The translations under genes were made by a program, and so were the position numbers. Shown here in pieces: positions 1 to 64,000 of a stretch of 64,000 nt of DNA. Source of the stretch: Zwartia hollandica (GTDB lineage Bacteria > Pseudomonadota > Gammaproteobacteria > Burkholderiales > Burkholderiaceae_B); assembly GCF_019923725.1 (NCBI RefSeq), contig NZ_JAHXRI010000007.1, positions 124,001 through 188,000 on the forward strand. The letters are read 5' to 3'. The number at the start of each line of letters is the position of its first letter. Positions within the stretch are counted from its first letter, which is position 1. A model generated the notes under the pieces. It did not search any database, was not told where the DNA came from, and worked only from the letters and a program-made list of their open reading frames with translations.

Positions 1-1
1 A

Positions 2-325
2 GGCAAGTTGCGTCCGATTGCGGTTGCGGGACGCGAGCGTATGCCCCAACTTCCTGACGTACCCACCTTGATCGAGCTAGGCTTTCCGGACTTTGAAGTG
101 AGCTCGTGGAGCGGTCTCATGGCCCCAACCGGCACGCCTCCCGATATCATCAATCTTTTAGCCAAAACAACGATTGAGATTATGAAGTCTCCCGATATCC
201 GCAAACAATTGGAAGGCATTGGCGCTTTTCCTGTAGGCAGCACGCCTGAAGAGTTTAAGAAATATATTGACGACGAAATTAAAAAATGGGCAGTCGTTGC
301 AAAAGCTGCAAATATCGAACTCTAA
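2..325 (+). CDS. TctC/Bug-family solute receptor, C-terminal fragment
   Basis: The gene enters from the left edge; the frame is open from base 2 and only the last 107 codons are visible. The protein is the second lobe of a periplasmic receptor of the tripartite tricarboxylate transporter (TctC, or Bug) family. These proteins bind carboxylates such as citrate, or amino acids. Recognisable family features are the segment PQLPDVPTLIELGFPDFEV, the following WSGLMAPTGTP, and the family-typical ending with a PEEFKKYI segment. No TctA or TctB membrane genes are visible, as is usual for the many orphan Bug receptors of Burkholderiales. A CitE-like lyase starts 30 bp downstream and may be co-transcribed. 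The ligand cannot be told from the sequence. Confidence 0.9.
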   Translation, partial: GKLRPIAVAGRERMPQLPDVPTLIELGFPDFEVSSWSGLMAPTGTPPDIINLLAKTTIEIMKSPDIRKQLEGIGAFPVGSTPEEFKKYIDDEIKKWAVVAKAANIEL

Positions 326-355
326 CCAACCACATCAATCTACCTAAGGTCATCA

Positions 356-1231
356 ATGGGGACTTTTAGAACTTTTCTTTTCGCTCCGGCGAATCATCCT
401 AGGCGAACTGAGAAAGCATTTACCTTGGGCGCGGACGCGGTCATCCTTGATCTTGAGGACGCCTGCGCCGTGTCGGAAAAAATTCCAAGTCGTGCAAAAG
501 TCGTTCAAGCAATGCAACTGCCTCGTAGCTGCCTTGGATACGTTCGTGTCAATCCCATGTCAACGGTTTACGCCTTCGGGGATTTGCAAGAGACGATTCA
601 ACCAGGTCTTGATGGCGTCGTGTTACCAAAGGTCGAAACAGCGGCTGAGGCCCAAACGGCCGACTGGCTTATTACGCAGCTTGAGCGAGAGCGTGGGCTG
701 ACTCCTGGCTGCATCGATCTCATGCCAATCATTGAGACAGCCCTTGGCTTAGCGAACTTAGCTAGCATTCTTGCCAACACAGCGCGCATCAAGCGCGTCG
801 CCTTTGGCGCAGGTGACTTCACGCTTGATCTAGGGCTACGTTGGTCGCGTAGCGAGCTCGAACTTCTTTCCTACAGAAACCAAATCGCCTTGCTTTCACG
901 TGCGGCTGGCAAAGAGCCACCCATCGACACGGTTTGGGTGGATCTAAAGGATGCGGAAGGTTTTGAGCAGTCGACGCTGCACATCAAAGATCTTGGCTAT
1001 CAAGGCAAGATGTGCATTCACCCCGATCAAATTGCTGTTGCAAATCGCTGCTTCACTCCAACGAGCGAACAGGTAGCTCGAGCGCAACGCGTAGTCGATG
1101 CCTTCGCTGCAGCCGAAGCTGCAGGCTCGTCGTCGATCCAGTTGGATGGGCAGTTCATCGACTACCCGATCGTGTATGCCGCGCAACGCGTACTGGCGAT
1201 TAGTGAAAAAATCGCCAAGCTCGCCGTGTGA
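356..1231 (+). CDS. CitE-like HpcH/HpaI-family CoA-ester lyase
   Basis: A 291-residue TIM-barrel enzyme of the citrate lyase beta/malyl-CoA lyase superfamily. These enzymes cleave or form C-C bonds in 3-hydroxyacyl-CoA esters (malyl-CoA, citramalyl-CoA) or hydrolyse them. The N-terminus RTFLFAPANHPRRTEKA is typical. The acidic stretch LDLEDAC (Asp32 to Asp35), the metal-ligand candidates Glu127 in MPIIETALGL and Asp154 in FGAGDFTLDLG, and the C-terminal CIHPDQI motif are all present, so the enzyme should be active. It sits 30 bp after a TctC receptor and 51 bp before an aldo/keto reductase, consistent with an organic-acid catabolic operon. Acetyl-CoA or glyoxylate could be products, and malate synthase lies 3.4 kb away. 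The precise substrate is unknown. Confidence 0.88.
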   Translation: MGTFRTFLFAPANHPRRTEKAFTLGADAVILDLEDACAVSEKIPSRAKVVQAMQLPRSCLGYVRVNPMSTVYAFGDLQETIQPGLDGVVLPKVETAAEAQTADWLITQLERERGLTPGCIDLMPIIETALGLANLASILANTARIKRVAFGAGDFTLDLGLRWSRSELELLSYRNQIALLSRAAGKEPPIDTVWVDLKDAEGFEQSTLHIKDLGYQGKMCIHPDQIAVANRCFTPTSEQVARAQRVVDAFAAAEAAGSSSIQLDGQFIDYPIVYAAQRVLAISEKIAKLAV

Positions 1232-1282
1232 TAACGTGCGGCCGCAGTTTCTCCTAGCCACCCTTTTCTGCACTCATCAACC

Positions 1283-2305
1283 ATGACAAACACGACGACG
1301 CCCCAGTACATTACTCTCGGTAACAGCGGCCTGCGCGTGCCGCGCCTTTGGTTAGGCGCGATGATGTTTGGTGATCAAACCGACGAAAGTGTTGCGCGTG
1401 AAATGATTGCGGTGACTCGCGATGCAGGACTCAACGCTATTGATACGGCAGATAATTACGCCAACGGCGAGTCTGAACGCATGGTTGGCCGCCTGATCGC
1501 TCAGGACCGCTCGCGCTGGGTACTTGCGACTAAAGTTGCAAATGCGATTGGCAAAGAACCAAATGACAAAGGACTATCGCGTCGCTGGGTCACACAAGAG
1601 GTGGACAACAGTCTCAAGCGCTTGGGCACCGACTGGATTGATGTCTACTACATGCATAAGGATGACGAAGTCACGCCGATCGAAGAAACCTTATCAACCT
1701 TTGCCAGACTAATTGAACAAGGGAAGATTCGGTATTACGGGATCTCAAACTTCCGTGGATGGCGCGTGGCCCGTATGGTCGAGACTGCCCGAAAAATGGG
1801 GATTCCGCAGCCCATCGTTTGTCAACCTCCCTACAGCGCGGTGACCCGCCTGATAGAGACGGAAGTGATTCCAGCGTGCGAACATTATGGCGTGGGCGTT
1901 GTCGCCTACAGCCCCTTAGCGCGCGGAGTCTTGACCGGTAAATATGCTCCGAATGTCGAACCTGATGCCCAAAGTCGCGCCGGCCGAGGAGATCGTCGTA
2001 TTCATCAAACGGAGTTCCGCCCTGAATCCCTAGAAGTGGCAAACGCCCTCAAAAAACATGCTGAAAGTCGTAATCTCAGTGCAACACAGTTCGCCATTGC
2101 CTGGGCACTCAGCAATAAGCTTTTGAGCGGTGTCATCGGCGGCCCTCGCACACTTGAGCAATGGAAAGACTATGTGGCAGCACTAGCAGTGCAATTACTA
2201 CCAGAGGATGAAGTGCTGGTGGATTCGCTCGTGCCACCCGGCTATGCCTCAACGCACGGCTTTGTCGACCCTCAGTATCCTATCAAGGGTCGCAAACCGC
2301 GTTAA
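1283..2305 (+). CDS. aldo/keto reductase
   Basis: A 340-residue NADPH-dependent aldo/keto reductase of the YajO/Tas (AKR11-13-like) type, which reduces carbonyls to alcohols in the cytoplasm. The catalytic tetrad is complete: Asp54 and Tyr59 in AIDTADNYANGESE, Lys84 in WVLATKVAN, and His125 in DVYYMHKDD. The C-terminal cofactor-binding part contains SATQFAIAWAL and SGVIGGPRT. It follows the CitE-like lyase in the same direction and probably belongs to the same transcript, which suggests a role in processing a carbonyl intermediate. This last point is inference from position only. Confidence 0.9.
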   Translation: MTNTTTPQYITLGNSGLRVPRLWLGAMMFGDQTDESVAREMIAVTRDAGLNAIDTADNYANGESERMVGRLIAQDRSRWVLATKVANAIGKEPNDKGLSRRWVTQEVDNSLKRLGTDWIDVYYMHKDDEVTPIEETLSTFARLIEQGKIRYYGISNFRGWRVARMVETARKMGIPQPIVCQPPYSAVTRLIETEVIPACEHYGVGVVAYSPLARGVLTGKYAPNVEPDAQSRAGRGDRRIHQTEFRPESLEVANALKKHAESRNLSATQFAIAWALSNKLLSGVIGGPRTLEQWKDYVAALAVQLLPEDEVLVDSLVPPGYASTHGFVDPQYPIKGRKPR

Positions 2306-2387
2306 GACAGATTCACACTAAAAACAGAGGTATTTCGCAGCAGTTTTAAGGTGATAATAAGCGCTTAGAAACATCCTTGTATGCATC

Positions 2388-4556
2388 ATGACCAAGCGCG
2401 ACATCGTTATTCGGCGAATTATCTTTTTGCGGGGGCCAAATATTTGGGCCTACCGCGCCACGATCGAGGCGCTCGTCGATATCGGCGACCTAGAGGACTG
2501 CCCATCTAATACAGTCCCTGGTCTGTACGAACGACTGACCACCATGCTCCCAAGCTTGATTGAACATCGCTGCAGTCCGGGTGTGCGGGGTGGCTTTTTA
2601 ATGCGCCTTAAAGAGGGCACTTGGCCTTGCCACATTATGGAGCATGTCGCGCTGGCACTCCAAGACCTAGCGGGTGTGCCTGGCTATGGCTTTGGACGTG
2701 CGCGTGAAACAGAAGAGCGCGGTGTGTACAAAGTCATGATTAGCGGATGGCAAGAAGATGTCACCCGCGCAGCACTGTACACGGCCCGTGATTTAGTACT
2801 CGCGGCGATTGAGGACCAACCTTATGATTTTGATGCAGCGCTTGAGGCGCTGCGTGATCTCGCGCAGGATCTTTGCCTTGGTCCAAGCACTGCCTCGATG
2901 GTGCTCGCAGCCGATGATCGACAAATCGCCGCCACCCGCTTGAGTTCTGGAAATCTCGTTCAATTTGGCTATGGCGCCAAGCAGCGCCGCATCTGGACAG
3001 CAGAAACGGATCAGACAAGTGCGATTGCCGAGACAATCTCGCGTGACAAGGACCTGACGAAATCGCTGCTAGAGGCGTGTGGTGTTCCCATACCCCAAGG
3101 GCGTGCTGTAGATAGCGCCGCTGACGCTTGGGATGCTGCACAAGACATTGGACTACCCGTCGTCGTCAAGCCCCTTGATGGCAACCACGGACGAGGCGTC
3201 TTCATTAATCTTGAAACGCAACAAGAAATTGAAGCTGCCTACGAAGTCGCCGTCGATGAAGGCTCGGGCGTTCTCGTTGAGAAATTCATCCGTGGCAACG
3301 AACATCGTTTGCTCATCGTGGGCGGTAAGCTCGCTGCCGCAGCCAAGGGCCAAATGGCAAGTGTCATTGGGGATGGCATACAGACGGTCAACGAACTGAT
3401 TGCCTCACAGATCAATTCCGATCCGCGTCGTGGTCGCGGCGAAGAACAACCACTGAACCCCATTCGCATCGACTCCGCCGCAAGACTGGAACTTAAACGC
3501 CAAGGCTTTCATGCCGATAGCGTGATCCCAGCTGGACGCGAAGTCTTAATTCAACGTAACGGAAACGTTGCATTCGATTGCACCAGTTCCGTCCATCCGG
3601 AAGTCGCTGCAATGGCTGCTCTAGCAGCAAAGACCGTTGGCTTGGATATCGCTGGCATCGACTTAGTTGCAGAGGACATTTCTAAACCCATGCGGGACCA
3701 AGGCGCAGCGATCGTAGAGGTCAACGCCGGCCCCGGGCTGCTCATGCATCTCAAGCCAGCCGAAGGTACGTCGCAACCCGTTGGGCGCACGATCGTTGAT
3801 TACATGTTTCCAGGTGACGAGAACGGCAGTATCCCACTGATTGGTATTACTGGATCAAGCGGCACTACCGAGGTTTCAAACTTGGTTTTTCACCTTCTCA
3901 AACAGAGTGGCGATTGTGTTGCCTTGGCGAATACGTCAGGACTGTACGTCGGCAATCGAGTACTACACCAGCGCGATAGCGCGAACTGGAAACAGGCGCA
4001 ACGGGTCTTGCTGAACAAAGACGTCGAAGCAGCGGTGATTGAGAATCAAGGCTTGCAAATCCTGACTGAAGGGCTTGCCTATGAACACTGTAGTGTCGGC
4101 ATTGTCACCAACATCGCATACTCTGATGCATACAAACATCCAGATGTTGCCTATCACGCCTTCGAAGATGCTGAAGATCTGATTAAGATTTTCCGCACAC
4201 AAGTGGATGTTGTATACAGAACTGGTCACGGGATCCTCAACGCGCAGGACGAAAACGTTGTTGCCTTGGCGGAGTACTGCGATGGTGAGATTGTTTTTTA
4301 CGCGCGCGCTCCTGACAACAAAGTTTTGCAAGAGCATCTTGCTGCCGGTAAACGTGCCGTAACCATAGAAAGCTCATACGTGACGCTCATGACTGGAACT
4401 GAACGCCTTGCGGTCTTTTCGCTCGAAGCGCTTTCCCCTCGTATAAGAGAAACACCCCAAACGCTCGACACAATTCTGGCATCTGCCGCAGCCGCCTGGG
4501 TTTCAAAACTTTCAGTCGAACAAATTCGAGCCGGGCTGACCTCCTATGTGTTTTAG
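2388..4556 (+). CDS. short cyanophycin synthetase-like enzyme (CphA2/CphA' type)
   Basis: A 722-residue relative of cyanophycin synthetase, which builds a poly-aspartate chain with arginine side groups. The N-terminal domain (about 1-160; GTWPCHIMEHVALALQDLAG) and the ATP-grasp domain (about 215-475; VVVKPLDGNHGRGV, IVEVNAGPGLLMH) are well preserved. The Mur-ligase-like domain begins at about 482. Its P-loop reads GITGSSGTTE, so the essential Lys of the family motif GTNGKT is Thr493. Full-length CphA is about 870 residues, so the Mur C-terminal domain is missing here. This matches cyanobacterial CphA2, which joins ready-made beta-aspartyl-arginine with a single ATP site, and the shorter CphA' often found beside CphA in betaproteobacteria. 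No full-length cphA, cyanophycinase or isoaspartyl dipeptidase gene is recognisable nearby. The family is certain; activity on beta-Asp-Arg is inferred. Confidence 0.88.
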   Translation: MTKRDIVIRRIIFLRGPNIWAYRATIEALVDIGDLEDCPSNTVPGLYERLTTMLPSLIEHRCSPGVRGGFLMRLKEGTWPCHIMEHVALALQDLAGVPGYGFGRARETEERGVYKVMISGWQEDVTRAALYTARDLVLAAIEDQPYDFDAALEALRDLAQDLCLGPSTASMVLAADDRQIAATRLSSGNLVQFGYGAKQRRIWTAETDQTSAIAETISRDKDLTKSLLEACGVPIPQGRAVDSAADAWDAAQDIGLPVVVKPLDGNHGRGVFINLETQQEIEAAYEVAVDEGSGVLVEKFIRGNEHRLLIVGGKLAAAAKGQMASVIGDGIQTVNELIASQINSDPRRGRGEEQPLNPIRIDSAARLELKRQGFHADSVIPAGREVLIQRNGNVAFDCTSSVHPEVAAMAALAAKTVGLDIAGIDLVAEDISKPMRDQGAAIVEVNAGPGLLMHLKPAEGTSQPVGRTIVDYMFPGDENGSIPLIGITGSSGTTEVSNLVFHLLKQSGDCVALANTSGLYVGNRVLHQRDSANWKQAQRVLLNKDVEAAVIENQGLQILTEGLAYEHCSVGIVTNIAYSDAYKHPDVAYHAFEDAEDLIKIFRTQVDVVYRTGHGILNAQDENVVALAEYCDGEIVFYARAPDNKVLQEHLAAGKRAVTIESSYVTLMTGTERLAVFSLEALSPRIRETPQTLDTILASAAAAWVSKLSVEQIRAGLTSYVF

Positions 4557-4652
4557 TTCAAGCCGTTAAACAGCACGGGGACCGCCTTTTCGAGCGGGAA
4601 TCCTTAGTAAAATACTCAATTATTTATTTATATTCACAAAGGCTGATCACGC

Positions 4653-6863
4653 ATGACTGCTCGCACTTCTTGCCACCGTCTACACGTTGCCAACCCGCTC
4701 TACAACTTTATCGAACAACAAGTACTTCCGGGCACTGGCGTAACCCCTGCGGACTTCTGGAAAGGCTTCGATGCCATCGTGCACGATCTCGGACCCAAAA
4801 ATGCAGCGCTACTTGCCGAGCGTGATCGCATCCAAACAGAGATGGACGCATGGCATCGGGCACACCCGGGTCCTATTCAGGACATGCCTGCCTACAAAGC
4901 CTTTCTGACAAAAATCGGCTACCTCGTGGCGGTTCCCGCCAACGCTCGAGCCACCACGACCAATGTGGACGCCGAGCTCGCCTTGCAGGCAGGCCCTCAG
5001 CTTGTCGTTCCAGTCCTGAATGCACGCTATGCGCTGAATGCTGCGAATGCGCGTTGGGGCTCGCTGTATGACGCCCTCTATGGCACCGACGCGATCTCCG
5101 AGGATGGCGGAGCAACGCGTGCCGGCGGCTATAACCCCGTGCGAGGCGCCAAGGTCATTGCCTATGGACGCAAGTTCTTAGATCAAGCCGCTGCCCTCGC
5201 CTCTGGATCGCATAGCGATGTGACGCGCTACGCTGTAAAAGCGGGCTCCTTAACTGCGACGCTTAAAAATGGCTCGATTACTGGACTTGCCGACAGCAGC
5301 AAGTTTGTCGGCTACCAGGGTGATGCGTCCGCTCCGAGTGCTGTGCTACTCGTTAACAATGGACTGCACATCGACATTCAGATTAACAGCACCACAAGCA
5401 TCGGCCAGACCGATCCTGCCGGCGTCAGTGACATTATTCTTGAGGCAGCACTTTCAACGATTCTCGACCTAGAAGACTCGGTTGCTGTCGTCGATGCAGA
5501 CGACAAAGTGCTGGCCTACAGCAATTGGCTCGGCATCCTGAAAGGCACGCTTGTTGAGAGCGTAAGCAAGGGCGGTAAAACATTTAATCGTACGCTCAAC
5601 GCTGATCGTAAGTACACCGCAGCTGCTGGTGCTAAAGGGACCAAAGATGGCGTAGTCACTTTGCACGGTCGTTCGTTGCTATTTTTGCGTAACGTTGGGC
5701 ACCTGATGACCAACCCTGCAATCATTGATGGTAATGGCAACGAGATCTTCGAAGGTATTTTGGATGCGGTGGTCACGGTCGCGATCGCCCTGCACGACTT
5801 AAAGCGTACTAAGGACCATGCCTTCGGCAATTCACGCACTGGCTCGGTCTATATCGTGAAGCCAAAAATGCATGGGCCAGCCGAAGTCGCTTTTGCAAAC
5901 GAACTGTTTGGTCGTGTCGAAGCAATCCTCGGTTTGCCCGCCAACACTGTGAAGCTGGGCATTATGGACGAAGAGCGCCGCACGAGCGTCAACCTCAAGG
6001 CGTGCATCAACGCGGCACCAGCGCGAGTGGCCTTTATCAACACAGGGTTCCTTGATCGGACCGGCGATGAAATGCACACGGCGATGCAAGCTGGACCAAT
6101 GATCCGCAAGGGCGATATGAAATCCAGTGCTTGGCTGTCCGCTTACGAGCGCAGCAACGTGCTGACAGGTCTGTCATGCGGTTTGCGCGGTCGCGCTCAG
6201 ATTGGTAAAGGGATGTGGGCGATGCCGGACCTCATGGCGGCAATGCTAGAACAAAAAATTGCACACCCGAAAGCCGGTGCCAACACTGCCTGGGTGCCCT
6301 CACCAACAGCTGCGACGCTGCATGCTCTGCACTACCATCAAGTAGACGTTGCAGCCGTGCAGTCTGAGTTAGAAAAACTTGACGCACCTAAAGAAATTGA
6401 TCGCCTGCTAAACGATATCTTACAAATCCCCGTTGCGGCCAAGCCTTCATGGTCGGCGGCTGACATTCAGCAAGAGCTTGATAACAACGCACAAGGGATT
6501 CTCGGTTACGTCGTACGCTGGATTGATCAAGGCGTGGGTTGCTCCAAAGTCCCCGACATTCATAACGTCGGCCTGATGGAAGACCGTGCCACACTGCGCA
6601 TCTCAAGTCAGCATATTGCGAATTGGCTCCAACATGGCATTGTCACCGAAGCGCAAGTCAACGAAACCTTGCAGCGCATGGCGAAGGTCGTGGATGGCCA
6701 AAATGCTAGCGACCCCCTCTACAAACCAATGGCACCTAATTTCGAGGCATCGTACGCCTACCGTGCCGCGCGCGATCTGGTGCTCAAAGGTCTCGAGCAG
6801 CCCAGCGGCTACACCGAGCCGCTACTGCACGCCTGGCGCCTGAAAGTGAAAGCACAAGCCTAA
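4653..6863 (+). CDS. glcB: malate synthase G
   Basis: A 736-residue monomeric malate synthase that condenses glyoxylate with acetyl-CoA to give malate. Length and motifs match isoform G. The magnesium ligands are the Glu in [13 protein letters not shown] and the Asp in [14 protein letters not shown]. The catalytic base is the Asp in [18 protein letters not shown]. The acetyl-CoA side carries [10 protein letters not shown]. No glycolate oxidase (glcDEF) or isocitrate lyase gene is adjacent, so the source of glyoxylate is not shown. Glycine, purine or CitE-type lyase routes are possible. The M20 peptidase gene follows after 25 bp, so the two may share a transcript. Confidence 0.96.
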
Positions 6864-6888
6864 CCAGCTGTTTACCAAAGGAATTTTG

Positions 6889-8352
6889 ATGAATGCACCC
6901 GTCCCCAATTTAGATACGGCCCAAGTCCTCTCTTCGGTTACTAAGGCCTGGGACGAGGACCTTGTCGGTCAATTAAGTGACTACATCGAGATTCCTGCGA
7001 AATCTCCCGCCTTTGATCCAAATTGGCTTCAGGCAGGATACCTCGACACCGTCGTGCAGCGCGCAGCGACTTGGATTGAAGCGCAGAAGGTGCCCGGCCT
7101 AAAACTCGAAGTGCTTCGACTGCCTGGTCGTACACCTGTGATGTTTTTTGAAGTTGCGGCAACGCGTGCGTCAACACCGAGCAGCCAAACCATCCTCATG
7201 TATGGTCACCTGGACAAGCAGCCCGAATTCGACGGCTGGCGTGCAGGACTAGGCCCATGGACACCTCAGTACCTGGATGGCAAACTGTATGGGCGCGGTG
7301 GTGCTGATGATGGCTATGCAGCCTACGCAGCGATTACTGCGATTCAGGCGCTTAAAGAGCAAAAGATTGAGCACCCGCGCATTGTGGGCTTGATTGAAAC
7401 CTGTGAAGAAAGTGGCTCACCAGACCTACTCCCCTACATCGATGTCTTAAAACCTAAGATGGGCGATGTGGGCTTAGTCATTTGTTTAGATAGCGGCGCA
7501 GGCAACTACGATCAGTTGTGGCTAACCACCAGTCTACGCGGCATGGCCGCAGGCGTACTCAAAGTGGAAATCCTCACAGAGGGCATTCACTCCGGTGACG
7601 CCTCGGGTTTGGTTCCCTCCAGCTTTCGCATCATGCGACAAGTACTGGACCGTCTAGAGGACAGCGAGACAGGTAGGCTGCTGCCGCAAAGCTTTCATTG
7701 CGAAATGCCTGTCGAGCGCAAGCAGCAAGCACAAGCAACCGCAGCAATTCTGGGCGACCAAATCTACAAGCGCTTCCCCTGGGCTCACCATGACTGTGGC
7801 GGTTCAACGCTATTCGCCATTCCTACCACGCTGGATCCGGTCGAAGCGCTTGTACGTCGGACATGGATGCCAACGCTCAGCGTGACCGGGGCTGAAGGCT
7901 TCCCCGCACTCAAAGACGCGGGCAACGTTTTACGTCCCTACACAGCCTTCAAACTGAGCTTAAGACTGCCCCCACTTATCGATGCTGCTGCCGCCGTCGC
8001 CGAACTAAAGACGCTACTCGAAGACAACGCCCCCTACCAAGCTAAAGTCACCTTCCATGCCGAAGGTGCCTCAAGCGGTTGGAACGCGCCGACGACGGCA
8101 CCTTGGTTTGAACAGGCGCTCAACAATGCCAGCATGGCGCATTTTCAAGCGCCCGTTGGATACATTGGTCAAGGCGGCACGATTCCGCTGATGAACTTAC
8201 TGAGCCAAGGTTTTCCCAAAGCACAAATGATGGTGTGCGGTGTCCTCGGACCAAAGTCCAACGCACACGGCCCCAACGAGTTTTTACATGTCCCTTATGC
8301 TAAAAAACTCACTGCCGCAGTGGCACAAGTGATGGCGCAGTTCCCCTCCTAA
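6889..8352 (+). CDS. M20-family metallopeptidase/amidohydrolase
   Basis: A 487-residue zinc-dependent exo-peptidase or amidohydrolase of family M20 (the group of carnosinase-like dipeptidases). I start it at the ATG at 6889, just downstream of AAGGA, rather than at the TTG one codon earlier. Metal ligands are visible: His107 and Asp109 in MYGHLDKQ, Asp140 in GRGGADDG, the Glu pair 173-174 in ETCEESGS, an Asp in CLDSG, and a C-terminal His in NAHGPNEF. A dimerisation domain with IHSGDASG lies between. It is followed after 17 bp by an N-acyl-D-amino-acid deacylase, which suggests breakdown of acylated or peptide-linked amino acids. The substrate is unknown. Confidence 0.9.
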   Translation: MNAPVPNLDTAQVLSSVTKAWDEDLVGQLSDYIEIPAKSPAFDPNWLQAGYLDTVVQRAATWIEAQKVPGLKLEVLRLPGRTPVMFFEVAATRASTPSSQTILMYGHLDKQPEFDGWRAGLGPWTPQYLDGKLYGRGGADDGYAAYAAITAIQALKEQKIEHPRIVGLIETCEESGSPDLLPYIDVLKPKMGDVGLVICLDSGAGNYDQLWLTTSLRGMAAGVLKVEILTEGIHSGDASGLVPSSFRIMRQVLDRLEDSETGRLLPQSFHCEMPVERKQQAQATAAILGDQIYKRFPWAHHDCGGSTLFAIPTTLDPVEALVRRTWMPTLSVTGAEGFPALKDAGNVLRPYTAFKLSLRLPPLIDAAAAVAELKTLLEDNAPYQAKVTFHAEGASSGWNAPTTAPWFEQALNNASMAHFQAPVGYIGQGGTIPLMNLLSQGFPKAQMMVCGVLGPKSNAHGPNEFLHVPYAKKLTAAVAQVMAQFPS

Positions 8353-8369
8353 ACTTTAAAAAACTCATC

Positions 8370-10097
8370 ATGACAAGCGCAGCAACTCTCATTATTCGTA
8401 ACGGACTCATCGTTGACGGCACAGGTGGGAAACCATTTGTTGGAGACGTCAAGATAGTTGATGGAATCATCGCCCAGGTGGGCACAGTCTCCGGCACGGC
8501 AGACAAAGAGATAGACGCGAAAGGGATGTTGATCACCCCGGGCTTTGTCGACATCCATACGCACTACGACGGTCAAGTTACTTGGAGTAATAAGCTAGCC
8601 TCCTCGTCTCAGCTAGGCGTCACGACTGTCGTGGTGGGGAACTGCGGTGTCGGTTTTGCTCCGTGCAAAGAAGAGCATCGGGACATTATGATGCGACTGA
8701 TGGAAGGCGTAGAAGACATCCCTGGCATCGTACTTGAGGAAGGCTTGCCCTGGAACTGGAGCACCTTTCCCGAGTATCTCGATGCGTTGGAAGCAAGACA
8801 ATTTGATATTGATGTGGCGACACAAATCGGTCATGCACCGCTGCGTATTCATGTGATGGGTGATCGTGGCGCGGCACGAGAGCCCGCCTCGGCAAAAGAT
8901 AATGCAGAAATGGCCCGCCTTGCGGCAGAGGCCGTCAAGGCAGGTGCGCTTGGGTTTACTACCTCGCGTACCATCTTGCACCGTAGTAGCGATGGCAGCC
9001 AAACACCGAGCCTGGGCGCTGCCGAAAGTGAGTTGACCGCGATTGCGAAAGGACTGGGAGAAATAGGCTTAGGTACGCTGCAATTGGTAACGGACTTCGA
9101 CGATGTCGACGCTGAGTTCGCCATGTTGCGTCGGATTGTTGAGGCTTCAGGCCGTCCACTTTCTTTGACCTTGCTTCAGCATGAACACCTTCCAAATCGC
9201 TGGAGACGCGTCATGGAGCATATGCATGAGGCTACCGATGCTGGTCTAAAGATGAAGGCGCAAGTGGGAGCCCGCCCTGTCGCTCTGATTTTCAGTTTTG
9301 CGCTATCGCTTTGTCCGTTCACGCAACTACCCTCGTTTGAAGCGCTAAAGAATCTAAGCCCTGAAGAACGCCTTAAACAGCTTCGCGACTCAGCGGTTCG
9401 TGAAAAAATTCTTGCCGAGGAACATACCGAGGCTATGTATAAGCGTCGTGTGGCTAACTTCGAAAACCTCTACCCTCTTGGCGATCCACCCGACTACGAA
9501 CCAGCCCCCGAAGACAGCATTGCGGGGCGTGCACGCCGAGCTGGTCAAGAGCCAGCGGCTTTTGCTTATGACTATCTGCTTGGTGACAACGGTACGGCAA
9601 TGCTTTACCGACCGCTCTACAACTATGCCGATCAAAATCACGATGTCTTAAGAGAGATGTTGCTTGATCGCGATACGGTCCCCGGATTGAGTGATGGCGG
9701 TGCACATTACGGGTATATCTGTGACACGAGTTTTCCCACTTATTTGCTCACACACTGGGCTCGGGACCGGACCCGCGGAGAAAAAATTCCACTGGAAGAT
9801 CTCGTTAAGTGGCAAACCCAAGATACCGCAGCAACGGTTGGACTCAATGATCGTGGGCAGCTCAAGCCTGGCTTCAAAGGCGATATCAACATTATCGATT
9901 TTGCAAAGCTCAAGCTACATGCTCCCAAAATCGTCTACGACTTGCCGGCTGGCGGCCGTCGCCTTGGGCAGACCGCTGAAGGTTTTATAGCCACCATCGT
10001 TTCGGGCGTGGTCACTTACCAGAATGGTGTGGCGACCGGAGAACTACCAGGAAAGCTTATTCGCGGCGCACAGCAGGCACAAAGCATCGCAGCCTAA
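8370..10097 (+). CDS. N-acyl-D-amino-acid deacylase family amidohydrolase
   Basis: A 575-residue metal-dependent amidohydrolase of the D-aminoacylase family. These enzymes remove acyl groups from N-acyl-D-amino acids or cleave related amides. Near the N-terminus are the metal-binding HTHYDGQ motif (His63, His65) and the characteristic [10 protein letters not shown] segment (about 90-99). Near the C-terminus is [10 protein letters not shown], which carries the expected metal-ligand Asp, followed by the composite beta-domain segment [14 protein letters not shown]. No signal peptide is seen, so it acts in the cytoplasm. It sits between the M20 peptidase and a NIPSNAP protein with gaps of 17 and 20 bp, strongly suggesting one operon. 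Confidence 0.9.
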
Positions 10098-10117
10098 CTT
10101 TTATAACGGAGACAACA

Positions 10118-10435
10118 ATGGCAATTTACGAACTGCGCACCTACACCGTAACCGTAGGTAAGATGAACGATGTGATCGCACTCTACAAAGCGGAGGGCTG
10201 GCCCGCATTATCGAAACACCCACAAAAACTTTGCGGCTACTTTACTGGCGACATCGGTGCATTGAATCAACTCGTACACCTTTGGAAATTTGATGATGAT
10301 GCTGATCGACGTGCCTTTTGGGCAGGCGTTTACGGCGATCAAGCCTTCATGAACTTCGCGAAACAACTACGCCCAATGTTGCAACAACAAGAAAACAAGC
10401 TGTTACTAGGCGCGCCCTGGGGCCCGAATCCCTAG
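10118..10435 (+). CDS. NIPSNAP-family protein
   Basis: A 105-residue alpha/beta-barrel protein of the NIPSNAP family (dimeric ferredoxin-like fold). It starts with the hallmark YELRTYTVTVGK and contains the conserved pattern LVHLWKFDDDADRRAFW. Members are often encoded with catabolic enzymes but have no settled biochemical role. It has a good ribosome site (GGAGA) and is the last gene of the rightward run that begins with malate synthase. Its stop codon at 10433-10435 directly abuts the stop codon of the convergent gene. Confidence 0.88.
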   Translation: MAIYELRTYTVTVGKMNDVIALYKAEGWPALSKHPQKLCGYFTGDIGALNQLVHLWKFDDDADRRAFWAGVYGDQAFMNFAKQLRPMLQQQENKLLLGAPWGPNP

Positions 10436-11224
10436 CTAGTCAAAACGGGTCTCTACACGACCAAACGTACCAAAATCGGCGATCAAATGATCGCCGATTT
10501 TTACTGGAACCGGCACCACGCAGGTGCCCGTCATCACGATCTCGCCTGCCTTGAGCTGCATGCCGTGATCGAGTAATTCATTGGCGAGCCAGGCAAGTGC
10601 GATACGCGGATCACCCAGCACGTTGCTGCCGACACCCTTGGCAACGTGTGTCCCGTTTTGTACAACGCTTACCTGATGCTGTGCTAAATCAATGCTGCGC
10701 CAATCTTGTGTCACTTCGCGACCCAACACAACGAAGCATGCGCATGCAAAGTCTGCAATCAATTGAGCCTCGCCTGCTTTCGCGAAATCCATAAAGCGTG
10801 AATTAGGAATCTCAATCGCAATATGCAGAGCTTGCACACAATCCATCACCTCACTCACACTGAGCGGCTTCGCCGATGGACGCGCTACATCGCGTCCAAT
10901 GCGAAAGGCAAACTCAGCCTCCGCAACAGCCATCGCATTGCGACTCAAGGATATCTCTTGCGCCTCAGGTAAACAACGTGATTGCAGCAAGCGACCTGCA
11001 AGCGGCCCACTGACACCGATATGCTGCTGTCCGGCCTGACTCGTTGCGGCAATTTTCCAACCCAAGGGTGCCTCGTGGCACGCATCAAAGAGCGCTTGCT
11101 GTAAGGCGTATGCCTGCGACCGACTCTGAGGCCGGCAGGCCGCCGTTATCTCTTCGATACGGGAGTGCTCGTGCCACGCGGGCAACAATTCATTAACGGC
11201 TTGTTGGAGTTGGGCTGTGTTCAT
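10436..11224 (-). CDS. 2-keto-4-pentenoate hydratase-family enzyme
   Basis: A 262-residue member of the fumarylacetoacetate hydrolase superfamily, closest in layout to 2-oxopent-4-enoate hydratase and 4-oxalocrotonate decarboxylase from meta-cleavage pathways. Visible signatures are GWKIAATSQAGQQHIGVSGPLAGRL, EAEFAFRIGRDV (metal-ligand Glu residues), AIEIPNSRF, and the C-terminal GEIVMTGTCVVPVPV with GDHLIADFGTFG. It is a single leftward gene between rightward genes. No aldolase or extradiol dioxygenase gene is next to it, so the pathway is not shown. Its 3' end carries the terminator-like hairpin described separately. Confidence 0.88.
   Translation of the reverse strand: MNTAQLQQAVNELLPAWHEHSRIEEITAACRPQSRSQAYALQQALFDACHEAPLGWKIAATSQAGQQHIGVSGPLAGRLLQSRCLPEAQEISLSRNAMAVAEAEFAFRIGRDVARPSAKPLSVSEVMDCVQALHIAIEIPNSRFMDFAKAGEAQLIADFACACFVVLGREVTQDWRSIDLAQHQVSVVQNGTHVAKGVGSNVLGDPRIALAWLANELLDHGMQLKAGEIVMTGTCVVPVPVKIGDHLIADFGTFGRVETRFD
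10472..10505 (+). terminator. intrinsic terminator inside the convergent gene's coding sequence
   Basis: A perfect 13-bp stem (10472-10484 pairing with 10489-10501) with a four-base loop is followed by a T run on the plus strand. It lies 36 bp past the NIPSNAP stop codon, so it fits as terminator of that operon, yet it is wholly within the last codons of the leftward hydratase gene. The reverse strand also ends in four T bases, so it may work weakly in both directions. Confidence 0.7.
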
Positions 11225-11332
11225 AAATAGATCTTAATAACGCGTTTGAAATGCAAAGGAAATGACCATCGCATTAAGTTAACATCCTCCAATGTGCCAG
11301 TACAGCTAATGACTTACATCAAAGGTATCTTC

Positions 11333-12235
11333 ATGAAAAAAATCATGCTTGGTGCGATCTCTCGCAACTACTTCAACTTGCCCATCTGGATCGCATCCCA
11401 TCAGGGTATGTTTGAACAAGAAGGCCTGGATGTCACGATCGACTTGCATGAGCCTATTGATGAAGTATGGCGGCGACTACAAGACGGTCGTCTCGATATC
11501 GCCCTCGGAGTAACCGAACATATTATTTTGGATAGTGAAGGTGGCGGAACCTTAGAAATCATTGGCGGCAATATTAATCGCCTGCCCTTCTCCTTTATCT
11601 CAGGTAAAGATGTCAAAACCTTTGAGGACTTACGCGGCCGTACCGTGGGCGTGTCTTCTATTGAAGCCGGTAGTTCATCGCTTGTCATGAAGATTATGTC
11701 GGCCCAGGGCCTGCACTACCCACAAGACTATAAGATTGTGGCGTGCGGTCCAATCCTCGCCCGCTGGGAGATGCTTCAAGCCGGAAAAATTGATGCCGGT
11801 CTTCAAGGCGCACCGCTAAACTACATTGCGCTCGATCAAGGCTACAACTCTCTTTGCGAGCCACGCGAAAGCTTTCCCTGGTTTCAGTTCACCTCATTGA
11901 ATGTCGACAGTCGTTGGGCGCGCGCAAACCATGCAACGGTCGTCGCTTTCATGCGCGCCTTCATACGTGCACACGACTGGTTTTATGCCAACAAAGCGGG
12001 TTGTCAAAAAATTGCTGTGGCTGAGACTGGCATCACACCGGAATACGCAGATCGCGCGTGGGAAGAGTACACCCAAGCAGAGATATTCCCAAGAAATGCG
12101 CAAGCAAATCCCGATTCAATTCAGTCGCTCATTGAGATTAGCGCGCTATTACGCAATGTGCCCAAACGTGCGGGCACACAAGCGCATTCCTATATAAATG
12201 AAACCTACCTGAACGAGGCGCGGCAATCGCTGTGA
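11333..12235 (+). CDS. THI5/NMT1-like substrate-binding protein without an evident signal peptide
   Basis: A 300-residue type-2 periplasmic-binding-protein fold resembling ABC receptors for sulfonates, nitrate or thiamine precursors (NMT1/THI5-like). The segment NYFNLPIWIASHQGMFEQEGLDV marks the start of the fold, and DLRGRTVGVSSIEAGSS is the typical second strand-helix unit. I start it at the ATG at 11333, which follows AAAGG by seven bases; the frame stays open upstream to a TTG at 11246 but without a good ribosome site. Neither start gives a convincing export signal. No permease or ATPase genes are adjacent. It may be a receptor exported in an unusual way, or a cytoplasmic sensor or enzyme using the fold. 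Confidence 0.78.
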   Translation: MKKIMLGAISRNYFNLPIWIASHQGMFEQEGLDVTIDLHEPIDEVWRRLQDGRLDIALGVTEHIILDSEGGGTLEIIGGNINRLPFSFISGKDVKTFEDLRGRTVGVSSIEAGSSSLVMKIMSAQGLHYPQDYKIVACGPILARWEMLQAGKIDAGLQGAPLNYIALDQGYNSLCEPRESFPWFQFTSLNVDSRWARANHATVVAFMRAFIRAHDWFYANKAGCQKIAVAETGITPEYADRAWEEYTQAEIFPRNAQANPDSIQSLIEISALLRNVPKRAGTQAHSYINETYLNEARQSL

Positions 12236-12256
12236 TTACGGTCGGTTTTTAGCTGA

Positions 12257-12538
12257 CTAGCCGCCCTCGATTCGCGGGATAAAGAACACCTCGCCTCCCG
12301 AGCGTATGGCCTGGGTGTAGACGACCTCATGGATCACACCATCAATCGCAATTGAGGTTTCTTCTTCGAGGTGCTCACCCAGACCGGGAAAGAGTTCGTC
12401 CATCGCACGAATCACACCGCGTACGGTTCGCGCTTGGACCTCGAACTCTCTTACACCGTTCGTATATCGCCTGCTGAAGCCGCCGGTCAACATGACCCGG
12501 ACGGCTTGCGGCAAAGCAGCGTTACCCGCGCCCTGCAT
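12257..12538 (-). CDS. ThiS/MoaD-like sulfur-carrier protein
   Basis: A 93-residue beta-grasp protein ending in Ile-Glu-Gly-Gly. The C-terminal Gly-Gly is the residue pair that is adenylated and thiocarboxylated in ThiS, MoaD and related sulfur carriers. Other family features are VRVMLTGGFSRRYTNG at the start and AIDGVIHEVVYTQAIRSGGEVFFIP near the end. Its ATG overlaps the last 17 bases of the molybdenum hydroxylase large-subunit gene, so translation is probably coupled. An internal start sixteen codons in is possible. No E1-like activating enzyme or molybdopterin biosynthesis gene is nearby. The tight linkage suggests a service role for the hydroxylase, for example sulfuration or cofactor supply. 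That is inference. Confidence 0.85.
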   Translation of the reverse strand: MQGAGNAALPQAVRVMLTGGFSRRYTNGVREFEVQARTVRGVIRAMDELFPGLGEHLEEETSIAIDGVIHEVVYTQAIRSGGEVFFIPRIEGG

Positions 12539-14804
12539 CTAAGGCGGCAAGCACACGTGGAGGTGACATCGGCAATTCCGTCATGCGAGTACCGGTCGCA
12601 CGCTCAATTGCGTTAGCAACAGCGGCCATTGGTGGAACGATGTTGGCCTCTCCCACGCCCTTCACACCAAACGGGTGGTTCGGGTTAGGCACTTCAACCA
12701 TAATCGCTTCAATCATTGGCAAATCAGAGGCCACAGGAATACGGTAATCGAGGAAGCCTGCGTTCGACAGACGTCCCTGCTTGTCGTAGATGTATTCCTC
12801 GTTCAACGCCCAACCAATACCCTGTACCACGCCACCTTGAATCTGGCCTTCGCAGTACTTGGGGTGAATCGCACGACCAACGTCTTGTGCAGCAACAAAA
12901 CGCAAGATCTTCACCGCACCGGTTTCTGGATCGACTTCTACATCGCAGAACTGCGTTGAGAAGCCAGGCGCTTGGCCACCGGCGTTGATTGAGGACTCCA
13001 CACCAATCGGACCGCCTGTCACAGCACGCTTTGCGGCAATTGCTTTGAGTGACAGCGGCTCAAACGCGCCGACGCTCTTGTCGGCGGGCTTGGCATAACC
13101 ATCTTCCCAAATCACGCCTTTGACATCGACATCCCACATCAAAGCTGCACGCGCACGTAACTCTTCGATGATCTTATTGCACGCTTCCACCACAACCATT
13201 CCAGTTGCATACGTGACGCGTGAACCACCGGTAACGTGGTTGTAGCCAATCGAAGCCGTATCGGCAACAGTCGAACGCACGCTTTCGTATGGAACACCCA
13301 GTGTCTCAGCTGCCATCAACGCCATCGATGCACGCGAACCGCCGACGTCCATACTACCTGTCGCGATCACAACCGTGCCGTCTTCGTTAATGTGCACCGA
13401 GGCGGTCGACTCACCGCCACCGTTAAACCAGAAGCCCGAGGCGACGCCACGGCCTTGGTTTTTACCCAACGGCTTGTTGTACTCAGGATGGTCAAGCAGT
13501 GCCTGAATCGTTTCGGCGTAGCCATCGTGCGAATGTTTTGGACCCCATATCGTGGGCGAACCAGCCTTCACTGCGTTTTTAAGACGCAACTTCAGTGGAT
13601 CCATTCCAATTTTCTTTGCCAAGATATCAAGAACGCTTTCAACAGCGAAAGCGGAGATGGGCGAGCCCGGTGCGCGGTACGCAGCCGACTTGGGGCGATT
13701 CGACACGACATCAAATCCGATCGCGCGCGCGTTTGGAATGATGTACGGGGCAAACGCACACATTGTTGCGTTCATCACAGGCGAACCTGGGAATGCACCC
13801 GCTTGAAACTTAAACAGGCCATCTGCTGCGACAATGGTGCCGTCCTTCTTCACGCCGATCTTGACTGTCATCGATGCGCCAGAAGTAGGACCAGTCGCTT
13901 TGAACGTATCCTCACGGGACATCATCAGCTTGACCGGATGACCAGACTTGCGTGCCAACGCCAGGGCAAGAGGTTCGACGTATACAACGGTCTTGCCGCC
14001 GAAGCCGCCACCGATCTCTGCCGGATGCACCAGCAGATTACCAATATCAATGCCGAGCAGCTTCGACGTGTAAGCACGCACCACAAAGTGGCCCTGGCTC
14101 GATGACCAGAGTTCACACTGACCATCCGCACCGTAACGTGCCAAGCAGGAATGCGGCTCGATATAACCTTGATGCACCGCAGCTGTTTTGAAGCTCATCT
14201 CAACGACTTCATCGGCTGATGCAAAACCAGCCTCGAGATCACCAATCTTGAACTCTAAACGCTTTGAAATATTCGAAGGCTTGGTCGGTGCTGGATCAAA
14301 GCCGCGAGGGATCATGTCCTCAAACAGTAGAGGCGCATCAGGCTTCATTGCGTCATCTACATCGATTACGTGAGGCAACACTTCGAAATCCACTTCGATC
14401 AAACGCACTGCTTGATCCGCGATGGCTGCAGTCGTTGCAGCAACGGCTGCAATCGCATGCCCTTCGTATAAGGCCTTTTCACGCGCCAAGATATTACGCG
14501 TCATGTGCCAGTAGTTCACTGCGACGCGCTCAGGACCAACGTAATCAAACGGCTGGTTTGGCAAATCCGCGGCAGTAATAATTGCCTTCACGCCGGGCAA
14601 GGCAAGCGCCTTGGCGGTATTGATCGAACGAATTCGAGCATGCGCATGCGGTGAACGCAGCACTTTTGCCCACAACATACCAGGCAAGGAATAGTCGGCA
14701 CCGTATTGCGCTAAACCGGTAACCTTTGGCACGCCGTCCGGACGAACCGGGCTCGTACCTACGGATTTCAATGTTTGCTGTGTGTTCTTTGTATTGGTCA
14801 ACAT
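12522..14804 (-). CDS. molybdenum hydroxylase (xanthine dehydrogenase family), large molybdopterin subunit
   Basis: A 760-residue catalytic subunit of the xanthine dehydrogenase/CO dehydrogenase family, which hydroxylates a carbon next to nitrogen or oxidises aldehydes, using molybdenum and water. Visible are the start segment SPVRPDGVPKVTGLAQYGADY, the molybdopterin-contact GGGFGGKT, the conserved AYRAPGSP, and the catalytic Glu in GVKGVGEANIVPP close to the C-terminus. It lies in the order FAD subunit, 2Fe-2S subunit, molybdenum subunit, then the MoaD-like gene, all leftward. The active-site loop does not show the signature of CO dehydrogenase with confidence. The substrate (aromatic aldehyde, N-heterocycle or acyl-CoA) is open. 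Confidence 0.93.
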   Translation of the reverse strand: MLTNTKNTQQTLKSVGTSPVRPDGVPKVTGLAQYGADYSLPGMLWAKVLRSPHAHARIRSINTAKALALPGVKAIITAADLPNQPFDYVGPERVAVNYWHMTRNILAREKALYEGHAIAAVAATTAAIADQAVRLIEVDFEVLPHVIDVDDAMKPDAPLLFEDMIPRGFDPAPTKPSNISKRLEFKIGDLEAGFASADEVVEMSFKTAAVHQGYIEPHSCLARYGADGQCELWSSSQGHFVVRAYTSKLLGIDIGNLLVHPAEIGGGFGGKTVVYVEPLALALARKSGHPVKLMMSREDTFKATGPTSGASMTVKIGVKKDGTIVAADGLFKFQAGAFPGSPVMNATMCAFAPYIIPNARAIGFDVVSNRPKSAAYRAPGSPISAFAVESVLDILAKKIGMDPLKLRLKNAVKAGSPTIWGPKHSHDGYAETIQALLDHPEYNKPLGKNQGRGVASGFWFNGGGESTASVHINEDGTVVIATGSMDVGGSRASMALMAAETLGVPYESVRSTVADTASIGYNHVTGGSRVTYATGMVVVEACNKIIEELRARAALMWDVDVKGVIWEDGYAKPADKSVGAFEPLSLKAIAAKRAVTGGPIGVESSINAGGQAPGFSTQFCDVEVDPETGAVKILRFVAAQDVGRAIHPKYCEGQIQGGVVQGIGWALNEEYIYDKQGRLSNAGFLDYRIPVASDLPMIEAIMVEVPNPNHPFGVKGVGEANIVPPMAAVANAIERATGTRMTELPMSPPRVLAALDAGRG

Positions 14805-14806
14805 AA

Positions 14807-15283
14807 TCAGGCTCCCCGCATTTCACGTGCTGCATCGAGCACGGCTTCGATGATTTTGTTGTAGCCGGTGCAACGGCACAAATTACCAGCCAACCAAAAA
14901 CGCACTTCTTCTTCGGTTGGATCAGGATTGCGTTCGAGCAGCGAACGCGCAGCCACTAAAAATCCAGGTGTACAGATACCGCACTGCAAGGCAGCGTGTT
15001 CGAGGAACTTACGCTGCAGCACGTGGAGGTGCTCGCCGTTGGCCATCCCTTCGATTGTTTGTACTGCTTTGCCTCCTGCCTCAACACCAAGCACGAGACA
15101 TGAGCAAACCAAACGACCGTCTAGCGTAACGCTGCATGCGCCACAGTCACCGGTACCGCAACCCTCTTTGGTCCCAGTCATACCCAAATCGTTACGCAAT
15201 ACATCGAGCAACGATTGGTTTGCCTCACATAAAAACTCGACGGGATCACCGTTAATTACTGTCGTTACATGTTGCTTAGCCAT
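14807..15283 (-). CDS. molybdenum hydroxylase, 2Fe-2S subunit
   Basis: A 158-residue electron-transfer subunit with two [2Fe-2S] clusters. The N-terminal ferredoxin-type cluster ligands are in EGCGTGDCGACSVTLDGRLVCSC. The C-terminal four-helix cluster ligands are in CGICTPGF and CRCTGY. Electrons pass from the molybdenum subunit through these clusters to FAD. It lies two bases before the large-subunit gene and two bases after the FAD-subunit gene, so the three are one transcript. Confidence 0.96.
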   Translation of the reverse strand: MAKQHVTTVINGDPVEFLCEANQSLLDVLRNDLGMTGTKEGCGTGDCGACSVTLDGRLVCSCLVLGVEAGGKAVQTIEGMANGEHLHVLQRKFLEHAALQCGICTPGFLVAARSLLERNPDPTEEEVRFWLAGNLCRCTGYNKIIEAVLDAAREMRGA

Positions 15284-15285
15284 TT

Positions 15286-16158
15286 TTATTTGTTCCCTTT
15301 GGCGCGAGCTAGCGCTTTTTCTGCTGCGCGTCTTGCCAACACACCAGCGATTTTGATTCGGAATTCTTTGGTACCGCGCTTATCGTCGATTGGACGTGCG
15401 GCAGCGCTTGCTGCAGCAGCAAGCTTTGCTAAAGCAGCCTCGTCAACTTTGGTCCCAATCAGCGCCGCTGCGGCCTCTGGCACGAGCAGCGCTCGTTCAG
15501 CGACAGCACCCAGACTCACACGCGCGGCGGTACAGACACCTTTGTCATCTAAGGTCAGGCTCAAGCCGACACCGACGACAGCGATATCCATTTCAGAGCG
15601 TGGCGTAAAGCGCAGATAAGCGTCGCCCGAATGCGCCGGACGCTTAGGCAGAAAGAACGAAACAATCAATTCGCCCTTCGCAAGTGTTGTCTTACCTGGA
15701 CTGGCAGGAATCTGCTCGACCGGAACTTCACGGCGACCCGCGGGACCCACAACGCTCGCAATCGCACCCGCGGCAATCATGGCAGGTACTGTATCGGCAG
15801 CAGGCGAGGCGTTACACAAATTGCCCGCAACCGTTGCACGGCCACGCACTTGAATCGAACCCACGAGGTTCGCGCCATCAATCACGCCGGGCCAAGTGTT
15901 TGCAAAGGCCTCGTTTTCTAGCAGCTGCATGCATGACACCGCAGCACCAAAACGATAGCCACCATTTTCCACGGCAATGGTGTTCATCTCGGCGATTGCT
16001 TTAACGTCCAGCACCAGCTCTGGCTTGATGTTTCCGTTACGCATGTGGATCAGAAGATCCGTTCCACCAGAGAGAACTTTTGCCAAGCCTTGTGTACTTG
16101 CCAGCAAGGCCGACGCCGCCTCAGCGGTCTTTGGTTGCTCAAAACGCATTTCACTCAT
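15286..16158 (-). CDS. molybdenum hydroxylase, FAD subunit
   Basis: A 290-residue FAD-binding subunit (CoxM/XdhB type) that hands electrons from the iron-sulfur subunit to the acceptor. The FAD-binding motifs LSGGTDLLIHMRNG (about 35-48) and TVAGNLCNASPAADTVPA are intact, followed by the C-terminal CO-dehydrogenase-type domain. It is the first gene of the leftward operon. A candidate sigma70 promoter lies about 55 bp upstream. Confidence 0.95.
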   Translation of the reverse strand: MSEMRFEQPKTAEAASALLASTQGLAKVLSGGTDLLIHMRNGNIKPELVLDVKAIAEMNTIAVENGGYRFGAAVSCMQLLENEAFANTWPGVIDGANLVGSIQVRGRATVAGNLCNASPAADTVPAMIAAGAIASVVGPAGRREVPVEQIPASPGKTTLAKGELIVSFFLPKRPAHSGDAYLRFTPRSEMDIAVVGVGLSLTLDDKGVCTAARVSLGAVAERALLVPEAAAALIGTKVDEAALAKLAAAASAAARPIDDKRGTKEFRIKIAGVLARRAAEKALARAKGNK

Positions 16159-16212
16159 GTCGCTTCCCCGGTCATTTTTTGAACCTTTTCATTCATTTAG
16201 TTGGGTAATTCT

Positions 16213-16240
16213 ATTCTATATGATCACCCCCTTGTGCCAA
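16213..16240 (-). promoter_or_regulatory. candidate sigma70 promoter for the molybdenum hydroxylase operon
   Basis: Reading leftward, TTGGCA (16240-16235) and TAGAAT (16218-16213) are separated by 16 bases. This would start transcription about 50 bases before the FAD-subunit start codon. Confidence 0.5.
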
Positions 16241-16261
16241 GTACACCCAGACTCTGAGGGT

Positions 16262-16303
16262 AAACAAAAGGCCTGCATGTTGCGCCGCAGCATGCAGGCC
16301 TTT
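16262..16303 (-). terminator. intrinsic terminator after the TctC receptor gene
   Basis: A perfect 13-bp stem (16303-16291 with 16279-16267), extendable through inner TGC/GCA pairs, is followed leftward by CCTTTTGTTTA. It starts 29 bp past the stop codon of the leftward receptor gene and separates it from the hydroxylase operon promoter. Confidence 0.85.
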
Positions 16304-16331
16304 AGAGCATGATGAAACGCTCAGCTTGCCG

Positions 16332-17381
16332 TTAAGTCCCTTCAAGCTTGATGTTGTTGCGCTTGATCACGTCGGTGAACTGGACCCGGGTGGCTTCCAA
16401 GTACTTCAAAAAGTCTGCCTGCTCACGGAAGTCAATTTCAATTCCAATTCGCATAAAGAGTTCTTTAAGTTCGTCAGACTGCATGACTTGACGCATTGCT
16501 TTAGCAAGACGATCGACTACGTCTGCAGGTAAGCCTGCCGGCCCCATCAGTCCTGCCCAAGCTCCGAGATTAAAGCCAGGGATGTTGACCGCCGTCGCAA
16601 GCGCAGGGATACCGGGCGTGACAATACTCCCCTTTTCCAGCGAAACACCCAAGCCCTTCAAACGACCGTCTTTAACAAAAGGCATCGTGGCCGCCGCTGT
16701 TTCCAAGCAGTAGTCCACTCGGCCAGCGAGCACATCTGCTAACGCAGGCGAGGAGCCTTTGTACGGAACATGCACCGCCTTCAAGCCTAAGGCGGCATTA
16801 AACGCCTCCGCGACCAAATGGGCCGTTGCCCCCGTGCCAGACGTCGCAAACGTATATTTATCCGGATTCGCTTTCACGAGCTTCACGAACTCAGCGGCAG
16901 TCTTCGCTGGAAAGTTCGGATTGGTCACCAAAACATACGGCGAAAGACCAGTTAGCGCGATCGCCGTGAAGTCTTTCGATACATCGTAAGGCGTCTTCTG
17001 CAATAAAGGCGCGACCGATACGGGTCCGGCGGACGCAGCAAGAAGCGTGTACCCATCAGCGGGGGCTTTGGCCACGATATCGGTTCCAATTGTGCCGCCC
17101 GCACCAGCCTTGTTATCGGCCACCACCGTTTGACCGAGCACCTTTGTTAAACCCATTCCGATTGCACGACCCACCAAATCAGTCGCTTGCCCGGGAGGCC
17201 AAGGAATCACTATTTTCAACGGCCGATTTGGATAAGCGCCCTGCGCCTGCGCCACCAGCGGCAAGCCCAGGCCAGCCCCCACGGCTGAGATCGCTGCCGC
17301 TCCAACTAGCGAGCGTCGTGCACGATTGGGTTGAGTCACACCGGTTGCGGTCGTCTCACTGCTCTTTTTCGCTATTGTCAT
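16332..17381 (-). CDS. TctC/Bug-family periplasmic solute receptor
   Basis: A 349-residue receptor of the tripartite tricarboxylate transporter family. The N-terminus has a run with Arg-Arg (RARRSLVGAAAISAVGAGLG) followed by VAQAQG, consistent with Sec or Tat export and cleavage at about residue 47. The mature part begins with AYPNRPLKIVIPWPPGQATD, the classic Bug signature; VPYKGSSPALADVLAGRVDY and the ADVVDRLAKAM helix follow. No TctAB genes are present. It is a single-gene unit with its own terminator, divergent from an acyl-CoA synthetase gene. It may supply a carboxylate to that ligase; that is inference from position. Confidence 0.93.
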   Translation of the reverse strand: MTIAKKSSETTATGVTQPNRARRSLVGAAAISAVGAGLGLPLVAQAQGAYPNRPLKIVIPWPPGQATDLVGRAIGMGLTKVLGQTVVADNKAGAGGTIGTDIVAKAPADGYTLLAASAGPVSVAPLLQKTPYDVSKDFTAIALTGLSPYVLVTNPNFPAKTAAEFVKLVKANPDKYTFATSGTGATAHLVAEAFNAALGLKAVHVPYKGSSPALADVLAGRVDYCLETAAATMPFVKDGRLKGLGVSLEKGSIVTPGIPALATAVNIPGFNLGAWAGLMGPAGLPADVVDRLAKAMRQVMQSDELKELFMRIGIEIDFREQADFLKYLEATRVQFTDVIKRNNIKLEGT

Positions 17382-17465
17382 GTTTTCCCCTTTATTTTAT
17401 TCGTCGAGATTGCGGTGCTGTAAGTATTTCAAGCTTGATTGAATCATAAAATCGAGGGGAAACCT

Positions 17466-19028
17466 ATGCTCCATTACACTAACTCAATGAACTTTACAGC
17501 CCCCACAATTACTCCAGTTGCTTGGTCAGCCCAACTCAATGTCCTATCCCAACGCTTTGGTCAACATATCGCAGCGATCGATGGCCACGGAAACTCACTA
17601 AACTATGCCGAGCTAAATCGACGCGCCCATGCGCTTGCAGCGCACTTGCAGGAGCTTGGTATCCAAGAAGGCGAGCCCGTTGGGACGCTCGTGCCCAACA
17701 GCACTGATGCCGTCTGGGTATCCTACGGGGTACGCCTATCAGGCGCTTGTGAAACACCGCTGAGCTGGGGTTACACAACGGATGAACTCCAATGGTGTGC
17801 CCAACTCGCCAAGGTGAAATTCGTTGTCTCACTTGAGCAACGTGAAAGCGAACTGCAGGCACTCGACTTAAGCTGTGTGCGAACCACGAGCATCGCGACG
17901 CCAAGCCAGGCCGAACAGCCGCTTCCACCCTGCTCGGCGAGTGCCCCGGCGCGCATCTTGTTTACCTCTGGAACAACCGGCAAACCCAAAGGAGTGTTGT
18001 ACACCCAGCAAGCGCGCTGGACCGGAGAGCAACTGCTTAAGGCGTCTCTACCCTTTGTGCCAAGCCTAGGACAAAGAATCCTCTTGATGACTCCTTTTGT
18101 ACACGGAGCCTCTCTTCTGACGTTTGCTTGGCTTGATCACGGCGGGACCATCGTCTTACACGATGGCGTCGACATAGCAAAGATTAAACCACTGCTCGAT
18201 GAAAAATCACTAGACGCGATATTCGCTCCACCGACTGTCTTGGCAAAAATTACCGCAGCACTTGCAGGCGCAACCTATCCCGAGGTTCGCTGTGTGTTTA
18301 CCGGTACGCAGCCACTCACACCTGCTCTCTACAAGCGAGCTTGTGCGATGTTCGGACCCAAAGTACGGATCACCTACGGAAAGTCGGAGTGCATTAATCC
18401 AATTACGGTTCTGGAACCCAACGCATCACACGACTACTTGACCGCAGAAGACATTCCAGCCGGTGCCTGCGTCGGATGGCCCGCTAGCGGTGTAGAAATC
18501 AAGATCCAAGAAGCTCTTTCAGAAGACGAACCACACGGCGAAATTCTACTGCGTGCTCCGCATATGTCGGCTGGACTCATCGATGCCAACGGTTTCAAAC
18601 CACATGAACCAGATGGCTGGCACAATACGGGCGACCTTGGTTATGTTGATGCAGCAGGCCGGCTCGTACTAACGGGCCGTGTCGCAGACGTCATCAAGAC
18701 AGGCGGCTATCGCGTTAATCCCGATGAAATCGAAGTCGCGCTCGCCGCCAACACACTGTGTGGTCAGATATGCGTAACATCACTTGCCTCTGATTACTGG
18801 GGGGAGATCATCACCGCCGTTGCTGAAGGCGCGCAAGCAGGATGGGAAGAACAATGCCTACAACTTCTTGAAGCGATGTCTAAACACAAACGTCCCCGCC
18901 TGTTTGCGGCGCTCGATGCGTTGCCTCGCAACCCCCAGGGAAAAATAAGCCGTAAACAGGTGGCGCGCACAGTCCTTGAGACGCACACACTGCTAGACGG
19001 CCCCTACCCAACACTTACATCGCTATAA
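17466..19028 (+). CDS. AMP-dependent acyl-CoA synthetase/ligase
   Basis: A 520-residue ANL-superfamily enzyme that activates a carboxylic acid to its acyl-CoA through an acyl-adenylate. I start it at the ATG at 17466, preceded by GAGGGG, instead of the TTG at 17439. The phosphate-binding loop FTSGTTGKPKG is at about residues 166-176. The adenylate motif YGKSE, the hinge region DLGYVDAAGRLVLTGRVADVIKTGG (read in parts) and the C-terminal catalytic Lys in NPQGKISRKQ are intact. It resembles benzoate- and crotonobetaine-type ligases more than fatty-acid ligases, but the substrate is not determined. It ends four bases before the convergent M81 gene. Confidence 0.88.
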   Translation: MLHYTNSMNFTAPTITPVAWSAQLNVLSQRFGQHIAAIDGHGNSLNYAELNRRAHALAAHLQELGIQEGEPVGTLVPNSTDAVWVSYGVRLSGACETPLSWGYTTDELQWCAQLAKVKFVVSLEQRESELQALDLSCVRTTSIATPSQAEQPLPPCSASAPARILFTSGTTGKPKGVLYTQQARWTGEQLLKASLPFVPSLGQRILLMTPFVHGASLLTFAWLDHGGTIVLHDGVDIAKIKPLLDEKSLDAIFAPPTVLAKITAALAGATYPEVRCVFTGTQPLTPALYKRACAMFGPKVRITYGKSECINPITVLEPNASHDYLTAEDIPAGACVGWPASGVEIKIQEALSEDEPHGEILLRAPHMSAGLIDANGFKPHEPDGWHNTGDLGYVDAAGRLVLTGRVADVIKTGGYRVNPDEIEVALAANTLCGQICVTSLASDYWGEIITAVAEGAQAGWEEQCLQLLEAMSKHKRPRLFAALDALPRNPQGKISRKQVARTVLETHTLLDGPYPTLTSL

Positions 19029-19032
19029 CGTG

Positions 19033-20571
19033 CTACAGCCCCTTCGCCCAGCTAGGCTCAGTGAATACTGCATTCTGATCAATCGGCCATACAGGGCGAG
19101 GCAAACGCTTGAAATCAACATTCTTTAAGTTAGGCGTGGTGAGTCCTGGGCTATCCACATCCAGAATTCGATCTTCAGAGAAGAACTCGTCGAAGCCTGC
19201 ACGGTAATGACCACGGCTCTTGACGATCAAGATACGGATTTTTGAAATATCGAGCCCATGCATTTCTAGCATCGCGGGCTCACACAACTGTCGACGCAAG
19301 CTGCCAACAACGACTCGCGTTCCTGTATCAACCAACTCAATCAGTGCTGAGGGGCCAAGCGAAAATTTCTTTCCGCCAATCACTCCACGGCGACCGGTGC
19401 CCTCACCATCCGATAATTTGATGACACGCGCACGCGCTTCGTAACGCTTGGAAAACTTACTTTCAGTTGCGTTGAACACGGCATCAAACGTGTTCCCTTC
19501 ACCAGCGGCATGGCACTGCTGCGCCAACTCAGGGTCTACGAATACACCTAAGACGACACCTGGAATCTTCGCGTCATTAAAAGCCTTAAGCATCCAGGCT
19601 GTGTTACCCCGGCCGCCGCCACCAGGATTGTCTGCCACATCGGCAAACAGTAAAGGAACTTTCGTATCGCGCGCCCGCGCTACTGCCTCGGGCACTTCAA
19701 GCATGTCTGGAACATAGCGTGCACGATCGGCCCATGCCGCGCGCGCAATTTTTATTGCACACCGCTGTGCAGCGGCTAGATCACCGCGCGAGGTGACACA
19801 GATCGTAATCCCGCACTTAGGTAAATCTGAAAACACAAAACCAGCCGACACCGAAACGTTTGCAATCGGGCCTTCGGACGGCTTCTGCATCATTGCCGTC
19901 CCCATTTTGATTAAATCTGCATACGGGCCGCGCGCCGACAATAAAGTCACTGAGGGAGGCGTGATGGGCAGACGAATAAAAGCCTTTTTCGTTTGAACGC
20001 CATTCAGAATCTCCTTGAGCAAATCGGCTGCTTCCGCCGCACGCTCACGCTGATCAACGTGCGGATTGGTGCGATAACTGATCAAACCATCCAGCGCATC
20101 GACTGTCCGCTCCGACACGTTGCAATGCAAATCATGCGTCGCCACGATCGGCACACTCGGGCCCACAATAGAGCGGATGAGCTCCATCATGTCACCCTCA
20201 GTGTCATCGAGATGTTCCGCGCTTGAAGCGCCGTGATTGGCCACAAAGACAGCGTCCACGGGTAATACCGCACGCAAGCTTTTGTCCAGCTTGGACATAA
20301 ACTCTTCCCAGACCTCACGCGTCACCGGCCCGCCAGGAGGCGCTCCGATCACGATCGTCGGCGCCGGTACCCAAGGACCCATTTCATCCATGCGCGCGTA
20401 AAACCCAGTCACTTCGGCTGGCAGATTACTGGTCTGACGGGCGAGCTCAGTAATCTCCTCACCTTCTCGCCAACACGAGCGCGTGAAATCCTCACGAATC
20501 GAAACTGGAGAAAAAGCATTCGCCTCAAGGGCGAAACCCGTAAGGGCAATCTTGGGGTTTGACTTAGGCAT
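19033..20571 (-). CDS. M81-family metallopeptidase (MlrC-like)
   Basis: A 512-residue zinc enzyme of family M81. The named member, MlrC, completes microcystin breakdown in sphingomonads; most M81 proteins have unknown peptide or amide substrates. Probable metal-site residues are Glu16 and Asn18 in ALEANAFSP, His113 in VANHGA, Asp147 and His149 in THDLHCN, and His171 and Asp173 in TNPHVDQ. It is the last gene of a leftward oligopeptide ABC transporter operon, 18 bp after the receptor gene. A peptide imported by that system is therefore its likely substrate. There is no evidence for microcystin itself. Confidence 0.9.
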   Translation of the reverse strand: MPKSNPKIALTGFALEANAFSPVSIREDFTRSCWREGEEITELARQTSNLPAEVTGFYARMDEMGPWVPAPTIVIGAPPGGPVTREVWEEFMSKLDKSLRAVLPVDAVFVANHGASSAEHLDDTEGDMMELIRSIVGPSVPIVATHDLHCNVSERTVDALDGLISYRTNPHVDQRERAAEAADLLKEILNGVQTKKAFIRLPITPPSVTLLSARGPYADLIKMGTAMMQKPSEGPIANVSVSAGFVFSDLPKCGITICVTSRGDLAAAQRCAIKIARAAWADRARYVPDMLEVPEAVARARDTKVPLLFADVADNPGGGGRGNTAWMLKAFNDAKIPGVVLGVFVDPELAQQCHAAGEGNTFDAVFNATESKFSKRYEARARVIKLSDGEGTGRRGVIGGKKFSLGPSALIELVDTGTRVVVGSLRRQLCEPAMLEMHGLDISKIRILIVKSRGHYRAGFDEFFSEDRILDVDSPGLTTPNLKNVDFKRLPRPVWPIDQNAVFTEPSWAKGL

Positions 20572-20589
20572 CTCAAGGACTCCTGCTTA

Positions 20590-22188
20590 TTAAGCTTTGC
20601 GTAACGTATAGAACAAGGGCATTTGCTCTTGAAAATCTACCCAGCCCTTACGCAGGGCAGACACTTGATAGGTCGCGCCTAAAGGTATGTACGGGACATC
20701 TTCAAACACTTGGAGCTGTAACTCACTGCAAATCTTCTTTTGCGCCTCAAGGCTTGTGGCATTGAACCAATCAAGTCTGAGTTGCTCGATTCGCTCGCTG
20801 GTTGGCCAGCCGAACCATGCCTTCTGACCAGATCCGCGTATCGCCAAGTGTCCTGCAGGATCCAAATTATTTGAGCCAGTAATCGCCGTGAAGGTCACGT
20901 TCCAGCCGCCTGCCGATGGTGGCTCTTGGCTATTGCGCCGCTGCATCAACGTACCCCAGTTCATCGCCTGCAAATCCGTTTTAATCCCAAGCTTCTTAAA
21001 GAGATCGACTGTCATCAATGCGGCGGTATGAAACACAGGGTAATCAACCGGGTCAAGAATCACGACCGTTTCACCTTTGTAACCAGCCTCTTTGATCATC
21101 GCACGTGCGCGCGCCAAATCGCGCTTACCGGTGATTTTTTCCATGCCAGCTTTGCTGTCCATGGGCGAGCCTGGAACAAATACCCCACACTTATCATCCC
21201 AGTACTCAGGGAAGTCAGGCCCATTCATACCCATCATGTACTCAGTCTGACTGACGGCAGCCAAAATCGCCTGACGCATCAGTTTGTTATTAAAGGGGGC
21301 ATGCAAATGATTAAAACGCATCAGCGAGATCGACGGTAGCGTACGCTTGATAAGGGTGATGTTCTTATCTTTCTTTAGGATGGGCAGAAAGTCACTATCA
21401 ACTTGCTCTACACCATCGACTTCATTGTTTTGTAGAGCCGCAATTGAGGTCGCACGGTCGGGAATAATCTGCCAGCGCACTTGCTCGATATGAACGACTT
21501 TCGGGCCGGAGGTGAACTCGGGCTTGGCCTTATCGCGCGTGGGAACATAATCTGTAAAGCGCTGATAGACCGCCTGCGAACCTGAAACCCACTGATCATG
21601 TAAAAAGCGAAACGGGCCAGAGCCATTCATCACTTTTACTTGTACATTATCTGGCGTCAGGGCAAGCTTTTCCGGCATGATGCACGCCATACTGCCTGTT
21701 GGACGTGCAATGGCGTGCAACAACAAAGGGAACGGCTTTTTAAGCTTGAATTCAATCGTCTTGTCATCCACAGCAGTCAGGCTTTCGGTTGACTCCATCA
21801 AGGAGCGTCCCATCAGATCCTTTTTAGCCCATCGATTCAAGCTCGCCACGGCGTCCGCCGCGCGGACAGGCGAACCATCATGAAACTTCAAACCATCACG
21901 CAGCATCACTTTCCAAAGCAAACCGGAAGGATCCATGACGTGACCTGCCGCCATTTGGGGATGCGGTTGATACTGATTGTCCAGACCATACAACGTGTCA
22001 AAAACCAGCTGTGAATGGATATTCGTGATAAACACCGTGCTAAACATAGGGTCGAGGATCGTTAAATCCGCATGCGGCACCCAGCGAAACAGCTTGGCGG
22101 GCGCAGCGCCCTGCGCTTTTAGTACCTGCGGAGACGTGAGTGCTGCGACCGAGGCTGAGGATGTCACTAAAAATTTTCTACGATCCAT
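20590..22188 (-). CDS. oligopeptide-type ABC receptor (SBP family 5)
   Basis: A 532-residue periplasmic receptor of the DppA/OppA family. The N-terminus MDRRKFLVTSSASVAALTS has a twin-arginine-type signal with cleavage after about LKAQG. Family motifs are FRWVPHADLTILDPMF, LRDGLKFHDGSPVRAADAV, NEVDGVEQVD and LMRFNHLHAPFNN. It is strongly similar along its length to the protein encoded at 34960-36540, so the two are paralogues. The gene lies between the fused ATPase gene (24 bp) and the M81 gene (18 bp) of the same operon, so its ligand is probably a peptide handled by the M81 enzyme. Confidence 0.93.
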   Translation of the reverse strand: MDRRKFLVTSSASVAALTSPQVLKAQGAAPAKLFRWVPHADLTILDPMFSTVFITNIHSQLVFDTLYGLDNQYQPHPQMAAGHVMDPSGLLWKVMLRDGLKFHDGSPVRAADAVASLNRWAKKDLMGRSLMESTESLTAVDDKTIEFKLKKPFPLLLHAIARPTGSMACIMPEKLALTPDNVQVKVMNGSGPFRFLHDQWVSGSQAVYQRFTDYVPTRDKAKPEFTSGPKVVHIEQVRWQIIPDRATSIAALQNNEVDGVEQVDSDFLPILKKDKNITLIKRTLPSISLMRFNHLHAPFNNKLMRQAILAAVSQTEYMMGMNGPDFPEYWDDKCGVFVPGSPMDSKAGMEKITGKRDLARARAMIKEAGYKGETVVILDPVDYPVFHTAALMTVDLFKKLGIKTDLQAMNWGTLMQRRNSQEPPSAGGWNVTFTAITGSNNLDPAGHLAIRGSGQKAWFGWPTSERIEQLRLDWFNATSLEAQKKICSELQLQVFEDVPYIPLGATYQVSALRKGWVDFQEQMPLFYTLRKA

Positions 22189-22212
22189 CTGTATGCTCCT
22201 GTGTTGACTACA

Positions 22213-24108
22213 TCAATACATACCACCAATCTTGTGTTTTGCGACAAAGTGTCCTTCACCGATCTGCACCAATGGTTCGACCACGGGCAGATCATTCAGC
22301 GCTCTTGCAGGGCTCGGGATTTCAGACAGCTCAAGGTTACGTGCGCGCCGAACCGTGGGGTCGGCGATCGGCACGGCAGCCATTAGCTTTCGCGTGTAGG
22401 GGTGTTGGGGATTCTCAAAGATCACATTGCGAGGGCCAAGCTCAACAATTTGGCCCAGATACATCACGGCCACGCGATGACTAACCCGCTCCACCACCGC
22501 CATATCATGAGAGATAAACAAATAGGAAATACCCAAATCATCCTGCAGATCAATCAATAGATTCACGATCTGCGCTCGAATCGAAACATCCAAGGCCGAT
22601 ACCGCCTCGTCAGCGATGAGTACCTTCGGATTGACAGAGAGCGCACGGGCAATGCAAATACGCTGCCGCTGTCCACCAGAAAATTCATGAGGCCAGCGGT
22701 TAATCGTCGCAGGATCCAAACCAACACGTTCCATGAGCTCAGCGACGCGGCGGTCAGCCTGCGCACCGTGAGCCAACCCCTGAATGATGAGAGGCTCTTT
22801 TATACACTCACCGATTCGCATCCGAGGATTCAGCGATGCAAAGGGATCTTGGAAAACAAACTGTACATTCCGACGGAGTTCACGTAGCGCGCTCGCACTG
22901 GACTGCACAATAGGCTTTCCAGCAAATGAGATTTGGCCCGATGTTATTTTTGTCAGACTCATTAAGGAACGGCCGGTGGTTGTCTTGCCACAACCCGACT
23001 CACCGACCAGAGAGAGTGTCTCCCCTTCATGCAAGTCGAAGCTCACCTGCTCCACGGCATGCACACGCTTGACGACGCGCGAGAAAATGCCACCTCGAAT
23101 ATCAAAGCGCGTCACAAGATTTTTAACGCTCAGTATCACCGGACTTGTATGCACACCCTCAGCGGTTCGTTCGCTGTGCTTAACATGACGCACCTCTGGA
23201 CGAGCGCGGTCTGCGTCGCCCTCTTGTAGAGGCAAATCAAAACGCATCGGCTCATGTGTTCCACGCATAGAACCAAGCTTTGGGACAGCAGCGAGCAGCG
23301 TCTTTGTATAGAGATGCGTTGGATTAGCAAACAATGTGTACACATCATTCTGCTCCACCACCTTGCCATGGCGCATCACCATAACGCGGTCTGCGACCTC
23401 GGCTACGACACCCATATCGTGCGTAATAAATATGACGCCCATATCCATCTCCTTCTGAAGAGATTGAATGAGCTGCAAAATTTGTGCCTGAATCGTGACA
23501 TCCAACGCAGTCGTTGGCTCGTCAGCAATTAATACCGACGGCTTGCACGACAATGCCATCGCGATCATGACACGTTGACGCATCCCCCCGGATAACTCAT
23601 GCGGGTAGCGCCCCATCATGGCTTTTGCGTCGGGTATACGTACTTGATCCAAAATTCGAATCGCGGTCGCCGTTGCAGTGGAGTGATCGCCCGGCTGATG
23701 CAACATGATCGCCTCAGTGAGCTGCGAACCTACCGTAAAAACAGGATTAAGCGAGGTCATCGGCTCTTGGAAGATCATGCTTAAGTCCGCACCGCGCAAG
23801 GACCGCATGGCCTCATCGCTCGCTTGACGCAAGTCTACTGACTGCCCATTCGCACGATGCAAATGCATCGATCCCTCTGTAATCGTTCCACCGCCGTATT
23901 CGACCAAGCGCATCAATGCAAGAGACGTGACGGACTTTCCGGATCCGGACTCTCCAACGATCGCGAGCGTTTCACCACGATCGAGTTGCAAGTCCAAAGA
24001 TTGCACAGCACGCACCATACCCGGGCCCGCACCGAACGTGACAGACAGACCCTTAACATCCAGCACGCGAGCACCGGAGGACCTCACAGGCGGATTTGAC
24101 GGGCTCAT
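22213..24108 (-). CDS. fused oligopeptide ABC ATPase (DppD-DppF type)
   Basis: A 631-residue protein holding two complete ABC ATPase domains, where most systems use separate DppD and DppF. The first half has Walker [11 protein letters not shown], signature LSGGMRQRV and Walker [14 protein letters not shown]. The second half has [20 protein letters not shown] and [19 protein letters not shown] start it at the ATG at 24108 after AGAGGA; a longer open frame to 24213 runs into the upstream permease gene and lacks family similarity. The upstream permease TGA (24112-24110) is one base from this ATG, which indicates translational coupling. It powers the transporter formed with the two adjacent permeases. 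Confidence 0.93.
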
Positions 24109-24109
24109 T

Positions 24110-24943
24110 TCAAATCCTCTTTGCCATGCGGGGATCAATCGCATCACGCAAGCCGTCACCGAGCATGTTGATCGAAAGAATCGTGATAGACAAGAATACC
24201 GCTGGGAACGCAATCATGTGCGGCTTGATTTGCCATAAGGCACGCCCCTCAGCCATGATGTTTCCCCAAGAGGGGATCGAAGGCGGCACACCAGCACCAA
24301 TGAAAGACAAACTCGCCTCGGCCAAGATCGCCAGACCACAGATATATGTTGTTTGTACAGTGAGCGCTGCAATCGTGTTCGGGAAGATATGCTTAAAAAC
24401 GACCCGTACCGGTGATGCGCCTGCGGCAATGGCCGCCTCAACATAGGGTTGCTCCCGTAGCGATAACGCCAGTCCCCTCACAAGGCGCACGACTCTAGGC
24501 ACTTCGGCGATCGTGATAGCGATAATCACATTCTCCAAAGAGGCACGCGTGAGAGCGATCAAGGCGATTGCTAAAAGTATTGTTGGAATGGACATCAACC
24601 CATCCATGATCCGCATCACGATCGCGTCAACCCAGCGCACAAAACCAGAGGTCAGGCCAATGATCGTGCCAATCACTGCAGAGAGTAAGGCGACGGTGAA
24701 GCCTACAATGAGTGATACGCGGGCACCATAGACCACTCGCGCAAAGACATCTCGACCCAACAGATCGGTTCCGAACAAGAACTGCTCGCTGGGCACGCGG
24801 GCGCGATGAATGGGTGACAAGGCCATCGGATCCTTACTCACAATCCAGGGCGCGAAGATCGCCATAAAAATGAGCGCTAACAGCAAGGTGCCGCCCAATG
24901 CGACTGTTGGATGCCTAAAGAGAAATTGGAAACATTTACGCAT
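24110..24943 (-). CDS. oligopeptide ABC permease (DppC type)
   Basis: A 277-residue inner-membrane permease with about six membrane helices, including an N-terminal one ([19 protein letters not shown]). DppC-type features are [23 protein letters not shown] and the cytoplasmic coupling motif [21 protein letters not shown] (read in parts). It shares a single base with the preceding DppB-type gene (TGATG arrangement) and is directly followed by the ATPase gene. Confidence 0.95.
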
Positions 24944-25884
24944 CAGTATTTAATCCTCGGATCAAACACACGATACAAGAGATCGATTAGCAAGTTCACC
25001 AACACATACATAAAGCTAAATAACAGAATCACACCTTGAATGATCGGGTAATCTTTACGCAGAATGGCATCCACGGTGAGCCGACCAAGACCTGGGATCG
25101 AAAATACGGTTTCCGTCACCACAGCTCCGCTAATGAGCAGCGCGACACCGCTACCAATCACCGTCACAATCGGTATGGCTGAGTTCTTGAGCGCATGTTT
25201 AAACAGGATATTCTTGTTATCCACACCCTTGGCGCGCGCAGTGCGTACGTAATCTTGGGACAAGGTTTCAAGTAAAGTGGCGCGGGTGATACGTGTGATC
25301 AGCGCTACATACACACTACTCAATGCAAGAGTCGGCAGGATCAAGGTCTTAATCGAGGCCCATACACCTTGCGAATAAGGCACGTAACCCTGCACAGGTA
25401 GCCAACGCAACTCAATCCCCAACCCCCACGCTAGGATGTAGCCTACAACAAAGGTCGGTAGGGAAAAACTCAAGACTGCCAAAATCATGACGCCTCGATC
25501 ATAGGCTCTGTTGTGGCGCCATGCCGCAAGGGCGCCCAGCGGAATCGCAATCATCACAGAAACGCACAAAGTCATGAGCATCAACGTAAAGGTCGGAGCC
25601 ATGCGTTGCTCGATCATTGCCGTCACTGAAACGCCCGTAAAGAGCGAGACACCTAGATCCCCCTGCAAGACCCTGCCAAGCCACATGGCGAAACGCTGGT
25701 AGAAAGGCTGATCTAAGCCCAAGGTCATCCGGATGCGCGCGATATCTTCAAGCGTCGCATCATCCCCAGCAAGAAATACTGCCGGGTCACCTGGGGCGAG
25801 GTCAAGCAAACCGTACACAAAGATCGCGACGACTAACATGACCGGAATCGTCATCAACAATCGACGGATGGTGTAAGCAAACAT
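24943..25884 (-). CDS. oligopeptide ABC permease (DppB type)
   Basis: A 313-residue inner-membrane permease, first gene of the leftward oligopeptide operon. The start MFAYTIRRLLMTIPVMLVVAIFVYGLLDLAPGDPA (seen in parts) is typical of DppB/GsiC. The coupling-loop motif YVRTARAKGVDNKNILFKHALKN follows near residue 220. A near-consensus leftward promoter is 38 bp upstream. Confidence 0.95.
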   Translation of the reverse strand: MFAYTIRRLLMTIPVMLVVAIFVYGLLDLAPGDPAVFLAGDDATLEDIARIRMTLGLDQPFYQRFAMWLGRVLQGDLGVSLFTGVSVTAMIEQRMAPTFTLMLMTLCVSVMIAIPLGALAAWRHNRAYDRGVMILAVLSFSLPTFVVGYILAWGLGIELRWLPVQGYVPYSQGVWASIKTLILPTLALSSVYVALITRITRATLLETLSQDYVRTARAKGVDNKNILFKHALKNSAIPIVTVIGSGVALLISGAVVTETVFSIPGLGRLTVDAILRKDYPIIQGVILLFSFMYVLVNLLIDLLYRVFDPRIKY

Positions 25885-25921
25885 GTGATGTGCGGGACGT
25901 CAAATACAAGAAGACGGATTG

Positions 25922-25950
25922 ATGCTATCGACTCAGCAACAAAAGGTCAA
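25922..25950 (-). promoter_or_regulatory. sigma70-like promoter of the oligopeptide ABC/M81 operon
   Basis: Leftward TTGACC (25950-25945) and TAGCAT (25927-25922) are separated by exactly 17 bases, giving a start about 30 bases before the DppB start codon. Confidence 0.6.
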
Positions 25951-25978
25951 CAAAAATAACCGAATTCTTAATTAATGC

Positions 25979-26006
25979 TTGGCAAGTGTTTGTCCTCAGG
26001 TATACA
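25979..26006 (+). promoter_or_regulatory. sigma70-like promoter of the desulfhydrase gene
   Basis: Rightward TTGGCA (25979-25984) and TATACA (26001-26006) are separated by 16 bases. The leader to the ATG at 26090 would be about 75 bases. It is back to back with the promoter of the oligopeptide operon, 28 bp away. Confidence 0.55.
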
Positions 26007-26089
26007 TTGGCTTGCGATGAGCGCCACTCTGGTGCCCATGTTGCACCTTGCTTGCGCCCAAGAACAATCACAATACTTCCGGAGTCATC

Positions 26090-27106
26090 ATGGATCTCAG
26101 TCGCTTTCCCCGCCGTCAATATACCGAGGGCTTTTCTGCCATCGAATTCTTACCGAATTTCACTCGCGCGCTGGGCGGCCCAAAAGTCTGGATTAAACGC
26201 GACGATATGTTGGGACTCGCCCCGGGCGGCAATAAGACACGCAAGCTTGAGTTCTTGATGGGCGACGCTCTAGCCAAGGGTGCAGATACGTTGATTACCT
26301 GCGGTGCGCCCCAGTCGAACCATTGCCGTATCACGCTGTCGGCGGCCGTCAAAGAGGGCCTGAAATGCCGATTCGTCATTGAGGAGCGGGTACCCAACAG
26401 TTACGATCCAAACGCCAGTGGCAATAACTTCATGTATCGCCTGTTGGGAGTCGAAGCGATTACTGTTGTCCCGGGCGGCACGAACATGGCTGAGGCCATG
26501 GAAAAAATGGCAGCCGAAGCCCGCAGCCAGGGCCGCAAGCCCTACATCATCCCAGGGGGTGGCTCCAATGCCGTTGGCGGGCTGGGCTATGTCGCTTGTG
26601 CCCAAGAGTTACAGCAGCAACTCTTTGAGATGGGCCAACCAATGGATTACGTGGTCGTGGGTTCCGGCAGCTCTGGCACACACGGTGGACTCGTTGCAGG
26701 CTTCCTTGGCAACAATATTCGGATCCCCTTGGTGGGCATCGGCGTTAGCCGAGACCCGTCAGACCAGAACCCTCTTGTCCTTAAAGAGGCGCAAGCGATT
26801 ATGGATCTCTTACAAACAGGAATTCGCGTGCCACAGGAGGCGGTCGTCTCGCACGGGGACTGGTGGCGTCCCAAATATTCGGTACCTAACCCTGCCATGG
26901 TGGAAGCCGTGCAAATGCTGGCGCGTACCGAGGCGATTTTGCTGGATCCGGTCTACACCGGAAAAATTATGGCCGGACTCATTGGACTTTCCCGTAAGGG
27001 CTTTTTCAAACCAGAGGACAATGTGCTGTTTTTACACACGGGAGGCGCGACCGCCTTACATGCCTACGAGTCGGTGATATTAGGGGATCCCCTCGCTGCC
27101 AAATAG
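26090..27106 (+). CDS. D-cysteine desulfhydrase/L-cysteate sulfo-lyase-type PLP enzyme
   Basis: A 338-residue fold-type II PLP enzyme of the ACC deaminase/D-cysteine desulfhydrase group. I start it at the ATG at 26090 after GGAG. The start MDLSRFPRRQYTEGFSAIEF and IKRDDMLGLAPGGNKTRKLEFL match the desulfhydrase branch; the PLP Lys is most likely Lys49 in the NKTRK segment. GAPQSNHCR (about 72-80) and GSGSSGTHGGL carry substrate- and phosphate-binding residues. D-cysteine desulfhydrase yields pyruvate, ammonia and sulfide. The homologous CuyA acts on L-cysteate and yields sulfite. A TauD-type dioxygenase and a TauE exporter within 5 kb make the second option worth testing. The neighbours downstream are an exporter and an aldolase. 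Confidence 0.87.
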   Translation: MDLSRFPRRQYTEGFSAIEFLPNFTRALGGPKVWIKRDDMLGLAPGGNKTRKLEFLMGDALAKGADTLITCGAPQSNHCRITLSAAVKEGLKCRFVIEERVPNSYDPNASGNNFMYRLLGVEAITVVPGGTNMAEAMEKMAAEARSQGRKPYIIPGGGSNAVGGLGYVACAQELQQQLFEMGQPMDYVVVGSGSSGTHGGLVAGFLGNNIRIPLVGIGVSRDPSDQNPLVLKEAQAIMDLLQTGIRVPQEAVVSHGDWWRPKYSVPNPAMVEAVQMLARTEAILLDPVYTGKIMAGLIGLSRKGFFKPEDNVLFLHTGGATALHAYESVILGDPLAAK

Positions 27107-27193
27107 TCCCAAGCGCGGGGCATCTGATCCGAATCAATGCCCCGTGCGGATAATCTGTTGCCAAAACGACCTCTGCCTGCTTAGAATCAGGCG

Positions 27194-28429
27194 ATGAACA
27201 CTGCAGCCTCGCCGACCAGCAACACACCTCCTCCATCAACGCCAAGCGCTCAGGCTGCCGCGATGCCGATTTTGGTAGCGCTCAGCGTATGCCATCTACT
27301 GAACGATCTGATTCAGTCGCTCATCCCAGCGCTCTACCCCTTACTGAAAGAAGAGTTTGATCTCGACTTCACGCAGATCGGTCTGATTACCCTGGCTTTT
27401 CAGTTGACGGCTTCTTTACTCCAGCCCACGGTCGGCGCCTACACCGACAAGCGACCCATGCCCTTCTCCTTAGCGATTGGCATGGGGTCCACACTGATTG
27501 GATTACTGCTGCTCTCTGTGGCTCAAAGCTACGCAGCGGTGCTGTTTGCCGCAGCCTTGGTCGGGACAGGCTCAGCGATCTTTCATCCAGAGGCATCGCG
27601 TGTGGCACGCATGGCCTCAGGCGGACGTTTTGGTACTGCACAAGCGCTGTTTCAAGTAGGCGGCAACCTTGGGCAAGCAGTTGGACCTTTGCTCGCGGCC
27701 TTTATCGTTTTGCCGCATGGGCAAGGTGCAATTGCCTGGGTTTCCGTGGCAGCCTTAATCGCCATGGCACTTCTTACGCGTGTTGGTGGTTGGTATCGCG
27801 CCCACATCAAACCACGCGCACAGGCAGCCGCCCAAGCAGCGCAAGGCTTGCGATCGCTTTCGCGTGGCAGGGTGCTGTTTCTCATCACCGTCTTAATGGT
27901 GTTGTTGTTTTCGAAGAATGTATATAGCTCTAGCCTGACGTCCTTCTTTACCTTTTACTTAATTGAACGCTTCAATCTGCCGGTACAGGCCGCGCAGGTC
28001 CAGCTCTTTATTTTTATGGCAGCGATCGCCGTTGGAACCTTGCTAGGAGGAGCGCTCACGGATCGCATTGGCCGCCGCCCCATGATCTGGATTTCAATTC
28101 TAGGCGTCCTACCTTTCACGATGGCAATGCCTTATGCAGACCTGTTTTGGACGGGAGTCTTGACGATCATCATCGGCTTACTAACAGCCTCTGCCTTTCC
28201 AGCGATTCTGGTTTATGCGCACGAGGTGCTTCCCGGCCGAGTCGGCTTCGTCTCAGGTATGTTCTTTGGTTTTGCGTTCGGCCTCGGTGGACTCGGCGCG
28301 GCAATCATGGGAGGCTTGGCTGACGCGTACGGAATTTCTACCGTTTACCAAATTTGTTCCTACCTACCAGCACTTGGTATCGTCGCGTGGTTCTTGCCAG
28401 ACATTACTCGCGAGCGCCAAGGCGCTTAA
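27194..28429 (+). CDS. MFS exporter, fosmidomycin-resistance (Fsr) type
   Basis: A 411-residue twelve-helix major facilitator protein. The opening VALSVCHLLNDLIQSLIPALYPLL and the segment GTGSAIFHPEASRVAR are diagnostic of the Fsr family. The family is named for fosmidomycin export, but its natural substrates are mostly unknown. A Pro/Ser-rich stretch of about 20 residues precedes the first helix. It lies 87 bp after the desulfhydrase gene, in the same direction. That gap contains a seven-base GC-rich hairpin without a T run. Confidence 0.88.
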   Translation: MNTAASPTSNTPPPSTPSAQAAAMPILVALSVCHLLNDLIQSLIPALYPLLKEEFDLDFTQIGLITLAFQLTASLLQPTVGAYTDKRPMPFSLAIGMGSTLIGLLLLSVAQSYAAVLFAAALVGTGSAIFHPEASRVARMASGGRFGTAQALFQVGGNLGQAVGPLLAAFIVLPHGQGAIAWVSVAALIAMALLTRVGGWYRAHIKPRAQAAAQAAQGLRSLSRGRVLFLITVLMVLLFSKNVYSSSLTSFFTFYLIERFNLPVQAAQVQLFIFMAAIAVGTLLGGALTDRIGRRPMIWISILGVLPFTMAMPYADLFWTGVLTIIIGLLTASAFPAILVYAHEVLPGRVGFVSGMFFGFAFGLGGLGAAIMGGLADAYGISTVYQICSYLPALGIVAWFLPDITRERQGA

Positions 28430-28471
28430 CCATTCAACATTTTCTTTCCAACAATAGAATAGGGATACATC

Positions 28472-29239
28472 ATGTCCGTGCACAACCTCAACACGAAGCA
28501 ACATCTTGATGCCGTCCGGCAAGCCAAAATACATCTCGCTGCAGCAAATCGACTGGCCGTCTTAGACGATTTGCACGAAGGTATCGACAACCACTTCACG
28601 ATGACGGTGCCCGGGCACAAGGATCGCTTCCTGATACTCCCCTTTGGTCGCCATTGGTCAGAGGCTCGCGCCAGTGACATGATGGTTTTCAACGAAAAAG
28701 GTGAAACGCTCGAGGGAGAGGGAGTCGTTGAGCTTTCAGCGCAATGCATCCACGCCCCCATTCACCGTATCACCGGCGCCAACGTTGTACTGCATACCCA
28801 CCAAAACTGGGCCGTGACGCTCAACATGCTAGAAGACAATCGTCTACTAGCCGCAAGCCAAACCGCTGCGTTTTATCATGGCATCATCGCCTACGACGAC
28901 ACTTACACAGGCACCGCTGACTTTCTCGATGAAGGAGAACGGTTAGCTGCGGCAATAGGCGATAAAAAAGTGTTGTTTATGAAAAATCACGGCGTGCTTG
29001 TAGTCGGCGACACGGTGGCGCAAGCGTATAAGCGTCTTTATAAACTCGAGCGTATTTGCCGTGCGCAGGTGCTCGCGATGAGCACTGGCAAGTCGATCAA
29101 AATTTTATCGGATGATGTCATTGCGGCTGTCAAACGACCGGCCCCCGATGACCGGCATGACCGCGACACGCGTGACAATCTTTACTTTGAAGCGATGATG
29201 CGTGTCTTAGATCGCGAACTCCCTGGTTACGCTGACTAA
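28472..29239 (+). CDS. class II aldolase/adducin-family protein
   Basis: A 255-residue zinc-type class II aldolase-fold protein (FucA/AraD/adducin family). The metal ligands are visible as the His pair in VVLHTHQNWAV and His in MKNHGVLVVGDT. The family contains aldolases, epimerases and decarboxylases of hydroxy acids. The C-terminal part DDRHDRDTRDNLYFEAMMRVLDRE is typical of the proteobacterial adducin-like subgroup. It is the last gene of the rightward unit starting at the desulfhydrase. The substrate is unknown. Confidence 0.88.
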   Translation: MSVHNLNTKQHLDAVRQAKIHLAAANRLAVLDDLHEGIDNHFTMTVPGHKDRFLILPFGRHWSEARASDMMVFNEKGETLEGEGVVELSAQCIHAPIHRITGANVVLHTHQNWAVTLNMLEDNRLLAASQTAAFYHGIIAYDDTYTGTADFLDEGERLAAAIGDKKVLFMKNHGVLVVGDTVAQAYKRLYKLERICRAQVLAMSTGKSIKILSDDVIAAVKRPAPDDRHDRDTRDNLYFEAMMRVLDRELPGYAD

Positions 29240-29257
29240 GCTCTCAATAGCTAACGC

Positions 29258-30313
29258 TTAAACCGGATCGAGCGGCGCATTCCAGGCCGCCTCCGGTATG
29301 GTGACTCCTCCTCGTAGGCCCGTCTCTACCGTTCCATACCGCTGCGCCCAGACTTCGGGTAACGGACGCGCCTCGGGCGATGACAACCAAAGCCTTAATA
29401 GGTGTCGCTTACGCTCGGGTTCCGCCCAGTCCTCGAAGGCGGTTCGGTCATGCAAAAGCGTGTGATTGTGTACAAACTGCATATCACCCGATTCCAGCCG
29501 CATTAAAAAATTAAGCCGTGCGTCATTGGCCAAGGCGTCAAAACAATCGAGCGCCTCGACATGCAACGGCGTCAAGCGCATGGCATCATCAAATCTTTGC
29601 GCAGAGTCAATGTATTGCCGCTGATAAATCGTCGACATCATCCCCTCGTGCCAAGTAAACACCGGGATTTCAAAAAAAGGTTTTTGTCCGGCGGCAACTT
29701 CACCTCGCCGATCGGTCGCAAGCGGATCAAATAACGCTTTGACTAGTTCGGGATAGTCACGACGCATCTCGTTATAAATCGTATTCGATGACACCAAGGC
29801 AGAGTCCCCACCGCTGCGTGCTTGCTGCAAACAAACAAGGCCAACAATATCGCTTGAGTCCGTGTGAAACGTTTGTCGGGCATGCGTCTGATAAATCCTA
29901 ACGTTCGGGTCATCAGCCCGTAGCCCCATATCAATCACATGACCAAGCACATGGCCCCGAGCATTCTGCGGACGTGCGAAACCTAGATGCTGACCAATTC
30001 CAAAAAAAACCGCAGCAGTCACCGACCTCGACCATGTTGATACTGGCAAAGCGCGAAGCAACGCAAAACCGGCCCCGTGGATCAGCGCCTCGTGTATGCG
30101 ACGCAGCCGCTTACCCAGCGTCGGCAATACAAAGTCTTCTCGCCGAATCTTGCTGATGTCATCACTTCTTTCCAAGTATTGCTGAGCCGCGCGTTCGAGT
30201 TCCCGTAACTCTTGATCATCCAATCGATATATCCATGCATCGTCCGCAGACACGCGTGGACCTATCCACGCACTCGGAGACACAATGATTGGCGGCAGTG
30301 AGGACAATTGCAA
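29258..30313 (-). CDS. TauD/TfdA-family Fe(II)/2-oxoglutarate dioxygenase
   Basis: A 351-residue oxygenase of the TauD/TfdA clan. The iron ligands His150 and Asp152 lie in TFHTDSSDIVGLVCLQQA. The distal His is in MQFVHNHTLLHDRTAFED, and the downstream Arg in KRHLLRLWLS should bind 2-oxoglutarate. Members oxidise taurine, 2,4-D, gamma-butyrobetaine and others; this one is not a close match to taurine dioxygenase itself. It is divergent from a TauE/SafE exporter gene, with 58 bp between the two starts, so a shared control region is likely. Organosulfonate use is a plausible but unproven role. Confidence 0.87.
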   Translation of the reverse strand: MQLSSLPPIIVSPSAWIGPRVSADDAWIYRLDDQELRELERAAQQYLERSDDISKIRREDFVLPTLGKRLRRIHEALIHGAGFALLRALPVSTWSRSVTAAVFFGIGQHLGFARPQNARGHVLGHVIDMGLRADDPNVRIYQTHARQTFHTDSSDIVGLVCLQQARSGGDSALVSSNTIYNEMRRDYPELVKALFDPLATDRRGEVAAGQKPFFEIPVFTWHEGMMSTIYQRQYIDSAQRFDDAMRLTPLHVEALDCFDALANDARLNFLMRLESGDMQFVHNHTLLHDRTAFEDWAEPERKRHLLRLWLSSPEARPLPEVWAQRYGTVETGLRGGVTIPEAAWNAPLDPV

Positions 30314-30371
30314 TGAAACACCTTAATTGTGGATTAATCTAACGGCTCGACTTTATGAATTTTAATGCCCC

Positions 30372-31124
30372 ATGACCGAATCGATATCAGTAACCGCCAT
30401 TATTTTAGTCACTGCCATTTTCATTTTGGCAGGCCTGGTCAAAGGCGTGATCGGCATGGGACTACCCACCATTGCCATCGGGCTCCTCGGGCTTGTGATT
30501 GCACCGGTTGAAGCGGCAGCAATGCTTGTACTTCCATCCCTGATTACAAACGTCTGGCAATTAATCGCCGGACCAAACTTTCGGGGGTTGCTCAAACGTT
30601 TTGGTACGTTGCTTTTGGGAATTTGTATAGGAACACCGTTTGGCGTGAGCTTCATCGTCTTTGGTAACACCGACATCGTCACAGCCGTACTAGGAGCGGT
30701 CCTTGTCTGCTATGGCCTCTATGGCCTGAGTTCTGCCAAAATCGACATTGCCCCACACACCGAGCGTTGGCTATCACCGGTCACGGGGGTCATCACCGGC
30801 GTCTTAATGGGTGCCACTGGCATTTCAGCCCTCCCTGTTGCGCCTTACTTCACCTCGTTGGGACTCAAAAAAGATGATTTGATTCAAGCGCTGGGCTTGT
30901 CTTTCACGATATCGTCCTGCGCACTCGCGATCGGCTTGCTCGTGACGGGTGAGTTTCGCGTAGCGATTGCTACCACCTCTCTGCTGGCGTTGATTCCCGC
31001 CTTCATAGGCATGTTTATTGGTCAGGCTTTGCGTCAACGCATTGCCCAAGACCAATTTCGTAGATACTTTTTTGTGACGCTGCTCGTACTCGGGGCCTAC
31101 ACGACTTACCGAGCGATTACTTAG
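30372..31124 (+). CDS. TauE/SafE-family membrane transporter
   Basis: A 250-residue inner-membrane protein with about eight helices from the TauE/SafE (former DUF81) family, linked to export of sulfite or other small organosulfur anions. Two internal repeats are seen, each opening with a Gly-rich amphipathic segment: GLVKGVIGMGLPTIAIGLL near residue 17 and VTGVITGVLMGATGISALPV near residue 138. Its last eight bases overlap the end of the convergent flavin reductase gene. Confidence 0.9.
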   Translation: MTESISVTAIILVTAIFILAGLVKGVIGMGLPTIAIGLLGLVIAPVEAAAMLVLPSLITNVWQLIAGPNFRGLLKRFGTLLLGICIGTPFGVSFIVFGNTDIVTAVLGAVLVCYGLYGLSSAKIDIAPHTERWLSPVTGVITGVLMGATGISALPVAPYFTSLGLKKDDLIQALGLSFTISSCALAIGLLVTGEFRVAIATTSLLALIPAFIGMFIGQALRQRIAQDQFRRYFFVTLLVLGAYTTYRAIT

Positions 31125-31746
31125 CTGGCTTGTACTCTTTGGGTCGAATCATTTCAAACAGCGTGTTGACTTCGACGTAATCACCTTGATAGCCACAACG
31201 GCCTAGCGGACGAGCTGCCGCCGTGTCAAAAATTCCATCCTTTAGAAAGGCGGGATTGATATGTACGCCAATCACCTCGCCGAGCGTGAGCCAAGTGTTA
31301 ATTAACTCACCCTTGGCGTTAGTCAGTTGGGTTGTATTAATCAGTTTGCACTCCAACGCAGCAATCGCATTTTTGATGCGTGGGGGCTTGACCAGCGTCG
31401 AGGCTTCCGCATCCAAACCTGCCAACTTCATTTCATCGACGCCGGGATCCACTGAGGCGGACGTGATGTTCATCTCTTGGGCTAAGTCGGCGCCACAAAA
31501 GTTTGCGACAAACTCGCCTGTTTCATCGATATTGTTCACGCTATCTTTGCGAACAAAGCTCGTACAGAAGCCGATGATAGGAGGAGTTTCGGCGAACGCA
31601 TTGAAAAAGCTGTAGGGGGCTAAATTCACCCTTCCTTGCTTGTCGATGCTTGAAATCCAGCCAATCGGACGAGGCGCCACAATTGCTTTGAATGGGTTAT
31701 GCGGCAGGCCGTGGCCTTTACTTGGTTCGTAGAAATAGTCGCTCAC
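31117..31746 (-). CDS. flavin reductase-like domain protein
   Basis: A 209-residue FMN-binding split-barrel protein (DIM6/NTAB family). The N-terminal PFKAIVAPRPIGWISSIDKQGRVNLAPYSFFNAF (read in parts) is the family signature. Some relatives supply reduced flavin to two-component monooxygenases. No partner monooxygenase is adjacent. It ends in an eight-base overlap with the TauE gene, which is co-located but convergent. Confidence 0.9.
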   Translation of the reverse strand: MSDYFYEPSKGHGLPHNPFKAIVAPRPIGWISSIDKQGRVNLAPYSFFNAFAETPPIIGFCTSFVRKDSVNNIDETGEFVANFCGADLAQEMNITSASVDPGVDEMKLAGLDAEASTLVKPPRIKNAIAALECKLINTTQLTNAKGELINTWLTLGEVIGVHINPAFLKDGIFDTAAARPLGRCGYQGDYVEVNTLFEMIRPKEYKPAK

Positions 31747-31808
31747 AGCAGTTCTTCCAATCGGGGATCAAGCCACGATTTTTACATATTTCAGTTACCA
31801 CACGATAT

Positions 31809-31823
31809 TGTTGCAATGCAACA
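31809..31823. repeat. short inverted repeat between flavin reductase and nitrile hydratase genes
   Basis: TGTTGC, three bases, then GCAACA form a perfect six-base dyad in the 177-bp divergent region. Leftward, the TTGCAA inside it could be a -35 element of the reductase gene. It could be an operator, but no cognate regulator gene is nearby. The rest of this gap shows no further clear signal; a TTGACT at 31880-31885 is a weak rightward -35 candidate. Confidence 0.35.
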
Positions 31824-31923
31824 CCACAAATCACGGGCAGATTACCTCACAAGATAATAGAATCAGACTACGCCTTAGCCTTGACTGAGCTTTAGCATCG
31901 GCATATTCAAACGAGCGAGCACC

Positions 31924-32247
31924 ATGGAAAGAAAAGTGAATGATCTTGGCGGCCAACCCGCCGGTCCCGTCTGTTTAGACGAGCACCCCAGTACGCTTCA
32001 CGAGAAGCGCGTCGACGCACTGCAAAAAATACTCTCCGGTCCAAGGCTTGGCGTGTTCAGCAGCGATGCCATGCGGCGTGCGATTGAATCCAATACCGCC
32101 GAAGACTACAAGAGCATGCTTTATTACGACAAGTGGATTCGGGCCGTACGAGACCTCATCATCGAGCAGCAACTTGTCACAGCAAAAGAGATTGATGATC
32201 GTATCGCTGAGCTTCGGGTTCGCCTAGCAAAGACGGGGAAGCTATGA
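31924..32247 (+). CDS. nitrile hydratase beta subunit, N-terminal half as a separate chain
   Basis: A 107-residue helical protein matching the N-terminal half of nitrile hydratase beta. It corresponds to ScnB of thiocyanate hydrolase or the small beta-type chain of three-subunit nitrile hydratases. Recognisable are VNDLGGQPAGPV at the start and the helix pair SMLYYDKWIRAVRDLIIEQQ (about 66-85), equivalent to the YYxxW segment of beta subunits. The gene ends with an ATGA overlap into the next gene. The order N-half, C-half, alpha equals scnB-scnA-scnC. It is complete for this split form, not a broken beta gene. Confidence 0.82.
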   Translation: MERKVNDLGGQPAGPVCLDEHPSTLHEKRVDALQKILSGPRLGVFSSDAMRRAIESNTAEDYKSMLYYDKWIRAVRDLIIEQQLVTAKEIDDRIAELRVRLAKTGKL

Positions 32248-32564
32248 ACGCAATCCCTCCTCGCCCTGGACACGCACTCCCGCTTGGCGCTGCAGTACGC
32301 ATCAGAAAGCAACCACCCGAAGCACACTGTCGCACCCCGTACTACTTGCGCGGCGCACCAGGCGAAATTGCAGAGGTCCGTGGTCTCTTTCGGGACCCAT
32401 CCCTACTCGCTTTTCATAAACCAGGTTTACCCATGCGTATTTTGTATCGCGTCAAATTCAAACAAATTGATGTTTGGCCAAACTATGCTGGCAGCAAGAA
32501 CGATACCGTTGTTGCTGATATTTACGAACACTGGATCGAAGCGATTGCTGGAGAAAAAAAATGA
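32244..32564 (+). CDS. nitrile hydratase beta subunit, C-terminal SH3-like half
   Basis: A 106-residue chain equal to the C-terminal SH3-like barrel of nitrile hydratase beta (ScnA-like). The diagnostic segment HCRTPYYLRGAPGEIAEV carries the conserved Arg that contacts the oxidised cysteines of the alpha active site. LYRVKFKQIDVWP and VVADIYEHWIE complete the barrel. It overlaps both neighbours by ATGA, showing translational coupling and equal production of the three subunits. Confidence 0.86.
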   Translation: MNAIPPRPGHALPLGAAVRIRKQPPEAHCRTPYYLRGAPGEIAEVRGLFRDPSLLAFHKPGLPMRILYRVKFKQIDVWPNYAGSKNDTVVADIYEHWIEAIAGEKK

Positions 32565-33247
32565 GCGGCTCACATCATCACGATCACGATCACGATCACG
32601 ATCATGATCACGACAAGGCACACAGCCACCCACACTCACCACCCGCCCCGGATGACGATGACGGGTATGACCGCTACGAAGTCCTTTTGCAAACAGCTAT
32701 ACGAGAACTGCTTGACGAAAAAGGCATCATTAGCGCCGCAGAACTACACAGACAGATCGACTATCAGGACAGTCTGACTCCGGCTATCGGTGGAAAAATC
32801 GTCGCAAAGGCGTGGACAGAACCCGAGTTTAAGAAAAAACTCTTGGCTGATCCTCTCAAGGCAATCAATGAATCGTTTGAACTGGATATCACAACCCCTT
32901 TAGATCTGGTTGTTCTAGAAAATACGCCCACCGTACACAACGTCGTCGTATGTACCCTTTGTTCGTGCTATCCACGCATGCTGCTGGGCATTCCACCTGC
33001 CTGGTACAAATCACTGGACTATCGGTCTCGTGTCGTTGTTGAACCGCGTAAAGTGTTGGCAGAGTTTGGTACCGTGCTATCTGAAGAGGTAGAGGTGCGT
33101 GTCTCCGACAGTACAGCAGACTTACGTTTCCTAGTGTTACCAAATCGACCTGCAGGTACAGAGGGGATGACCCAAGCGCAGCTTGCAGAACTCGTATCCC
33201 GGGACTCCATGATTGGCACCGCCGTTGTGCCAGCACCCAGCAAATAG
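32561..33247 (+). CDS. nitrile hydratase alpha subunit, cobalt type, with His/Asp-rich head
   Basis: A 228-residue catalytic subunit. The metal-binding motif VCTLCSC (Cys131, Cys134, Cys136) has Thr in the position typical of cobalt enzymes and of thiocyanate hydrolase; two cysteines become sulfinate and sulfenate. GIPPAWYKSLDYRSRVVVEPRKVL and RPAGTEGMTQAQL are strongly conserved alpha-subunit segments. The first 25 residues contain 11 His and 6 Asp, an unusual head that could bind or store cobalt. It hydrates nitriles to amides or, if it is a true thiocyanate hydrolase, converts thiocyanate to carbonyl sulfide and ammonia. No activator, cobalt transporter or amidase gene is adjacent. Confidence 0.9.
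   Translation: MSGSHHHDHDHDHDHDHDKAHSHPHSPPAPDDDDGYDRYEVLLQTAIRELLDEKGIISAAELHRQIDYQDSLTPAIGGKIVAKAWTEPEFKKKLLADPLKAINESFELDITTPLDLVVLENTPTVHNVVVCTLCSCYPRMLLGIPPAWYKSLDYRSRVVVEPRKVLAEFGTVLSEEVEVRVSDSTADLRFLVLPNRPAGTEGMTQAQLAELVSRDSMIGTAVVPAPSK
32579..32614 (+). repeat. hexanucleotide repeat coding for His-Asp
   Basis: Six tandem CAYGAY units, the first four exactly CACGAT, encode (His-Asp)6 near the start of the nitrile hydratase alpha gene. Each unit adds two residues, so gain or loss keeps the reading frame. Confidence 0.9.
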
Positions 33248-33265
33248 CCTATAGCAACAGACTCA

Positions 33266-34939
33266 ATGACTCAACAACACGTTAAGCCACGCCCAGCCGC
33301 TACCATTATTCTTGCCCGCAACAGCTCTGAGGGCGTTGAAGTATTGATGATGCAGCGCACGACTGCTGTGGACTTTGCGACAGGGATGCATGTTTTTCCC
33401 GGAGGGGCAGTAGACCCGACCGATCACCATCCAGAGATTGCCTCGCTCTGCGTTGACTTAGATGATCAGCGCGCGAGCCAGATGCTTGGGATTGAACAAG
33501 GTGGGCTAGCCTATTGGATTGCAGCAATCAGAGAGTGTTTTGAAGAGTCTGGCTTACTGCTTGGCTACCGCAACGAGCAAGACCTCGTGCGCTTGCAGGG
33601 TGAGGATGCTGAACGTCTGGCGACGCTTAGGCTTGAAATGGCGCAAAACAAGCTCAGTTTCGCCGACATCTTAAAGACAGAGCAATTTAGAGCCGCCACA
33701 GACAAAATCGCCTATTACAGCCACTGGATTACGCAGGCGGGTCGACCCAAGCGCTACGACACCAGATTTTTCGTCGCCCAAGCACCCGAGGGACAAACTG
33801 CGGTGCAAGACAACCACGAAACGGTTGGACAGGTATGGGTGCGACCAGAGCAAGCCATTGAGATGAATCGGGCAGGCACGATCGAGCTGATGTTCCCGAC
33901 AATTAAAACGCTCGAAAGTTTGAGTCCGTTCAACGTTGTGGAAGAACTTCTAGAGTACGCACGCACACCGAAACCAAAAACATTGATTGCCCCCTACACA
34001 GCGACTGCACGAGGCGGGGAGCAACATATCTTAATTCCTGGCGATTTCGCCTATACCGAGGTGCGCAAAATTGATCCCAATAACAAGGGGACAGCGCAGT
34101 CATATATCGAACCAGGCCAAGCAGTGTCACTCGGGGAGGCGATTACGCGTGTGACAGCCGCCAACCCAGGGATGATGACAGGTCCAGGCACCAACACCTA
34201 TCTTATCGGCGACGCTCAGCATGGTGTTGCCGTGATTGATCCCGGCCCTCTGCTCGAAGAGCATATTCAGAACATTATCAAGGCCGCAAACGCTCCAATT
34301 AAGTGGATTCTGTGCACGCACACGCACATCGATCACTCGCCTGCAGCCAAGAGCCTCAAAGAAAAAACAGGTGCGCAAGTTTACGGTAGACCTGCACCGG
34401 CTTATCCGAATCAGGATCAAACCTTTGCGCCGGACCATATCGTCGAACACAATCAAGTTCTAACGCTTGCGGGTACAACCCTGCGCGTGATCCACACGCC
34501 TGGCCATGCCTCGAATCAAGTTTGCTTCTTGCACGAAGGTCAAAAAATCCTCTTTACGGGGGATCACGTCATGCAAGGATCCACTGTCGTGATTAACCCG
34601 CCAGACGGAAATATGGCGCAATACCTCGACTCGCTCAGGCTCATCACTGCATACCCGATTGACTATCTGGCACCTGGGCACGGCTTTCTGTTGAGCGACG
34701 TTAACAACATTGTCGAACGACTCATCATTCATCGCTTAGGTCGCGAAAACAAAGTCTTGGCGGCTCTGCGCACAACGGGACAACCAGTGTCGCTTGAAGA
34801 GCTCGTCAAACACGCCTACTCAGACACAGACCAACGCTTGCACAAAGTTGCTATGCGATCACTTCAAGCCCATCTTGATAAACTACAGGACGAGGGGCGC
34901 GTACTCAACCAAAACGGCGCCTGGAGCCTCATTCACTAA
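33266..34939 (+). CDS. Nudix hydrolase fused to a LACTB2-like metallo-beta-lactamase
   Basis: A 557-residue two-domain protein. Residues about 8-235 form a NUDT19-like Nudix domain. The Nudix box begins at FPGGAVDPTD (44-53) and resumes at IRECFEESGLLL (88-99), interrupted by roughly 28 extra residues, as in the NUDT19 branch that hydrolyses CoA esters. Residues about 280-490 form a metallo-beta-lactamase fold with THTHIDH (351-357), TPGHAS and FTGDHVMQG. A winged-helix tail (about 490-557) is typical of LACTB2. It begins 18 bp after the nitrile hydratase genes. The joint substrate is unknown; acyl-CoA, nucleotide or RNA turnover are possible. Confidence 0.88.
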   Translation: MTQQHVKPRPAATIILARNSSEGVEVLMMQRTTAVDFATGMHVFPGGAVDPTDHHPEIASLCVDLDDQRASQMLGIEQGGLAYWIAAIRECFEESGLLLGYRNEQDLVRLQGEDAERLATLRLEMAQNKLSFADILKTEQFRAATDKIAYYSHWITQAGRPKRYDTRFFVAQAPEGQTAVQDNHETVGQVWVRPEQAIEMNRAGTIELMFPTIKTLESLSPFNVVEELLEYARTPKPKTLIAPYTATARGGEQHILIPGDFAYTEVRKIDPNNKGTAQSYIEPGQAVSLGEAITRVTAANPGMMTGPGTNTYLIGDAQHGVAVIDPGPLLEEHIQNIIKAANAPIKWILCTHTHIDHSPAAKSLKEKTGAQVYGRPAPAYPNQDQTFAPDHIVEHNQVLTLAGTTLRVIHTPGHASNQVCFLHEGQKILFTGDHVMQGSTVVINPPDGNMAQYLDSLRLITAYPIDYLAPGHGFLLSDVNNIVERLIIHRLGRENKVLAALRTTGQPVSLEELVKHAYSDTDQRLHKVAMRSLQAHLDKLQDEGRVLNQNGAWSLIH

Positions 34940-34959
34940 AACCCGTCGCAGGAAGACAT

Positions 34960-36540
34960 ATGGATCGCCGCACCTTTATTTGTCATACTGCTGTTGCGAC
35001 CGGCGTAAGCACTTTACCAACCTACTTATTCGCGCAACCAGCGACAACTGTATTTCGTTGGGTACCTGCTAGCGACCTTTCAATACTTGACCCAACCTAC
35101 ACCACAGCAGCGATCACCGCGACCCATGCCCTGTTGGTCTTCGACACGCTTTATGGACTCGATGATCGGTATCAGCCACAGCCTCAGATGATAGAGAGCG
35201 AGCATATAGACCAAGAGGGACTGCGGTGGATATTGCACTTACGAGATGGTCTTAGATTTCACGATGGATCACCTGTCCGTGCGCAAGACGCTGTTGCGAG
35301 TATCAAGCGTTTTGGTGCCAGAAACTTACTAGGGCAAACGCTTTTCTCTTCCGTGGAGACAATCAATGCAACATCGGACCGTTCGATCGAGTTTAAGTTA
35401 ACGCGGCCCTTTTCGTTATTAAGCTACACCCTTGCCTCCTCTGCCGCATCGATCATGCCAGAGCGCCTAGCAAATACGCCAGATAATATTGCTATTAAAG
35501 AAGTGGTCGGCAGCGGCCCATTCCGATTCCTACCCACCAGGTGGGTATCTGGCTCACACGTGGTTTACCAGAAGTCAGCCGACTATCGCGCGCGCACTTC
35601 CGGAGAGGCTCGTAATACAGCGGGGCCTAAAATTGTCCATATCGACGAGGTACGCTGGCAAGTCATTCCAGATCGCGCAACGGCCGTTGCAGCGCTACAG
35701 AATAACGAGGTGGATGGTATCGAAGTTATCGATAACGAGTTCATCCCAACACTACGTAAGAATAAGCAGATTGCATTAATCAAAGCGCCTTTGCCCTCCA
35801 TCTTTATTCTCAGATTTAATCATCTGCACGCCCCCTTCGATAATCCAGTTATGCGTCAAGCCATTTTGTCAGTCATCAATCAAACGGACTACATGATGGC
35901 AGCGAATGGCGCAGATTTCCCTGAATATTGGAATGACAAATGCGGCGTGTTCGCTCCGGGCACCCCGATGGCGTCGCCCGCAGGCTTAGAAAAACTGACG
36001 AATAAACGGGACTTGGCTCGGGCACGCAAGCTCATCAAAGACGCGGGCTATACAGGACAACCCATTGTGATTTTGGATCCGGTTGATACCGCTCCCTATC
36101 ACGCATGCGCGCTCGTAACTGAAGATCTATTCAAACAACTGGGCTTGAAAACAGAGTTGCGCGCGATGAACTGGGGCAGCTATCTGCAACGTCGCAACAA
36201 CCAAAGCAATCCCTCCGAAGGTGGTTGGCACATCGGATTTACTGCCTTGGTGGGCACAGCCAACCTTGATCCAATTAACAACCCCGCCATACGTGGAACT
36301 GGCAAACAAGGGTGGTTCGGGTGGCCTACTAACGCAACACTGGAGAAACTTAGAGAGAATTGGATATTCGCCAAAACACTCGCGCAACGCCAGGCCATTA
36401 GTCAGGAAATACAAACCGAAGTGCTAGAAGCTGTCCCTTACATTCCACTCGGCGCGGTGTACAACCTAAGCGCTCTCAGAAAACCCTGGACAGACTTTCA
36501 GCCACAAGGTCCCGCATTTTTTACCTTGAGGCGCGCTTAG
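34960..36540 (+). CDS. oligopeptide-type ABC receptor (SBP family 5), paralogue
   Basis: A 526-residue periplasmic receptor with a twin-arginine-like start (MDRRTFICHTAVATGVS) and cleavage near FAQPA. It matches the receptor encoded at 20590-22188 over its full length, with shared blocks such as LDPVD, MNWG, GWFGWPT and PYIPLGA. No permease or ATPase lies beside it, so it may feed the transporter at 22213-25884. It lies 20 bp after the Nudix fusion and could be the last gene of the nitrile hydratase transcript. The stop codon overlaps the stop of the convergent RND gene. Confidence 0.92.
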   Translation: MDRRTFICHTAVATGVSTLPTYLFAQPATTVFRWVPASDLSILDPTYTTAAITATHALLVFDTLYGLDDRYQPQPQMIESEHIDQEGLRWILHLRDGLRFHDGSPVRAQDAVASIKRFGARNLLGQTLFSSVETINATSDRSIEFKLTRPFSLLSYTLASSAASIMPERLANTPDNIAIKEVVGSGPFRFLPTRWVSGSHVVYQKSADYRARTSGEARNTAGPKIVHIDEVRWQVIPDRATAVAALQNNEVDGIEVIDNEFIPTLRKNKQIALIKAPLPSIFILRFNHLHAPFDNPVMRQAILSVINQTDYMMAANGADFPEYWNDKCGVFAPGTPMASPAGLEKLTNKRDLARARKLIKDAGYTGQPIVILDPVDTAPYHACALVTEDLFKQLGLKTELRAMNWGSYLQRRNNQSNPSEGGWHIGFTALVGTANLDPINNPAIRGTGKQGWFGWPTNATLEKLRENWIFAKTLAQRQAISQEIQTEVLEAVPYIPLGAVYNLSALRKPWTDFQPQGPAFFTLRRA

Positions 36541-39500
36541 AGCTTTTGAAACCGTAAACGCATCTTCCCGAACCAGCTTTCGAGATCGTCGATATAGGTA
36601 AAGAATGCAGGGATAACAAGCAAGCTTAAAAGCGTCGATGTCATCAAACCACCAATCACCGCGATAGACATCGGTGCACGAAAACTAGGATCCGATCCCC
36701 AACCCAACGCAATCGGAAGCATTCCGGCCGTCATCGCGATCGTCGTCATGACAATCGGTCTAGCGCGCTTATGGCACGCGTCAATTAAAGCTGCATTGCG
36801 CTCTAAACCTTGTCTTCGCGCGGTGATCGCATATTCGACCAATAAGATCGAGTTTTTAGTCACGACCCCCATCAGCATGAGCAACCCGATCAAAGAAGGC
36901 ATCGAGAAACTCATCCCTGTCATCAATAACGCAACAAAAGCACCGCCAATGGATAATGGCAAAGCACCCAAGATCGTAATCGGTTGTAGAAAGTCATGAA
37001 AGAGTAAAACGAGAATCATGTAAATACAAAGCAAGCCAATGGCCATGGCAAGACCAAAGCTAGCGAACAAGGACTGCATTTCCTTCGTATCACCAAGCTC
37101 CGCGCGCGTAACGCCAGCCGGAAGATTCATTAAACTCGGCAAAGCCATCGCATCGGCAAAAACTTCACCCAGCGGTCGTCCACCTAACTCAACATCGAGC
37201 ACGACATTGCGACTACGATTGAGACGATCGATCTGAGCTGGCCCGCTGTCCATCGAAAAGGTCACAACATTACCCAGCAAAACGGGACCGAGACGGCCGG
37301 GAACCGTCAATCGCTCAAGCGCGGAAATATCTGCACGAACAGCGTCCGGAAGTTTGACACGAATCGGAATCTGTCTTTCGGACAAATTCAGTTTAGCTAA
37401 GCCAATCTCATAGTCACCGCTTGTCGCCACGCGTAGAGTCTCCGCGATGCTCTGCGCTGTGACGCCTAAGTCTGCCGCGCGGGCGAAGTTTGGCCGCACA
37501 ATAAGCTCGGGGCGCACTAAGCTTGCTGAGGAATTCACGGATCCAATGCCATTGAGCGTACGCAAGTCGCGCTCAACCGATTGCGCAGCCTTATTCAAGG
37601 CAATTGCATCTTCGCTTTGCAAGACAATTTGCATCTTGACGCCAACATCCTGTGGGCCAACGGTAATGCGCACTCCGGGCTCGCGACCGAGTAATGCGCG
37701 GATGTCTGCTTCGATTTCTTGCTGATTCTTCTTACGGTCAGAGCGATGTGACAACTCTACGGTGAGCGTAGCCTTACGGACTTCAGCGGCCGATCCTCGT
37801 GCAAAAGCATCTCCGGAGACACCTGCTCCGACAGCGCTAAAAATACGTTTGACATCAGGCATAGTCTCTAACTTGAGGCGTACCCGTTCAGCAGCACGCA
37901 AGGTATCTTCCAGCGTGCTGCCTGGCGCACGCTCAATATTGACCATCGTTTGGCCACGGTCTGCAGGCGGCACAAAGCCCTTCGGGAGCAACGGCACGAG
38001 AGACAAAGAGCCTACAAAAAAAATAGTCGCCATCAATAGTGTTTTGAATCTATTTCTTAAACACCACTGCACCGATGTCAGGTATCGCTGCATCACCCAG
38101 CCATCCTTCTCGGGCTCAATGCTCGCTTTGGTCGCCTTCATTAAGTAGGCTGCCATCATCGGCGTCAATAGTCGTGCGACGAGCAGCGAGGCCAAAATCG
38201 CAAGCACTGCCGTCCAACCAAATTGTTTGAAGAACTTACCAGGCACACCATCCATGAAAGCGGTAGGCAAAAATACCGCGACTAGCGCAAAGGTGGTTGC
38301 AATGACGGCCATGCCAATTTCATCTGCAGCGTCAAGTGCAGCCTGAAAAGGCGACTTACCCATGCGAAGGTGGCGTGCAATATTCTCTACCTCAACAATC
38401 GCGTCATCCACCAAAATACCAACAACCAAGGCCAAGGACGTCAGGGTGACCATGTTTAGCGTGAAGCCAAACAAATAGATTCCAAGAAAAGCCGGCAAAA
38501 TGGACAGGGGAAGTGCCGCCGCCGAGACAATTGTGGCGCGCCAATCCCGCAAGAAATACCAAACAACCAAGACAGCTAGGATCGCGCCCTCATACAACAG
38601 GTGCATCGATCCATTAAAATTTTCCTCTGTCGCTGTCACATTATTTATTTGCTCAGAGAATTCAACATCACGATTTTTTAACGCTAGTGAGGCGATCGCC
38701 TCATGCACATCTCTGGCTAACGACACCTCGTTTGCGCCTTTGCTGCGCATAATTTCAAAAGCAACCACCGGCTTGCCATTCACCAAGGCAATGGACCGCC
38801 GCTCAGCAGTCGTGTCTTCGATCTTCGCGAGCTGTCCGAGTCGCACGCGGCGGCCGTCTGAAAGCGGAATATCTAAATCACTAAGCTCAGCCGCACTCGC
38901 TGCCGTCGCAATGGTTCGAACGGACTGCTCTGCCCCGCCAATATCACCCCGCCCGCCCGGCGATTCCAACTGGACTAGCTTAAGTCGACGAGAAACATCG
39001 GACGCGGCGACACCGAGAGCCGCCATTTTTGACGGGTCTAATTCAATACGAATCTCTCTGCTCAAGCCCCCAATTCGTTTGACCCGGCCGACTCCACTCA
39101 CCGCCAACAAATTCTTGGTCACGGTATTGTCAATAAACCAAGATAAGCCCTCTTGGTCTAAGCGACTTGAGGTGAGCGCATAGGTCATGAGCGGACGACC
39201 GGCTGTCGTCGTGCGTAAAACAGTAGGCTCCTTGACATCGGCAGGCAAGTCCGCCCGCACGCGCGTCACCGCATCCCGTACGTCATTGACTGCCTCCATC
39301 ACATTTTTTTCGAGATTGAACTCAACGGTGATGACAACCGTCCCTTCCAGGATCTTGGTGTATAAGTTTTTTATACCCTGCAAGGTCGCAATTGAATTTT
39401 CAATCTTGCGCGCAACCTCAGTCTCGAGGGTCGCGGGGGCAGCGCCGGGCAAGCTGGCTTCAACTGTCACCATTGGCAGCTCAATGTCCGGAAAATCCTG

Positions 39501-39602
39501 AACACCAATCGCCCGAAACGACAAAACGCCAGCAATCGACAAGAGAATAAACAGCAAGATTGCCGGTATTGGATGACGAATCGAAAAAGCAGAAAAATTC
39601 AT
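36537..39602 (-). CDS. RND efflux pump, inner-membrane transporter
   Basis: A 1021-residue proton-driven pump of the AcrB/MexF (HAE1) type with twelve helices and two large periplasmic loops. The proton-relay Asp pair is in VVGILVDDAIVEVENIARH (TM4). The second half carries LMLMGVVTKNSILLVEYA. The first helix segment HPIPAILLFILLSIAGVLSFRAIGV is typical. It is the last gene of a complete leftward tripartite operon, nine bases after the adaptor gene. Substrates cannot be read from the sequence. No local repressor is present. Confidence 0.95.
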   Translation of the reverse strand: MNFSAFSIRHPIPAILLFILLSIAGVLSFRAIGVQDFPDIELPMVTVEASLPGAAPATLETEVARKIENSIATLQGIKNLYTKILEGTVVITVEFNLEKNVMEAVNDVRDAVTRVRADLPADVKEPTVLRTTTAGRPLMTYALTSSRLDQEGLSWFIDNTVTKNLLAVSGVGRVKRIGGLSREIRIELDPSKMAALGVAASDVSRRLKLVQLESPGGRGDIGGAEQSVRTIATAASAAELSDLDIPLSDGRRVRLGQLAKIEDTTAERRSIALVNGKPVVAFEIMRSKGANEVSLARDVHEAIASLALKNRDVEFSEQINNVTATEENFNGSMHLLYEGAILAVLVVWYFLRDWRATIVSAAALPLSILPAFLGIYLFGFTLNMVTLTSLALVVGILVDDAIVEVENIARHLRMGKSPFQAALDAADEIGMAVIATTFALVAVFLPTAFMDGVPGKFFKQFGWTAVLAILASLLVARLLTPMMAAYLMKATKASIEPEKDGWVMQRYLTSVQWCLRNRFKTLLMATIFFVGSLSLVPLLPKGFVPPADRGQTMVNIERAPGSTLEDTLRAAERVRLKLETMPDVKRIFSAVGAGVSGDAFARGSAAEVRKATLTVELSHRSDRKKNQQEIEADIRALLGREPGVRITVGPQDVGVKMQIVLQSEDAIALNKAAQSVERDLRTLNGIGSVNSSASLVRPELIVRPNFARAADLGVTAQSIAETLRVATSGDYEIGLAKLNLSERQIPIRVKLPDAVRADISALERLTVPGRLGPVLLGNVVTFSMDSGPAQIDRLNRSRNVVLDVELGGRPLGEVFADAMALPSLMNLPAGVTRAELGDTKEMQSLFASFGLAMAIGLLCIYMILVLLFHDFLQPITILGALPLSIGGAFVALLMTGMSFSMPSLIGLLMLMGVVTKNSILLVEYAITARRQGLERNAALIDACHKRARPIVMTTIAMTAGMLPIALGWGSDPSFRAPMSIAVIGGLMTSTLLSLLVIPAFFTYIDDLESWFGKMRLRFQKL

Positions 39603-39610
39603 TAATGCGC

Positions 39611-40744
39611 CTATTTTTGCTCGGGCACGCTGCGCGCGGGAACAGCCTCAACTGCGACAACATCATCGTTGTTGAGAAAGCCCGCCCCGGACTCTGCAAT
39701 GATATCGGCCTCGTCGATACCCTTGAGTATCTCCACCCGCGCACTCAGTCTGCGCCCAACCTCTACACGAACCTGAGAGACGCGCGCATCCTTGCGTACC
39801 TTGAACACGTAGCTAAAACCATCGCGCATCACAACTGACTCTTGAGGCAAGGTCAGCACACGCGTGTTACCTAACTCGAACTCACCCGTTGCGAACATAC
39901 CAGCACGCACCAAGGGTGTGTCGTTCTGAGTCGTAGGGAGATCGACATACACAATTGCGGTACGAGCTTGCATGTCTACAGTCGGACCAATCACGCGAAC
40001 CTGGCCAGACAAAGGTGTTGAGTCCTTACTAATGCTCGCGGGATAGACCCGAACTGGCATTCCAACCTTTATTCGACCTAGCTCCTCTGACACGACCTCT
40101 GCACGCCATTCTAGTCTGCGTTGCCTCACCATTTTGAATAACTCAGTTCCAACCGGCACAACTGCCCCTACACTGACTTGACGTGCTGAAATCACGCCAT
40201 CGTCGGGCGCACGTACTTCCGCATATTGCAGACGCAAATTCTGTACCTGTACTTGCGCACGAACTGCCTCTAATCGCGCCTTTGCGGTTTGCTCCGCAGT
40301 CAAGTACTGACTGATTTGCTGTGCAGACAATGCTCCAGAATTTTTCAGACTACGGGCTCGACCAGCATTCGCTTGTGCCTCGGCCAAAGCGGCAACCGCT
40401 TCGGCCTCCTGCGCTTTCTGTACGGCCTGATCCGCCAATACCGTTTCAGTCGCGAACATCGCAAGCACTTGATCACGCTTGACGATGTCACCTACATTGA
40501 CACGAACTTCGGCCACACGCAATCCACCAACCTGTGCTCCAATCGACGCCTCCTGCCACGCAGCGATATTGCCGTTAGCGCGAATCGTGATGGGCATGGT
40601 GACCCAGGTTGGGCTCACCACAGAGATAGTCAGCGCAGGCCGAGCAGCGGGCGCTGCAGGCTGCGCCGCCTGAGCCGCTTGCAAACATACAAAACCTATC
40701 ACGCTTGCAAACAAACTCGTCTGCATTAATCGTATCCACTTCAT
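39611..40744 (-). CDS. RND efflux periplasmic adaptor
   Basis: A 377-residue membrane fusion protein linking the inner-membrane pump to the outer-membrane channel. It has an N-terminal Sec signal (LFASVIGFVCLQAAQAAQPA). The lipoyl halves are recognisable at GANGNIAAWQEASIG-like and YAEVRAPDDGVISARQVSVG segments, separated by an alpha-helical hairpin rich in Ala and Gln. Its start codon overlaps the stop of the channel gene (ATGA). It has no lipobox Cys, so the protein is presumably periplasmic and not lipid-anchored. Confidence 0.94.
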   Translation of the reverse strand: MKWIRLMQTSLFASVIGFVCLQAAQAAQPAAPAARPALTISVVSPTWVTMPITIRANGNIAAWQEASIGAQVGGLRVAEVRVNVGDIVKRDQVLAMFATETVLADQAVQKAQEAEAVAALAEAQANAGRARSLKNSGALSAQQISQYLTAEQTAKARLEAVRAQVQVQNLRLQYAEVRAPDDGVISARQVSVGAVVPVGTELFKMVRQRRLEWRAEVVSEELGRIKVGMPVRVYPASISKDSTPLSGQVRVIGPTVDMQARTAIVYVDLPTTQNDTPLVRAGMFATGEFELGNTRVLTLPQESVVMRDGFSYVFKVRKDARVSQVRVEVGRRLSARVEILKGIDEADIIAESGAGFLNNDDVVAVEAVPARSVPEQK

Positions 40745-42213
40745 GGCTGAACCTTAGTCTTGAGTATGTCGGCGGGCTTTGATCTCGCCGTTTGTAGTGT
40801 CTCGAGCGACTCCGTGGCTGTCCAGCCACCACCCACGGCACGGTAGAGCGCAATAAAGGCATTAACCCTTTCACGCCGAACTGTCGCCAAAATGTTGTCG
40901 GCATTAAATGAAAGTCTTCTTGTTTCTTCCAAATCGAGAATGCTTGCCAAGCCAAACTTATAACGCTCTTGCATGGCACGCAACGAGGTGTGGTAGCCCC
41001 TCGAAGCTTTCAGTGATTCTTTTTCACGCTCCTCAAGGCTCGCGAGTCTGACGAGCGCCTCTTCGACTTCGCGCACCGCACGTCTTGCTTGGGTACGATA
41101 GTTATTCGCGGCAACCTCATAAGCCGTAATCGCGGTATCCACATTCGCGGCGCGCCGCCCTGCGTCAAATATTGGTAACGTCAAGGATGGGCCAATCGAC
41201 CAGGAGGTTGCAGTAATCGACCCCGCACTTGTCTCGAAACCTAACGGACCAATGTTGCCTAACAACGATAGCCGTGGATACCTCTCGGCCTCGCGTACAC
41301 CGATATCCGCGCTCGCTGCGGCTACATCGCGCTCAGCTGCCGCAAGATCCGGTCGTTGCGACAAAACTTGCGCTGGCATTCGCTTGACCACCGGCATGAT
41401 GGGTCTCGGTAGTTTGGCTGCTTGTGGTGCTAACTTCTTGCGTAGGTCAATTTCCGGTAGGCCGGTGACAGCCACAAGTGCTTTAATCAAAATATCGCAG
41501 TCCGCGGTCTGCCCTGCTACCCGACTTTGCCCTTCAGCGGCGCTGGCGCTCGCTAAAGCAGCGGTTGCTGGAGATTGAAACCCTGACTCTGAAAGCTTTT
41601 TGGTCAGGTCCGCCGTTTGAATACGTGACTTGACGTCAGACCGCGCGATCGCCACGAGCTGTTCGCAGCCGCGAAAGTTTGTATACATATTGGCTACATC
41701 GGCCGACACAGAAATCCTAGCTTCATGCCAATTCGCCACTTGTGCTTCGAGTCGAGCCCGCGCCGCTTCGCTTGCACGAGACAACCCTCCAAATAGATCA
41801 ATCTCCCAGCCCATCTGGATTTGCGCTTGCGAGGTCGTCGCGACAATGATGGGACCACCTAACTGAAACGTGCCGCGTGTGCCGACAGCGGCTGCGTTGA
41901 TATTTGGCACTGCAGCTGAGTTAGCTGTTACCAGTACCGCGCGGGCTTGTGCGATACGCAACGCAGCCAAGGCCATAGACTGACTTTGTTGTTGCGCAGA
42001 ATCTATCAACTCAAGTAGCACGGGGTCATTGAATTGTGCCCACCAGTCACTTAAGGCTACGAGGTCACCCCCGTGTGGCAGAGCCTGTTGCCAGGTCCCT
42101 GGCGCGTTGGGCACTGCAGTAGCTTGCGTTTGGTCATAATCAGGACCGACCGTCATACAGCCGGCGAGCACAACCATGAGAAATGCAGCACAAAGTCTTA
42201 ACACCCACTTCAC
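40741..42213 (-). CDS. outer-membrane efflux lipoprotein (OprM/NodT type)
   Basis: A 490-residue TolC-like channel. The signal ends in the lipobox VLAGCMTVGPDY, so Cys19 is probably lipidated. YPRLSLLGNIGPLGFE and IGPSLTLPIFDAGRR are classic NodT-family motifs in the second repeat. It is the first gene of the leftward efflux operon. The 182-bp gap upstream, before the next leftward gene, should hold the promoter; it contains a six-base hairpin at 42303-42321 but no promoter I can call firmly. Confidence 0.94.
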   Translation of the reverse strand: MKWVLRLCAAFLMVVLAGCMTVGPDYDQTQATAVPNAPGTWQQALPHGGDLVALSDWWAQFNDPVLLELIDSAQQQSQSMALAALRIAQARAVLVTANSAAVPNINAAAVGTRGTFQLGGPIIVATTSQAQIQMGWEIDLFGGLSRASEAARARLEAQVANWHEARISVSADVANMYTNFRGCEQLVAIARSDVKSRIQTADLTKKLSESGFQSPATAALASASAAEGQSRVAGQTADCDILIKALVAVTGLPEIDLRKKLAPQAAKLPRPIMPVVKRMPAQVLSQRPDLAAAERDVAAASADIGVREAERYPRLSLLGNIGPLGFETSAGSITATSWSIGPSLTLPIFDAGRRAANVDTAITAYEVAANNYRTQARRAVREVEEALVRLASLEEREKESLKASRGYHTSLRAMQERYKFGLASILDLEETRRLSFNADNILATVRRERVNAFIALYRAVGGGWTATESLETLQTARSKPADILKTKVQP

Positions 42214-42395
42214 CCTTCGTTTCAGACGACCGCCGATTGCTAAGCAATACTATGTATGTTGTGCGATAACCAAGCGTTCGCAGAGTGCGCTATGATAACA
42301 AACTGAGCGGCAACTGCTCAGAGCTCCTGAATAAAAACATACACAATGTCTGACAAACTGAGGGGCAAACATGACGTACACATGTCACGCCGGCT

Positions 42396-43646
42396 CTATT
42401 GGCTCTTTATGGTGGGTTCGGGCAGAACGGGGGGTTTGGCAAACCAGAATAAAGCGGTGCCTGCGCCTGAGATCAGTGCAAGCACCGTGAAGCCGAGGTG
42501 ATAGTTGCCGGTTGCATCACCCATCATGCCCGCTAACAACGGTCCAGATATTTGACCAAAAGCGGTAATGAGTGCCGACAGCCCAAGAATCATTCCGATC
42601 GACTTACGTCCAAAGTAATCCGCACGAATCGCCTGCATAAACGGACCTCGGATACCCCAAGCCAGCCCGTGAAAAACAGCAAACAACACCAGCATCTCTG
42701 GCCCGAGGGCATACGTCAACATTAGCATCCCTACCATATGCATCATCATGCATACTGCCGCCACACGATTCTTCTGTAACTTGTCACCAAGCACGCCGCC
42801 CAGCATCACACCGATTACTTGAAACCCCGTCATGAGTGTGATGTAAAAAGCCCCTTGAGCGATGGTGTAATCGAGCGAGATGCGCATGTGATTAATGGCG
42901 TGCGTATTCACGGCCGTCACAATCATCAAAGCGACACCATGTCCGGCAGATAAAAGCCAAAATGATTTTGTACGGAGCGCTTGGCGTGCTGTGAACTCTG
43001 GTTCAGGCGTGGACTCCACAGCACCCGACACATCAATCGTTCCCCGTGCGACGCCTAGGCCGTCGACCGTTTCTCCAAAGTCTTCAGGACGACGGCGAAA
43101 TACACAGGCCAGCGGGTAGCCCACTAAGATCACAAAGACACCGCAGGTAAAGGCTGTTTCCCGCCATCCGAAGGTTTCGATGCTCCATGCGACAACTGGA
43201 ACCAAGGTTCCGCCGAGAGCCAAGCCTAAACCTACAGTAGAAAGCGCGCGCGCCCGCTTTTTTTCAAACCACTGAATGACGCCGACGTTCAGCGGAAAAT
43301 ATCCCGCCATCGATGATCCAATCGCAATCACCACGGCTGCACCATAAAAACCCATTAGTGTGTCAATTTGACTGAGCAAGATAAAGCCGAGCCCAAACAC
43401 CACTACGCCAACCTTGATGACACCGCGCGAGCCAAACTTATCGAGAAACCACCCAAGGAGCGGGCCGATGACCGCGGCCTCCATGGACATTAACGCGGAG
43501 GCGCCAGACACCGAGGTCTTACTCCAGCCTTTCTCCTGAATCAGAACTGCGATATAGGCCCCAAAAGCCTGATGCAACATCATGGACTGAATAAACTGCA
43601 GCGATGCTGCAGCAAACACCATTTTCCAGCCGTAAAAAATTTTCAT
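42396..43646 (-). CDS. MFS transporter, oxalate/monocarboxylate type
   Basis: A 416-residue twelve-helix major facilitator protein of the oxalate:formate antiporter/monocarboxylate group. The start FYGWKMVFAAASLQFIQSMM and LGWFLDKFGSRGVIKVG are typical, with Arg-rich loop FRRRPEDFGETVDG in the centre. It is a single leftward gene, divergent from the DUF1330 gene. The 188-bp gap between them shows no strong promoter or repeat. The substrate is probably a small carboxylate. Confidence 0.85.
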   Translation of the reverse strand: MKIFYGWKMVFAAASLQFIQSMMLHQAFGAYIAVLIQEKGWSKTSVSGASALMSMEAAVIGPLLGWFLDKFGSRGVIKVGVVVFGLGFILLSQIDTLMGFYGAAVVIAIGSSMAGYFPLNVGVIQWFEKKRARALSTVGLGLALGGTLVPVVAWSIETFGWRETAFTCGVFVILVGYPLACVFRRRPEDFGETVDGLGVARGTIDVSGAVESTPEPEFTARQALRTKSFWLLSAGHGVALMIVTAVNTHAINHMRISLDYTIAQGAFYITLMTGFQVIGVMLGGVLGDKLQKNRVAAVCMMMHMVGMLMLTYALGPEMLVLFAVFHGLAWGIRGPFMQAIRADYFGRKSIGMILGLSALITAFGQISGPLLAGMMGDATGNYHLGFTVLALISGAGTALFWFAKPPVLPEPTIKSQ

Positions 43647-43834
43647 CTGATTCTGAGCGTTGTATCGAACCTAGGAGCAACCCTAACATAAAGAATCTTC
43701 TCTTGCAGGTGTCAGACTTAAAGACACAACGCTGCACCGCAGCAATTGAGCAAGGGCTTTTATTCCAAGAAGTCCTCCAGACTTGTTAACCTACCGATTC
43801 GAAACTTTTCAACCTTTTCTAACTTGAGGTCATT

Positions 43835-44128
43835 GTGGCTAAAGCTTATTGGATCAGTGCCTATCGCTCCATCTCTAACCCCGAGGCGCTCGCCGCCTAT
43901 GCCAAGCTGGCTGGACCAGCACTTACGGCAGCCGGAGGAAAATTCTTGGCCCGTAATGAGGCGGCTGCTGTCAAAGAGGCTGGTGTCAAACAACGCACCG
44001 TGCTGCTTGAGTTCGAAAGCGTCGAAGCCGCCTTGGCTGCCTATAACAGCCCCGGCTATCAAGAAGCGATTCGCGCCCTGGGTACCGGCTCGGTTGAACG
44101 CGACATCCGTATCGTGGAAGGTGTGTAA
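43835..44128 (+). CDS. DUF1330-family protein
   Basis: A 97-residue small alpha/beta protein of the DUF1330 family (dimeric ferredoxin-like fold). It starts with GTG, preceded by TTGAGG. The features are AYWISAYRSISNPEALAAYAKLAGPA and the hallmark LLEFESVEAALAAYNSPGYQEA (read in parts). No enzymatic role is established for the family. It is a single-gene unit between two MFS genes on the other strand. Confidence 0.9.
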   Translation: MAKAYWISAYRSISNPEALAAYAKLAGPALTAAGGKFLARNEAAAVKEAGVKQRTVLLEFESVEAALAAYNSPGYQEAIRALGTGSVERDIRIVEGV

Positions 44129-44191
44129 ATAACGTTAGTTCGGCAGGCGATCACAGGCTTCGGTCGCCTGCAGTGTCAATAAATCGAGTGA

Positions 44192-45448
44192 TTAACCGTG
44201 CCGGTTCGCGGGTGCGTCGGCTTGCCATAGGCGCTCACGCCACTTCCAAGCCACCGTCACGGTCGCTAGGATACCGAGCGTTGTGTAGAGCACAGTCGTC
44301 GCAACAAAACCGATTGAGGAAATTAGCGGTCCGGAGATCAGTAGCCCTAGTGGTAAGCCCCAAATCGCTAAAACGCGCAAACCCATAATTCGGCCACGGA
44401 ACTTCGCGTCAGTCGAGCGCAGCATCACTGCAGCCAAGGGAGTCATACACATGCTTTGTGCAAACCCGGCACATAGCAAAATCACTGCTCCAGCAGCAAA
44501 CGATGTCAGTGGCGCAAAAATTAACAGTAATCCAAACCAGCAAACTGTGGCGATAAACATCGCACGGGCGGTGCCAAGTGAAAATACATTGGTTCCTAGC
44601 ACCAGCGAACCCACCAACGCACCAACAGAAAAGCTGGCGCTCAGCAAACCAAGCCCCGTCTGATCTACCTCATAAATTGTCCGTGCGATGTAGGGCAATA
44701 ATCCTAGGGAAAATGGAAAGGCCAAAAGGTTGATCAAAAAAGCGATGGCGATCGGACCGAGTAACTCTGGCTTACCCCACGCATAAACGAAAGCCTCCTT
44801 TAAGTCACGCACGGGAGCCATGGAAACTGGTTGACCTACGTGGGGAACCCGGCCCGCTACACCTCGCGAAAAAATAAAACTAACAATGTAGAGAATAGTA
44901 ATGACCACATAAGCGGGGACCAAGCCAAATTGCGCAAAAACACTCGCGCCTGCAAGCGCGCCCGCAATGCGCGCCGAATCGGATGTCATGCGCGATAGCC
45001 CAAGCGCTGCGGTCATTTGATCTGCTGGTTGCGTCTGACCAATCAAGGCGTAACGCATCATCATGTCCGAGGGACGAACCACACCAACAATAGACGCCAA
45101 CACAATCACCAACACCGGAGACAACAAATCAAATAGACCTAACAAGGCGATCAACAGTGCTAGGCAGCCATAAAGCCCGCGCGTCAGCATAAACAGACTG
45201 CGATAACCAAACCGATCGCCCGCGATGCCAAAAAATGGGCTGATCAAGGACCCACTGTATTGCAACGCCCCATACACAACTAGCATGAGCACAGAATTGG
45301 ATTCCACAAGCACATACCAGCCCAGAACGAGGATTTCCATCTCGAAAGCCCAAGAGGCACAGAGGTCAGCCGGCCACTGGTAGCGAAAGCTGCGCACCTG
45401 AAATGGAATACGTGAAGACTGTACGATTTTGGAGACCGCTGCCAGCAT
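44192..45448 (-). CDS. MFS transporter, EntS/MFS_3-like
   Basis: A 418-residue twelve-helix major facilitator protein. The pattern SGSLISPFFGIAGDRFGYRSLFMLTRGLYG near helices 2-3 and the extended loop between helices 6 and 7 (VAGRVPHVGQPVSMAPVRDL) resemble the enterobactin exporter-like branch. It is divergent from the ketopantoate reductase gene. The substrate is unknown. An eight-base GC-rich hairpin without a T run (44143-44171) lies between its end and that of the DUF1330 gene. Confidence 0.85.
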   Translation of the reverse strand: MLAAVSKIVQSSRIPFQVRSFRYQWPADLCASWAFEMEILVLGWYVLVESNSVLMLVVYGALQYSGSLISPFFGIAGDRFGYRSLFMLTRGLYGCLALLIALLGLFDLLSPVLVIVLASIVGVVRPSDMMMRYALIGQTQPADQMTAALGLSRMTSDSARIAGALAGASVFAQFGLVPAYVVITILYIVSFIFSRGVAGRVPHVGQPVSMAPVRDLKEAFVYAWGKPELLGPIAIAFLINLLAFPFSLGLLPYIARTIYEVDQTGLGLLSASFSVGALVGSLVLGTNVFSLGTARAMFIATVCWFGLLLIFAPLTSFAAGAVILLCAGFAQSMCMTPLAAVMLRSTDAKFRGRIMGLRVLAIWGLPLGLLISGPLISSIGFVATTVLYTTLGILATVTVAWKWRERLWQADAPANRHG

Positions 45449-45535
45449 AGGATTTGTATAAATGAATTGGATAAGTTCGTAGCCCTCACTCTAACCGCAA
45501 AACACGATAAGATGCGCAGCAACAGGGAGACAGAA

Positions 45536-46444
45536 ATGAAGATATTAATTCTTGGTGCGGGTGGTGTCGGCGGTTATTTTGGAGCTCGACTTATTCAAGC
45601 TGGGGCAGATGTTACTTACCTTCTGCGGGATGCACGTCATACAAAGATTCAAGCAGAGGGCCTCGCGATCGAAACCCCTAAAGAATCGTTTACAGTTAAT
45701 CCTAAGTCCGTCACACGAGAACAGCTCAAACCAGAGTATGACCTGATTATTCTCGCGCCCAAGGCCTTTGATTTTGACGACGCACTCGAGTCCCTGAGCG
45801 GGGCAAGCAGTAAAGGTGTCTTACTACCCTTTCTAAATGGCATGAGCCATATTCAGCGCTTAGACGAGAAGTTTGGTCGAGACCGCGTGATGGGCGGCGT
45901 AGCCCACATTGCGGCGACAATCGCCTCAAATGGTGCAGTGAAACAACTGACCGAGTTGCATGCCCTAACGGTGGGCCATCGCTCTGCTGCGCACGAGCCG
46001 CTTGCCCGAGAATTTTTTGCGCTGTGTGAGAAGGCTTCTTTCGACAAATCGTACAGCGAGAATATCGAACAATCGCTTTGGGACAAGTGGGTCTTTCTTG
46101 CGACGCTGGCTGGCATGACAACGCTCTGCCGCGGCCACGTCGGGAAAATTGCGGCTGCGCCGTGGGGTAAGGAAGTGATGACCGCTTTTTACGCAGAGTC
46201 CTGCGCAATCGCGCAAGCCCATGGCTTTCCAACCAAAACGACTGCTCAGCAAAAAGCACTCGATATGCTGACTAAAGTGGGATCCAGCTTTGCGGCGTCT
46301 ATGCTGCGCGATCTGGTGCAAGGCAACCAGACAGAACACGAACATATTCTGGGCGCAATGATCGAGCGCGGTGTTGAAAAGAACGTGCCGTGTATTCTTC
46401 TGAAGACAGCACATACACATATGGTGGCAGAGCAAACCAAATAG
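45536..46444 (+). CDS. ketopantoate reductase-family enzyme (PanE/ApbA)
   Basis: A 302-residue NADPH-dependent 2-dehydropantoate 2-reductase-like enzyme. The start is the ATG at 45536, after AGGGAG, because the Rossmann motif KILILGAGGVGGYFGARL begins right there; the longer open frame from 45467 is not needed. LAPKAFDFDDAL and LPFLNGMSH lie in the cofactor domain. The C-terminal helical domain includes KWVFLATLAGMTTLCRG (catalytic Lys). Many such genes, when away from other pan genes, act on other 2-keto acids, so pantothenate synthesis is not assured. Confidence 0.88.
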   Translation: MKILILGAGGVGGYFGARLIQAGADVTYLLRDARHTKIQAEGLAIETPKESFTVNPKSVTREQLKPEYDLIILAPKAFDFDDALESLSGASSKGVLLPFLNGMSHIQRLDEKFGRDRVMGGVAHIAATIASNGAVKQLTELHALTVGHRSAAHEPLAREFFALCEKASFDKSYSENIEQSLWDKWVFLATLAGMTTLCRGHVGKIAAAPWGKEVMTAFYAESCAIAQAHGFPTKTTAQQKALDMLTKVGSSFAASMLRDLVQGNQTEHEHILGAMIERGVEKNVPCILLKTAHTHMVAEQTK

Positions 46445-46457
46445 TGCTTACGATGAC

Positions 46458-47075
46458 CTAGCGGGAAAGTGCCAGCCTGATGCCAAAGCCAATGAGGCAA
46501 AGGCCGGCTACTTTTTCTAGTAAATAACCCACTATAGGATTCGTGCGCAACCGCTCCGCAAGGCAAAAGGTCAATAAGGTCGCACCCAATCCATATAAAA
46601 AAGTCAGCACAGCAATCGTGCCGGCCAAAAATCCGAATGTGATGAGCCCTCTGTGGTGGACAGGGTCCACAAACAAAGGAAAGAAAGCCATGTAAAACAC
46701 AATGGCTTTGGGATTGAGCACCGTAATCAATAATGCCTGACGCATATAGTGATAAGGCTTGATGTTCAAAATGGGTGCGGCGCCAGGCTTGGCGAGCAAC
46801 ATGCGCGCGCCCAACCATGCCAGATAAAGTGCGCCGATCCACTGTACAGCCTCAAAGGCAGCGGGATAGGCCATCAAGATCGCAGCGACTCCTGCTACGG
46901 CTAGCCATAACAATACCTGATCGCCAAGGATCACACCCATTGTGGCGCCTAGTCCACCAGAGATGCCGCCTTTACTCGTCGAAGTAACCAAGGCCAGATT
47001 GCCCGGCCCGGGTATCAACAAAAATATTGTGAAGGCAACAACAAAAGCGCCATAGTCAGTCACACCAAACAACAT
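46458..47075 (-). CDS. LysE/RhtB-family exporter
   Basis: A 205-residue six-helix exporter of the LysE/RhtB family, for amino acids or homoserine lactone-like compounds. The N-terminal FLLIPGPGNLALVTSTSKGGISGGLGATMGVILGD (read in parts) is diagnostic. LNPKAIVFYMAFFPLFVDP is the second family motif. It is followed on the same strand upstream by the copper chaperone gene, 14 bp away. The exported amino acid is unknown. Confidence 0.9.
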   Translation of the reverse strand: MLFGVTDYGAFVVAFTIFLLIPGPGNLALVTSTSKGGISGGLGATMGVILGDQVLLWLAVAGVAAILMAYPAAFEAVQWIGALYLAWLGARMLLAKPGAAPILNIKPYHYMRQALLITVLNPKAIVFYMAFFPLFVDPVHHRGLITFGFLAGTIAVLTFLYGLGATLLTFCLAERLRTNPIVGYLLEKVAGLCLIGFGIRLALSR

Positions 47076-47089
47076 ATACGCCTTGACGA

Positions 47090-47578
47090 TTAATGCTTGT
47101 GTGCCGTGTTTTGTTCGATTGCGGCAGGGTTATGGGTCGCTGGCTTGATTTCAAAATTAACGTTAACTTCCCCCGCCTTTTCAAAGCGTAACGTGACCGG
47201 AACAATTTCACCCGCCTTGAACGGTGCGTTCAAGCCCATAAACATAATATGAAAGCCGCCAGGCGCAAGCGTGGCGCCCGCACCTGCGGGTACCTCAATA
47301 CCCTGGACTTGCCGCATCTTTGCGACGCCGTTTTCATTAATGATTGTGTGCAACTCGACACGCCCAACATTTGCCGTCGTTGCCGAAATCAACCGATCGG
47401 TCTGGCTTCCCTTATTCTGAATCTGCACATAACCCGCACCATTTTTTTGGCCAGGAGCACTTGCGCGCACCCAAGGCGTATCGAAAGCCAAGCCAGCATT
47501 TGACGTGTTTTGTGCCGCTGCCAAGCTAGTGAGCAAAACGCCGATCATGAGCGCGACAGAACTGAACAGCTTTTTCAT
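47090..47578 (-). CDS. PCu(A)C-family periplasmic copper chaperone
   Basis: A 162-residue exported copper-binding protein that delivers Cu(I) to cytochrome oxidase or other cuproenzymes. The family motif H-x10-M-x21-H-x-M is perfect: His77, Met88, His110, Met112. A Sec signal (MKKLFSSVALMIGVLLTSLA) is present. I start at the ATG at 47578, six bases after AGGTG, rather than at the GTG three codons upstream. A His-rich tail (HNPAAIEQNTAHKH) may add metal sites. It is divergent from tonB; an SCO gene is not nearby. Confidence 0.93.
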   Translation of the reverse strand: MKKLFSSVALMIGVLLTSLAAAQNTSNAGLAFDTPWVRASAPGQKNGAGYVQIQNKGSQTDRLISATTANVGRVELHTIINENGVAKMRQVQGIEVPAGAGATLAPGGFHIMFMGLNAPFKAGEIVPVTLRFEKAGEVNVNFEIKPATHNPAAIEQNTAHKH

Positions 47579-47677
47579 TTTTATCACCTAAAAATTAGCT
47601 TCTTAAACCTTGATGCCCCAAATTTTATCTGAAGACCAGGTAAACGCTCTAAACTGCACGGCAGGTAAAAATAAGCA

Positions 47678-48553
47678 ATGTCAGATAAAACTTCACAATC
47701 TGGGACACGCAGCACTTTGCTTGATCAGGAAGCATCGGGGATTTACGCGCCCGTGCGCCTGACCCAGCCGATACCGCGTCAACGTTACGGCTGGCATGCC
47801 GCGATCATTGTCCTCGCACACCTTGCACTCTTGGCCGTGTTCCTCATGCGCCTTGACTTTTTGTCAGGCGGCACCGTACCGTCAAAGTCCGAAACTCTCG
47901 ACATTATCGTCGTCGATCTCTCGAGCGAGAGCGACACTACACCACCCGCAGCGCCGGTTGCAGAATCTTCTGTCACAAGCCCGCCTCCACCGACTTCCCT
48001 CGAGCCTCCGACCGAAGCTCAGCCTACTCGAGAGCCAGCCACTATTCCAGTTGAACCGGCCACCCAGCCAGTTGTGGAGGCACCCCTCGTGACAAAAGAA
48101 GTGCCACTTACCGCACCCGCCGAATCCCCTGTACGACCAGAGCCGCCTACTCCCGCACCAAAGCCAGTCGCAACCGCAGTAAACAAAAACATTGCAGCCC
48201 CATCGTCTTCAGCAACCACCAGTGCGCCTCAGCAACCCGCTGCAGGCGTAAATAGAGATTCTGACTTGCAGGCGACTCCACCACGGTTAGATCCAGCGTA
48301 CCTACACAACCCTGCCCCCAATTACCCAGCACTATCAAAGCGCAATAGAGAAAGCGGAACGGTGTTATTGCTTGTCAATGTCGATCCAGAGGGCAATGCC
48401 CTCGCTGTGACCTTACATAAGTCGAGCGGGTATGAGCGACTTGATCAAGCTGCCATACAAGCGGTCACGCGATGGCGATTTGTTCCAGGCATGCGGGGGC
48501 AAACCGCCATCAGCGCGACCGTGATCGTTCCGATCAGTTTTAAACAACCGTAA
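47678..48553 (+). CDS. tonB: TonB-family energy transducer
   Basis: A 291-residue TonB protein with one N-terminal membrane anchor (AAIIVLAHLALLAVFLM, about 45-61), a long Pro/Glu/Thr-rich periplasmic spacer (about 85-200) and a C-terminal TonB domain (about 205-291). In the domain, NYPALSKRNRESGTVLL and WRFVPGMRGQ are typical. It should couple inner-membrane energy to outer-membrane receptors. No exbB, exbD or receptor gene is in the window. The gene is divergent from the copper chaperone, which hints at metal uptake but does not show it. Confidence 0.9.
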   Translation: MSDKTSQSGTRSTLLDQEASGIYAPVRLTQPIPRQRYGWHAAIIVLAHLALLAVFLMRLDFLSGGTVPSKSETLDIIVVDLSSESDTTPPAAPVAESSVTSPPPPTSLEPPTEAQPTREPATIPVEPATQPVVEAPLVTKEVPLTAPAESPVRPEPPTPAPKPVATAVNKNIAAPSSSATTSAPQQPAAGVNRDSDLQATPPRLDPAYLHNPAPNYPALSKRNRESGTVLLLVNVDPEGNALAVTLHKSSGYERLDQAAIQAVTRWRFVPGMRGQTAISATVIVPISFKQP

Positions 48554-48567
48554 CAATCAACAGACAC

Positions 48568-48789
48568 TTATTTCTTGCAGCAGCCGCCGCGACTGCCGCC
48601 AGAGCCTGTCCCACAAGAGGTCACACCAACCAACGGGTATAAAGGGCAAAAGCGAAACAAACCCGTTGCGAGAGGTACGACGCCGATCCATCCCCACAGT
48701 CCGACCGTTCCAGTGGCTGCCAGAGCAATCAAGACGACACCGACAACGATACGGAGGATGCGATCGATACCACCAACGTTGCATTTCAT
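48568..48789 (-). CDS. DUF2892 (YgaP-type) membrane protein with Cys-rich tail
   Basis: A 73-residue protein of the DUF2892 family, starting with the family-typical MKCNVGGIDRILRIVVG and holding two short membrane helices. The last residues, after LVGVTSCGTGSGGS, are rich in Gly and include a Cys pair. YgaP, the best-known relative, combines this membrane segment with a rhodanese domain, so a link to persulfide chemistry is likely. It follows the Blh gene by 29 bp and is probably in the same leftward transcript under BigR control. Confidence 0.9.
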   Translation of the reverse strand: MKCNVGGIDRILRIVVGVVLIALAATGTVGLWGWIGVVPLATGLFRFCPLYPLVGVTSCGTGSGGSRGGCCKK

Positions 48790-48818
48790 GATTTACATCC
48801 TTTTTTAATTGAAAAGTT

Positions 48819-49694
48819 TTACAGCGCGTTCAAGGGAATCTTGACGTAAGAGGTCCCGTTGGACTCAGGTGGCGGTAAGTGACCCGCACGAATATTAATT
48901 TGCACTGCTGGCAGAATGAGCACGGGCATTTCTAGGGTTGCGTCACGCTTCGTTCTCATTTCAACGAATTGCTCTTGCGTCACACCGTCATGTAAATGGA
49001 TATTCTTTGCTCGCTGCTCAGCTACGGTCGTTTCAAATTGAATAGGTCTGTTGTTTGGTGGGTAGTCATGGCACATGAACAAACGCGTCTCTGGCGGCAG
49101 ACTCAAAATCTTTCTATTCGACGCGTAAAGCGCGCGGGCATCCCCACCAGGAAAGTCACAACGCGCAGAACCCACATCAGGCATGAACATTGTGTCGCCC
49201 ACAAATACTGCATCACCAAACTGGTAGGCCATGCATGCAGGTGTGTGACCCGGAACAAACAACGCATGACCAGTTAGGGAACCGACTTGGATTACCTCGT
49301 CCTCTGCAAACAGGTGATCGAATTGCGAGCCGTCCTGCTTGAAGCTCGGTTCTAGATTAAAAATACCTGCAAACACTTTCTGCACCGCAGTAATTTTCGA
49401 GCCAATCGATATCTTTCCTCCTAACTTTTCTTTCAAGTAGGGTGCGGCAGACAAATGATCAGCGTGCGCATGCGTCTCCAGAATCCATTCAACTTTTAGC
49501 TGATTCGCCCGTACAAACTCCACCACCTTGTCCGCAGAGACGTGTTTAGTCCGACCAGACTTAGGGTCGTAATCCAGCACCGAATCAATAATCGCGCAGC
49601 TCGATCCCGGGGCGTCGTAGACGACATAGGTGACGGTCCAGGTCGCTGGATCGAAAATTCCATGAACGTTTGGCTTCTTTTCTGGGGCAGACAT
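48819..49694 (-). CDS. blh: Blh/ETHE1-type persulfide dioxygenase-like metallo-beta-lactamase protein
   Basis: A 291-residue metallo-beta-lactamase-fold protein of the Blh (beta-lactamase-like hydrolase) group, which is non-heme-iron sulfur dioxygenase-related and oxidises glutathione persulfide or hydrogen sulfide-derived persulfide to sulfite. The metal motif THAHADH is at 74-80. VPGHTPACMAYQ and VFVGDTMFMPDVGSARCDFPGG match known Blh proteins, as does the C-terminal LPAVQINIRAGHLPPPE. In Xylella and Agrobacterium, blh is controlled by BigR; here it is divergent from bigR across a symmetric operator. Confidence 0.9.
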   Translation of the reverse strand: MSAPEKKPNVHGIFDPATWTVTYVVYDAPGSSCAIIDSVLDYDPKSGRTKHVSADKVVEFVRANQLKVEWILETHAHADHLSAAPYLKEKLGGKISIGSKITAVQKVFAGIFNLEPSFKQDGSQFDHLFAEDEVIQVGSLTGHALFVPGHTPACMAYQFGDAVFVGDTMFMPDVGSARCDFPGGDARALYASNRKILSLPPETRLFMCHDYPPNNRPIQFETTVAEQRAKNIHLHDGVTQEQFVEMRTKRDATLEMPVLILPAVQINIRAGHLPPPESNGTSYVKIPLNAL

Positions 49695-49727
49695 TCTTTG
49701 ACTCCAACTATCAATAAGGTTAAATAT

Positions 49728-49756
49728 ATTATATTTACAAATACATTATTAGTAAA
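49728..49756 (-). promoter_or_regulatory. sigma70 promoter for blh
   Basis: Leftward TTTACT (49756-49751) and a consensus TATAAT (49733-49728) are separated by 17 bases. It is the mirror image of the bigR promoter and overlaps it almost completely, so two polymerases could not occupy both at once. Confidence 0.75.
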
Positions 49757-49762
49757 TATAAT
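49734..49762 (+). promoter_or_regulatory. sigma70 promoter for bigR and downstream genes
   Basis: TTTACA (49734-49739) and a consensus TATAAT (49757-49762) are separated by 17 bases. The leader to the bigR ATG would be about 30 bases. Confidence 0.8.
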
Positions 49763-49799
49763 ACTTACTTGATTATTATCAACAAAGCATCCAATACAA

Positions 49800-50135
49800 A
49801 TGTCCACTTCAACCCCAACGCTTGAGCTAGAGGCAATGCAAGCATCGGCCGATCAGGCCTGCCGCTTAATGAAGGTGCTCACCAATTCAGATCGCTTAAT
49901 GATCTTGTGTCAACTCACACAACAAGAAAAGTGCGTGAGTGAATTGCAAGAGTCGCTCGGCATTGTGCAGCCAACCCTATCTCAACAACTAACCGTTTTG
50001 CGCACCGAAAAGCTCGTCACTACGCGTCGAGAAGGAAAAAATATCTACTATCGCTTCGCCAGTCCTCAGGCGTTTGCCGTAATCGAAGTGTTGTATTCCC
50101 AGTTTTGTAAAAAAACGAAGGCTAAAAAATCATGA
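49800..50135 (+). CDS. bigR: BigR/SqrR-type ArsR-family persulfide-sensing repressor
   Basis: A 111-residue winged-helix repressor. The helix-turn-helix is at about 45-70 (CVSELQESLGIVQPTLSQQLTVLR). Cys45 and Cys103 match the conserved pair that forms a disulfide or polysulfide bridge in BigR and SqrR when persulfide is present, releasing DNA. Two extra cysteines (21 and 37) are also present. It is divergent from blh and overlaps the next gene by ATGA, so it heads its own operon and should be autoregulated through the dyad at 49727-49763. Confidence 0.92.
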   Translation: MSTSTPTLELEAMQASADQACRLMKVLTNSDRLMILCQLTQQEKCVSELQESLGIVQPTLSQQLTVLRTEKLVTTRREGKNIYYRFASPQAFAVIEVLYSQFCKKTKAKKS

Positions 50136-50569
50136 TGATCGATTGGGCTAATTTTTCCCCTTGGAGCGCCATTTCTGGTGGCGTGTTGCTTGGCGTCGCC
50201 TCTGCACTTTTTATACTCGCGAATGGTCGCATACTTGGCATCAGCGGCATTCTCGGCGGATTGCTTCCACCTAAAACAGGTGATACCGGTTGGCGATTAG
50301 CCTTCCTCGCCGGAATGTTCGTAGCACCTTGGGTATTTTTGCTACTCGCTCCGGCAGACCTCGTCTCGACGCCTCGCATCGAGGCCAATACGCTTACGAC
50401 AGTGATTGCCGGCCTTCTAGTCGGCCTTGGTACACGCTACGCATCAGGTTGCACAAGCGGCCATGGCGTTTGCGGTCTCTCCCGATTATCACCACGCTCG
50501 TTAGTCGCAACAGTCAGTTTTATGGGTGCCGGCTTTGGCACCGTCCTCCTTGTTCGTCACTGGTTATAA
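50132..50569 (+). CDS. YeeE/YedE-family half-size transporter, first subunit (PmpA-like)
   Basis: A 145-residue membrane protein with about four helices from the YeeE/YedE (DUF395) family, which moves thiosulfate-like or other sulfur species. Family marks are [17 protein letters not shown] near the start and [23 protein letters not shown] (Cys-containing transport motif) near residue 110. It pairs with the next gene to make up one full transporter. In known bigR operons the same two half-genes (Pmp) occur. A second in-frame ATG lies at 50135. Confidence 0.88.
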
Positions 50570-50579
50570 AGGAAGCACG

Positions 50580-50993
50580 ATGCATCGACTCGTTGAGTTT
50601 CTTGTGGGACTGCTATTTGGTCTAGGTCTCATTCTTTCAGGCATGACTGATCCTGGAAAAGTCCTGGGCTTTCTGGACCTCTTTGGCGCCTGGGATCCAT
50701 CCTTGGCGTTCGTCATGATGGGCGCAATCGCCGTGGGATTTTTTGCTTTTGGGATTGCCAAAAAACGCACCACGACGATCTTAGGTGGTGCCCTGCACTT
50801 ACCGAAGGCGAGTCATATCGACAAGCGCTTGGTCATCGGAAGCACAGTTTTTGGTATCGGGTGGGGCTTAGCAGGCTTCTGCCCTGGTCCAGCACTTGTG
50901 TCAATGGCTTCGGGTCAAATACAAGCTTTATGGTTCGTCTGTGCGATGGTAGCGGGCATGCTGGCGTTCGAGGCGCTCGAACGTAATCGATGA
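50580..50993 (+). CDS. YeeE/YedE-family half-size transporter, second subunit (PmpB-like)
   Basis: A 137-residue membrane protein with about four helices, the partner half of the YeeE/YedE transporter. I start at the ATG at 50580, after AAAGGAAG, rather than at 50526 inside the previous gene. Motifs are LILSGMTDPGKVLGFLDL and GWGLAGFCPGPALVSMASG, which includes the conserved Cys. It overlaps the SulP gene by ATGA. Confidence 0.9.
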   Translation: MHRLVEFLVGLLFGLGLILSGMTDPGKVLGFLDLFGAWDPSLAFVMMGAIAVGFFAFGIAKKRTTTILGGALHLPKASHIDKRLVIGSTVFGIGWGLAGFCPGPALVSMASGQIQALWFVCAMVAGMLAFEALERNR

Positions 50994-52726
50994 GATTCCC
51001 GCCCCCCCGACTGCCAATTTTTGACTGGATCCCCACTTACGATCAGAAGACGTTCACCAGCGATCTACTCGCTGCGCTAATCGTCACCCTCATGCTGATC
51101 CCGCAAAGTCTCGCTTATGCGATGCTGGCGGGACTACCTCCAGAGGTGGGGCTTTACGCGAGCATCGCACCATTAGTCCTGTATATGTTTTTCGGGACTA
51201 GTCGAGTCCTCGCTGTCGGTCCGGTCGCTGTCATCTCCCTGATGACCGCAGCTGCCATAGGCGAACATGCAAGCGCAGGAACGCACGCCTACTGGCAGAT
51301 CGCAATCACTCTCGCTTTTTTGTCTGGCCTGATACTGCTGGCGTTGGGCTTGCTACGCCTTGGGTTTCTTGCAAACTTCTTAAGTCACTCGGTGGTGTCC
51401 GGATTTATCACCGCCTCGGCATTGCTTATTGCCGCGAATCAATTCAAAACCGTGATGGGCATACGCGTCGACGGGGACAATTTTTTTGTACTCCTAAAGA
51501 ATTTACTAGCACAGGCTCCCCACACACATGCTTTAACATTTTTAGTTGGTATTGGGACACTGGGCTTCCTGTTTCTAACTCGGCATTACCTCAAGCCGAA
51601 CCTGATCAGGCTCGGCATACCACCAACAATCGCCGATATCGTGGGCAAAGCCTGCCCCGTCATCGCAATAGGCCTCACAACCGGCCTCACCTGGGGGCTT
51701 TCCTGGGATCAGGCTGGCGTCAAAGTAGTGGGCTTTGTGCCCCAGAGCCTGCCACCCGTTACGGCGCCGCTCTGGGATATCTCACTTTGGAGCACTCTCT
51801 TTGTCCCGGCACTCCTGATTAGCATTGTTGGCTTTGTAGAATCAGTGTCGGTAGGTCAGACACTTGCCGCGCGTAAGCGCCAGCGTATCGAGCCTAATCA
51901 AGAACTGGTGGCACTGGGTGCCTGCAACTTGTCGGCGGCCTTCACCGGTGGATTCCCCGTTACCGGAGGTTTTGCGCGCTCGGTTGTGAACGCAGATAGC
52001 GGCGCCCGCACCCCAGCAGCAGGCCTCATGACCGCTTTGGGCATCGCACTCACCTCGTTATTGCTCACACCCGTTCTTTTTTATTTGCCTCATGTCACGC
52101 TAGCAGCAACGATCATTATTGCAGTGCTATCGCTTGTAGATTTCAAGATATTTACACACACCTGGCACTTTGCCCGCTCCGACTTTTATGCCGCAGCAGC
52201 AACCCTACTCGGCACCCTTGGTTTTGGTGTGGAGGCAGGTCTTATTGTGGGCGTGCTGTTATCAATCGGACTCCATCTCTATAAAACGAGTGAACCACAT
52301 ATCGCAGAAGTCGGGCTTGTCCCTGGCACCGAGCATTTCAGAAATGTGACGCGCCACCATGTCATGACGAGTCCAATCGTACTTTGCCTTCGCATCGATG
52401 AAAGCCTCTATTTTGCCAACGCACGGAATATCGAAGATCGCCTAAATGCCGAGGTCGCAGGACGCAGTGAGCTACAACATGTTGTGCTGCAGTGTTCGGC
52501 GGTAAACGACATAGATGCTAGCGCGCTAGAAAGCCTAGAGAATATCGAAAAGCGCCTGAGAGATGCCGGTATCAAGCTCCATCTATCCGAGGTGAAAGGC
52601 CCAGTCATGGATCGCCTAACAAAAACACAGTTTCTAAAAAATCTTAGCGGTCAGGTTTACCTCACCAACTATCGTGCACTGCAGCAATTGGATCCCGGCA
52701 CCTTCGCGCGCGCCGCTATGCTTTAA
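50990..52726 (+). CDS. SulP-family anion permease with STAS domain
   Basis: A 578-residue SLC26/SulP transporter. The membrane domain (about 1-420) begins with the family signature IPQSLAYAMLAGLPPEVGLYAS, followed by FFGTSRVLAVGPVAVISLM. The C-terminal STAS domain is at about 440-560 (LQCSAVNDIDASALESLENIEKRL, read in parts). In this operon it probably exports or imports sulfate or sulfite produced by persulfide oxidation. Its stop is eight bases before the MFS start. Confidence 0.92.
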   Translation: MRFPPPRLPIFDWIPTYDQKTFTSDLLAALIVTLMLIPQSLAYAMLAGLPPEVGLYASIAPLVLYMFFGTSRVLAVGPVAVISLMTAAAIGEHASAGTHAYWQIAITLAFLSGLILLALGLLRLGFLANFLSHSVVSGFITASALLIAANQFKTVMGIRVDGDNFFVLLKNLLAQAPHTHALTFLVGIGTLGFLFLTRHYLKPNLIRLGIPPTIADIVGKACPVIAIGLTTGLTWGLSWDQAGVKVVGFVPQSLPPVTAPLWDISLWSTLFVPALLISIVGFVESVSVGQTLAARKRQRIEPNQELVALGACNLSAAFTGGFPVTGGFARSVVNADSGARTPAAGLMTALGIALTSLLLTPVLFYLPHVTLAATIIIAVLSLVDFKIFTHTWHFARSDFYAAAATLLGTLGFGVEAGLIVGVLLSIGLHLYKTSEPHIAEVGLVPGTEHFRNVTRHHVMTSPIVLCLRIDESLYFANARNIEDRLNAEVAGRSELQHVVLQCSAVNDIDASALESLENIEKRLRDAGIKLHLSEVKGPVMDRLTKTQFLKNLSGQVYLTNYRALQQLDPGTFARAAML

Positions 52727-52733
52727 TCCCCTC

Positions 52734-53942
52734 ATGGAAAACACACCGAAGCTGTTTAATAAAAACTTGGTGCTATTGATTTTGTGTCAAGGCATCTTTC
52801 TCGTAAACAACATCACCTTTGTCGCAATCAATGGTCTTGTCGGGCTGAGTTTGAGCCGGGTCGCATGGATGGCGACGCTCCCTATCATGGGATATGTTGT
52901 GGGGGGCGCCCTATCGACCTCTATCGTTGCCCGAGCACAGCGACGCTTCGGTAGGCAAAAGTCTTTCCAACTCGGACTTTTAGTGGCGATCGTTTCGTCT
53001 TTGATTTGCGCGTATGCGGCATATTCGAAAAATTTCTGGTTGTTGGTGTTTGGTACCTTCGTCGCAGGCTATTACAGCGCTAACGGTCAACTCTACCGCT
53101 TCGCAGCTGCCGAGCTCACGGATGTCAGTCTTAGAGAGAAGGCAATTTCTTGGGTACTGGCCGGCGGTATTATCGGCGCCGTCGTTGGCCCTAACTTGGC
53201 GAACTACACCAAAGATTCGTTTGACACGCCATTTTTAGGTGCCTATCTCATTCTGACTGTTGCGGGTTTTCTGGGCCTGCTCGTCATGCACTTCATCGAG
53301 TTCCCAAAGATATCAGCGGCAGAAAAAAAGGCAGCTGGGACTGGGCGAACGGCCTGGGAGTTACTCAAACAACCGGTCTTTCTTGTCGCTGCTGTGAGCT
53401 CCGCTCTCGGCTACGGCGTGATGAACCTGCTGATGGCCGCAACACCTCTTGCGATGAAGGTCTGTGGCCTACCCTTCTCAGACGCTGCCTTTGTTCTTGA
53501 GTGGCATGTCATTGGCATGTTCGCACCGGGATTTTTTACAGGCTCATTAATTAAAAAATATGGCACAGGCAAAATTATGTGGCTTGGCATATTTTTAAAT
53601 TTCGTCTGCATTTTGATCGCGCTGTCTGGCGTAGACGTGATGCACTTTATGTTGGCCTCCTTCATTCTCGGCGTCGGTTGGAACTTCCTCTTCACGAGCG
53701 CAACAAACCTCGCGATGACCGCCTACCGACCAGAAGAGAAGGATCGCGCTCAAGGCGTGATCAATTTCTTTGTCTTCACAACGATGGCGGTCACCTCGTT
53801 TAGCTCAGGCGCACTTGTGACAACATCAGGCTGGGACATCCTGAACCTTGGTTCATTGTTCCCGGTTGTTTTAATGGGTGTCGCACTTCTTTGGTTGCGT
53901 CATAAGGACGCCCAAGAAAAGAAACGGTCGGTACCGAACTAG
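52734..53942 (+). CDS. MFS transporter of the bigR operon
   Basis: A 402-residue major facilitator protein with about twelve helices. I start at the ATG at 52734, because the longer frame from 52674 overlaps the SulP gene and adds no family sequence. Helix 1-2 region is NLVLLILCQGIFLVNNITFVAINGLVG; LSTSIVARAQRRFGRQKSFQ is the conserved cytoplasmic loop. It is the last gene of the bigR operon and ends three bases before the convergent YeeE gene. The substrate is unknown; a sulfur-compound link is inferred from position. Confidence 0.86.
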   Translation: MENTPKLFNKNLVLLILCQGIFLVNNITFVAINGLVGLSLSRVAWMATLPIMGYVVGGALSTSIVARAQRRFGRQKSFQLGLLVAIVSSLICAYAAYSKNFWLLVFGTFVAGYYSANGQLYRFAAAELTDVSLREKAISWVLAGGIIGAVVGPNLANYTKDSFDTPFLGAYLILTVAGFLGLLVMHFIEFPKISAAEKKAAGTGRTAWELLKQPVFLVAAVSSALGYGVMNLLMAATPLAMKVCGLPFSDAAFVLEWHVIGMFAPGFFTGSLIKKYGTGKIMWLGIFLNFVCILIALSGVDVMHFMLASFILGVGWNFLFTSATNLAMTAYRPEEKDRAQGVINFFVFTTMAVTSFSSGALVTTSGWDILNLGSLFPVVLMGVALLWLRHKDAQEKKRSVPN

Positions 53943-53945
53943 TCT

Positions 53946-54950
53946 TTACCGGTTGCGTTGCGCCGCGAGCCCTGCTCCAAACAAAATGCAGAGGCTCGCA
54001 ATCATTGAGCTAAACGCCAAGGTCGACATTCCTGTTAGGCCTTGGCCAATCGAGCAGCCCAACCCTAAGGCACCACCGACACCCATCAACATGCCACCGA
54101 GCACGTAGCGTCCCATCTCGCGTGGTGTAGAAAACCCCTGAAGCTGCAATCTGCCCCGCAAAGCGGCAATCACAAAGGATCCGAGTAACACGCCACAAAT
54201 TACGGCTACCGGAAAACCGAATCGCATACCCGTTGCAATCATCAGGTACTGAATGGTCTCGCCAATCGGTGCGATAAATGTCAGTGATACCAACGGAGTG
54301 GGCTCGAACTCATCGGCAGCAAGCCAACCTGTCGCGATCCAGCCGGCCACCACCAGCAAACCCACACCAAGCCCACCGAAGAAGTCTTTCGCGCTGCGCA
54401 AAATCATGCCGCGAAAAAAAACAAACCAAGCTAAGGTCACGAGCAATAGCCCAGCAAGGAAACGGTTCGAAAGCGACGACCACTCATACAGTCCGCCCAG
54501 GGGAACGCTTGTTGCCTGCGCTAGCATTGTTCTCAATGGACCAAGCACTCCTGACAATGTCGCGTAGGCCGATATCCCAAGGCAAAGCAATACAACCAAG
54601 GAGCGTAAATTACCTTGCGCCAACAGCACGACAGTACGCGCGCCACAACCGTTTGCGAGCATCATGCCGTAGCCAAACATCGTCGCACCGATCGGTAGAA
54701 GCAACCAAGAAAAGTTCGGCGTACGATAAATAGCAGTCGAAAAATCAATCAGCTCCGTTATAGCCAGCAACTGTGTGCCGACTATCGCGACAAGCATCGC
54801 CAAGGCAAACGATCTCGCCTTCAGCAGATTTTTGGATTCAACATAATCCTTTACCGCCCGATTCAAACAAAATCCTGTTGATTGGCCGAGCGCACCGAAC
54901 GCGACACCAATCGCCAGGCCAGACCAAGCGAGTATTTCGTTCGGCGACAT
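53946..54950 (-). CDS. YeeE/YedE-family full-length sulfur transporter
   Basis: A 334-residue membrane protein with about nine helices that contains both YeeE/YedE repeats in one chain. First repeat: GQSTGFCLNRAVKDYVE and MLANGCGARTVVLLAQGN. Second repeat: YVLGGMLMGVGGALGLGCSIGQGLTG. The conserved cysteines in these motifs are thought to carry sulfur in thiosulfate transport. It is the last gene of the leftward flavocytochrome operon; its ATG shares one base with the flavoprotein stop (TGATG). It likely moves the substrate or product of sulfide oxidation. Confidence 0.9.
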   Translation of the reverse strand: MSPNEILAWSGLAIGVAFGALGQSTGFCLNRAVKDYVESKNLLKARSFALAMLVAIVGTQLLAITELIDFSTAIYRTPNFSWLLLPIGATMFGYGMMLANGCGARTVVLLAQGNLRSLVVLLCLGISAYATLSGVLGPLRTMLAQATSVPLGGLYEWSSLSNRFLAGLLLVTLAWFVFFRGMILRSAKDFFGGLGVGLLVVAGWIATGWLAADEFEPTPLVSLTFIAPIGETIQYLMIATGMRFGFPVAVICGVLLGSFVIAALRGRLQLQGFSTPREMGRYVLGGMLMGVGGALGLGCSIGQGLTGMSTLAFSSMIASLCILFGAGLAAQRNR

Positions 54951-56251
54951 CAGGCACCACTCCCCCAGGTATCGCGTGCAATCGCGTTATACCAAGCCAC
55001 ACCGTGCAGTGCTTCTAGCTTGCGCACGGTATCGCTCGCCTCTCTTGGACTCACGCCACCAGAGCCCTTAACTTCGACGATTTTTCCATCCGCGACTTGG
55101 TATACCCCCGCAACCGAGATGCCATAGTCCGGTGCAACCAGACTGTAGCAAGTGTTCGACCAGGAGGCAGCGGCAGCAGGCTTTCCAGCCAAGGCATTGA
55201 CGATTGCCGCTGCCGCAACTTTACCTTGCGCGTTTGCACAAAAGCCGGACTTGGGCATGGGTGCAGCAATGGTTGCATCACCCACTACATATATGTCTTT
55301 GACTTGCGTAGATTCAAAGGTGTCGGGCTTGACTGGCACCCAACCGCTCTTGTCAGCGACCCCTGCACGTTCAGCAATCAATCCTGCCTTTTGCGGCGGA
55401 ATCACATTCAAGACTGCTGCTTTGTGGATCTTGCCGAAATCTGTTTCAACGGATAGGTTTTTCGCGTCAACACGAATTACATTGCCGTCCTTGCCCGCAG
55501 GCACCCACTCAATCATGTCGCCATAAAAACGCTTCCACCCATCCAGGAACAGGCCTTGTTTTGAAAAAGCATCTTTGGCATCGAGCACCAGAATTTTGGA
55601 CTTCGGCTTTTGTGTTTTGAAGTAATGCGCCACCATACTGATGCGCTCGTAGGGTCCGGGCGGACAGCGGTAGGGATTAGCGGGGGCAACCATCACAAAC
55701 GTGCCACCGTCGGGCATCGCATCGAGCTGCTTTTTAAGTAAAGTAGTTTGTGCACCCGCCTTCCACGCGTGTGGTGCTAATAAAGAAGCGGCTTCGTCGT
55801 ACCCTTCAAGCTTATTCCAGAGGAAGTCGATGCCGGGAGACAGCACCAGCTTGTCGTAGGCGAGCGTTTGACCACCAGCGAGCTTAAGCGTCTTCGCAGC
55901 CCCATCTGCACTTTGTGCGAAATCATGGAGGACCTTCACACCCATACTGCGTAGCTCATCAAAGCTATGACCTTGCGCCTCAAAGGTTCGCAACCCACCC
56001 AAATACAGATTCGTAAACGGGCAGGTGTAAAACTTCTGCGCTGGCTCTACTAAGGTGACATCAATGAGAGGATTACGTTGTTTGATATATTTTGCTGCGG
56101 TTGCGCCACCAAAGCCTCCACCAATGACGACGACGCGCCCTGCAGACTGCTGAGAAAAGACAGGAGCACTGATGGTCCAACCTGCAGCGAGTGCAGCCTG
56201 TCCTGCTGTGGCCAACCAACGTCGGCGAGAAAACTTAGGTACGGTGTTCAT
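54950..56251 (-). CDS. fccB: flavocytochrome c sulfide dehydrogenase, flavoprotein subunit
   Basis: A 433-residue periplasmic FAD enzyme that oxidises sulfide to sulfur or polysulfide. A twin-arginine signal (SRRRWLATAGQAALAAG) is followed by the FAD motif VVVIGGGFGGATAAKYIK. Cys77 in FYTCPFTN corresponds to the cysteine that binds FAD covalently in the Allochromatium enzyme. Cys196 in YRCPPGPYER and Cys368 in SNTCYSL correspond to its redox-active disulfide. All three are present, so the enzyme should be functional. It is preceded by its cytochrome gene with a one-base overlap. Confidence 0.93.
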   Translation of the reverse strand: MNTVPKFSRRRWLATAGQAALAAGWTISAPVFSQQSAGRVVVIGGGFGGATAAKYIKQRNPLIDVTLVEPAQKFYTCPFTNLYLGGLRTFEAQGHSFDELRSMGVKVLHDFAQSADGAAKTLKLAGGQTLAYDKLVLSPGIDFLWNKLEGYDEAASLLAPHAWKAGAQTTLLKKQLDAMPDGGTFVMVAPANPYRCPPGPYERISMVAHYFKTQKPKSKILVLDAKDAFSKQGLFLDGWKRFYGDMIEWVPAGKDGNVIRVDAKNLSVETDFGKIHKAAVLNVIPPQKAGLIAERAGVADKSGWVPVKPDTFESTQVKDIYVVGDATIAAPMPKSGFCANAQGKVAAAAIVNALAGKPAAAASWSNTCYSLVAPDYGISVAGVYQVADGKIVEVKGSGGVSPREASDTVRKLEALHGVAWYNAIARDTWGSGA

Positions 56252-56628
56252 TATTTTTTGACTCCTGCAGGCACGATGCCCTTAGCATCGAGCTTAGAAA
56301 AGTATGCCGCAAGCGCCGCGATTTCATTATCGCTGTAGCCCTTGGCAAGACGATTCATGATGGTGGTGCCAGCGGGAGCCTGATCAGACTTGTAGGCAAG
56401 TAATTGCGCTTTCAGAACTGCCTCAGGTTTACCGGCAATGACCGGGATACTTGTCGCTAGCTTAGGGTCAGAGACGTGGCAGTTCAGGCAAGTACCCGCC
56501 AAAAGCGATACATCGAGCACCCCTTGCGCGCGCGCTCCGTGCCAAGGCGCCGCAGCGATCAGCGCAGCGGATGCAAGACCGGCCAAGGAAACTAAGTTAT
56601 TTTTTAAGCGCGCGTGAAAAGAAAACAT
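56251..56628 (-). CDS. fccA: class I cytochrome c, flavocytochrome c partner subunit
   Basis: A 125-residue exported monoheme cytochrome. After a signal sequence ending near GARAQ, the heme motif CLNCH is at 47-51 and Met90 in TTIMNRLAKGYSD is the likely distal ligand. FccA proteins of phototrophs are often diheme; this smaller monoheme version is the common heterotrophic form. It accepts electrons from the sulfide dehydrogenase flavoprotein. It is the first gene of the leftward operon. Confidence 0.92.
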   Translation of the reverse strand: MFSFHARLKNNLVSLAGLASAALIAAAPWHGARAQGVLDVSLLAGTCLNCHVSDPKLATSIPVIAGKPEAVLKAQLLAYKSDQAPAGTTIMNRLAKGYSDNEIAALAAYFSKLDAKGIVPAGVKK

Positions 56629-56680
56629 ATCCGCCTGTGGGCTCCAGAGACATCAAACTGAACGAGGTTAATAGCTCAGC

Positions 56681-56708
56681 ATCATATCGAAGAAGCCTAG
56701 AAGAACAA
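56681..56708 (-). promoter_or_regulatory. candidate promoter of the flavocytochrome c operon
   Basis: Leftward TTGTTC (56708-56703) and TATGAT (56686-56681) are separated by 16 bases, about 53 bases before the cytochrome ATG. No copy of the BigR dyad is seen here, so this operon may be controlled differently. Confidence 0.45.
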
Positions 56709-56744
56709 AAGACGGATTTATTTTTTTTATATTACGCAAGATTA

Positions 56745-57407
56745 TTAAGAAGGAATCCAAGAGGCCTCTTTCGCTAGCCGCACCAGTCCTCTCCAAGTTT
56801 GGGTCTCTCGGCTAATTGCAGGCCAAAGCCTGAGCAACAACTCTGCCGTGGCAAAAGCGTCAGAAGCAGCTTGATGGCGAACTGCACACTCAATATTGAA
56901 ATGCGTTAACCAGTCATCTAGCGCCTTGGCGTGCGCATTTCCGCCAAACATGCGTGCCAATGGTGCGATATCAAGCCACTGAACGTTTAAAGCTTCTAAG
57001 TGATAGGAGCGGTAGGCGCGGCGAATCATCCCTGCATCAAAGGCCGCGTGATAAGCCAGCAAAGGAGAGGTGCCCACCCAATGACGAAAGTTCTCTAGCG
57101 CGGCCTCAGGGGCTTCGCCCAGCGTTTGCGCCTCTGCCCCAATGTGGTGAATCAAAATATTGTCTTTCGCCGACGGCTGAGCCTGTCGTAAAACGACTTC
57201 GAAACTGTCGCCGATGACGACCTGCAACGCTTTAGTCGTCGGATCTTGGCGCAAGGCAACCGCTGCGATCGCTAACAGCCGATCGCGAGCAGGATTCAGT
57301 CCTGTAGTCTCTACATCGACCATGATCCATCGATCGGGAGTCGCGTGCTCTCTACGCCTAGCAATACCCAACCAACCCATCAGGGTGCTCAAAAAACTAT
57401 CGCGCAT
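56745..57407 (-). CDS. DnaQ-like 3'-5' exonuclease
   Basis: A 220-residue DEDDh exonuclease related to the epsilon subunit of DNA polymerase III. The catalytic residues are Asp31 and Glu33 in VDVETTGLNPARD, an Asp in YHAAFDAGMIRR, and the His/Asp pair in HQAASDAFATAELLL. No WYL or UvrC-type extension is present. Its start overlaps the end of the DUF294 gene by 11 bp, so the two are translationally linked. This pairing recurs in proteobacteria, but the joint function is not established. Confidence 0.92.
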   Translation of the reverse strand: MRDSFLSTLMGWLGIARRREHATPDRWIMVDVETTGLNPARDRLLAIAAVALRQDPTTKALQVVIGDSFEVVLRQAQPSAKDNILIHHIGAEAQTLGEAPEAALENFRHWVGTSPLLAYHAAFDAGMIRRAYRSYHLEALNVQWLDIAPLARMFGGNAHAKALDDWLTHFNIECAVRHQAASDAFATAELLLRLWPAISRETQTWRGLVRLAKEASWIPS

Positions 57408-59277
57408 AGTCCAGCTCCAAGCGTTGCTGCAAAGAGCGAATTCTGGCCATCGACTCTTTCAAAATACTACGATCAACCGCGTTCAGGCCATCGATATCTA
57501 GAGCGTTTGGATTACTCTCGATCGCATCGCCATCAATTTGAATCGCCAAGCGCATCGTCTGCAAAAACTGAAATGCAGCGATCCAGGCATCCGTTTCGGT
57601 TTGCGCCAAACCGAGACCTCGTCCTATCGCGGCCAAGCGATCTTGCGTATTCAGTTCTTCGATACCCAAAGCTAAGGCATAGACGCGTGCCGTTTCAACG
57701 ACAATCGCCGTGCCTTGTAGTTTTAAATCGATAACCGATTTACCACCTAATTTCTTTGTTTCTAAGCCCCCCAACCAGTTAAGGGGCACCTGATTCACCA
57801 GCGCTGCATCGGCCAGTAGCTTAATAAAGCGCGGCGTACGTGCAGCTGTGGTTTTGACCTCGTCCCTCAGGCCTTTGAGTAAATCGACATTGCCCGCCAA
57901 GCCTCGACAGTCAAAAAATATACCGGCATTAAGTAGGTCCTCGGGGTGACCATGTTCGATCCAGTGCATGAACCGTTTTTTCCACTCATCGATGGTCAGA
58001 CATAACGATGGGTTACTGGCCATGATATTGCCTTTGCAGAGCGGATAGCCGCAAGTATCCAGCGCTATATTCACCTCACGCGCAAAAGCCAAGTAGCGAT
58101 TTTTTTCCTCAGGAGCACCCGTCGGTTGATACAACAATGCATTGTCTTGATCTGTCGCGATCGTTTGCTCGCTACGTCCCTCGGAACCAAGTGCAATCCA
58201 AACAAATAAATGCAGCTCCAGTCCATGCGACTTCGCAAGCAAGGTAATCAGACGCGCGGTCAACACATCATTTAGATGACTGACAAGAAAGGTGAGCTGC
58301 CTTGCGCTCACACCCTGCCCCAATAAATTGCGTGCAAATCTACGGATATTTGCCGCGCAGTCCTTGAGCCCATCTACATCATCCGCCTGGCGGATCAGCG
58401 AACAGATCGTTCCCAGTGACTGCCGCTGTAAAGAAAACAAATCTCGTTCTGAAATCAAGCCCACGACACGCTCTCGCAGATCGACAATAGGCACGTGACG
58501 GATCTCATACCGCGACATTACCACTGCTGCCGATTCGGCCGTGTGATCAACCGTGAGCGTCTTGACCCCCTTCGTCATGACTTCACTTATTGGTGTGTCC
58601 AAACTAATGCCTGCCAACGTCACGCGCTCAAGCACGTCATACCGGGTGAGAATTCCCAACAACGCACCACTGTCTGAAACGACCAACATCGATCCGATGC
58701 GCTTTTCATACATAACGGTCAAGGCTTCGCGCAGAGGTGTTTGCTCAAGCGTTGTCAAAGGCGCCCGACGAATTAAGTCGCCCAGACGAGTCTCTAACGA
58801 CTGTTCTAGCAATGCTTTAGACGCAAAATTATTTCGCAGCGCCTGGCGTGACTGCTCTAACAACATCCAAACGCGGTTATTAATGAAATCACGAAAGGGT
58901 TTAGAGCGCCCGACAAGCGCCTGCATGGCCGCCGCGGGAAGCGTCAAACAAAAACAATCACCGATTGCTGTGTAGGTTGCAGCAACAGGTCGGGCGGCCA
59001 AACTTGCACTAACAGAAAACAGCTCTCCCGCTTCAAGCTCAAACGCAGCTTCGGTCAGACCCGGTGAGGTGCGTTTGCCAGAGACCCGGCCTTGCCGAAT
59101 TAGATAAAGAAATGCGGGCGGGCCATCTGCGGGCGAGAGGATGACCTCTGTGGGTGCGTAATAGACTTCACAAGACGACTCAATAAAAAAATCCACCTCA
59201 GACGGTGCCATTTCTGAAAATGGCAAACGCTGCATAATTTGTTGTCGTAGGTTTTGGATCAAACTCGAAGAAATCAT
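57397..59277 (-). CDS. cyclic-nucleotide/CBS/DUF294 putative nucleotidyltransferase
   Basis: A 626-residue cytoplasmic signalling protein. Domains in order: a cyclic-nucleotide-binding-like domain (about 15-125), two CBS motifs (about 170-225 and 230-285) which may sense adenosine nucleotides, a DUF294 nucleotidyltransferase domain with GSEGRSEQT (364-372) and a metal-binding DQD (376-378), and a DUF294 C-terminal helical domain (about 480-620). The catalytic pattern resembles GlnD-type uridylyltransferases, so it may modify a partner protein. The target is unknown. It heads the pair with the exonuclease. Confidence 0.9.
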   Translation of the reverse strand: MISSSLIQNLRQQIMQRLPFSEMAPSEVDFFIESSCEVYYAPTEVILSPADGPPAFLYLIRQGRVSGKRTSPGLTEAAFELEAGELFSVSASLAARPVAATYTAIGDCFCLTLPAAAMQALVGRSKPFRDFINNRVWMLLEQSRQALRNNFASKALLEQSLETRLGDLIRRAPLTTLEQTPLREALTVMYEKRIGSMLVVSDSGALLGILTRYDVLERVTLAGISLDTPISEVMTKGVKTLTVDHTAESAAVVMSRYEIRHVPIVDLRERVVGLISERDLFSLQRQSLGTICSLIRQADDVDGLKDCAANIRRFARNLLGQGVSARQLTFLVSHLNDVLTARLITLLAKSHGLELHLFVWIALGSEGRSEQTIATDQDNALLYQPTGAPEEKNRYLAFAREVNIALDTCGYPLCKGNIMASNPSLCLTIDEWKKRFMHWIEHGHPEDLLNAGIFFDCRGLAGNVDLLKGLRDEVKTTAARTPRFIKLLADAALVNQVPLNWLGGLETKKLGGKSVIDLKLQGTAIVVETARVYALALGIEELNTQDRLAAIGRGLGLAQTETDAWIAAFQFLQTMRLAIQIDGDAIESNPNALDIDGLNAVDRSILKESMARIRSLQQRLELDYAR

Positions 59278-59384
59278 GGCACTTCTCCCGCAGACTAGAG
59301 TCCTTGCGTTGCTTCACCCCATTATGAACCTCAACATTGGCTCTGGTAAGCCCTAGTATCGGGTTAACACTAGTGCGAGACAGG

Positions 59385-59413
59385 TTGTGTTCTATCAGCC
59401 CAAGCAGTCTAAT
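59385..59413 (+). promoter_or_regulatory. candidate promoter of the TRAP transporter operon
   Basis: TTGTGT (59385-59390) and TCTAAT (59408-59413) are separated by 17 bases, about 90 bases before the receptor ATG. The 231-bp gap around it shows no other gene; a partial dyad around CTAGT/ACTAG at 59353-59373 may be a regulator site. Confidence 0.4.
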
Positions 59414-59508
59414 AGCGCGAGAGCAAACGACTTGCGACGTGTCATCCTAATGACCTCCAAGACAAGTTGTTGCGCTGCAGCATTTTTTCCATCCCACGGA
59501 GACACAAC

Positions 59509-60630
59509 ATGTCTGTCATTGCATCGCGCCGTAAATTTTTCTCGACTGCCGCAGCCGCAGGTACTGCCACAGCTTTGGGCGTGCCCATGGTTGCCAAGGC
59601 TCAAAATGCCCCGATCACTATGCGCTTCCAGAGCACCTGGCCAGCGACGGACATTTTCCACGAGTATGCGTTGGATTATGCCAAGAAAGTCAATGAAATG
59701 GCTGACGGCCAACTGAAGATTGACGTTCTGCCTGCGGGCGCTGTTGTTAAAGCCTTTGACCTGCTAGACGCCGTATCAGCCGGAACTCTTGATGGTGGCC
59801 ATGGGGTATTGGCTTACTGGTACGGCAAGAACACCGCGGTTGCTCTCTGGGGCTCGGGCCCTTCCTTCGGTATGGATGCAAACATGCTGTTGGCCTGGCA
59901 CGAGTACGGTGGTGGCAAAGCACTGCTCACAGAAATTCAAAAAGCAATGGGCGTGAACGTTGTGTCGCTCGTGTACGGTCCAATGCCTACCCAACCTTTC
60001 GGCTGGTTCAAGAAGCCGATCACCAAGGTTGAGGAAATGAAAGGCGTGAAGTTCCGCACAGTCGGCCTCGCAATTGACATGTACACCGCCATGGGCGCCG
60101 CTGTAAACGCTCTGCCCGGCGGAGAAATCGTTCCCGCGTTGGACAAAGGCCTCTTGGACGGCGCAGAATTTAACAACGCTTCGTCCGACCTGAACCTCGG
60201 CTTTGCCGATGTATCCAAGGTCTGCATGCTGCAAAGCTTCCACCAGAGCGCCGAGCAATTTGAGATTGTGTTCAACAAAGCAAAATACGACACGCTACCC
60301 AAGCACCTCAAGAGCGTCTTGGCCGTTGCTTCGCAAGCAGCGAGTGCGGACATGTCGTGGAAGGCAATCGATCGTTACTCGACCGATTACATCAAGCTGC
60401 AGAAAGATCGTAGCGTCAAGTTCTATAAGACACCCGACGCAATTCTCCAGCGCCAGCTGCAGATTTGGGACGAGATGATTGCAAAGCGTTCCGCTGAAAA
60501 CCCACTGTTCAAAAAAGTACTCGACTCCCAGCGTGCATTTGCCGAGCGAGCAGGCCGTTGGGCTGGCGACACAAACGTCAACTTCCGCATGGCTTACAAC
60601 CATTACTTCGCACCAAAGAAAGCAGGCTAA
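59509..60630 (+). CDS. TRAP transporter solute receptor (DctP family)
   Basis: A 373-residue periplasmic receptor. I start at the ATG at 59509, after GGAGA, because a twin-arginine signal begins there (SRRKFFSTAAAAGTATALG, cleavage after KAQ). The longer frame from 59467 adds no sensible signal. The mature part opens with TMRFQSTWPATDIFHEYA, and PAGAVVKAFDLLDAVSAGTLDGGHG is typical of the branch that binds 2-oxo acids and related monocarboxylates. The conserved ligand-binding Arg is probably that in GVKFRTVGLAIDMY. It heads the operon with both permease genes. Confidence 0.93.
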   Translation: MSVIASRRKFFSTAAAAGTATALGVPMVAKAQNAPITMRFQSTWPATDIFHEYALDYAKKVNEMADGQLKIDVLPAGAVVKAFDLLDAVSAGTLDGGHGVLAYWYGKNTAVALWGSGPSFGMDANMLLAWHEYGGGKALLTEIQKAMGVNVVSLVYGPMPTQPFGWFKKPITKVEEMKGVKFRTVGLAIDMYTAMGAAVNALPGGEIVPALDKGLLDGAEFNNASSDLNLGFADVSKVCMLQSFHQSAEQFEIVFNKAKYDTLPKHLKSVLAVASQAASADMSWKAIDRYSTDYIKLQKDRSVKFYKTPDAILQRQLQIWDEMIAKRSAENPLFKKVLDSQRAFAERAGRWAGDTNVNFRMAYNHYFAPKKAG

Positions 60631-60654
60631 TCAGCTTGCTCTTGTAGCAAAAAC

Positions 60655-60693
60655 TCGGGTGGCTACTGTAGATGAAGTAGCCACCCGATTTTT
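60655..60693 (+). terminator. intrinsic terminator/attenuator between TRAP receptor and permease genes
   Basis: A perfect 13-bp stem (60655-60667 with 60676-60688), eight-base loop and five T bases lie 25 bp after the receptor stop and before the small permease. Partial read-through would give much more receptor than permease. Confidence 0.85.
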
Positions 60694-60735
60694 ATAAGCG
60701 GTATGAATCCGCTCTGTACCACTGTAGGTAATATC

Positions 60736-61359
60736 ATGAACAAATGGCTCTGGCGCATTGACGCAACCTCAACCTTTGTCGGCAAGGCCTTTGCGTGGCT
60801 CATTGTCGCCCTGACGTTGCATGTATCGTGGGAGGTCTTCGCGCGTTACTTGTTTAATCGCCCCAGCGCCTGGGCCTTTGATCTGCAGTTGATGTATTAC
60901 GGCATCATGTTCATGATGGCGGGTGCCTATACGCTTGCAAAAAATGGGCATGTTCGTGGCGATATTCTGTATGGTTTTCTGCCTCCCCGTGCGCAAGCTA
61001 GTCTGGACCTGGTGTTGTACATAGTATTTTTCATCCCTGGCGTATCGGCCATGGTATGGGCTGGCTGGACCTACGCAGCCGAGTCTTTCGCCATCAATGA
61101 ACACTCTTCGCTGATGGCAGATGGCCCGCCGATCTACCCTTTTAAAGCCTTTATCCCGATCGCTGGATTCTTTCTTCTGATCCAAGGCTTTGCTGAAATC
61201 GCTCGTTGTGGCATGTGCATTCGCTCAGGCGAGTGGCCCGAGCGCGAAGCCGATGTGCAAGAGGTGGATGTTGAAAAACTGAAACAAATGGTTCATGTCA
61301 AAGACGAAGATATCGCTCAGGCAGACCGCTATGTTGTCGCCCAGGAGCAGCAAAAATGA
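60736..61359 (+). CDS. TRAP transporter small permease (DctQ family)
   Basis: A 207-residue inner-membrane protein with four helices. I start at the ATG at 60736 with MNKWLWRIDATSTFVGKAFAWLIV; an upstream in-frame ATG at 60703 is possible but lies close to the terminator and adds no membrane sequence. The family motif VFARYLFNRPSAWAFDLQLMYYG and GHVRGDILYGFLPPRAQA are present. A charged cytoplasmic tail of about 35 residues (VDVEKLKQMVHVKDEDIAQ) is longer than usual. It overlaps the large permease gene by ATGA. Confidence 0.92.
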   Translation: MNKWLWRIDATSTFVGKAFAWLIVALTLHVSWEVFARYLFNRPSAWAFDLQLMYYGIMFMMAGAYTLAKNGHVRGDILYGFLPPRAQASLDLVLYIVFFIPGVSAMVWAGWTYAAESFAINEHSSLMADGPPIYPFKAFIPIAGFFLLIQGFAEIARCGMCIRSGEWPEREADVQEVDVEKLKQMVHVKDEDIAQADRYVVAQEQQK

Positions 61360-63269
61360 AATTACCCAAGGCAATATGGTTCGGCTTTGCTTGTATCGGG
61401 ATCGTCATCGCGATGATCGCCTTCTTGACACCTTGGGGTACCTTAACAACAGGCCATATCGGCCTAATCATGCTTGCACTCATCGTAGTGATGATCATGC
61501 TTGGCTTTCCCACGGCGTTCACGCTGATGGGGATGGGTGTCATCTTCACCTTTTTTGCCTACTTCATGCAGGCACCAGACTTTGCGGGACGTGCGATTGG
61601 GCAGACGCTCAACCTCATGGTGCAGCGCACGTACGCGACGATGACAAACGACGCGTTGATTTCCATTCCCTTGTTCGTCTTCATGGGCTACTTGGTTGAA
61701 CGTGCAAACCTGATTGAAAAGCTCTTTCAATCGCTGCACCTTGCGCTAGCCAGACTGCCAGGGTCACTTGCGATTGCGACGCTCGCCACCTGCGCGATTT
61801 TCGCTACCGCAACTGGCATTGTTGGGGCCGTGGTCACACTGATGGGCTTACTGGCCATGCCAACGATGCTCAAGGCAGGCTATAGCGTTCGACTGACTGC
61901 GGGTGTCATTACCGCGGGCGGTTGTCTCGGGATCTTGATTCCGCCATCTGTGCTGCTGATCGTCTATGGCGCCACGACGGGAACTTCGGTTGTTCAACTC
62001 TACGCGGGCGCGCTCTTCCCAGGTATCGGCTTAGCGTTGCTCTATGCAATCTATGTGATGATTGTGGCAAAAATCTGGCCAGAAATGGCGCCACCACTTC
62101 CAGAAAAAGACCGCATCATTCCCTTGCCGGCGGGTTCAAAGTCTCTTCAAGCCCAAGGGTTCAAACTAGCCGCGCCCGGCTTGTTGTCGAACTTTTTCAA
62201 GAGTAAGCGTGACCCCGCCGTTTCGCGTCAATACATGAATCGAAATGTTGTTTTAGTCATGTTGCCGCTCCTCGTTACCGTATTGCTCACATTGATTATT
62301 TATCGGGTGGTGACAACACCAGAGGTGGTGTACGACATTCCAGCTGAGCTGAGCCTCTCGAACAATACGACAACGGACTCCGGGGGCGGGCTCGCTGAGC
62401 CACCATCAGAATCGGCCCCTGAGCCTCTGGGTTCAGCAAAACTTGCACCCGCAGCACCGGCGGCGCCTGCAGCGGACGCTGTCGCAAAGGAGCCGCCCAA
62501 ACAACTCGATCGTCTGAGCGCGCCGACTGGCTTCTGGATCTATGTTGCCGTCGCTGCCTTAATGATGGCCATTTTTTACGTGACGCTTACCTGGGCCAGA
62601 CTAGAGGTGTTTCGGTTGCTGGCACAATCATTTTTCCCACTTGTGATTTTGATTGCAGCCGTTCTGGGATCGATTGGCTTTGGTCTCGCGACGCCTAGCG
62701 AAGCTGCGGCGATGGGTGCCCTTGGCGGTGCGCTGCTGGCGCTAGCTTATCGACGGCTGACCTTTCCCGTCATCAAGGAGTCTGTGTTCCTCACCGCCAA
62801 GACGAGCGCGATGGTGTGTTGGCTGTTTGTCGGGTCATCGATTTTTTCCGCTGCCTTTGCGCTGCTCGGTGGCCAACAAGTCATTGAGAAGTGGGTGCTA
62901 TCGCTCGGGCTGACCCCCGTCGAATTCATGCTGCTGGCACAGATCATAATTTTCTTGCTAGGCTGGCCTCTCGAGTGGACAGAGATCATCGTGATCTTCA
63001 TGCCAATCTTTGTGCCGCTACTCGCACAGTTTGGCATTGACCCTCTGTTCTTTGGGTTACTCGTGGCGTTGAATTTACAAACAGCCTTCCTATCGCCCCC
63101 GGTCGCGATGGCTGCGTTCTATCTCAAAGGGGTTTCCCCTCCTCACGTCACGCTTAACCAGATTTTCATTGGCATGCTGCCGTTCATGGGCATACAAATC
63201 CTTGCGATCTTCTTGCTCTACATGTTCCCAGCAATTGGGCTCTGGTTACCCAGCGTTCTCTACAAGTAG
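61356..63269 (+). CDS. TRAP transporter large permease (DctM family) with a long central insertion
   Basis: A 637-residue inner-membrane protein; typical DctM chains have about 430 residues. The core motifs are intact: LISIPLFVFMGYLVE, GGCLGILIPPSVLLIVYG (about 188-205), GLATPSEAAAMGALGG (about 443-458) and FLSPPVAMAAFYLKG. The extra length is at about 245-425. It holds a cytoplasmic-looking basic stretch, a new helix (298-318), a soluble Ala/Pro/Ser-rich linker (330-385) and another new helix (392-412). The paired helices keep the downstream topology unchanged. It forms the sodium-driven channel with DctQ. Longer DctM proteins are known in some bacteria. Confidence 0.92.
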   Translation: MKLPKAIWFGFACIGIVIAMIAFLTPWGTLTTGHIGLIMLALIVVMIMLGFPTAFTLMGMGVIFTFFAYFMQAPDFAGRAIGQTLNLMVQRTYATMTNDALISIPLFVFMGYLVERANLIEKLFQSLHLALARLPGSLAIATLATCAIFATATGIVGAVVTLMGLLAMPTMLKAGYSVRLTAGVITAGGCLGILIPPSVLLIVYGATTGTSVVQLYAGALFPGIGLALLYAIYVMIVAKIWPEMAPPLPEKDRIIPLPAGSKSLQAQGFKLAAPGLLSNFFKSKRDPAVSRQYMNRNVVLVMLPLLVTVLLTLIIYRVVTTPEVVYDIPAELSLSNNTTTDSGGGLAEPPSESAPEPLGSAKLAPAAPAAPAADAVAKEPPKQLDRLSAPTGFWIYVAVAALMMAIFYVTLTWARLEVFRLLAQSFFPLVILIAAVLGSIGFGLATPSEAAAMGALGGALLALAYRRLTFPVIKESVFLTAKTSAMVCWLFVGSSIFSAAFALLGGQQVIEKWVLSLGLTPVEFMLLAQIIIFLLGWPLEWTEIIVIFMPIFVPLLAQFGIDPLFFGLLVALNLQTAFLSPPVAMAAFYLKGVSPPHVTLNQIFIGMLPFMGIQILAIFLLYMFPAIGLWLPSVLYK

Positions 63270-63275
63270 CAACGT

Positions 63276-64000
63276 ATGCTCAAAACACTTGAAGTCGCTT
63301 ATGGCCCCGGTACCGCTGTTGTTTGGCTTAACCGGGTAGAAAAGCAAAATGCCATCAATGCGCTCATGGCGAATGAGCTCATTGAGGTGTTCGAGGGATT
63401 AGCAGACGATCCGGACGTTAATGCGATCGTTCTCGCATCCAAAGCGACTGCCTTTTGTTCCGGTGTGGATTTGGAATGGTTGCATCACGCATCGCAATCA
63501 GACGAAGCCCAACAACACGACGCGCTATCCTTAATTGAGCGTTTGCTCCAGACGGTTCACGCGTCTGCCAAGCCGGTTGTCGCCCGCGTCAATGGCGAAT
63601 GCGTCGGTCTTGGTGCGACGTTGGTCGCTTGCGCGGATGTTGCATTTGGGAGTCGCACTTCGACATTTTCGTATGCCGAAACAAGAATGGGGCTTGTTCC
63701 CACCTTATCAGCCCCTTACCTTATTCGGGCGATCGGTCAGCGCGCAGCGACTCGCTGGCTGCTTGCCGGGGAAACGTTCACCGCCTCTGAGGCGTGGCGC
63801 CAAGGTCTGTTACACGACGTATCCGAGGACTACGATTTAGACGGGAATGTGAATGCATTTCTTGGCGCGCTGACACTTACGCAAGCACCTTGCGTTCAAC
63901 AAACAAAAAAAACCATCCAAAGTCTCGACATAGCAGAACAACAGTCCGCTGCGAAAGAGTTGCTCGTACTGTCTTTGAATGCGCAGCGTAGCGAGCCTGC
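63276..64000 (+). CDS. enoyl-CoA hydratase/isomerase family protein (start only)
   Basis: The gene begins with ATG at 63276, six bases after the TRAP stop, and runs off the right edge; 241 residues are visible. It is a crotonase-fold protein. The oxyanion-hole segments are ASKATAFCSGVDL and NGECVGLGATLVA. The first catalytic Glu of classic hydratases is replaced by Thr in GLGATLVA, while the second Glu is kept in FSYAETRMGLVP. The pattern RMGLVPTLSAPYLIRAIGQRAA resembles methylglutaconyl-CoA hydratase (LiuC-like) proteins. It probably shares the TRAP transcript, suggesting that the imported acid is handled as a CoA ester. Confidence 0.88.
   Translation, partial: MLKTLEVAYGPGTAVVWLNRVEKQNAINALMANELIEVFEGLADDPDVNAIVLASKATAFCSGVDLEWLHHASQSDEAQQHDALSLIERLLQTVHASAKPVVARVNGECVGLGATLVACADVAFGSRTSTFSYAETRMGLVPTLSAPYLIRAIGQRAATRWLLAGETFTASEAWRQGLLHDVSEDYDLDGNVNAFLGALTLTQAPCVQQTKKTIQSLDIAEQQSAAKELLVLSLNAQRSEP

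Follow-up and report, generated by a model that had tools for sequence, protein, structure and literature searches.

A histidine/aspartate-rich head on the alpha subunit of a probable three-subunit cobalt nitrile hydratase, and its relation to activator proteins

Introduction

The route by which non-corrin cobalt enters nitrile hydratase (NHase) is a maturation question of industrial weight, and the locus described here raises it in a specific form. In the 64,000-nucleotide stretch of Zwartia hollandica DNA that we analysed (the window), a cobalt-type NHase alpha subunit begins with a dense His/Asp tract, and the original prediction proposed that this tract may replace the activator protein. 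Does it? The split-beta clade to which the enzyme belongs, mostly activator-less and with many long heads, offers natural variants that separate the head, the N-terminal half of beta (betaN) and the activator. In the mainly open-access literature searched, we found no paper on the heads of bacterial alpha subunits or the His tails of activators, nor an experiment on any member of the window's clade other than thiocyanate hydrolase, an enzyme that comes with an activator of its own.

Results

The alpha gene (32561-33247, + strand) encodes 228 residues starting MSGSHHHDHDHDHDHDHDKAHSHPHSPPAPDDDDGYDRYE, of which residues 43-221 match PF02979 with 251.3 bits (cut-off 27.2). Its metal-ligand motif CTLCSC, located by alignment at residues 131-136 (32951..32968, +), is of the cobalt type, as had been proposed, and C131, T132, L133, C134, S135 and C136 are invariant across 42 aligned alphas. 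The two preceding genes, overlooked in the original prediction, together encode a beta subunit split in two: betaN (31924..32247, +; 107 aa, AnhD/ScnB-like) matches PF21006 with 50.8 bits, and betaC (32244..32564, +; 106 aa, AnhE/ScnA-like) matches PF02211 with 67.2 bits and aligns to residues 132-217 of the cobalt NHase beta chain 3qxe_B. PF21006 and PF02211 thus lie in separate genes, and the neighbouring pairs betaN/betaC and betaC/alpha each share a 4-base overlap. Since the genes before alpha are the two halves of beta, the order betaN-betaC-alpha describes a three-subunit NHase, a gene set that varies an already known arrangement. We consider it likely that the locus encodes a three-subunit, activator-less cobalt NHase, or a close relative with a presumed nitrile-like substrate. 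An Rfam search of the window gave no match. Directly after alpha, at 33266-34939, lies a Nudix and metallo-beta-lactamase fusion gene and no activator; of the 86 split-type loci, 7 have such a gene next to alpha.

The tract itself, HHHDHDHDHDHDHDKAHSHPH, occupies alpha residues 5-25 (32573..32635, +), and an exact recount agrees with the 11 His and 6 Asp first reported ahead of the cobalt-type core. It is very probably translated, because the alpha ATG overlaps the preceding stop codon by four bases (ATGA), a GGAG lies just upstream, and a His-rich head is present in each of the 33 listed relatives whose cores are at least 70% identical, near-copies among them. Nor does it look like a chance composition: only 1 of the 408 stop-to-stop frames of at least 60 aa in the window packs at least 11 His into 21 residues. 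The fetched loci, near-copies among them, contain 44 such frames out of 5674 of at least 100 aa, and 43 of the 44 match NHase alpha or betaN, so that chance can be set aside.

Among 117 distinct heads with at least six His, the HXH spacing is found 620 times, whereas shuffling the heads gives 244 (sd 14); X is D in 392 of the 620 and otherwise mostly G, P, A, S or E. Codon use is mixed, with 238 CAC and 170 CAT, 184 GAT and 124 GAC, over 34 heads from the window and its close relatives. The excess of HXH spacing together with the mixed codons indicates that an alternating-His pattern is kept at the protein level while the number of repeats varies; from this we infer that the pattern would fit metal binding by the head, and the tract may plausibly bind metal. 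In the following, head strength is the largest number of His within any 20 residues, and a head is counted from five His upwards, with an automatic choice of start that may err in single rows (L036 and L163, for example).

The same data bear on a rather doubtful alternative, namely that repeat slippage makes the head grow and shrink as an almost neutral low-complexity extension. Slippage would account for a repeat number that differs among close relatives and for the 29 or more changes in the presence of a head of at least five His over the tree, which has 146 clustered alpha rows. However, the His-rich head is retained by all 33 close relatives, its codons are mixed, the HXH spacing persists while X changes, and headless rows cluster in certain lineages of the tree. 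We regard the head as a real, selected-looking feature that is common in the family, probably a fast-changing HxHxH extension of cobalt NHases that aids cobalt capture.

The premise that this alpha has no activator was borne out. None lies beside the gene, and in the window's genome (99.7% complete) a search with PF21006, which recognises P14K-type activators too, returned one place at E ≤ 1, betaN itself, and a P15K profile returned nothing at E ≤ 1. The same PF21006 search gave an activator-type match in 10 of 10 genomes of the window's family that have a fused-beta cobalt NHase (three of them with a split enzyme as well) and none in 25 of the 26 split-type genomes without a fused cobalt NHase, some of which are incomplete (G242, 65%, for instance); the sole exception, G252, also carries, where a contig ends, part of a further alpha. 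Because no activator appears beside the locus or in its genome and the search is positive in all ten fused-beta relatives, the premise can be accepted, and the window's enzyme probably matures without a dedicated activator.

The extra search by P15K profile was made because P15K-like activators are weak matches to PF21006 (four of four found, at E 0.0025 to 0.27). That profile reached E < 1e-60 in its four source genomes only, which is a control by construction; across the other 25 genomes of the family its best matches, G067 (E 0.001) and G262 (E 0.03), both fell on the split betaN itself, and the next three stood at E ≥ 0.257. A diverged activator could therefore be missed, given that P15K is weak in PF21006 and that the positives of the P15K profile are its own sources. 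A wider PF21006 search took in the 49 genomes behind the named loci, at least four of which (G665, G666, G667 and G669) repeat the family set. A split-type locus is present in 34, two of them classed by kin (L004, which is cut off, and L025, which is unclear and was wrongly labelled a fusion from a faint beta-N match). Exactly one PF21006 match was found in 15 of the 34, and two to five, unsorted by type, in the other 19, where activators are possible. Among the Actinomycetota split genomes, 12 of 13 have one match, and the thirteenth has a second below the cut-off. Adjacency is bounded by flanks of ~1.5 kb in part of the loci, and for L045, L046, L050 and L111 the absence of an adjacent activator means only that none is linked; the genome of L045 has an activator-type match on another contig. 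The window's genome also encodes three CobW-family GTPases, one of them at a distance of ~41 kb from alpha. Each is a possible helper, a point that counts against our best explanation; the family is present in 13 of 14 control genomes and is not diagnostic.

We then compared heads and activators over a sample of 212 distinct alpha cores. Where an activator gene adjoins, 61 of 100 distinct alphas have a head (44 of 80 when only loci collected independently of the His pattern are counted), equally long ones among them, as at L079 in the window's own genus (12 His in 20). Split alphas without an adjacent activator, thiocyanate hydrolases excluded, have a head in 59 of 78 cases and lie below the threshold in 19; split L035 has no His at all in the 60 residues before its core. 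On the tree of clustered rows, one branch, starred, separates 61 rows, 53 of them split, from 85 that are mostly of the fused-beta type, and heads occur on both sides of it. Over all clustered rows the head is present in 36 of the 52 alphas that lack an activator and in 46 of the 76 that have one (p 0.35), and independent pairs for head versus activator number two on the starred branches and three on all branches. The head as a mark of activator loss was thus rejected, there being no association over all rows. The suggested search of homologues did find the head in relatives and, since it also stands beside activators, it is common in the family and not peculiar to the window's alpha.

Part of the sample does lean the other way. 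Loci L003-L072 had been fetched by patterns including HHHDHDHD and are biased to heads, so that the counts were rechecked without them, clusters represented by a biased locus dropping out of the cluster-representative recheck. Once the clustered rows fetched by the His pattern and those of the Actinomycetota draw are set aside, a head is seen in 13 of the 14 split alphas that lack an activator versus 29 of the 48 activator-bearing alphas (Fisher p 0.025, kinship ignored), and the median head length outside that draw is 8.5 for split versus 5 for activator-bearing alphas (p 0.004, kinship again ignored); over all rows, a head-biased set, the medians are 6.5 without an activator and 5 with one (p 0.023). 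Longer split-alpha heads outside Actinomycetota fit a compensating role, and we count them against our best explanation. In the Actinomycetota draw the trend is opposite, with a head in 0 of 11 activator-less split rows, all eleven having fewer than five His, versus 3 of 11 activator-bearing rows (p 0.21).

That the His/Asp head is itself the cobalt chaperone that took over from the activator is, on balance, unlikely, and as it stands the claim is not supported. It would agree with the missing activator in the window's genome and with the associations just given, but it is opposed by the many heads beside activators and by the activator-less split alphas that have short heads or none. The His stretch of the fused NHase of Monosiga brevicollis, moreover, is reported by Yang, Bennett and Holz (2018) to be deletable with most activity kept. 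A precedent of the same logic exists in UreG, which has a His stretch where UreE is missing (PMC2770081); against the claim, the chaperone's job in the three-subunit enzyme of Streptomyces canus falls to the beta-N half (PMC7329996).

Headless alphas also fall into recognisable groups. No head is seen in L184 and L186, whose motif is CSLCSC (iron type), or in a group with CTLCSCTAF; a G3E-GTPase-like frame, read by eye, lies downstream of L184. Loci L144-L155 have headless alphas, mostly with CTLCSCTAF, a fused beta and no linked beta-N-type activator. An assignment of L144-L156 to the iron type proved mostly wrong, as CTLCSC occurs in 11 of the 12 shown and CSLCSC in L155, L156 being a fragment outside the count. 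L215 and L216 combine a fused beta and a thiocyanate-hydrolase-like alpha N terminus with the motif CSLCSC or CALCSC.

Several loci of the order beta-alpha-activator pair a headless alpha with an activator whose C terminus is a His/Asp or His-rich tail. Such tails occur at L059 and L195 (the same genome), are long at L191, L196 and L225, and are short at L194, L203 and L209; at L059, L191 and L196 the activator C terminus reads HGHDHRH followed by more His. A split beta is combined with a His-tailed activator at L124, whose alpha has no more than a slight head, and at L226, and the gene order alpha-betaN-betaC-activator is found at L124, L223, L224 and L226. The tract is therefore seen in three placements: at the alpha N terminus, as the linker of beta-alpha fusions and at the activator C terminus; in the activator-less split clade, alpha is the only carrier seen here. 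One cited paper reportedly concerns, by its title, the flexibility and charge of the P14K C-terminal domain. An activator tail of at least four His in 20 accompanies 4 of 45 headed versus 7 of 29 headless tree rows (Fisher p 0.097), and independent pairs of head versus tail on the tree were not significant. The activators with such tails beside headed alphas are those of L049, L080, L110 and L074, the last with scattered His, and 13 of 100 loci have neither a head (fewer than three) nor a tail (fewer than four). Since the activator of some headless lineages ends in the same His/Asp tract, we tentatively raise the possibility that the tract is a portable cobalt-collecting module of NHase maturation, and that in the split clade betaN and the head jointly replace the activator. 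A result from B. petrii speaks against this lead on the tails: a His tag on the P14K C terminus left activity comparable (PMC4761151).

Discussion

A close counterpart studied by experiment is the NHase of S. canus CGMCC 13662, AnhD-AnhE-AnhA, which has three subunits and no activator gene in the genome (PMC7329996). It resembles the window's enzyme in its beta split into N and C proteins, its gene order, its cobalt and its lack of an activator. The authors conclude that AnhD, the beta-N half, is both a metal chaperone and a swapping chaperone, in the form AnhD2-AnhA, and they describe direct cobalt insertion under reducing conditions besides the AnhD route (PMC7329996). It differs in its alpha: the predicted 21.33 kDa of AnhA, as given there, is too small to leave room for a long head. 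L214 is likely kin of S. canus, its betaN beginning with the residues MARINDVGG specified by the anhD primer; it has one His in its head and one PF21006 match in its genome. As a proxy only, it lies across the starred branch from the window, on a long branch of its own; if it is a fair one, the beta-N role seen in S. canus may not carry over, because L214 falls outside the window's clade.

We accordingly favour, as the more probable reading of our analysis, betaN as the cobalt and subunit-swapping chaperone, with the head as an aid that is neither universal nor a substitute for a chaperone; these roles are divided in this way mainly because AnhD acts as a chaperone, AnhA is small and L214 is nearly headless. 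BetaN and betaC together would stand for the usual beta subunit, and alpha would carry the CTLCSC cobalt site. BetaN, a homologue of the P14K/P15K activators, would bind alpha as AnhD2 does AnhA in S. canus, give cobalt access to the cysteine site of alpha and pass holo-alpha on to the full complex. The His/Asp head, presumably a flexible HxHxH tail able to bind cobalt, may raise the local cobalt concentration or buffer cobalt near the apo site.

The cobalt NHase of Pseudomonas putida NRRL-18668 (3qxe) shares with the window a cobalt alpha with a His head, MGQSHTHDHHHDGYQ, but has a fused beta and a P14K activator; the protein begins GQSHTHD, and P14K mediates its cobalt uptake (PMC3511329). 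The Monosiga brevicollis enzyme likewise has a His-rich stretch, of 17 residues, before its alpha domain, but it is a eukaryotic beta-alpha fusion in which the stretch is a linker (PMC3323583). Bacterial counterparts of the opisthokont fusion occur at L042, L047, L055, L057 and L060, where a single frame encodes a beta-N domain, a His/Asp linker and then alpha, the linker reading HHHHHHDHDHDHDHD in L055, L057 and L060; no beta-C profile match was found in these fusion frames or the fetched flanks.

That the window encodes a thiocyanate hydrolase instead of an NHase is highly improbable: although ScnB-ScnA-ScnC has three subunits in the same gene order and lies on the same side of the starred branch, and in the PDB betaN is best matched by 2dd4_B, a thiocyanate hydrolase beta chain (E 5e-6), the window's alpha scores 207.7 bits on TIGR03887, far under the cut-off of 291.45 and the 385-397 of the four matches above it, and comes nearer to the NCBIfam equivalog TIGR01323 (244.7 bits, just under the cut-off of 249.85), and the thiocyanate hydrolases have a P15K-like gene beside alpha in 4 of 4 cases found, with heads of 1 to 5 His, whereas no P15K was detected in the window's genome.

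The neighbourhoods of split-type loci give a hint at a substrate pathway. Among 86 such loci, an ABC ATPase frame (a mixed cluster) lies near 15, two importer permeases near 6 and 5, and an isochorismatase-like hydrolase, named by eye, near 7, with L006, L007 and L132 as examples of loci with such neighbours.
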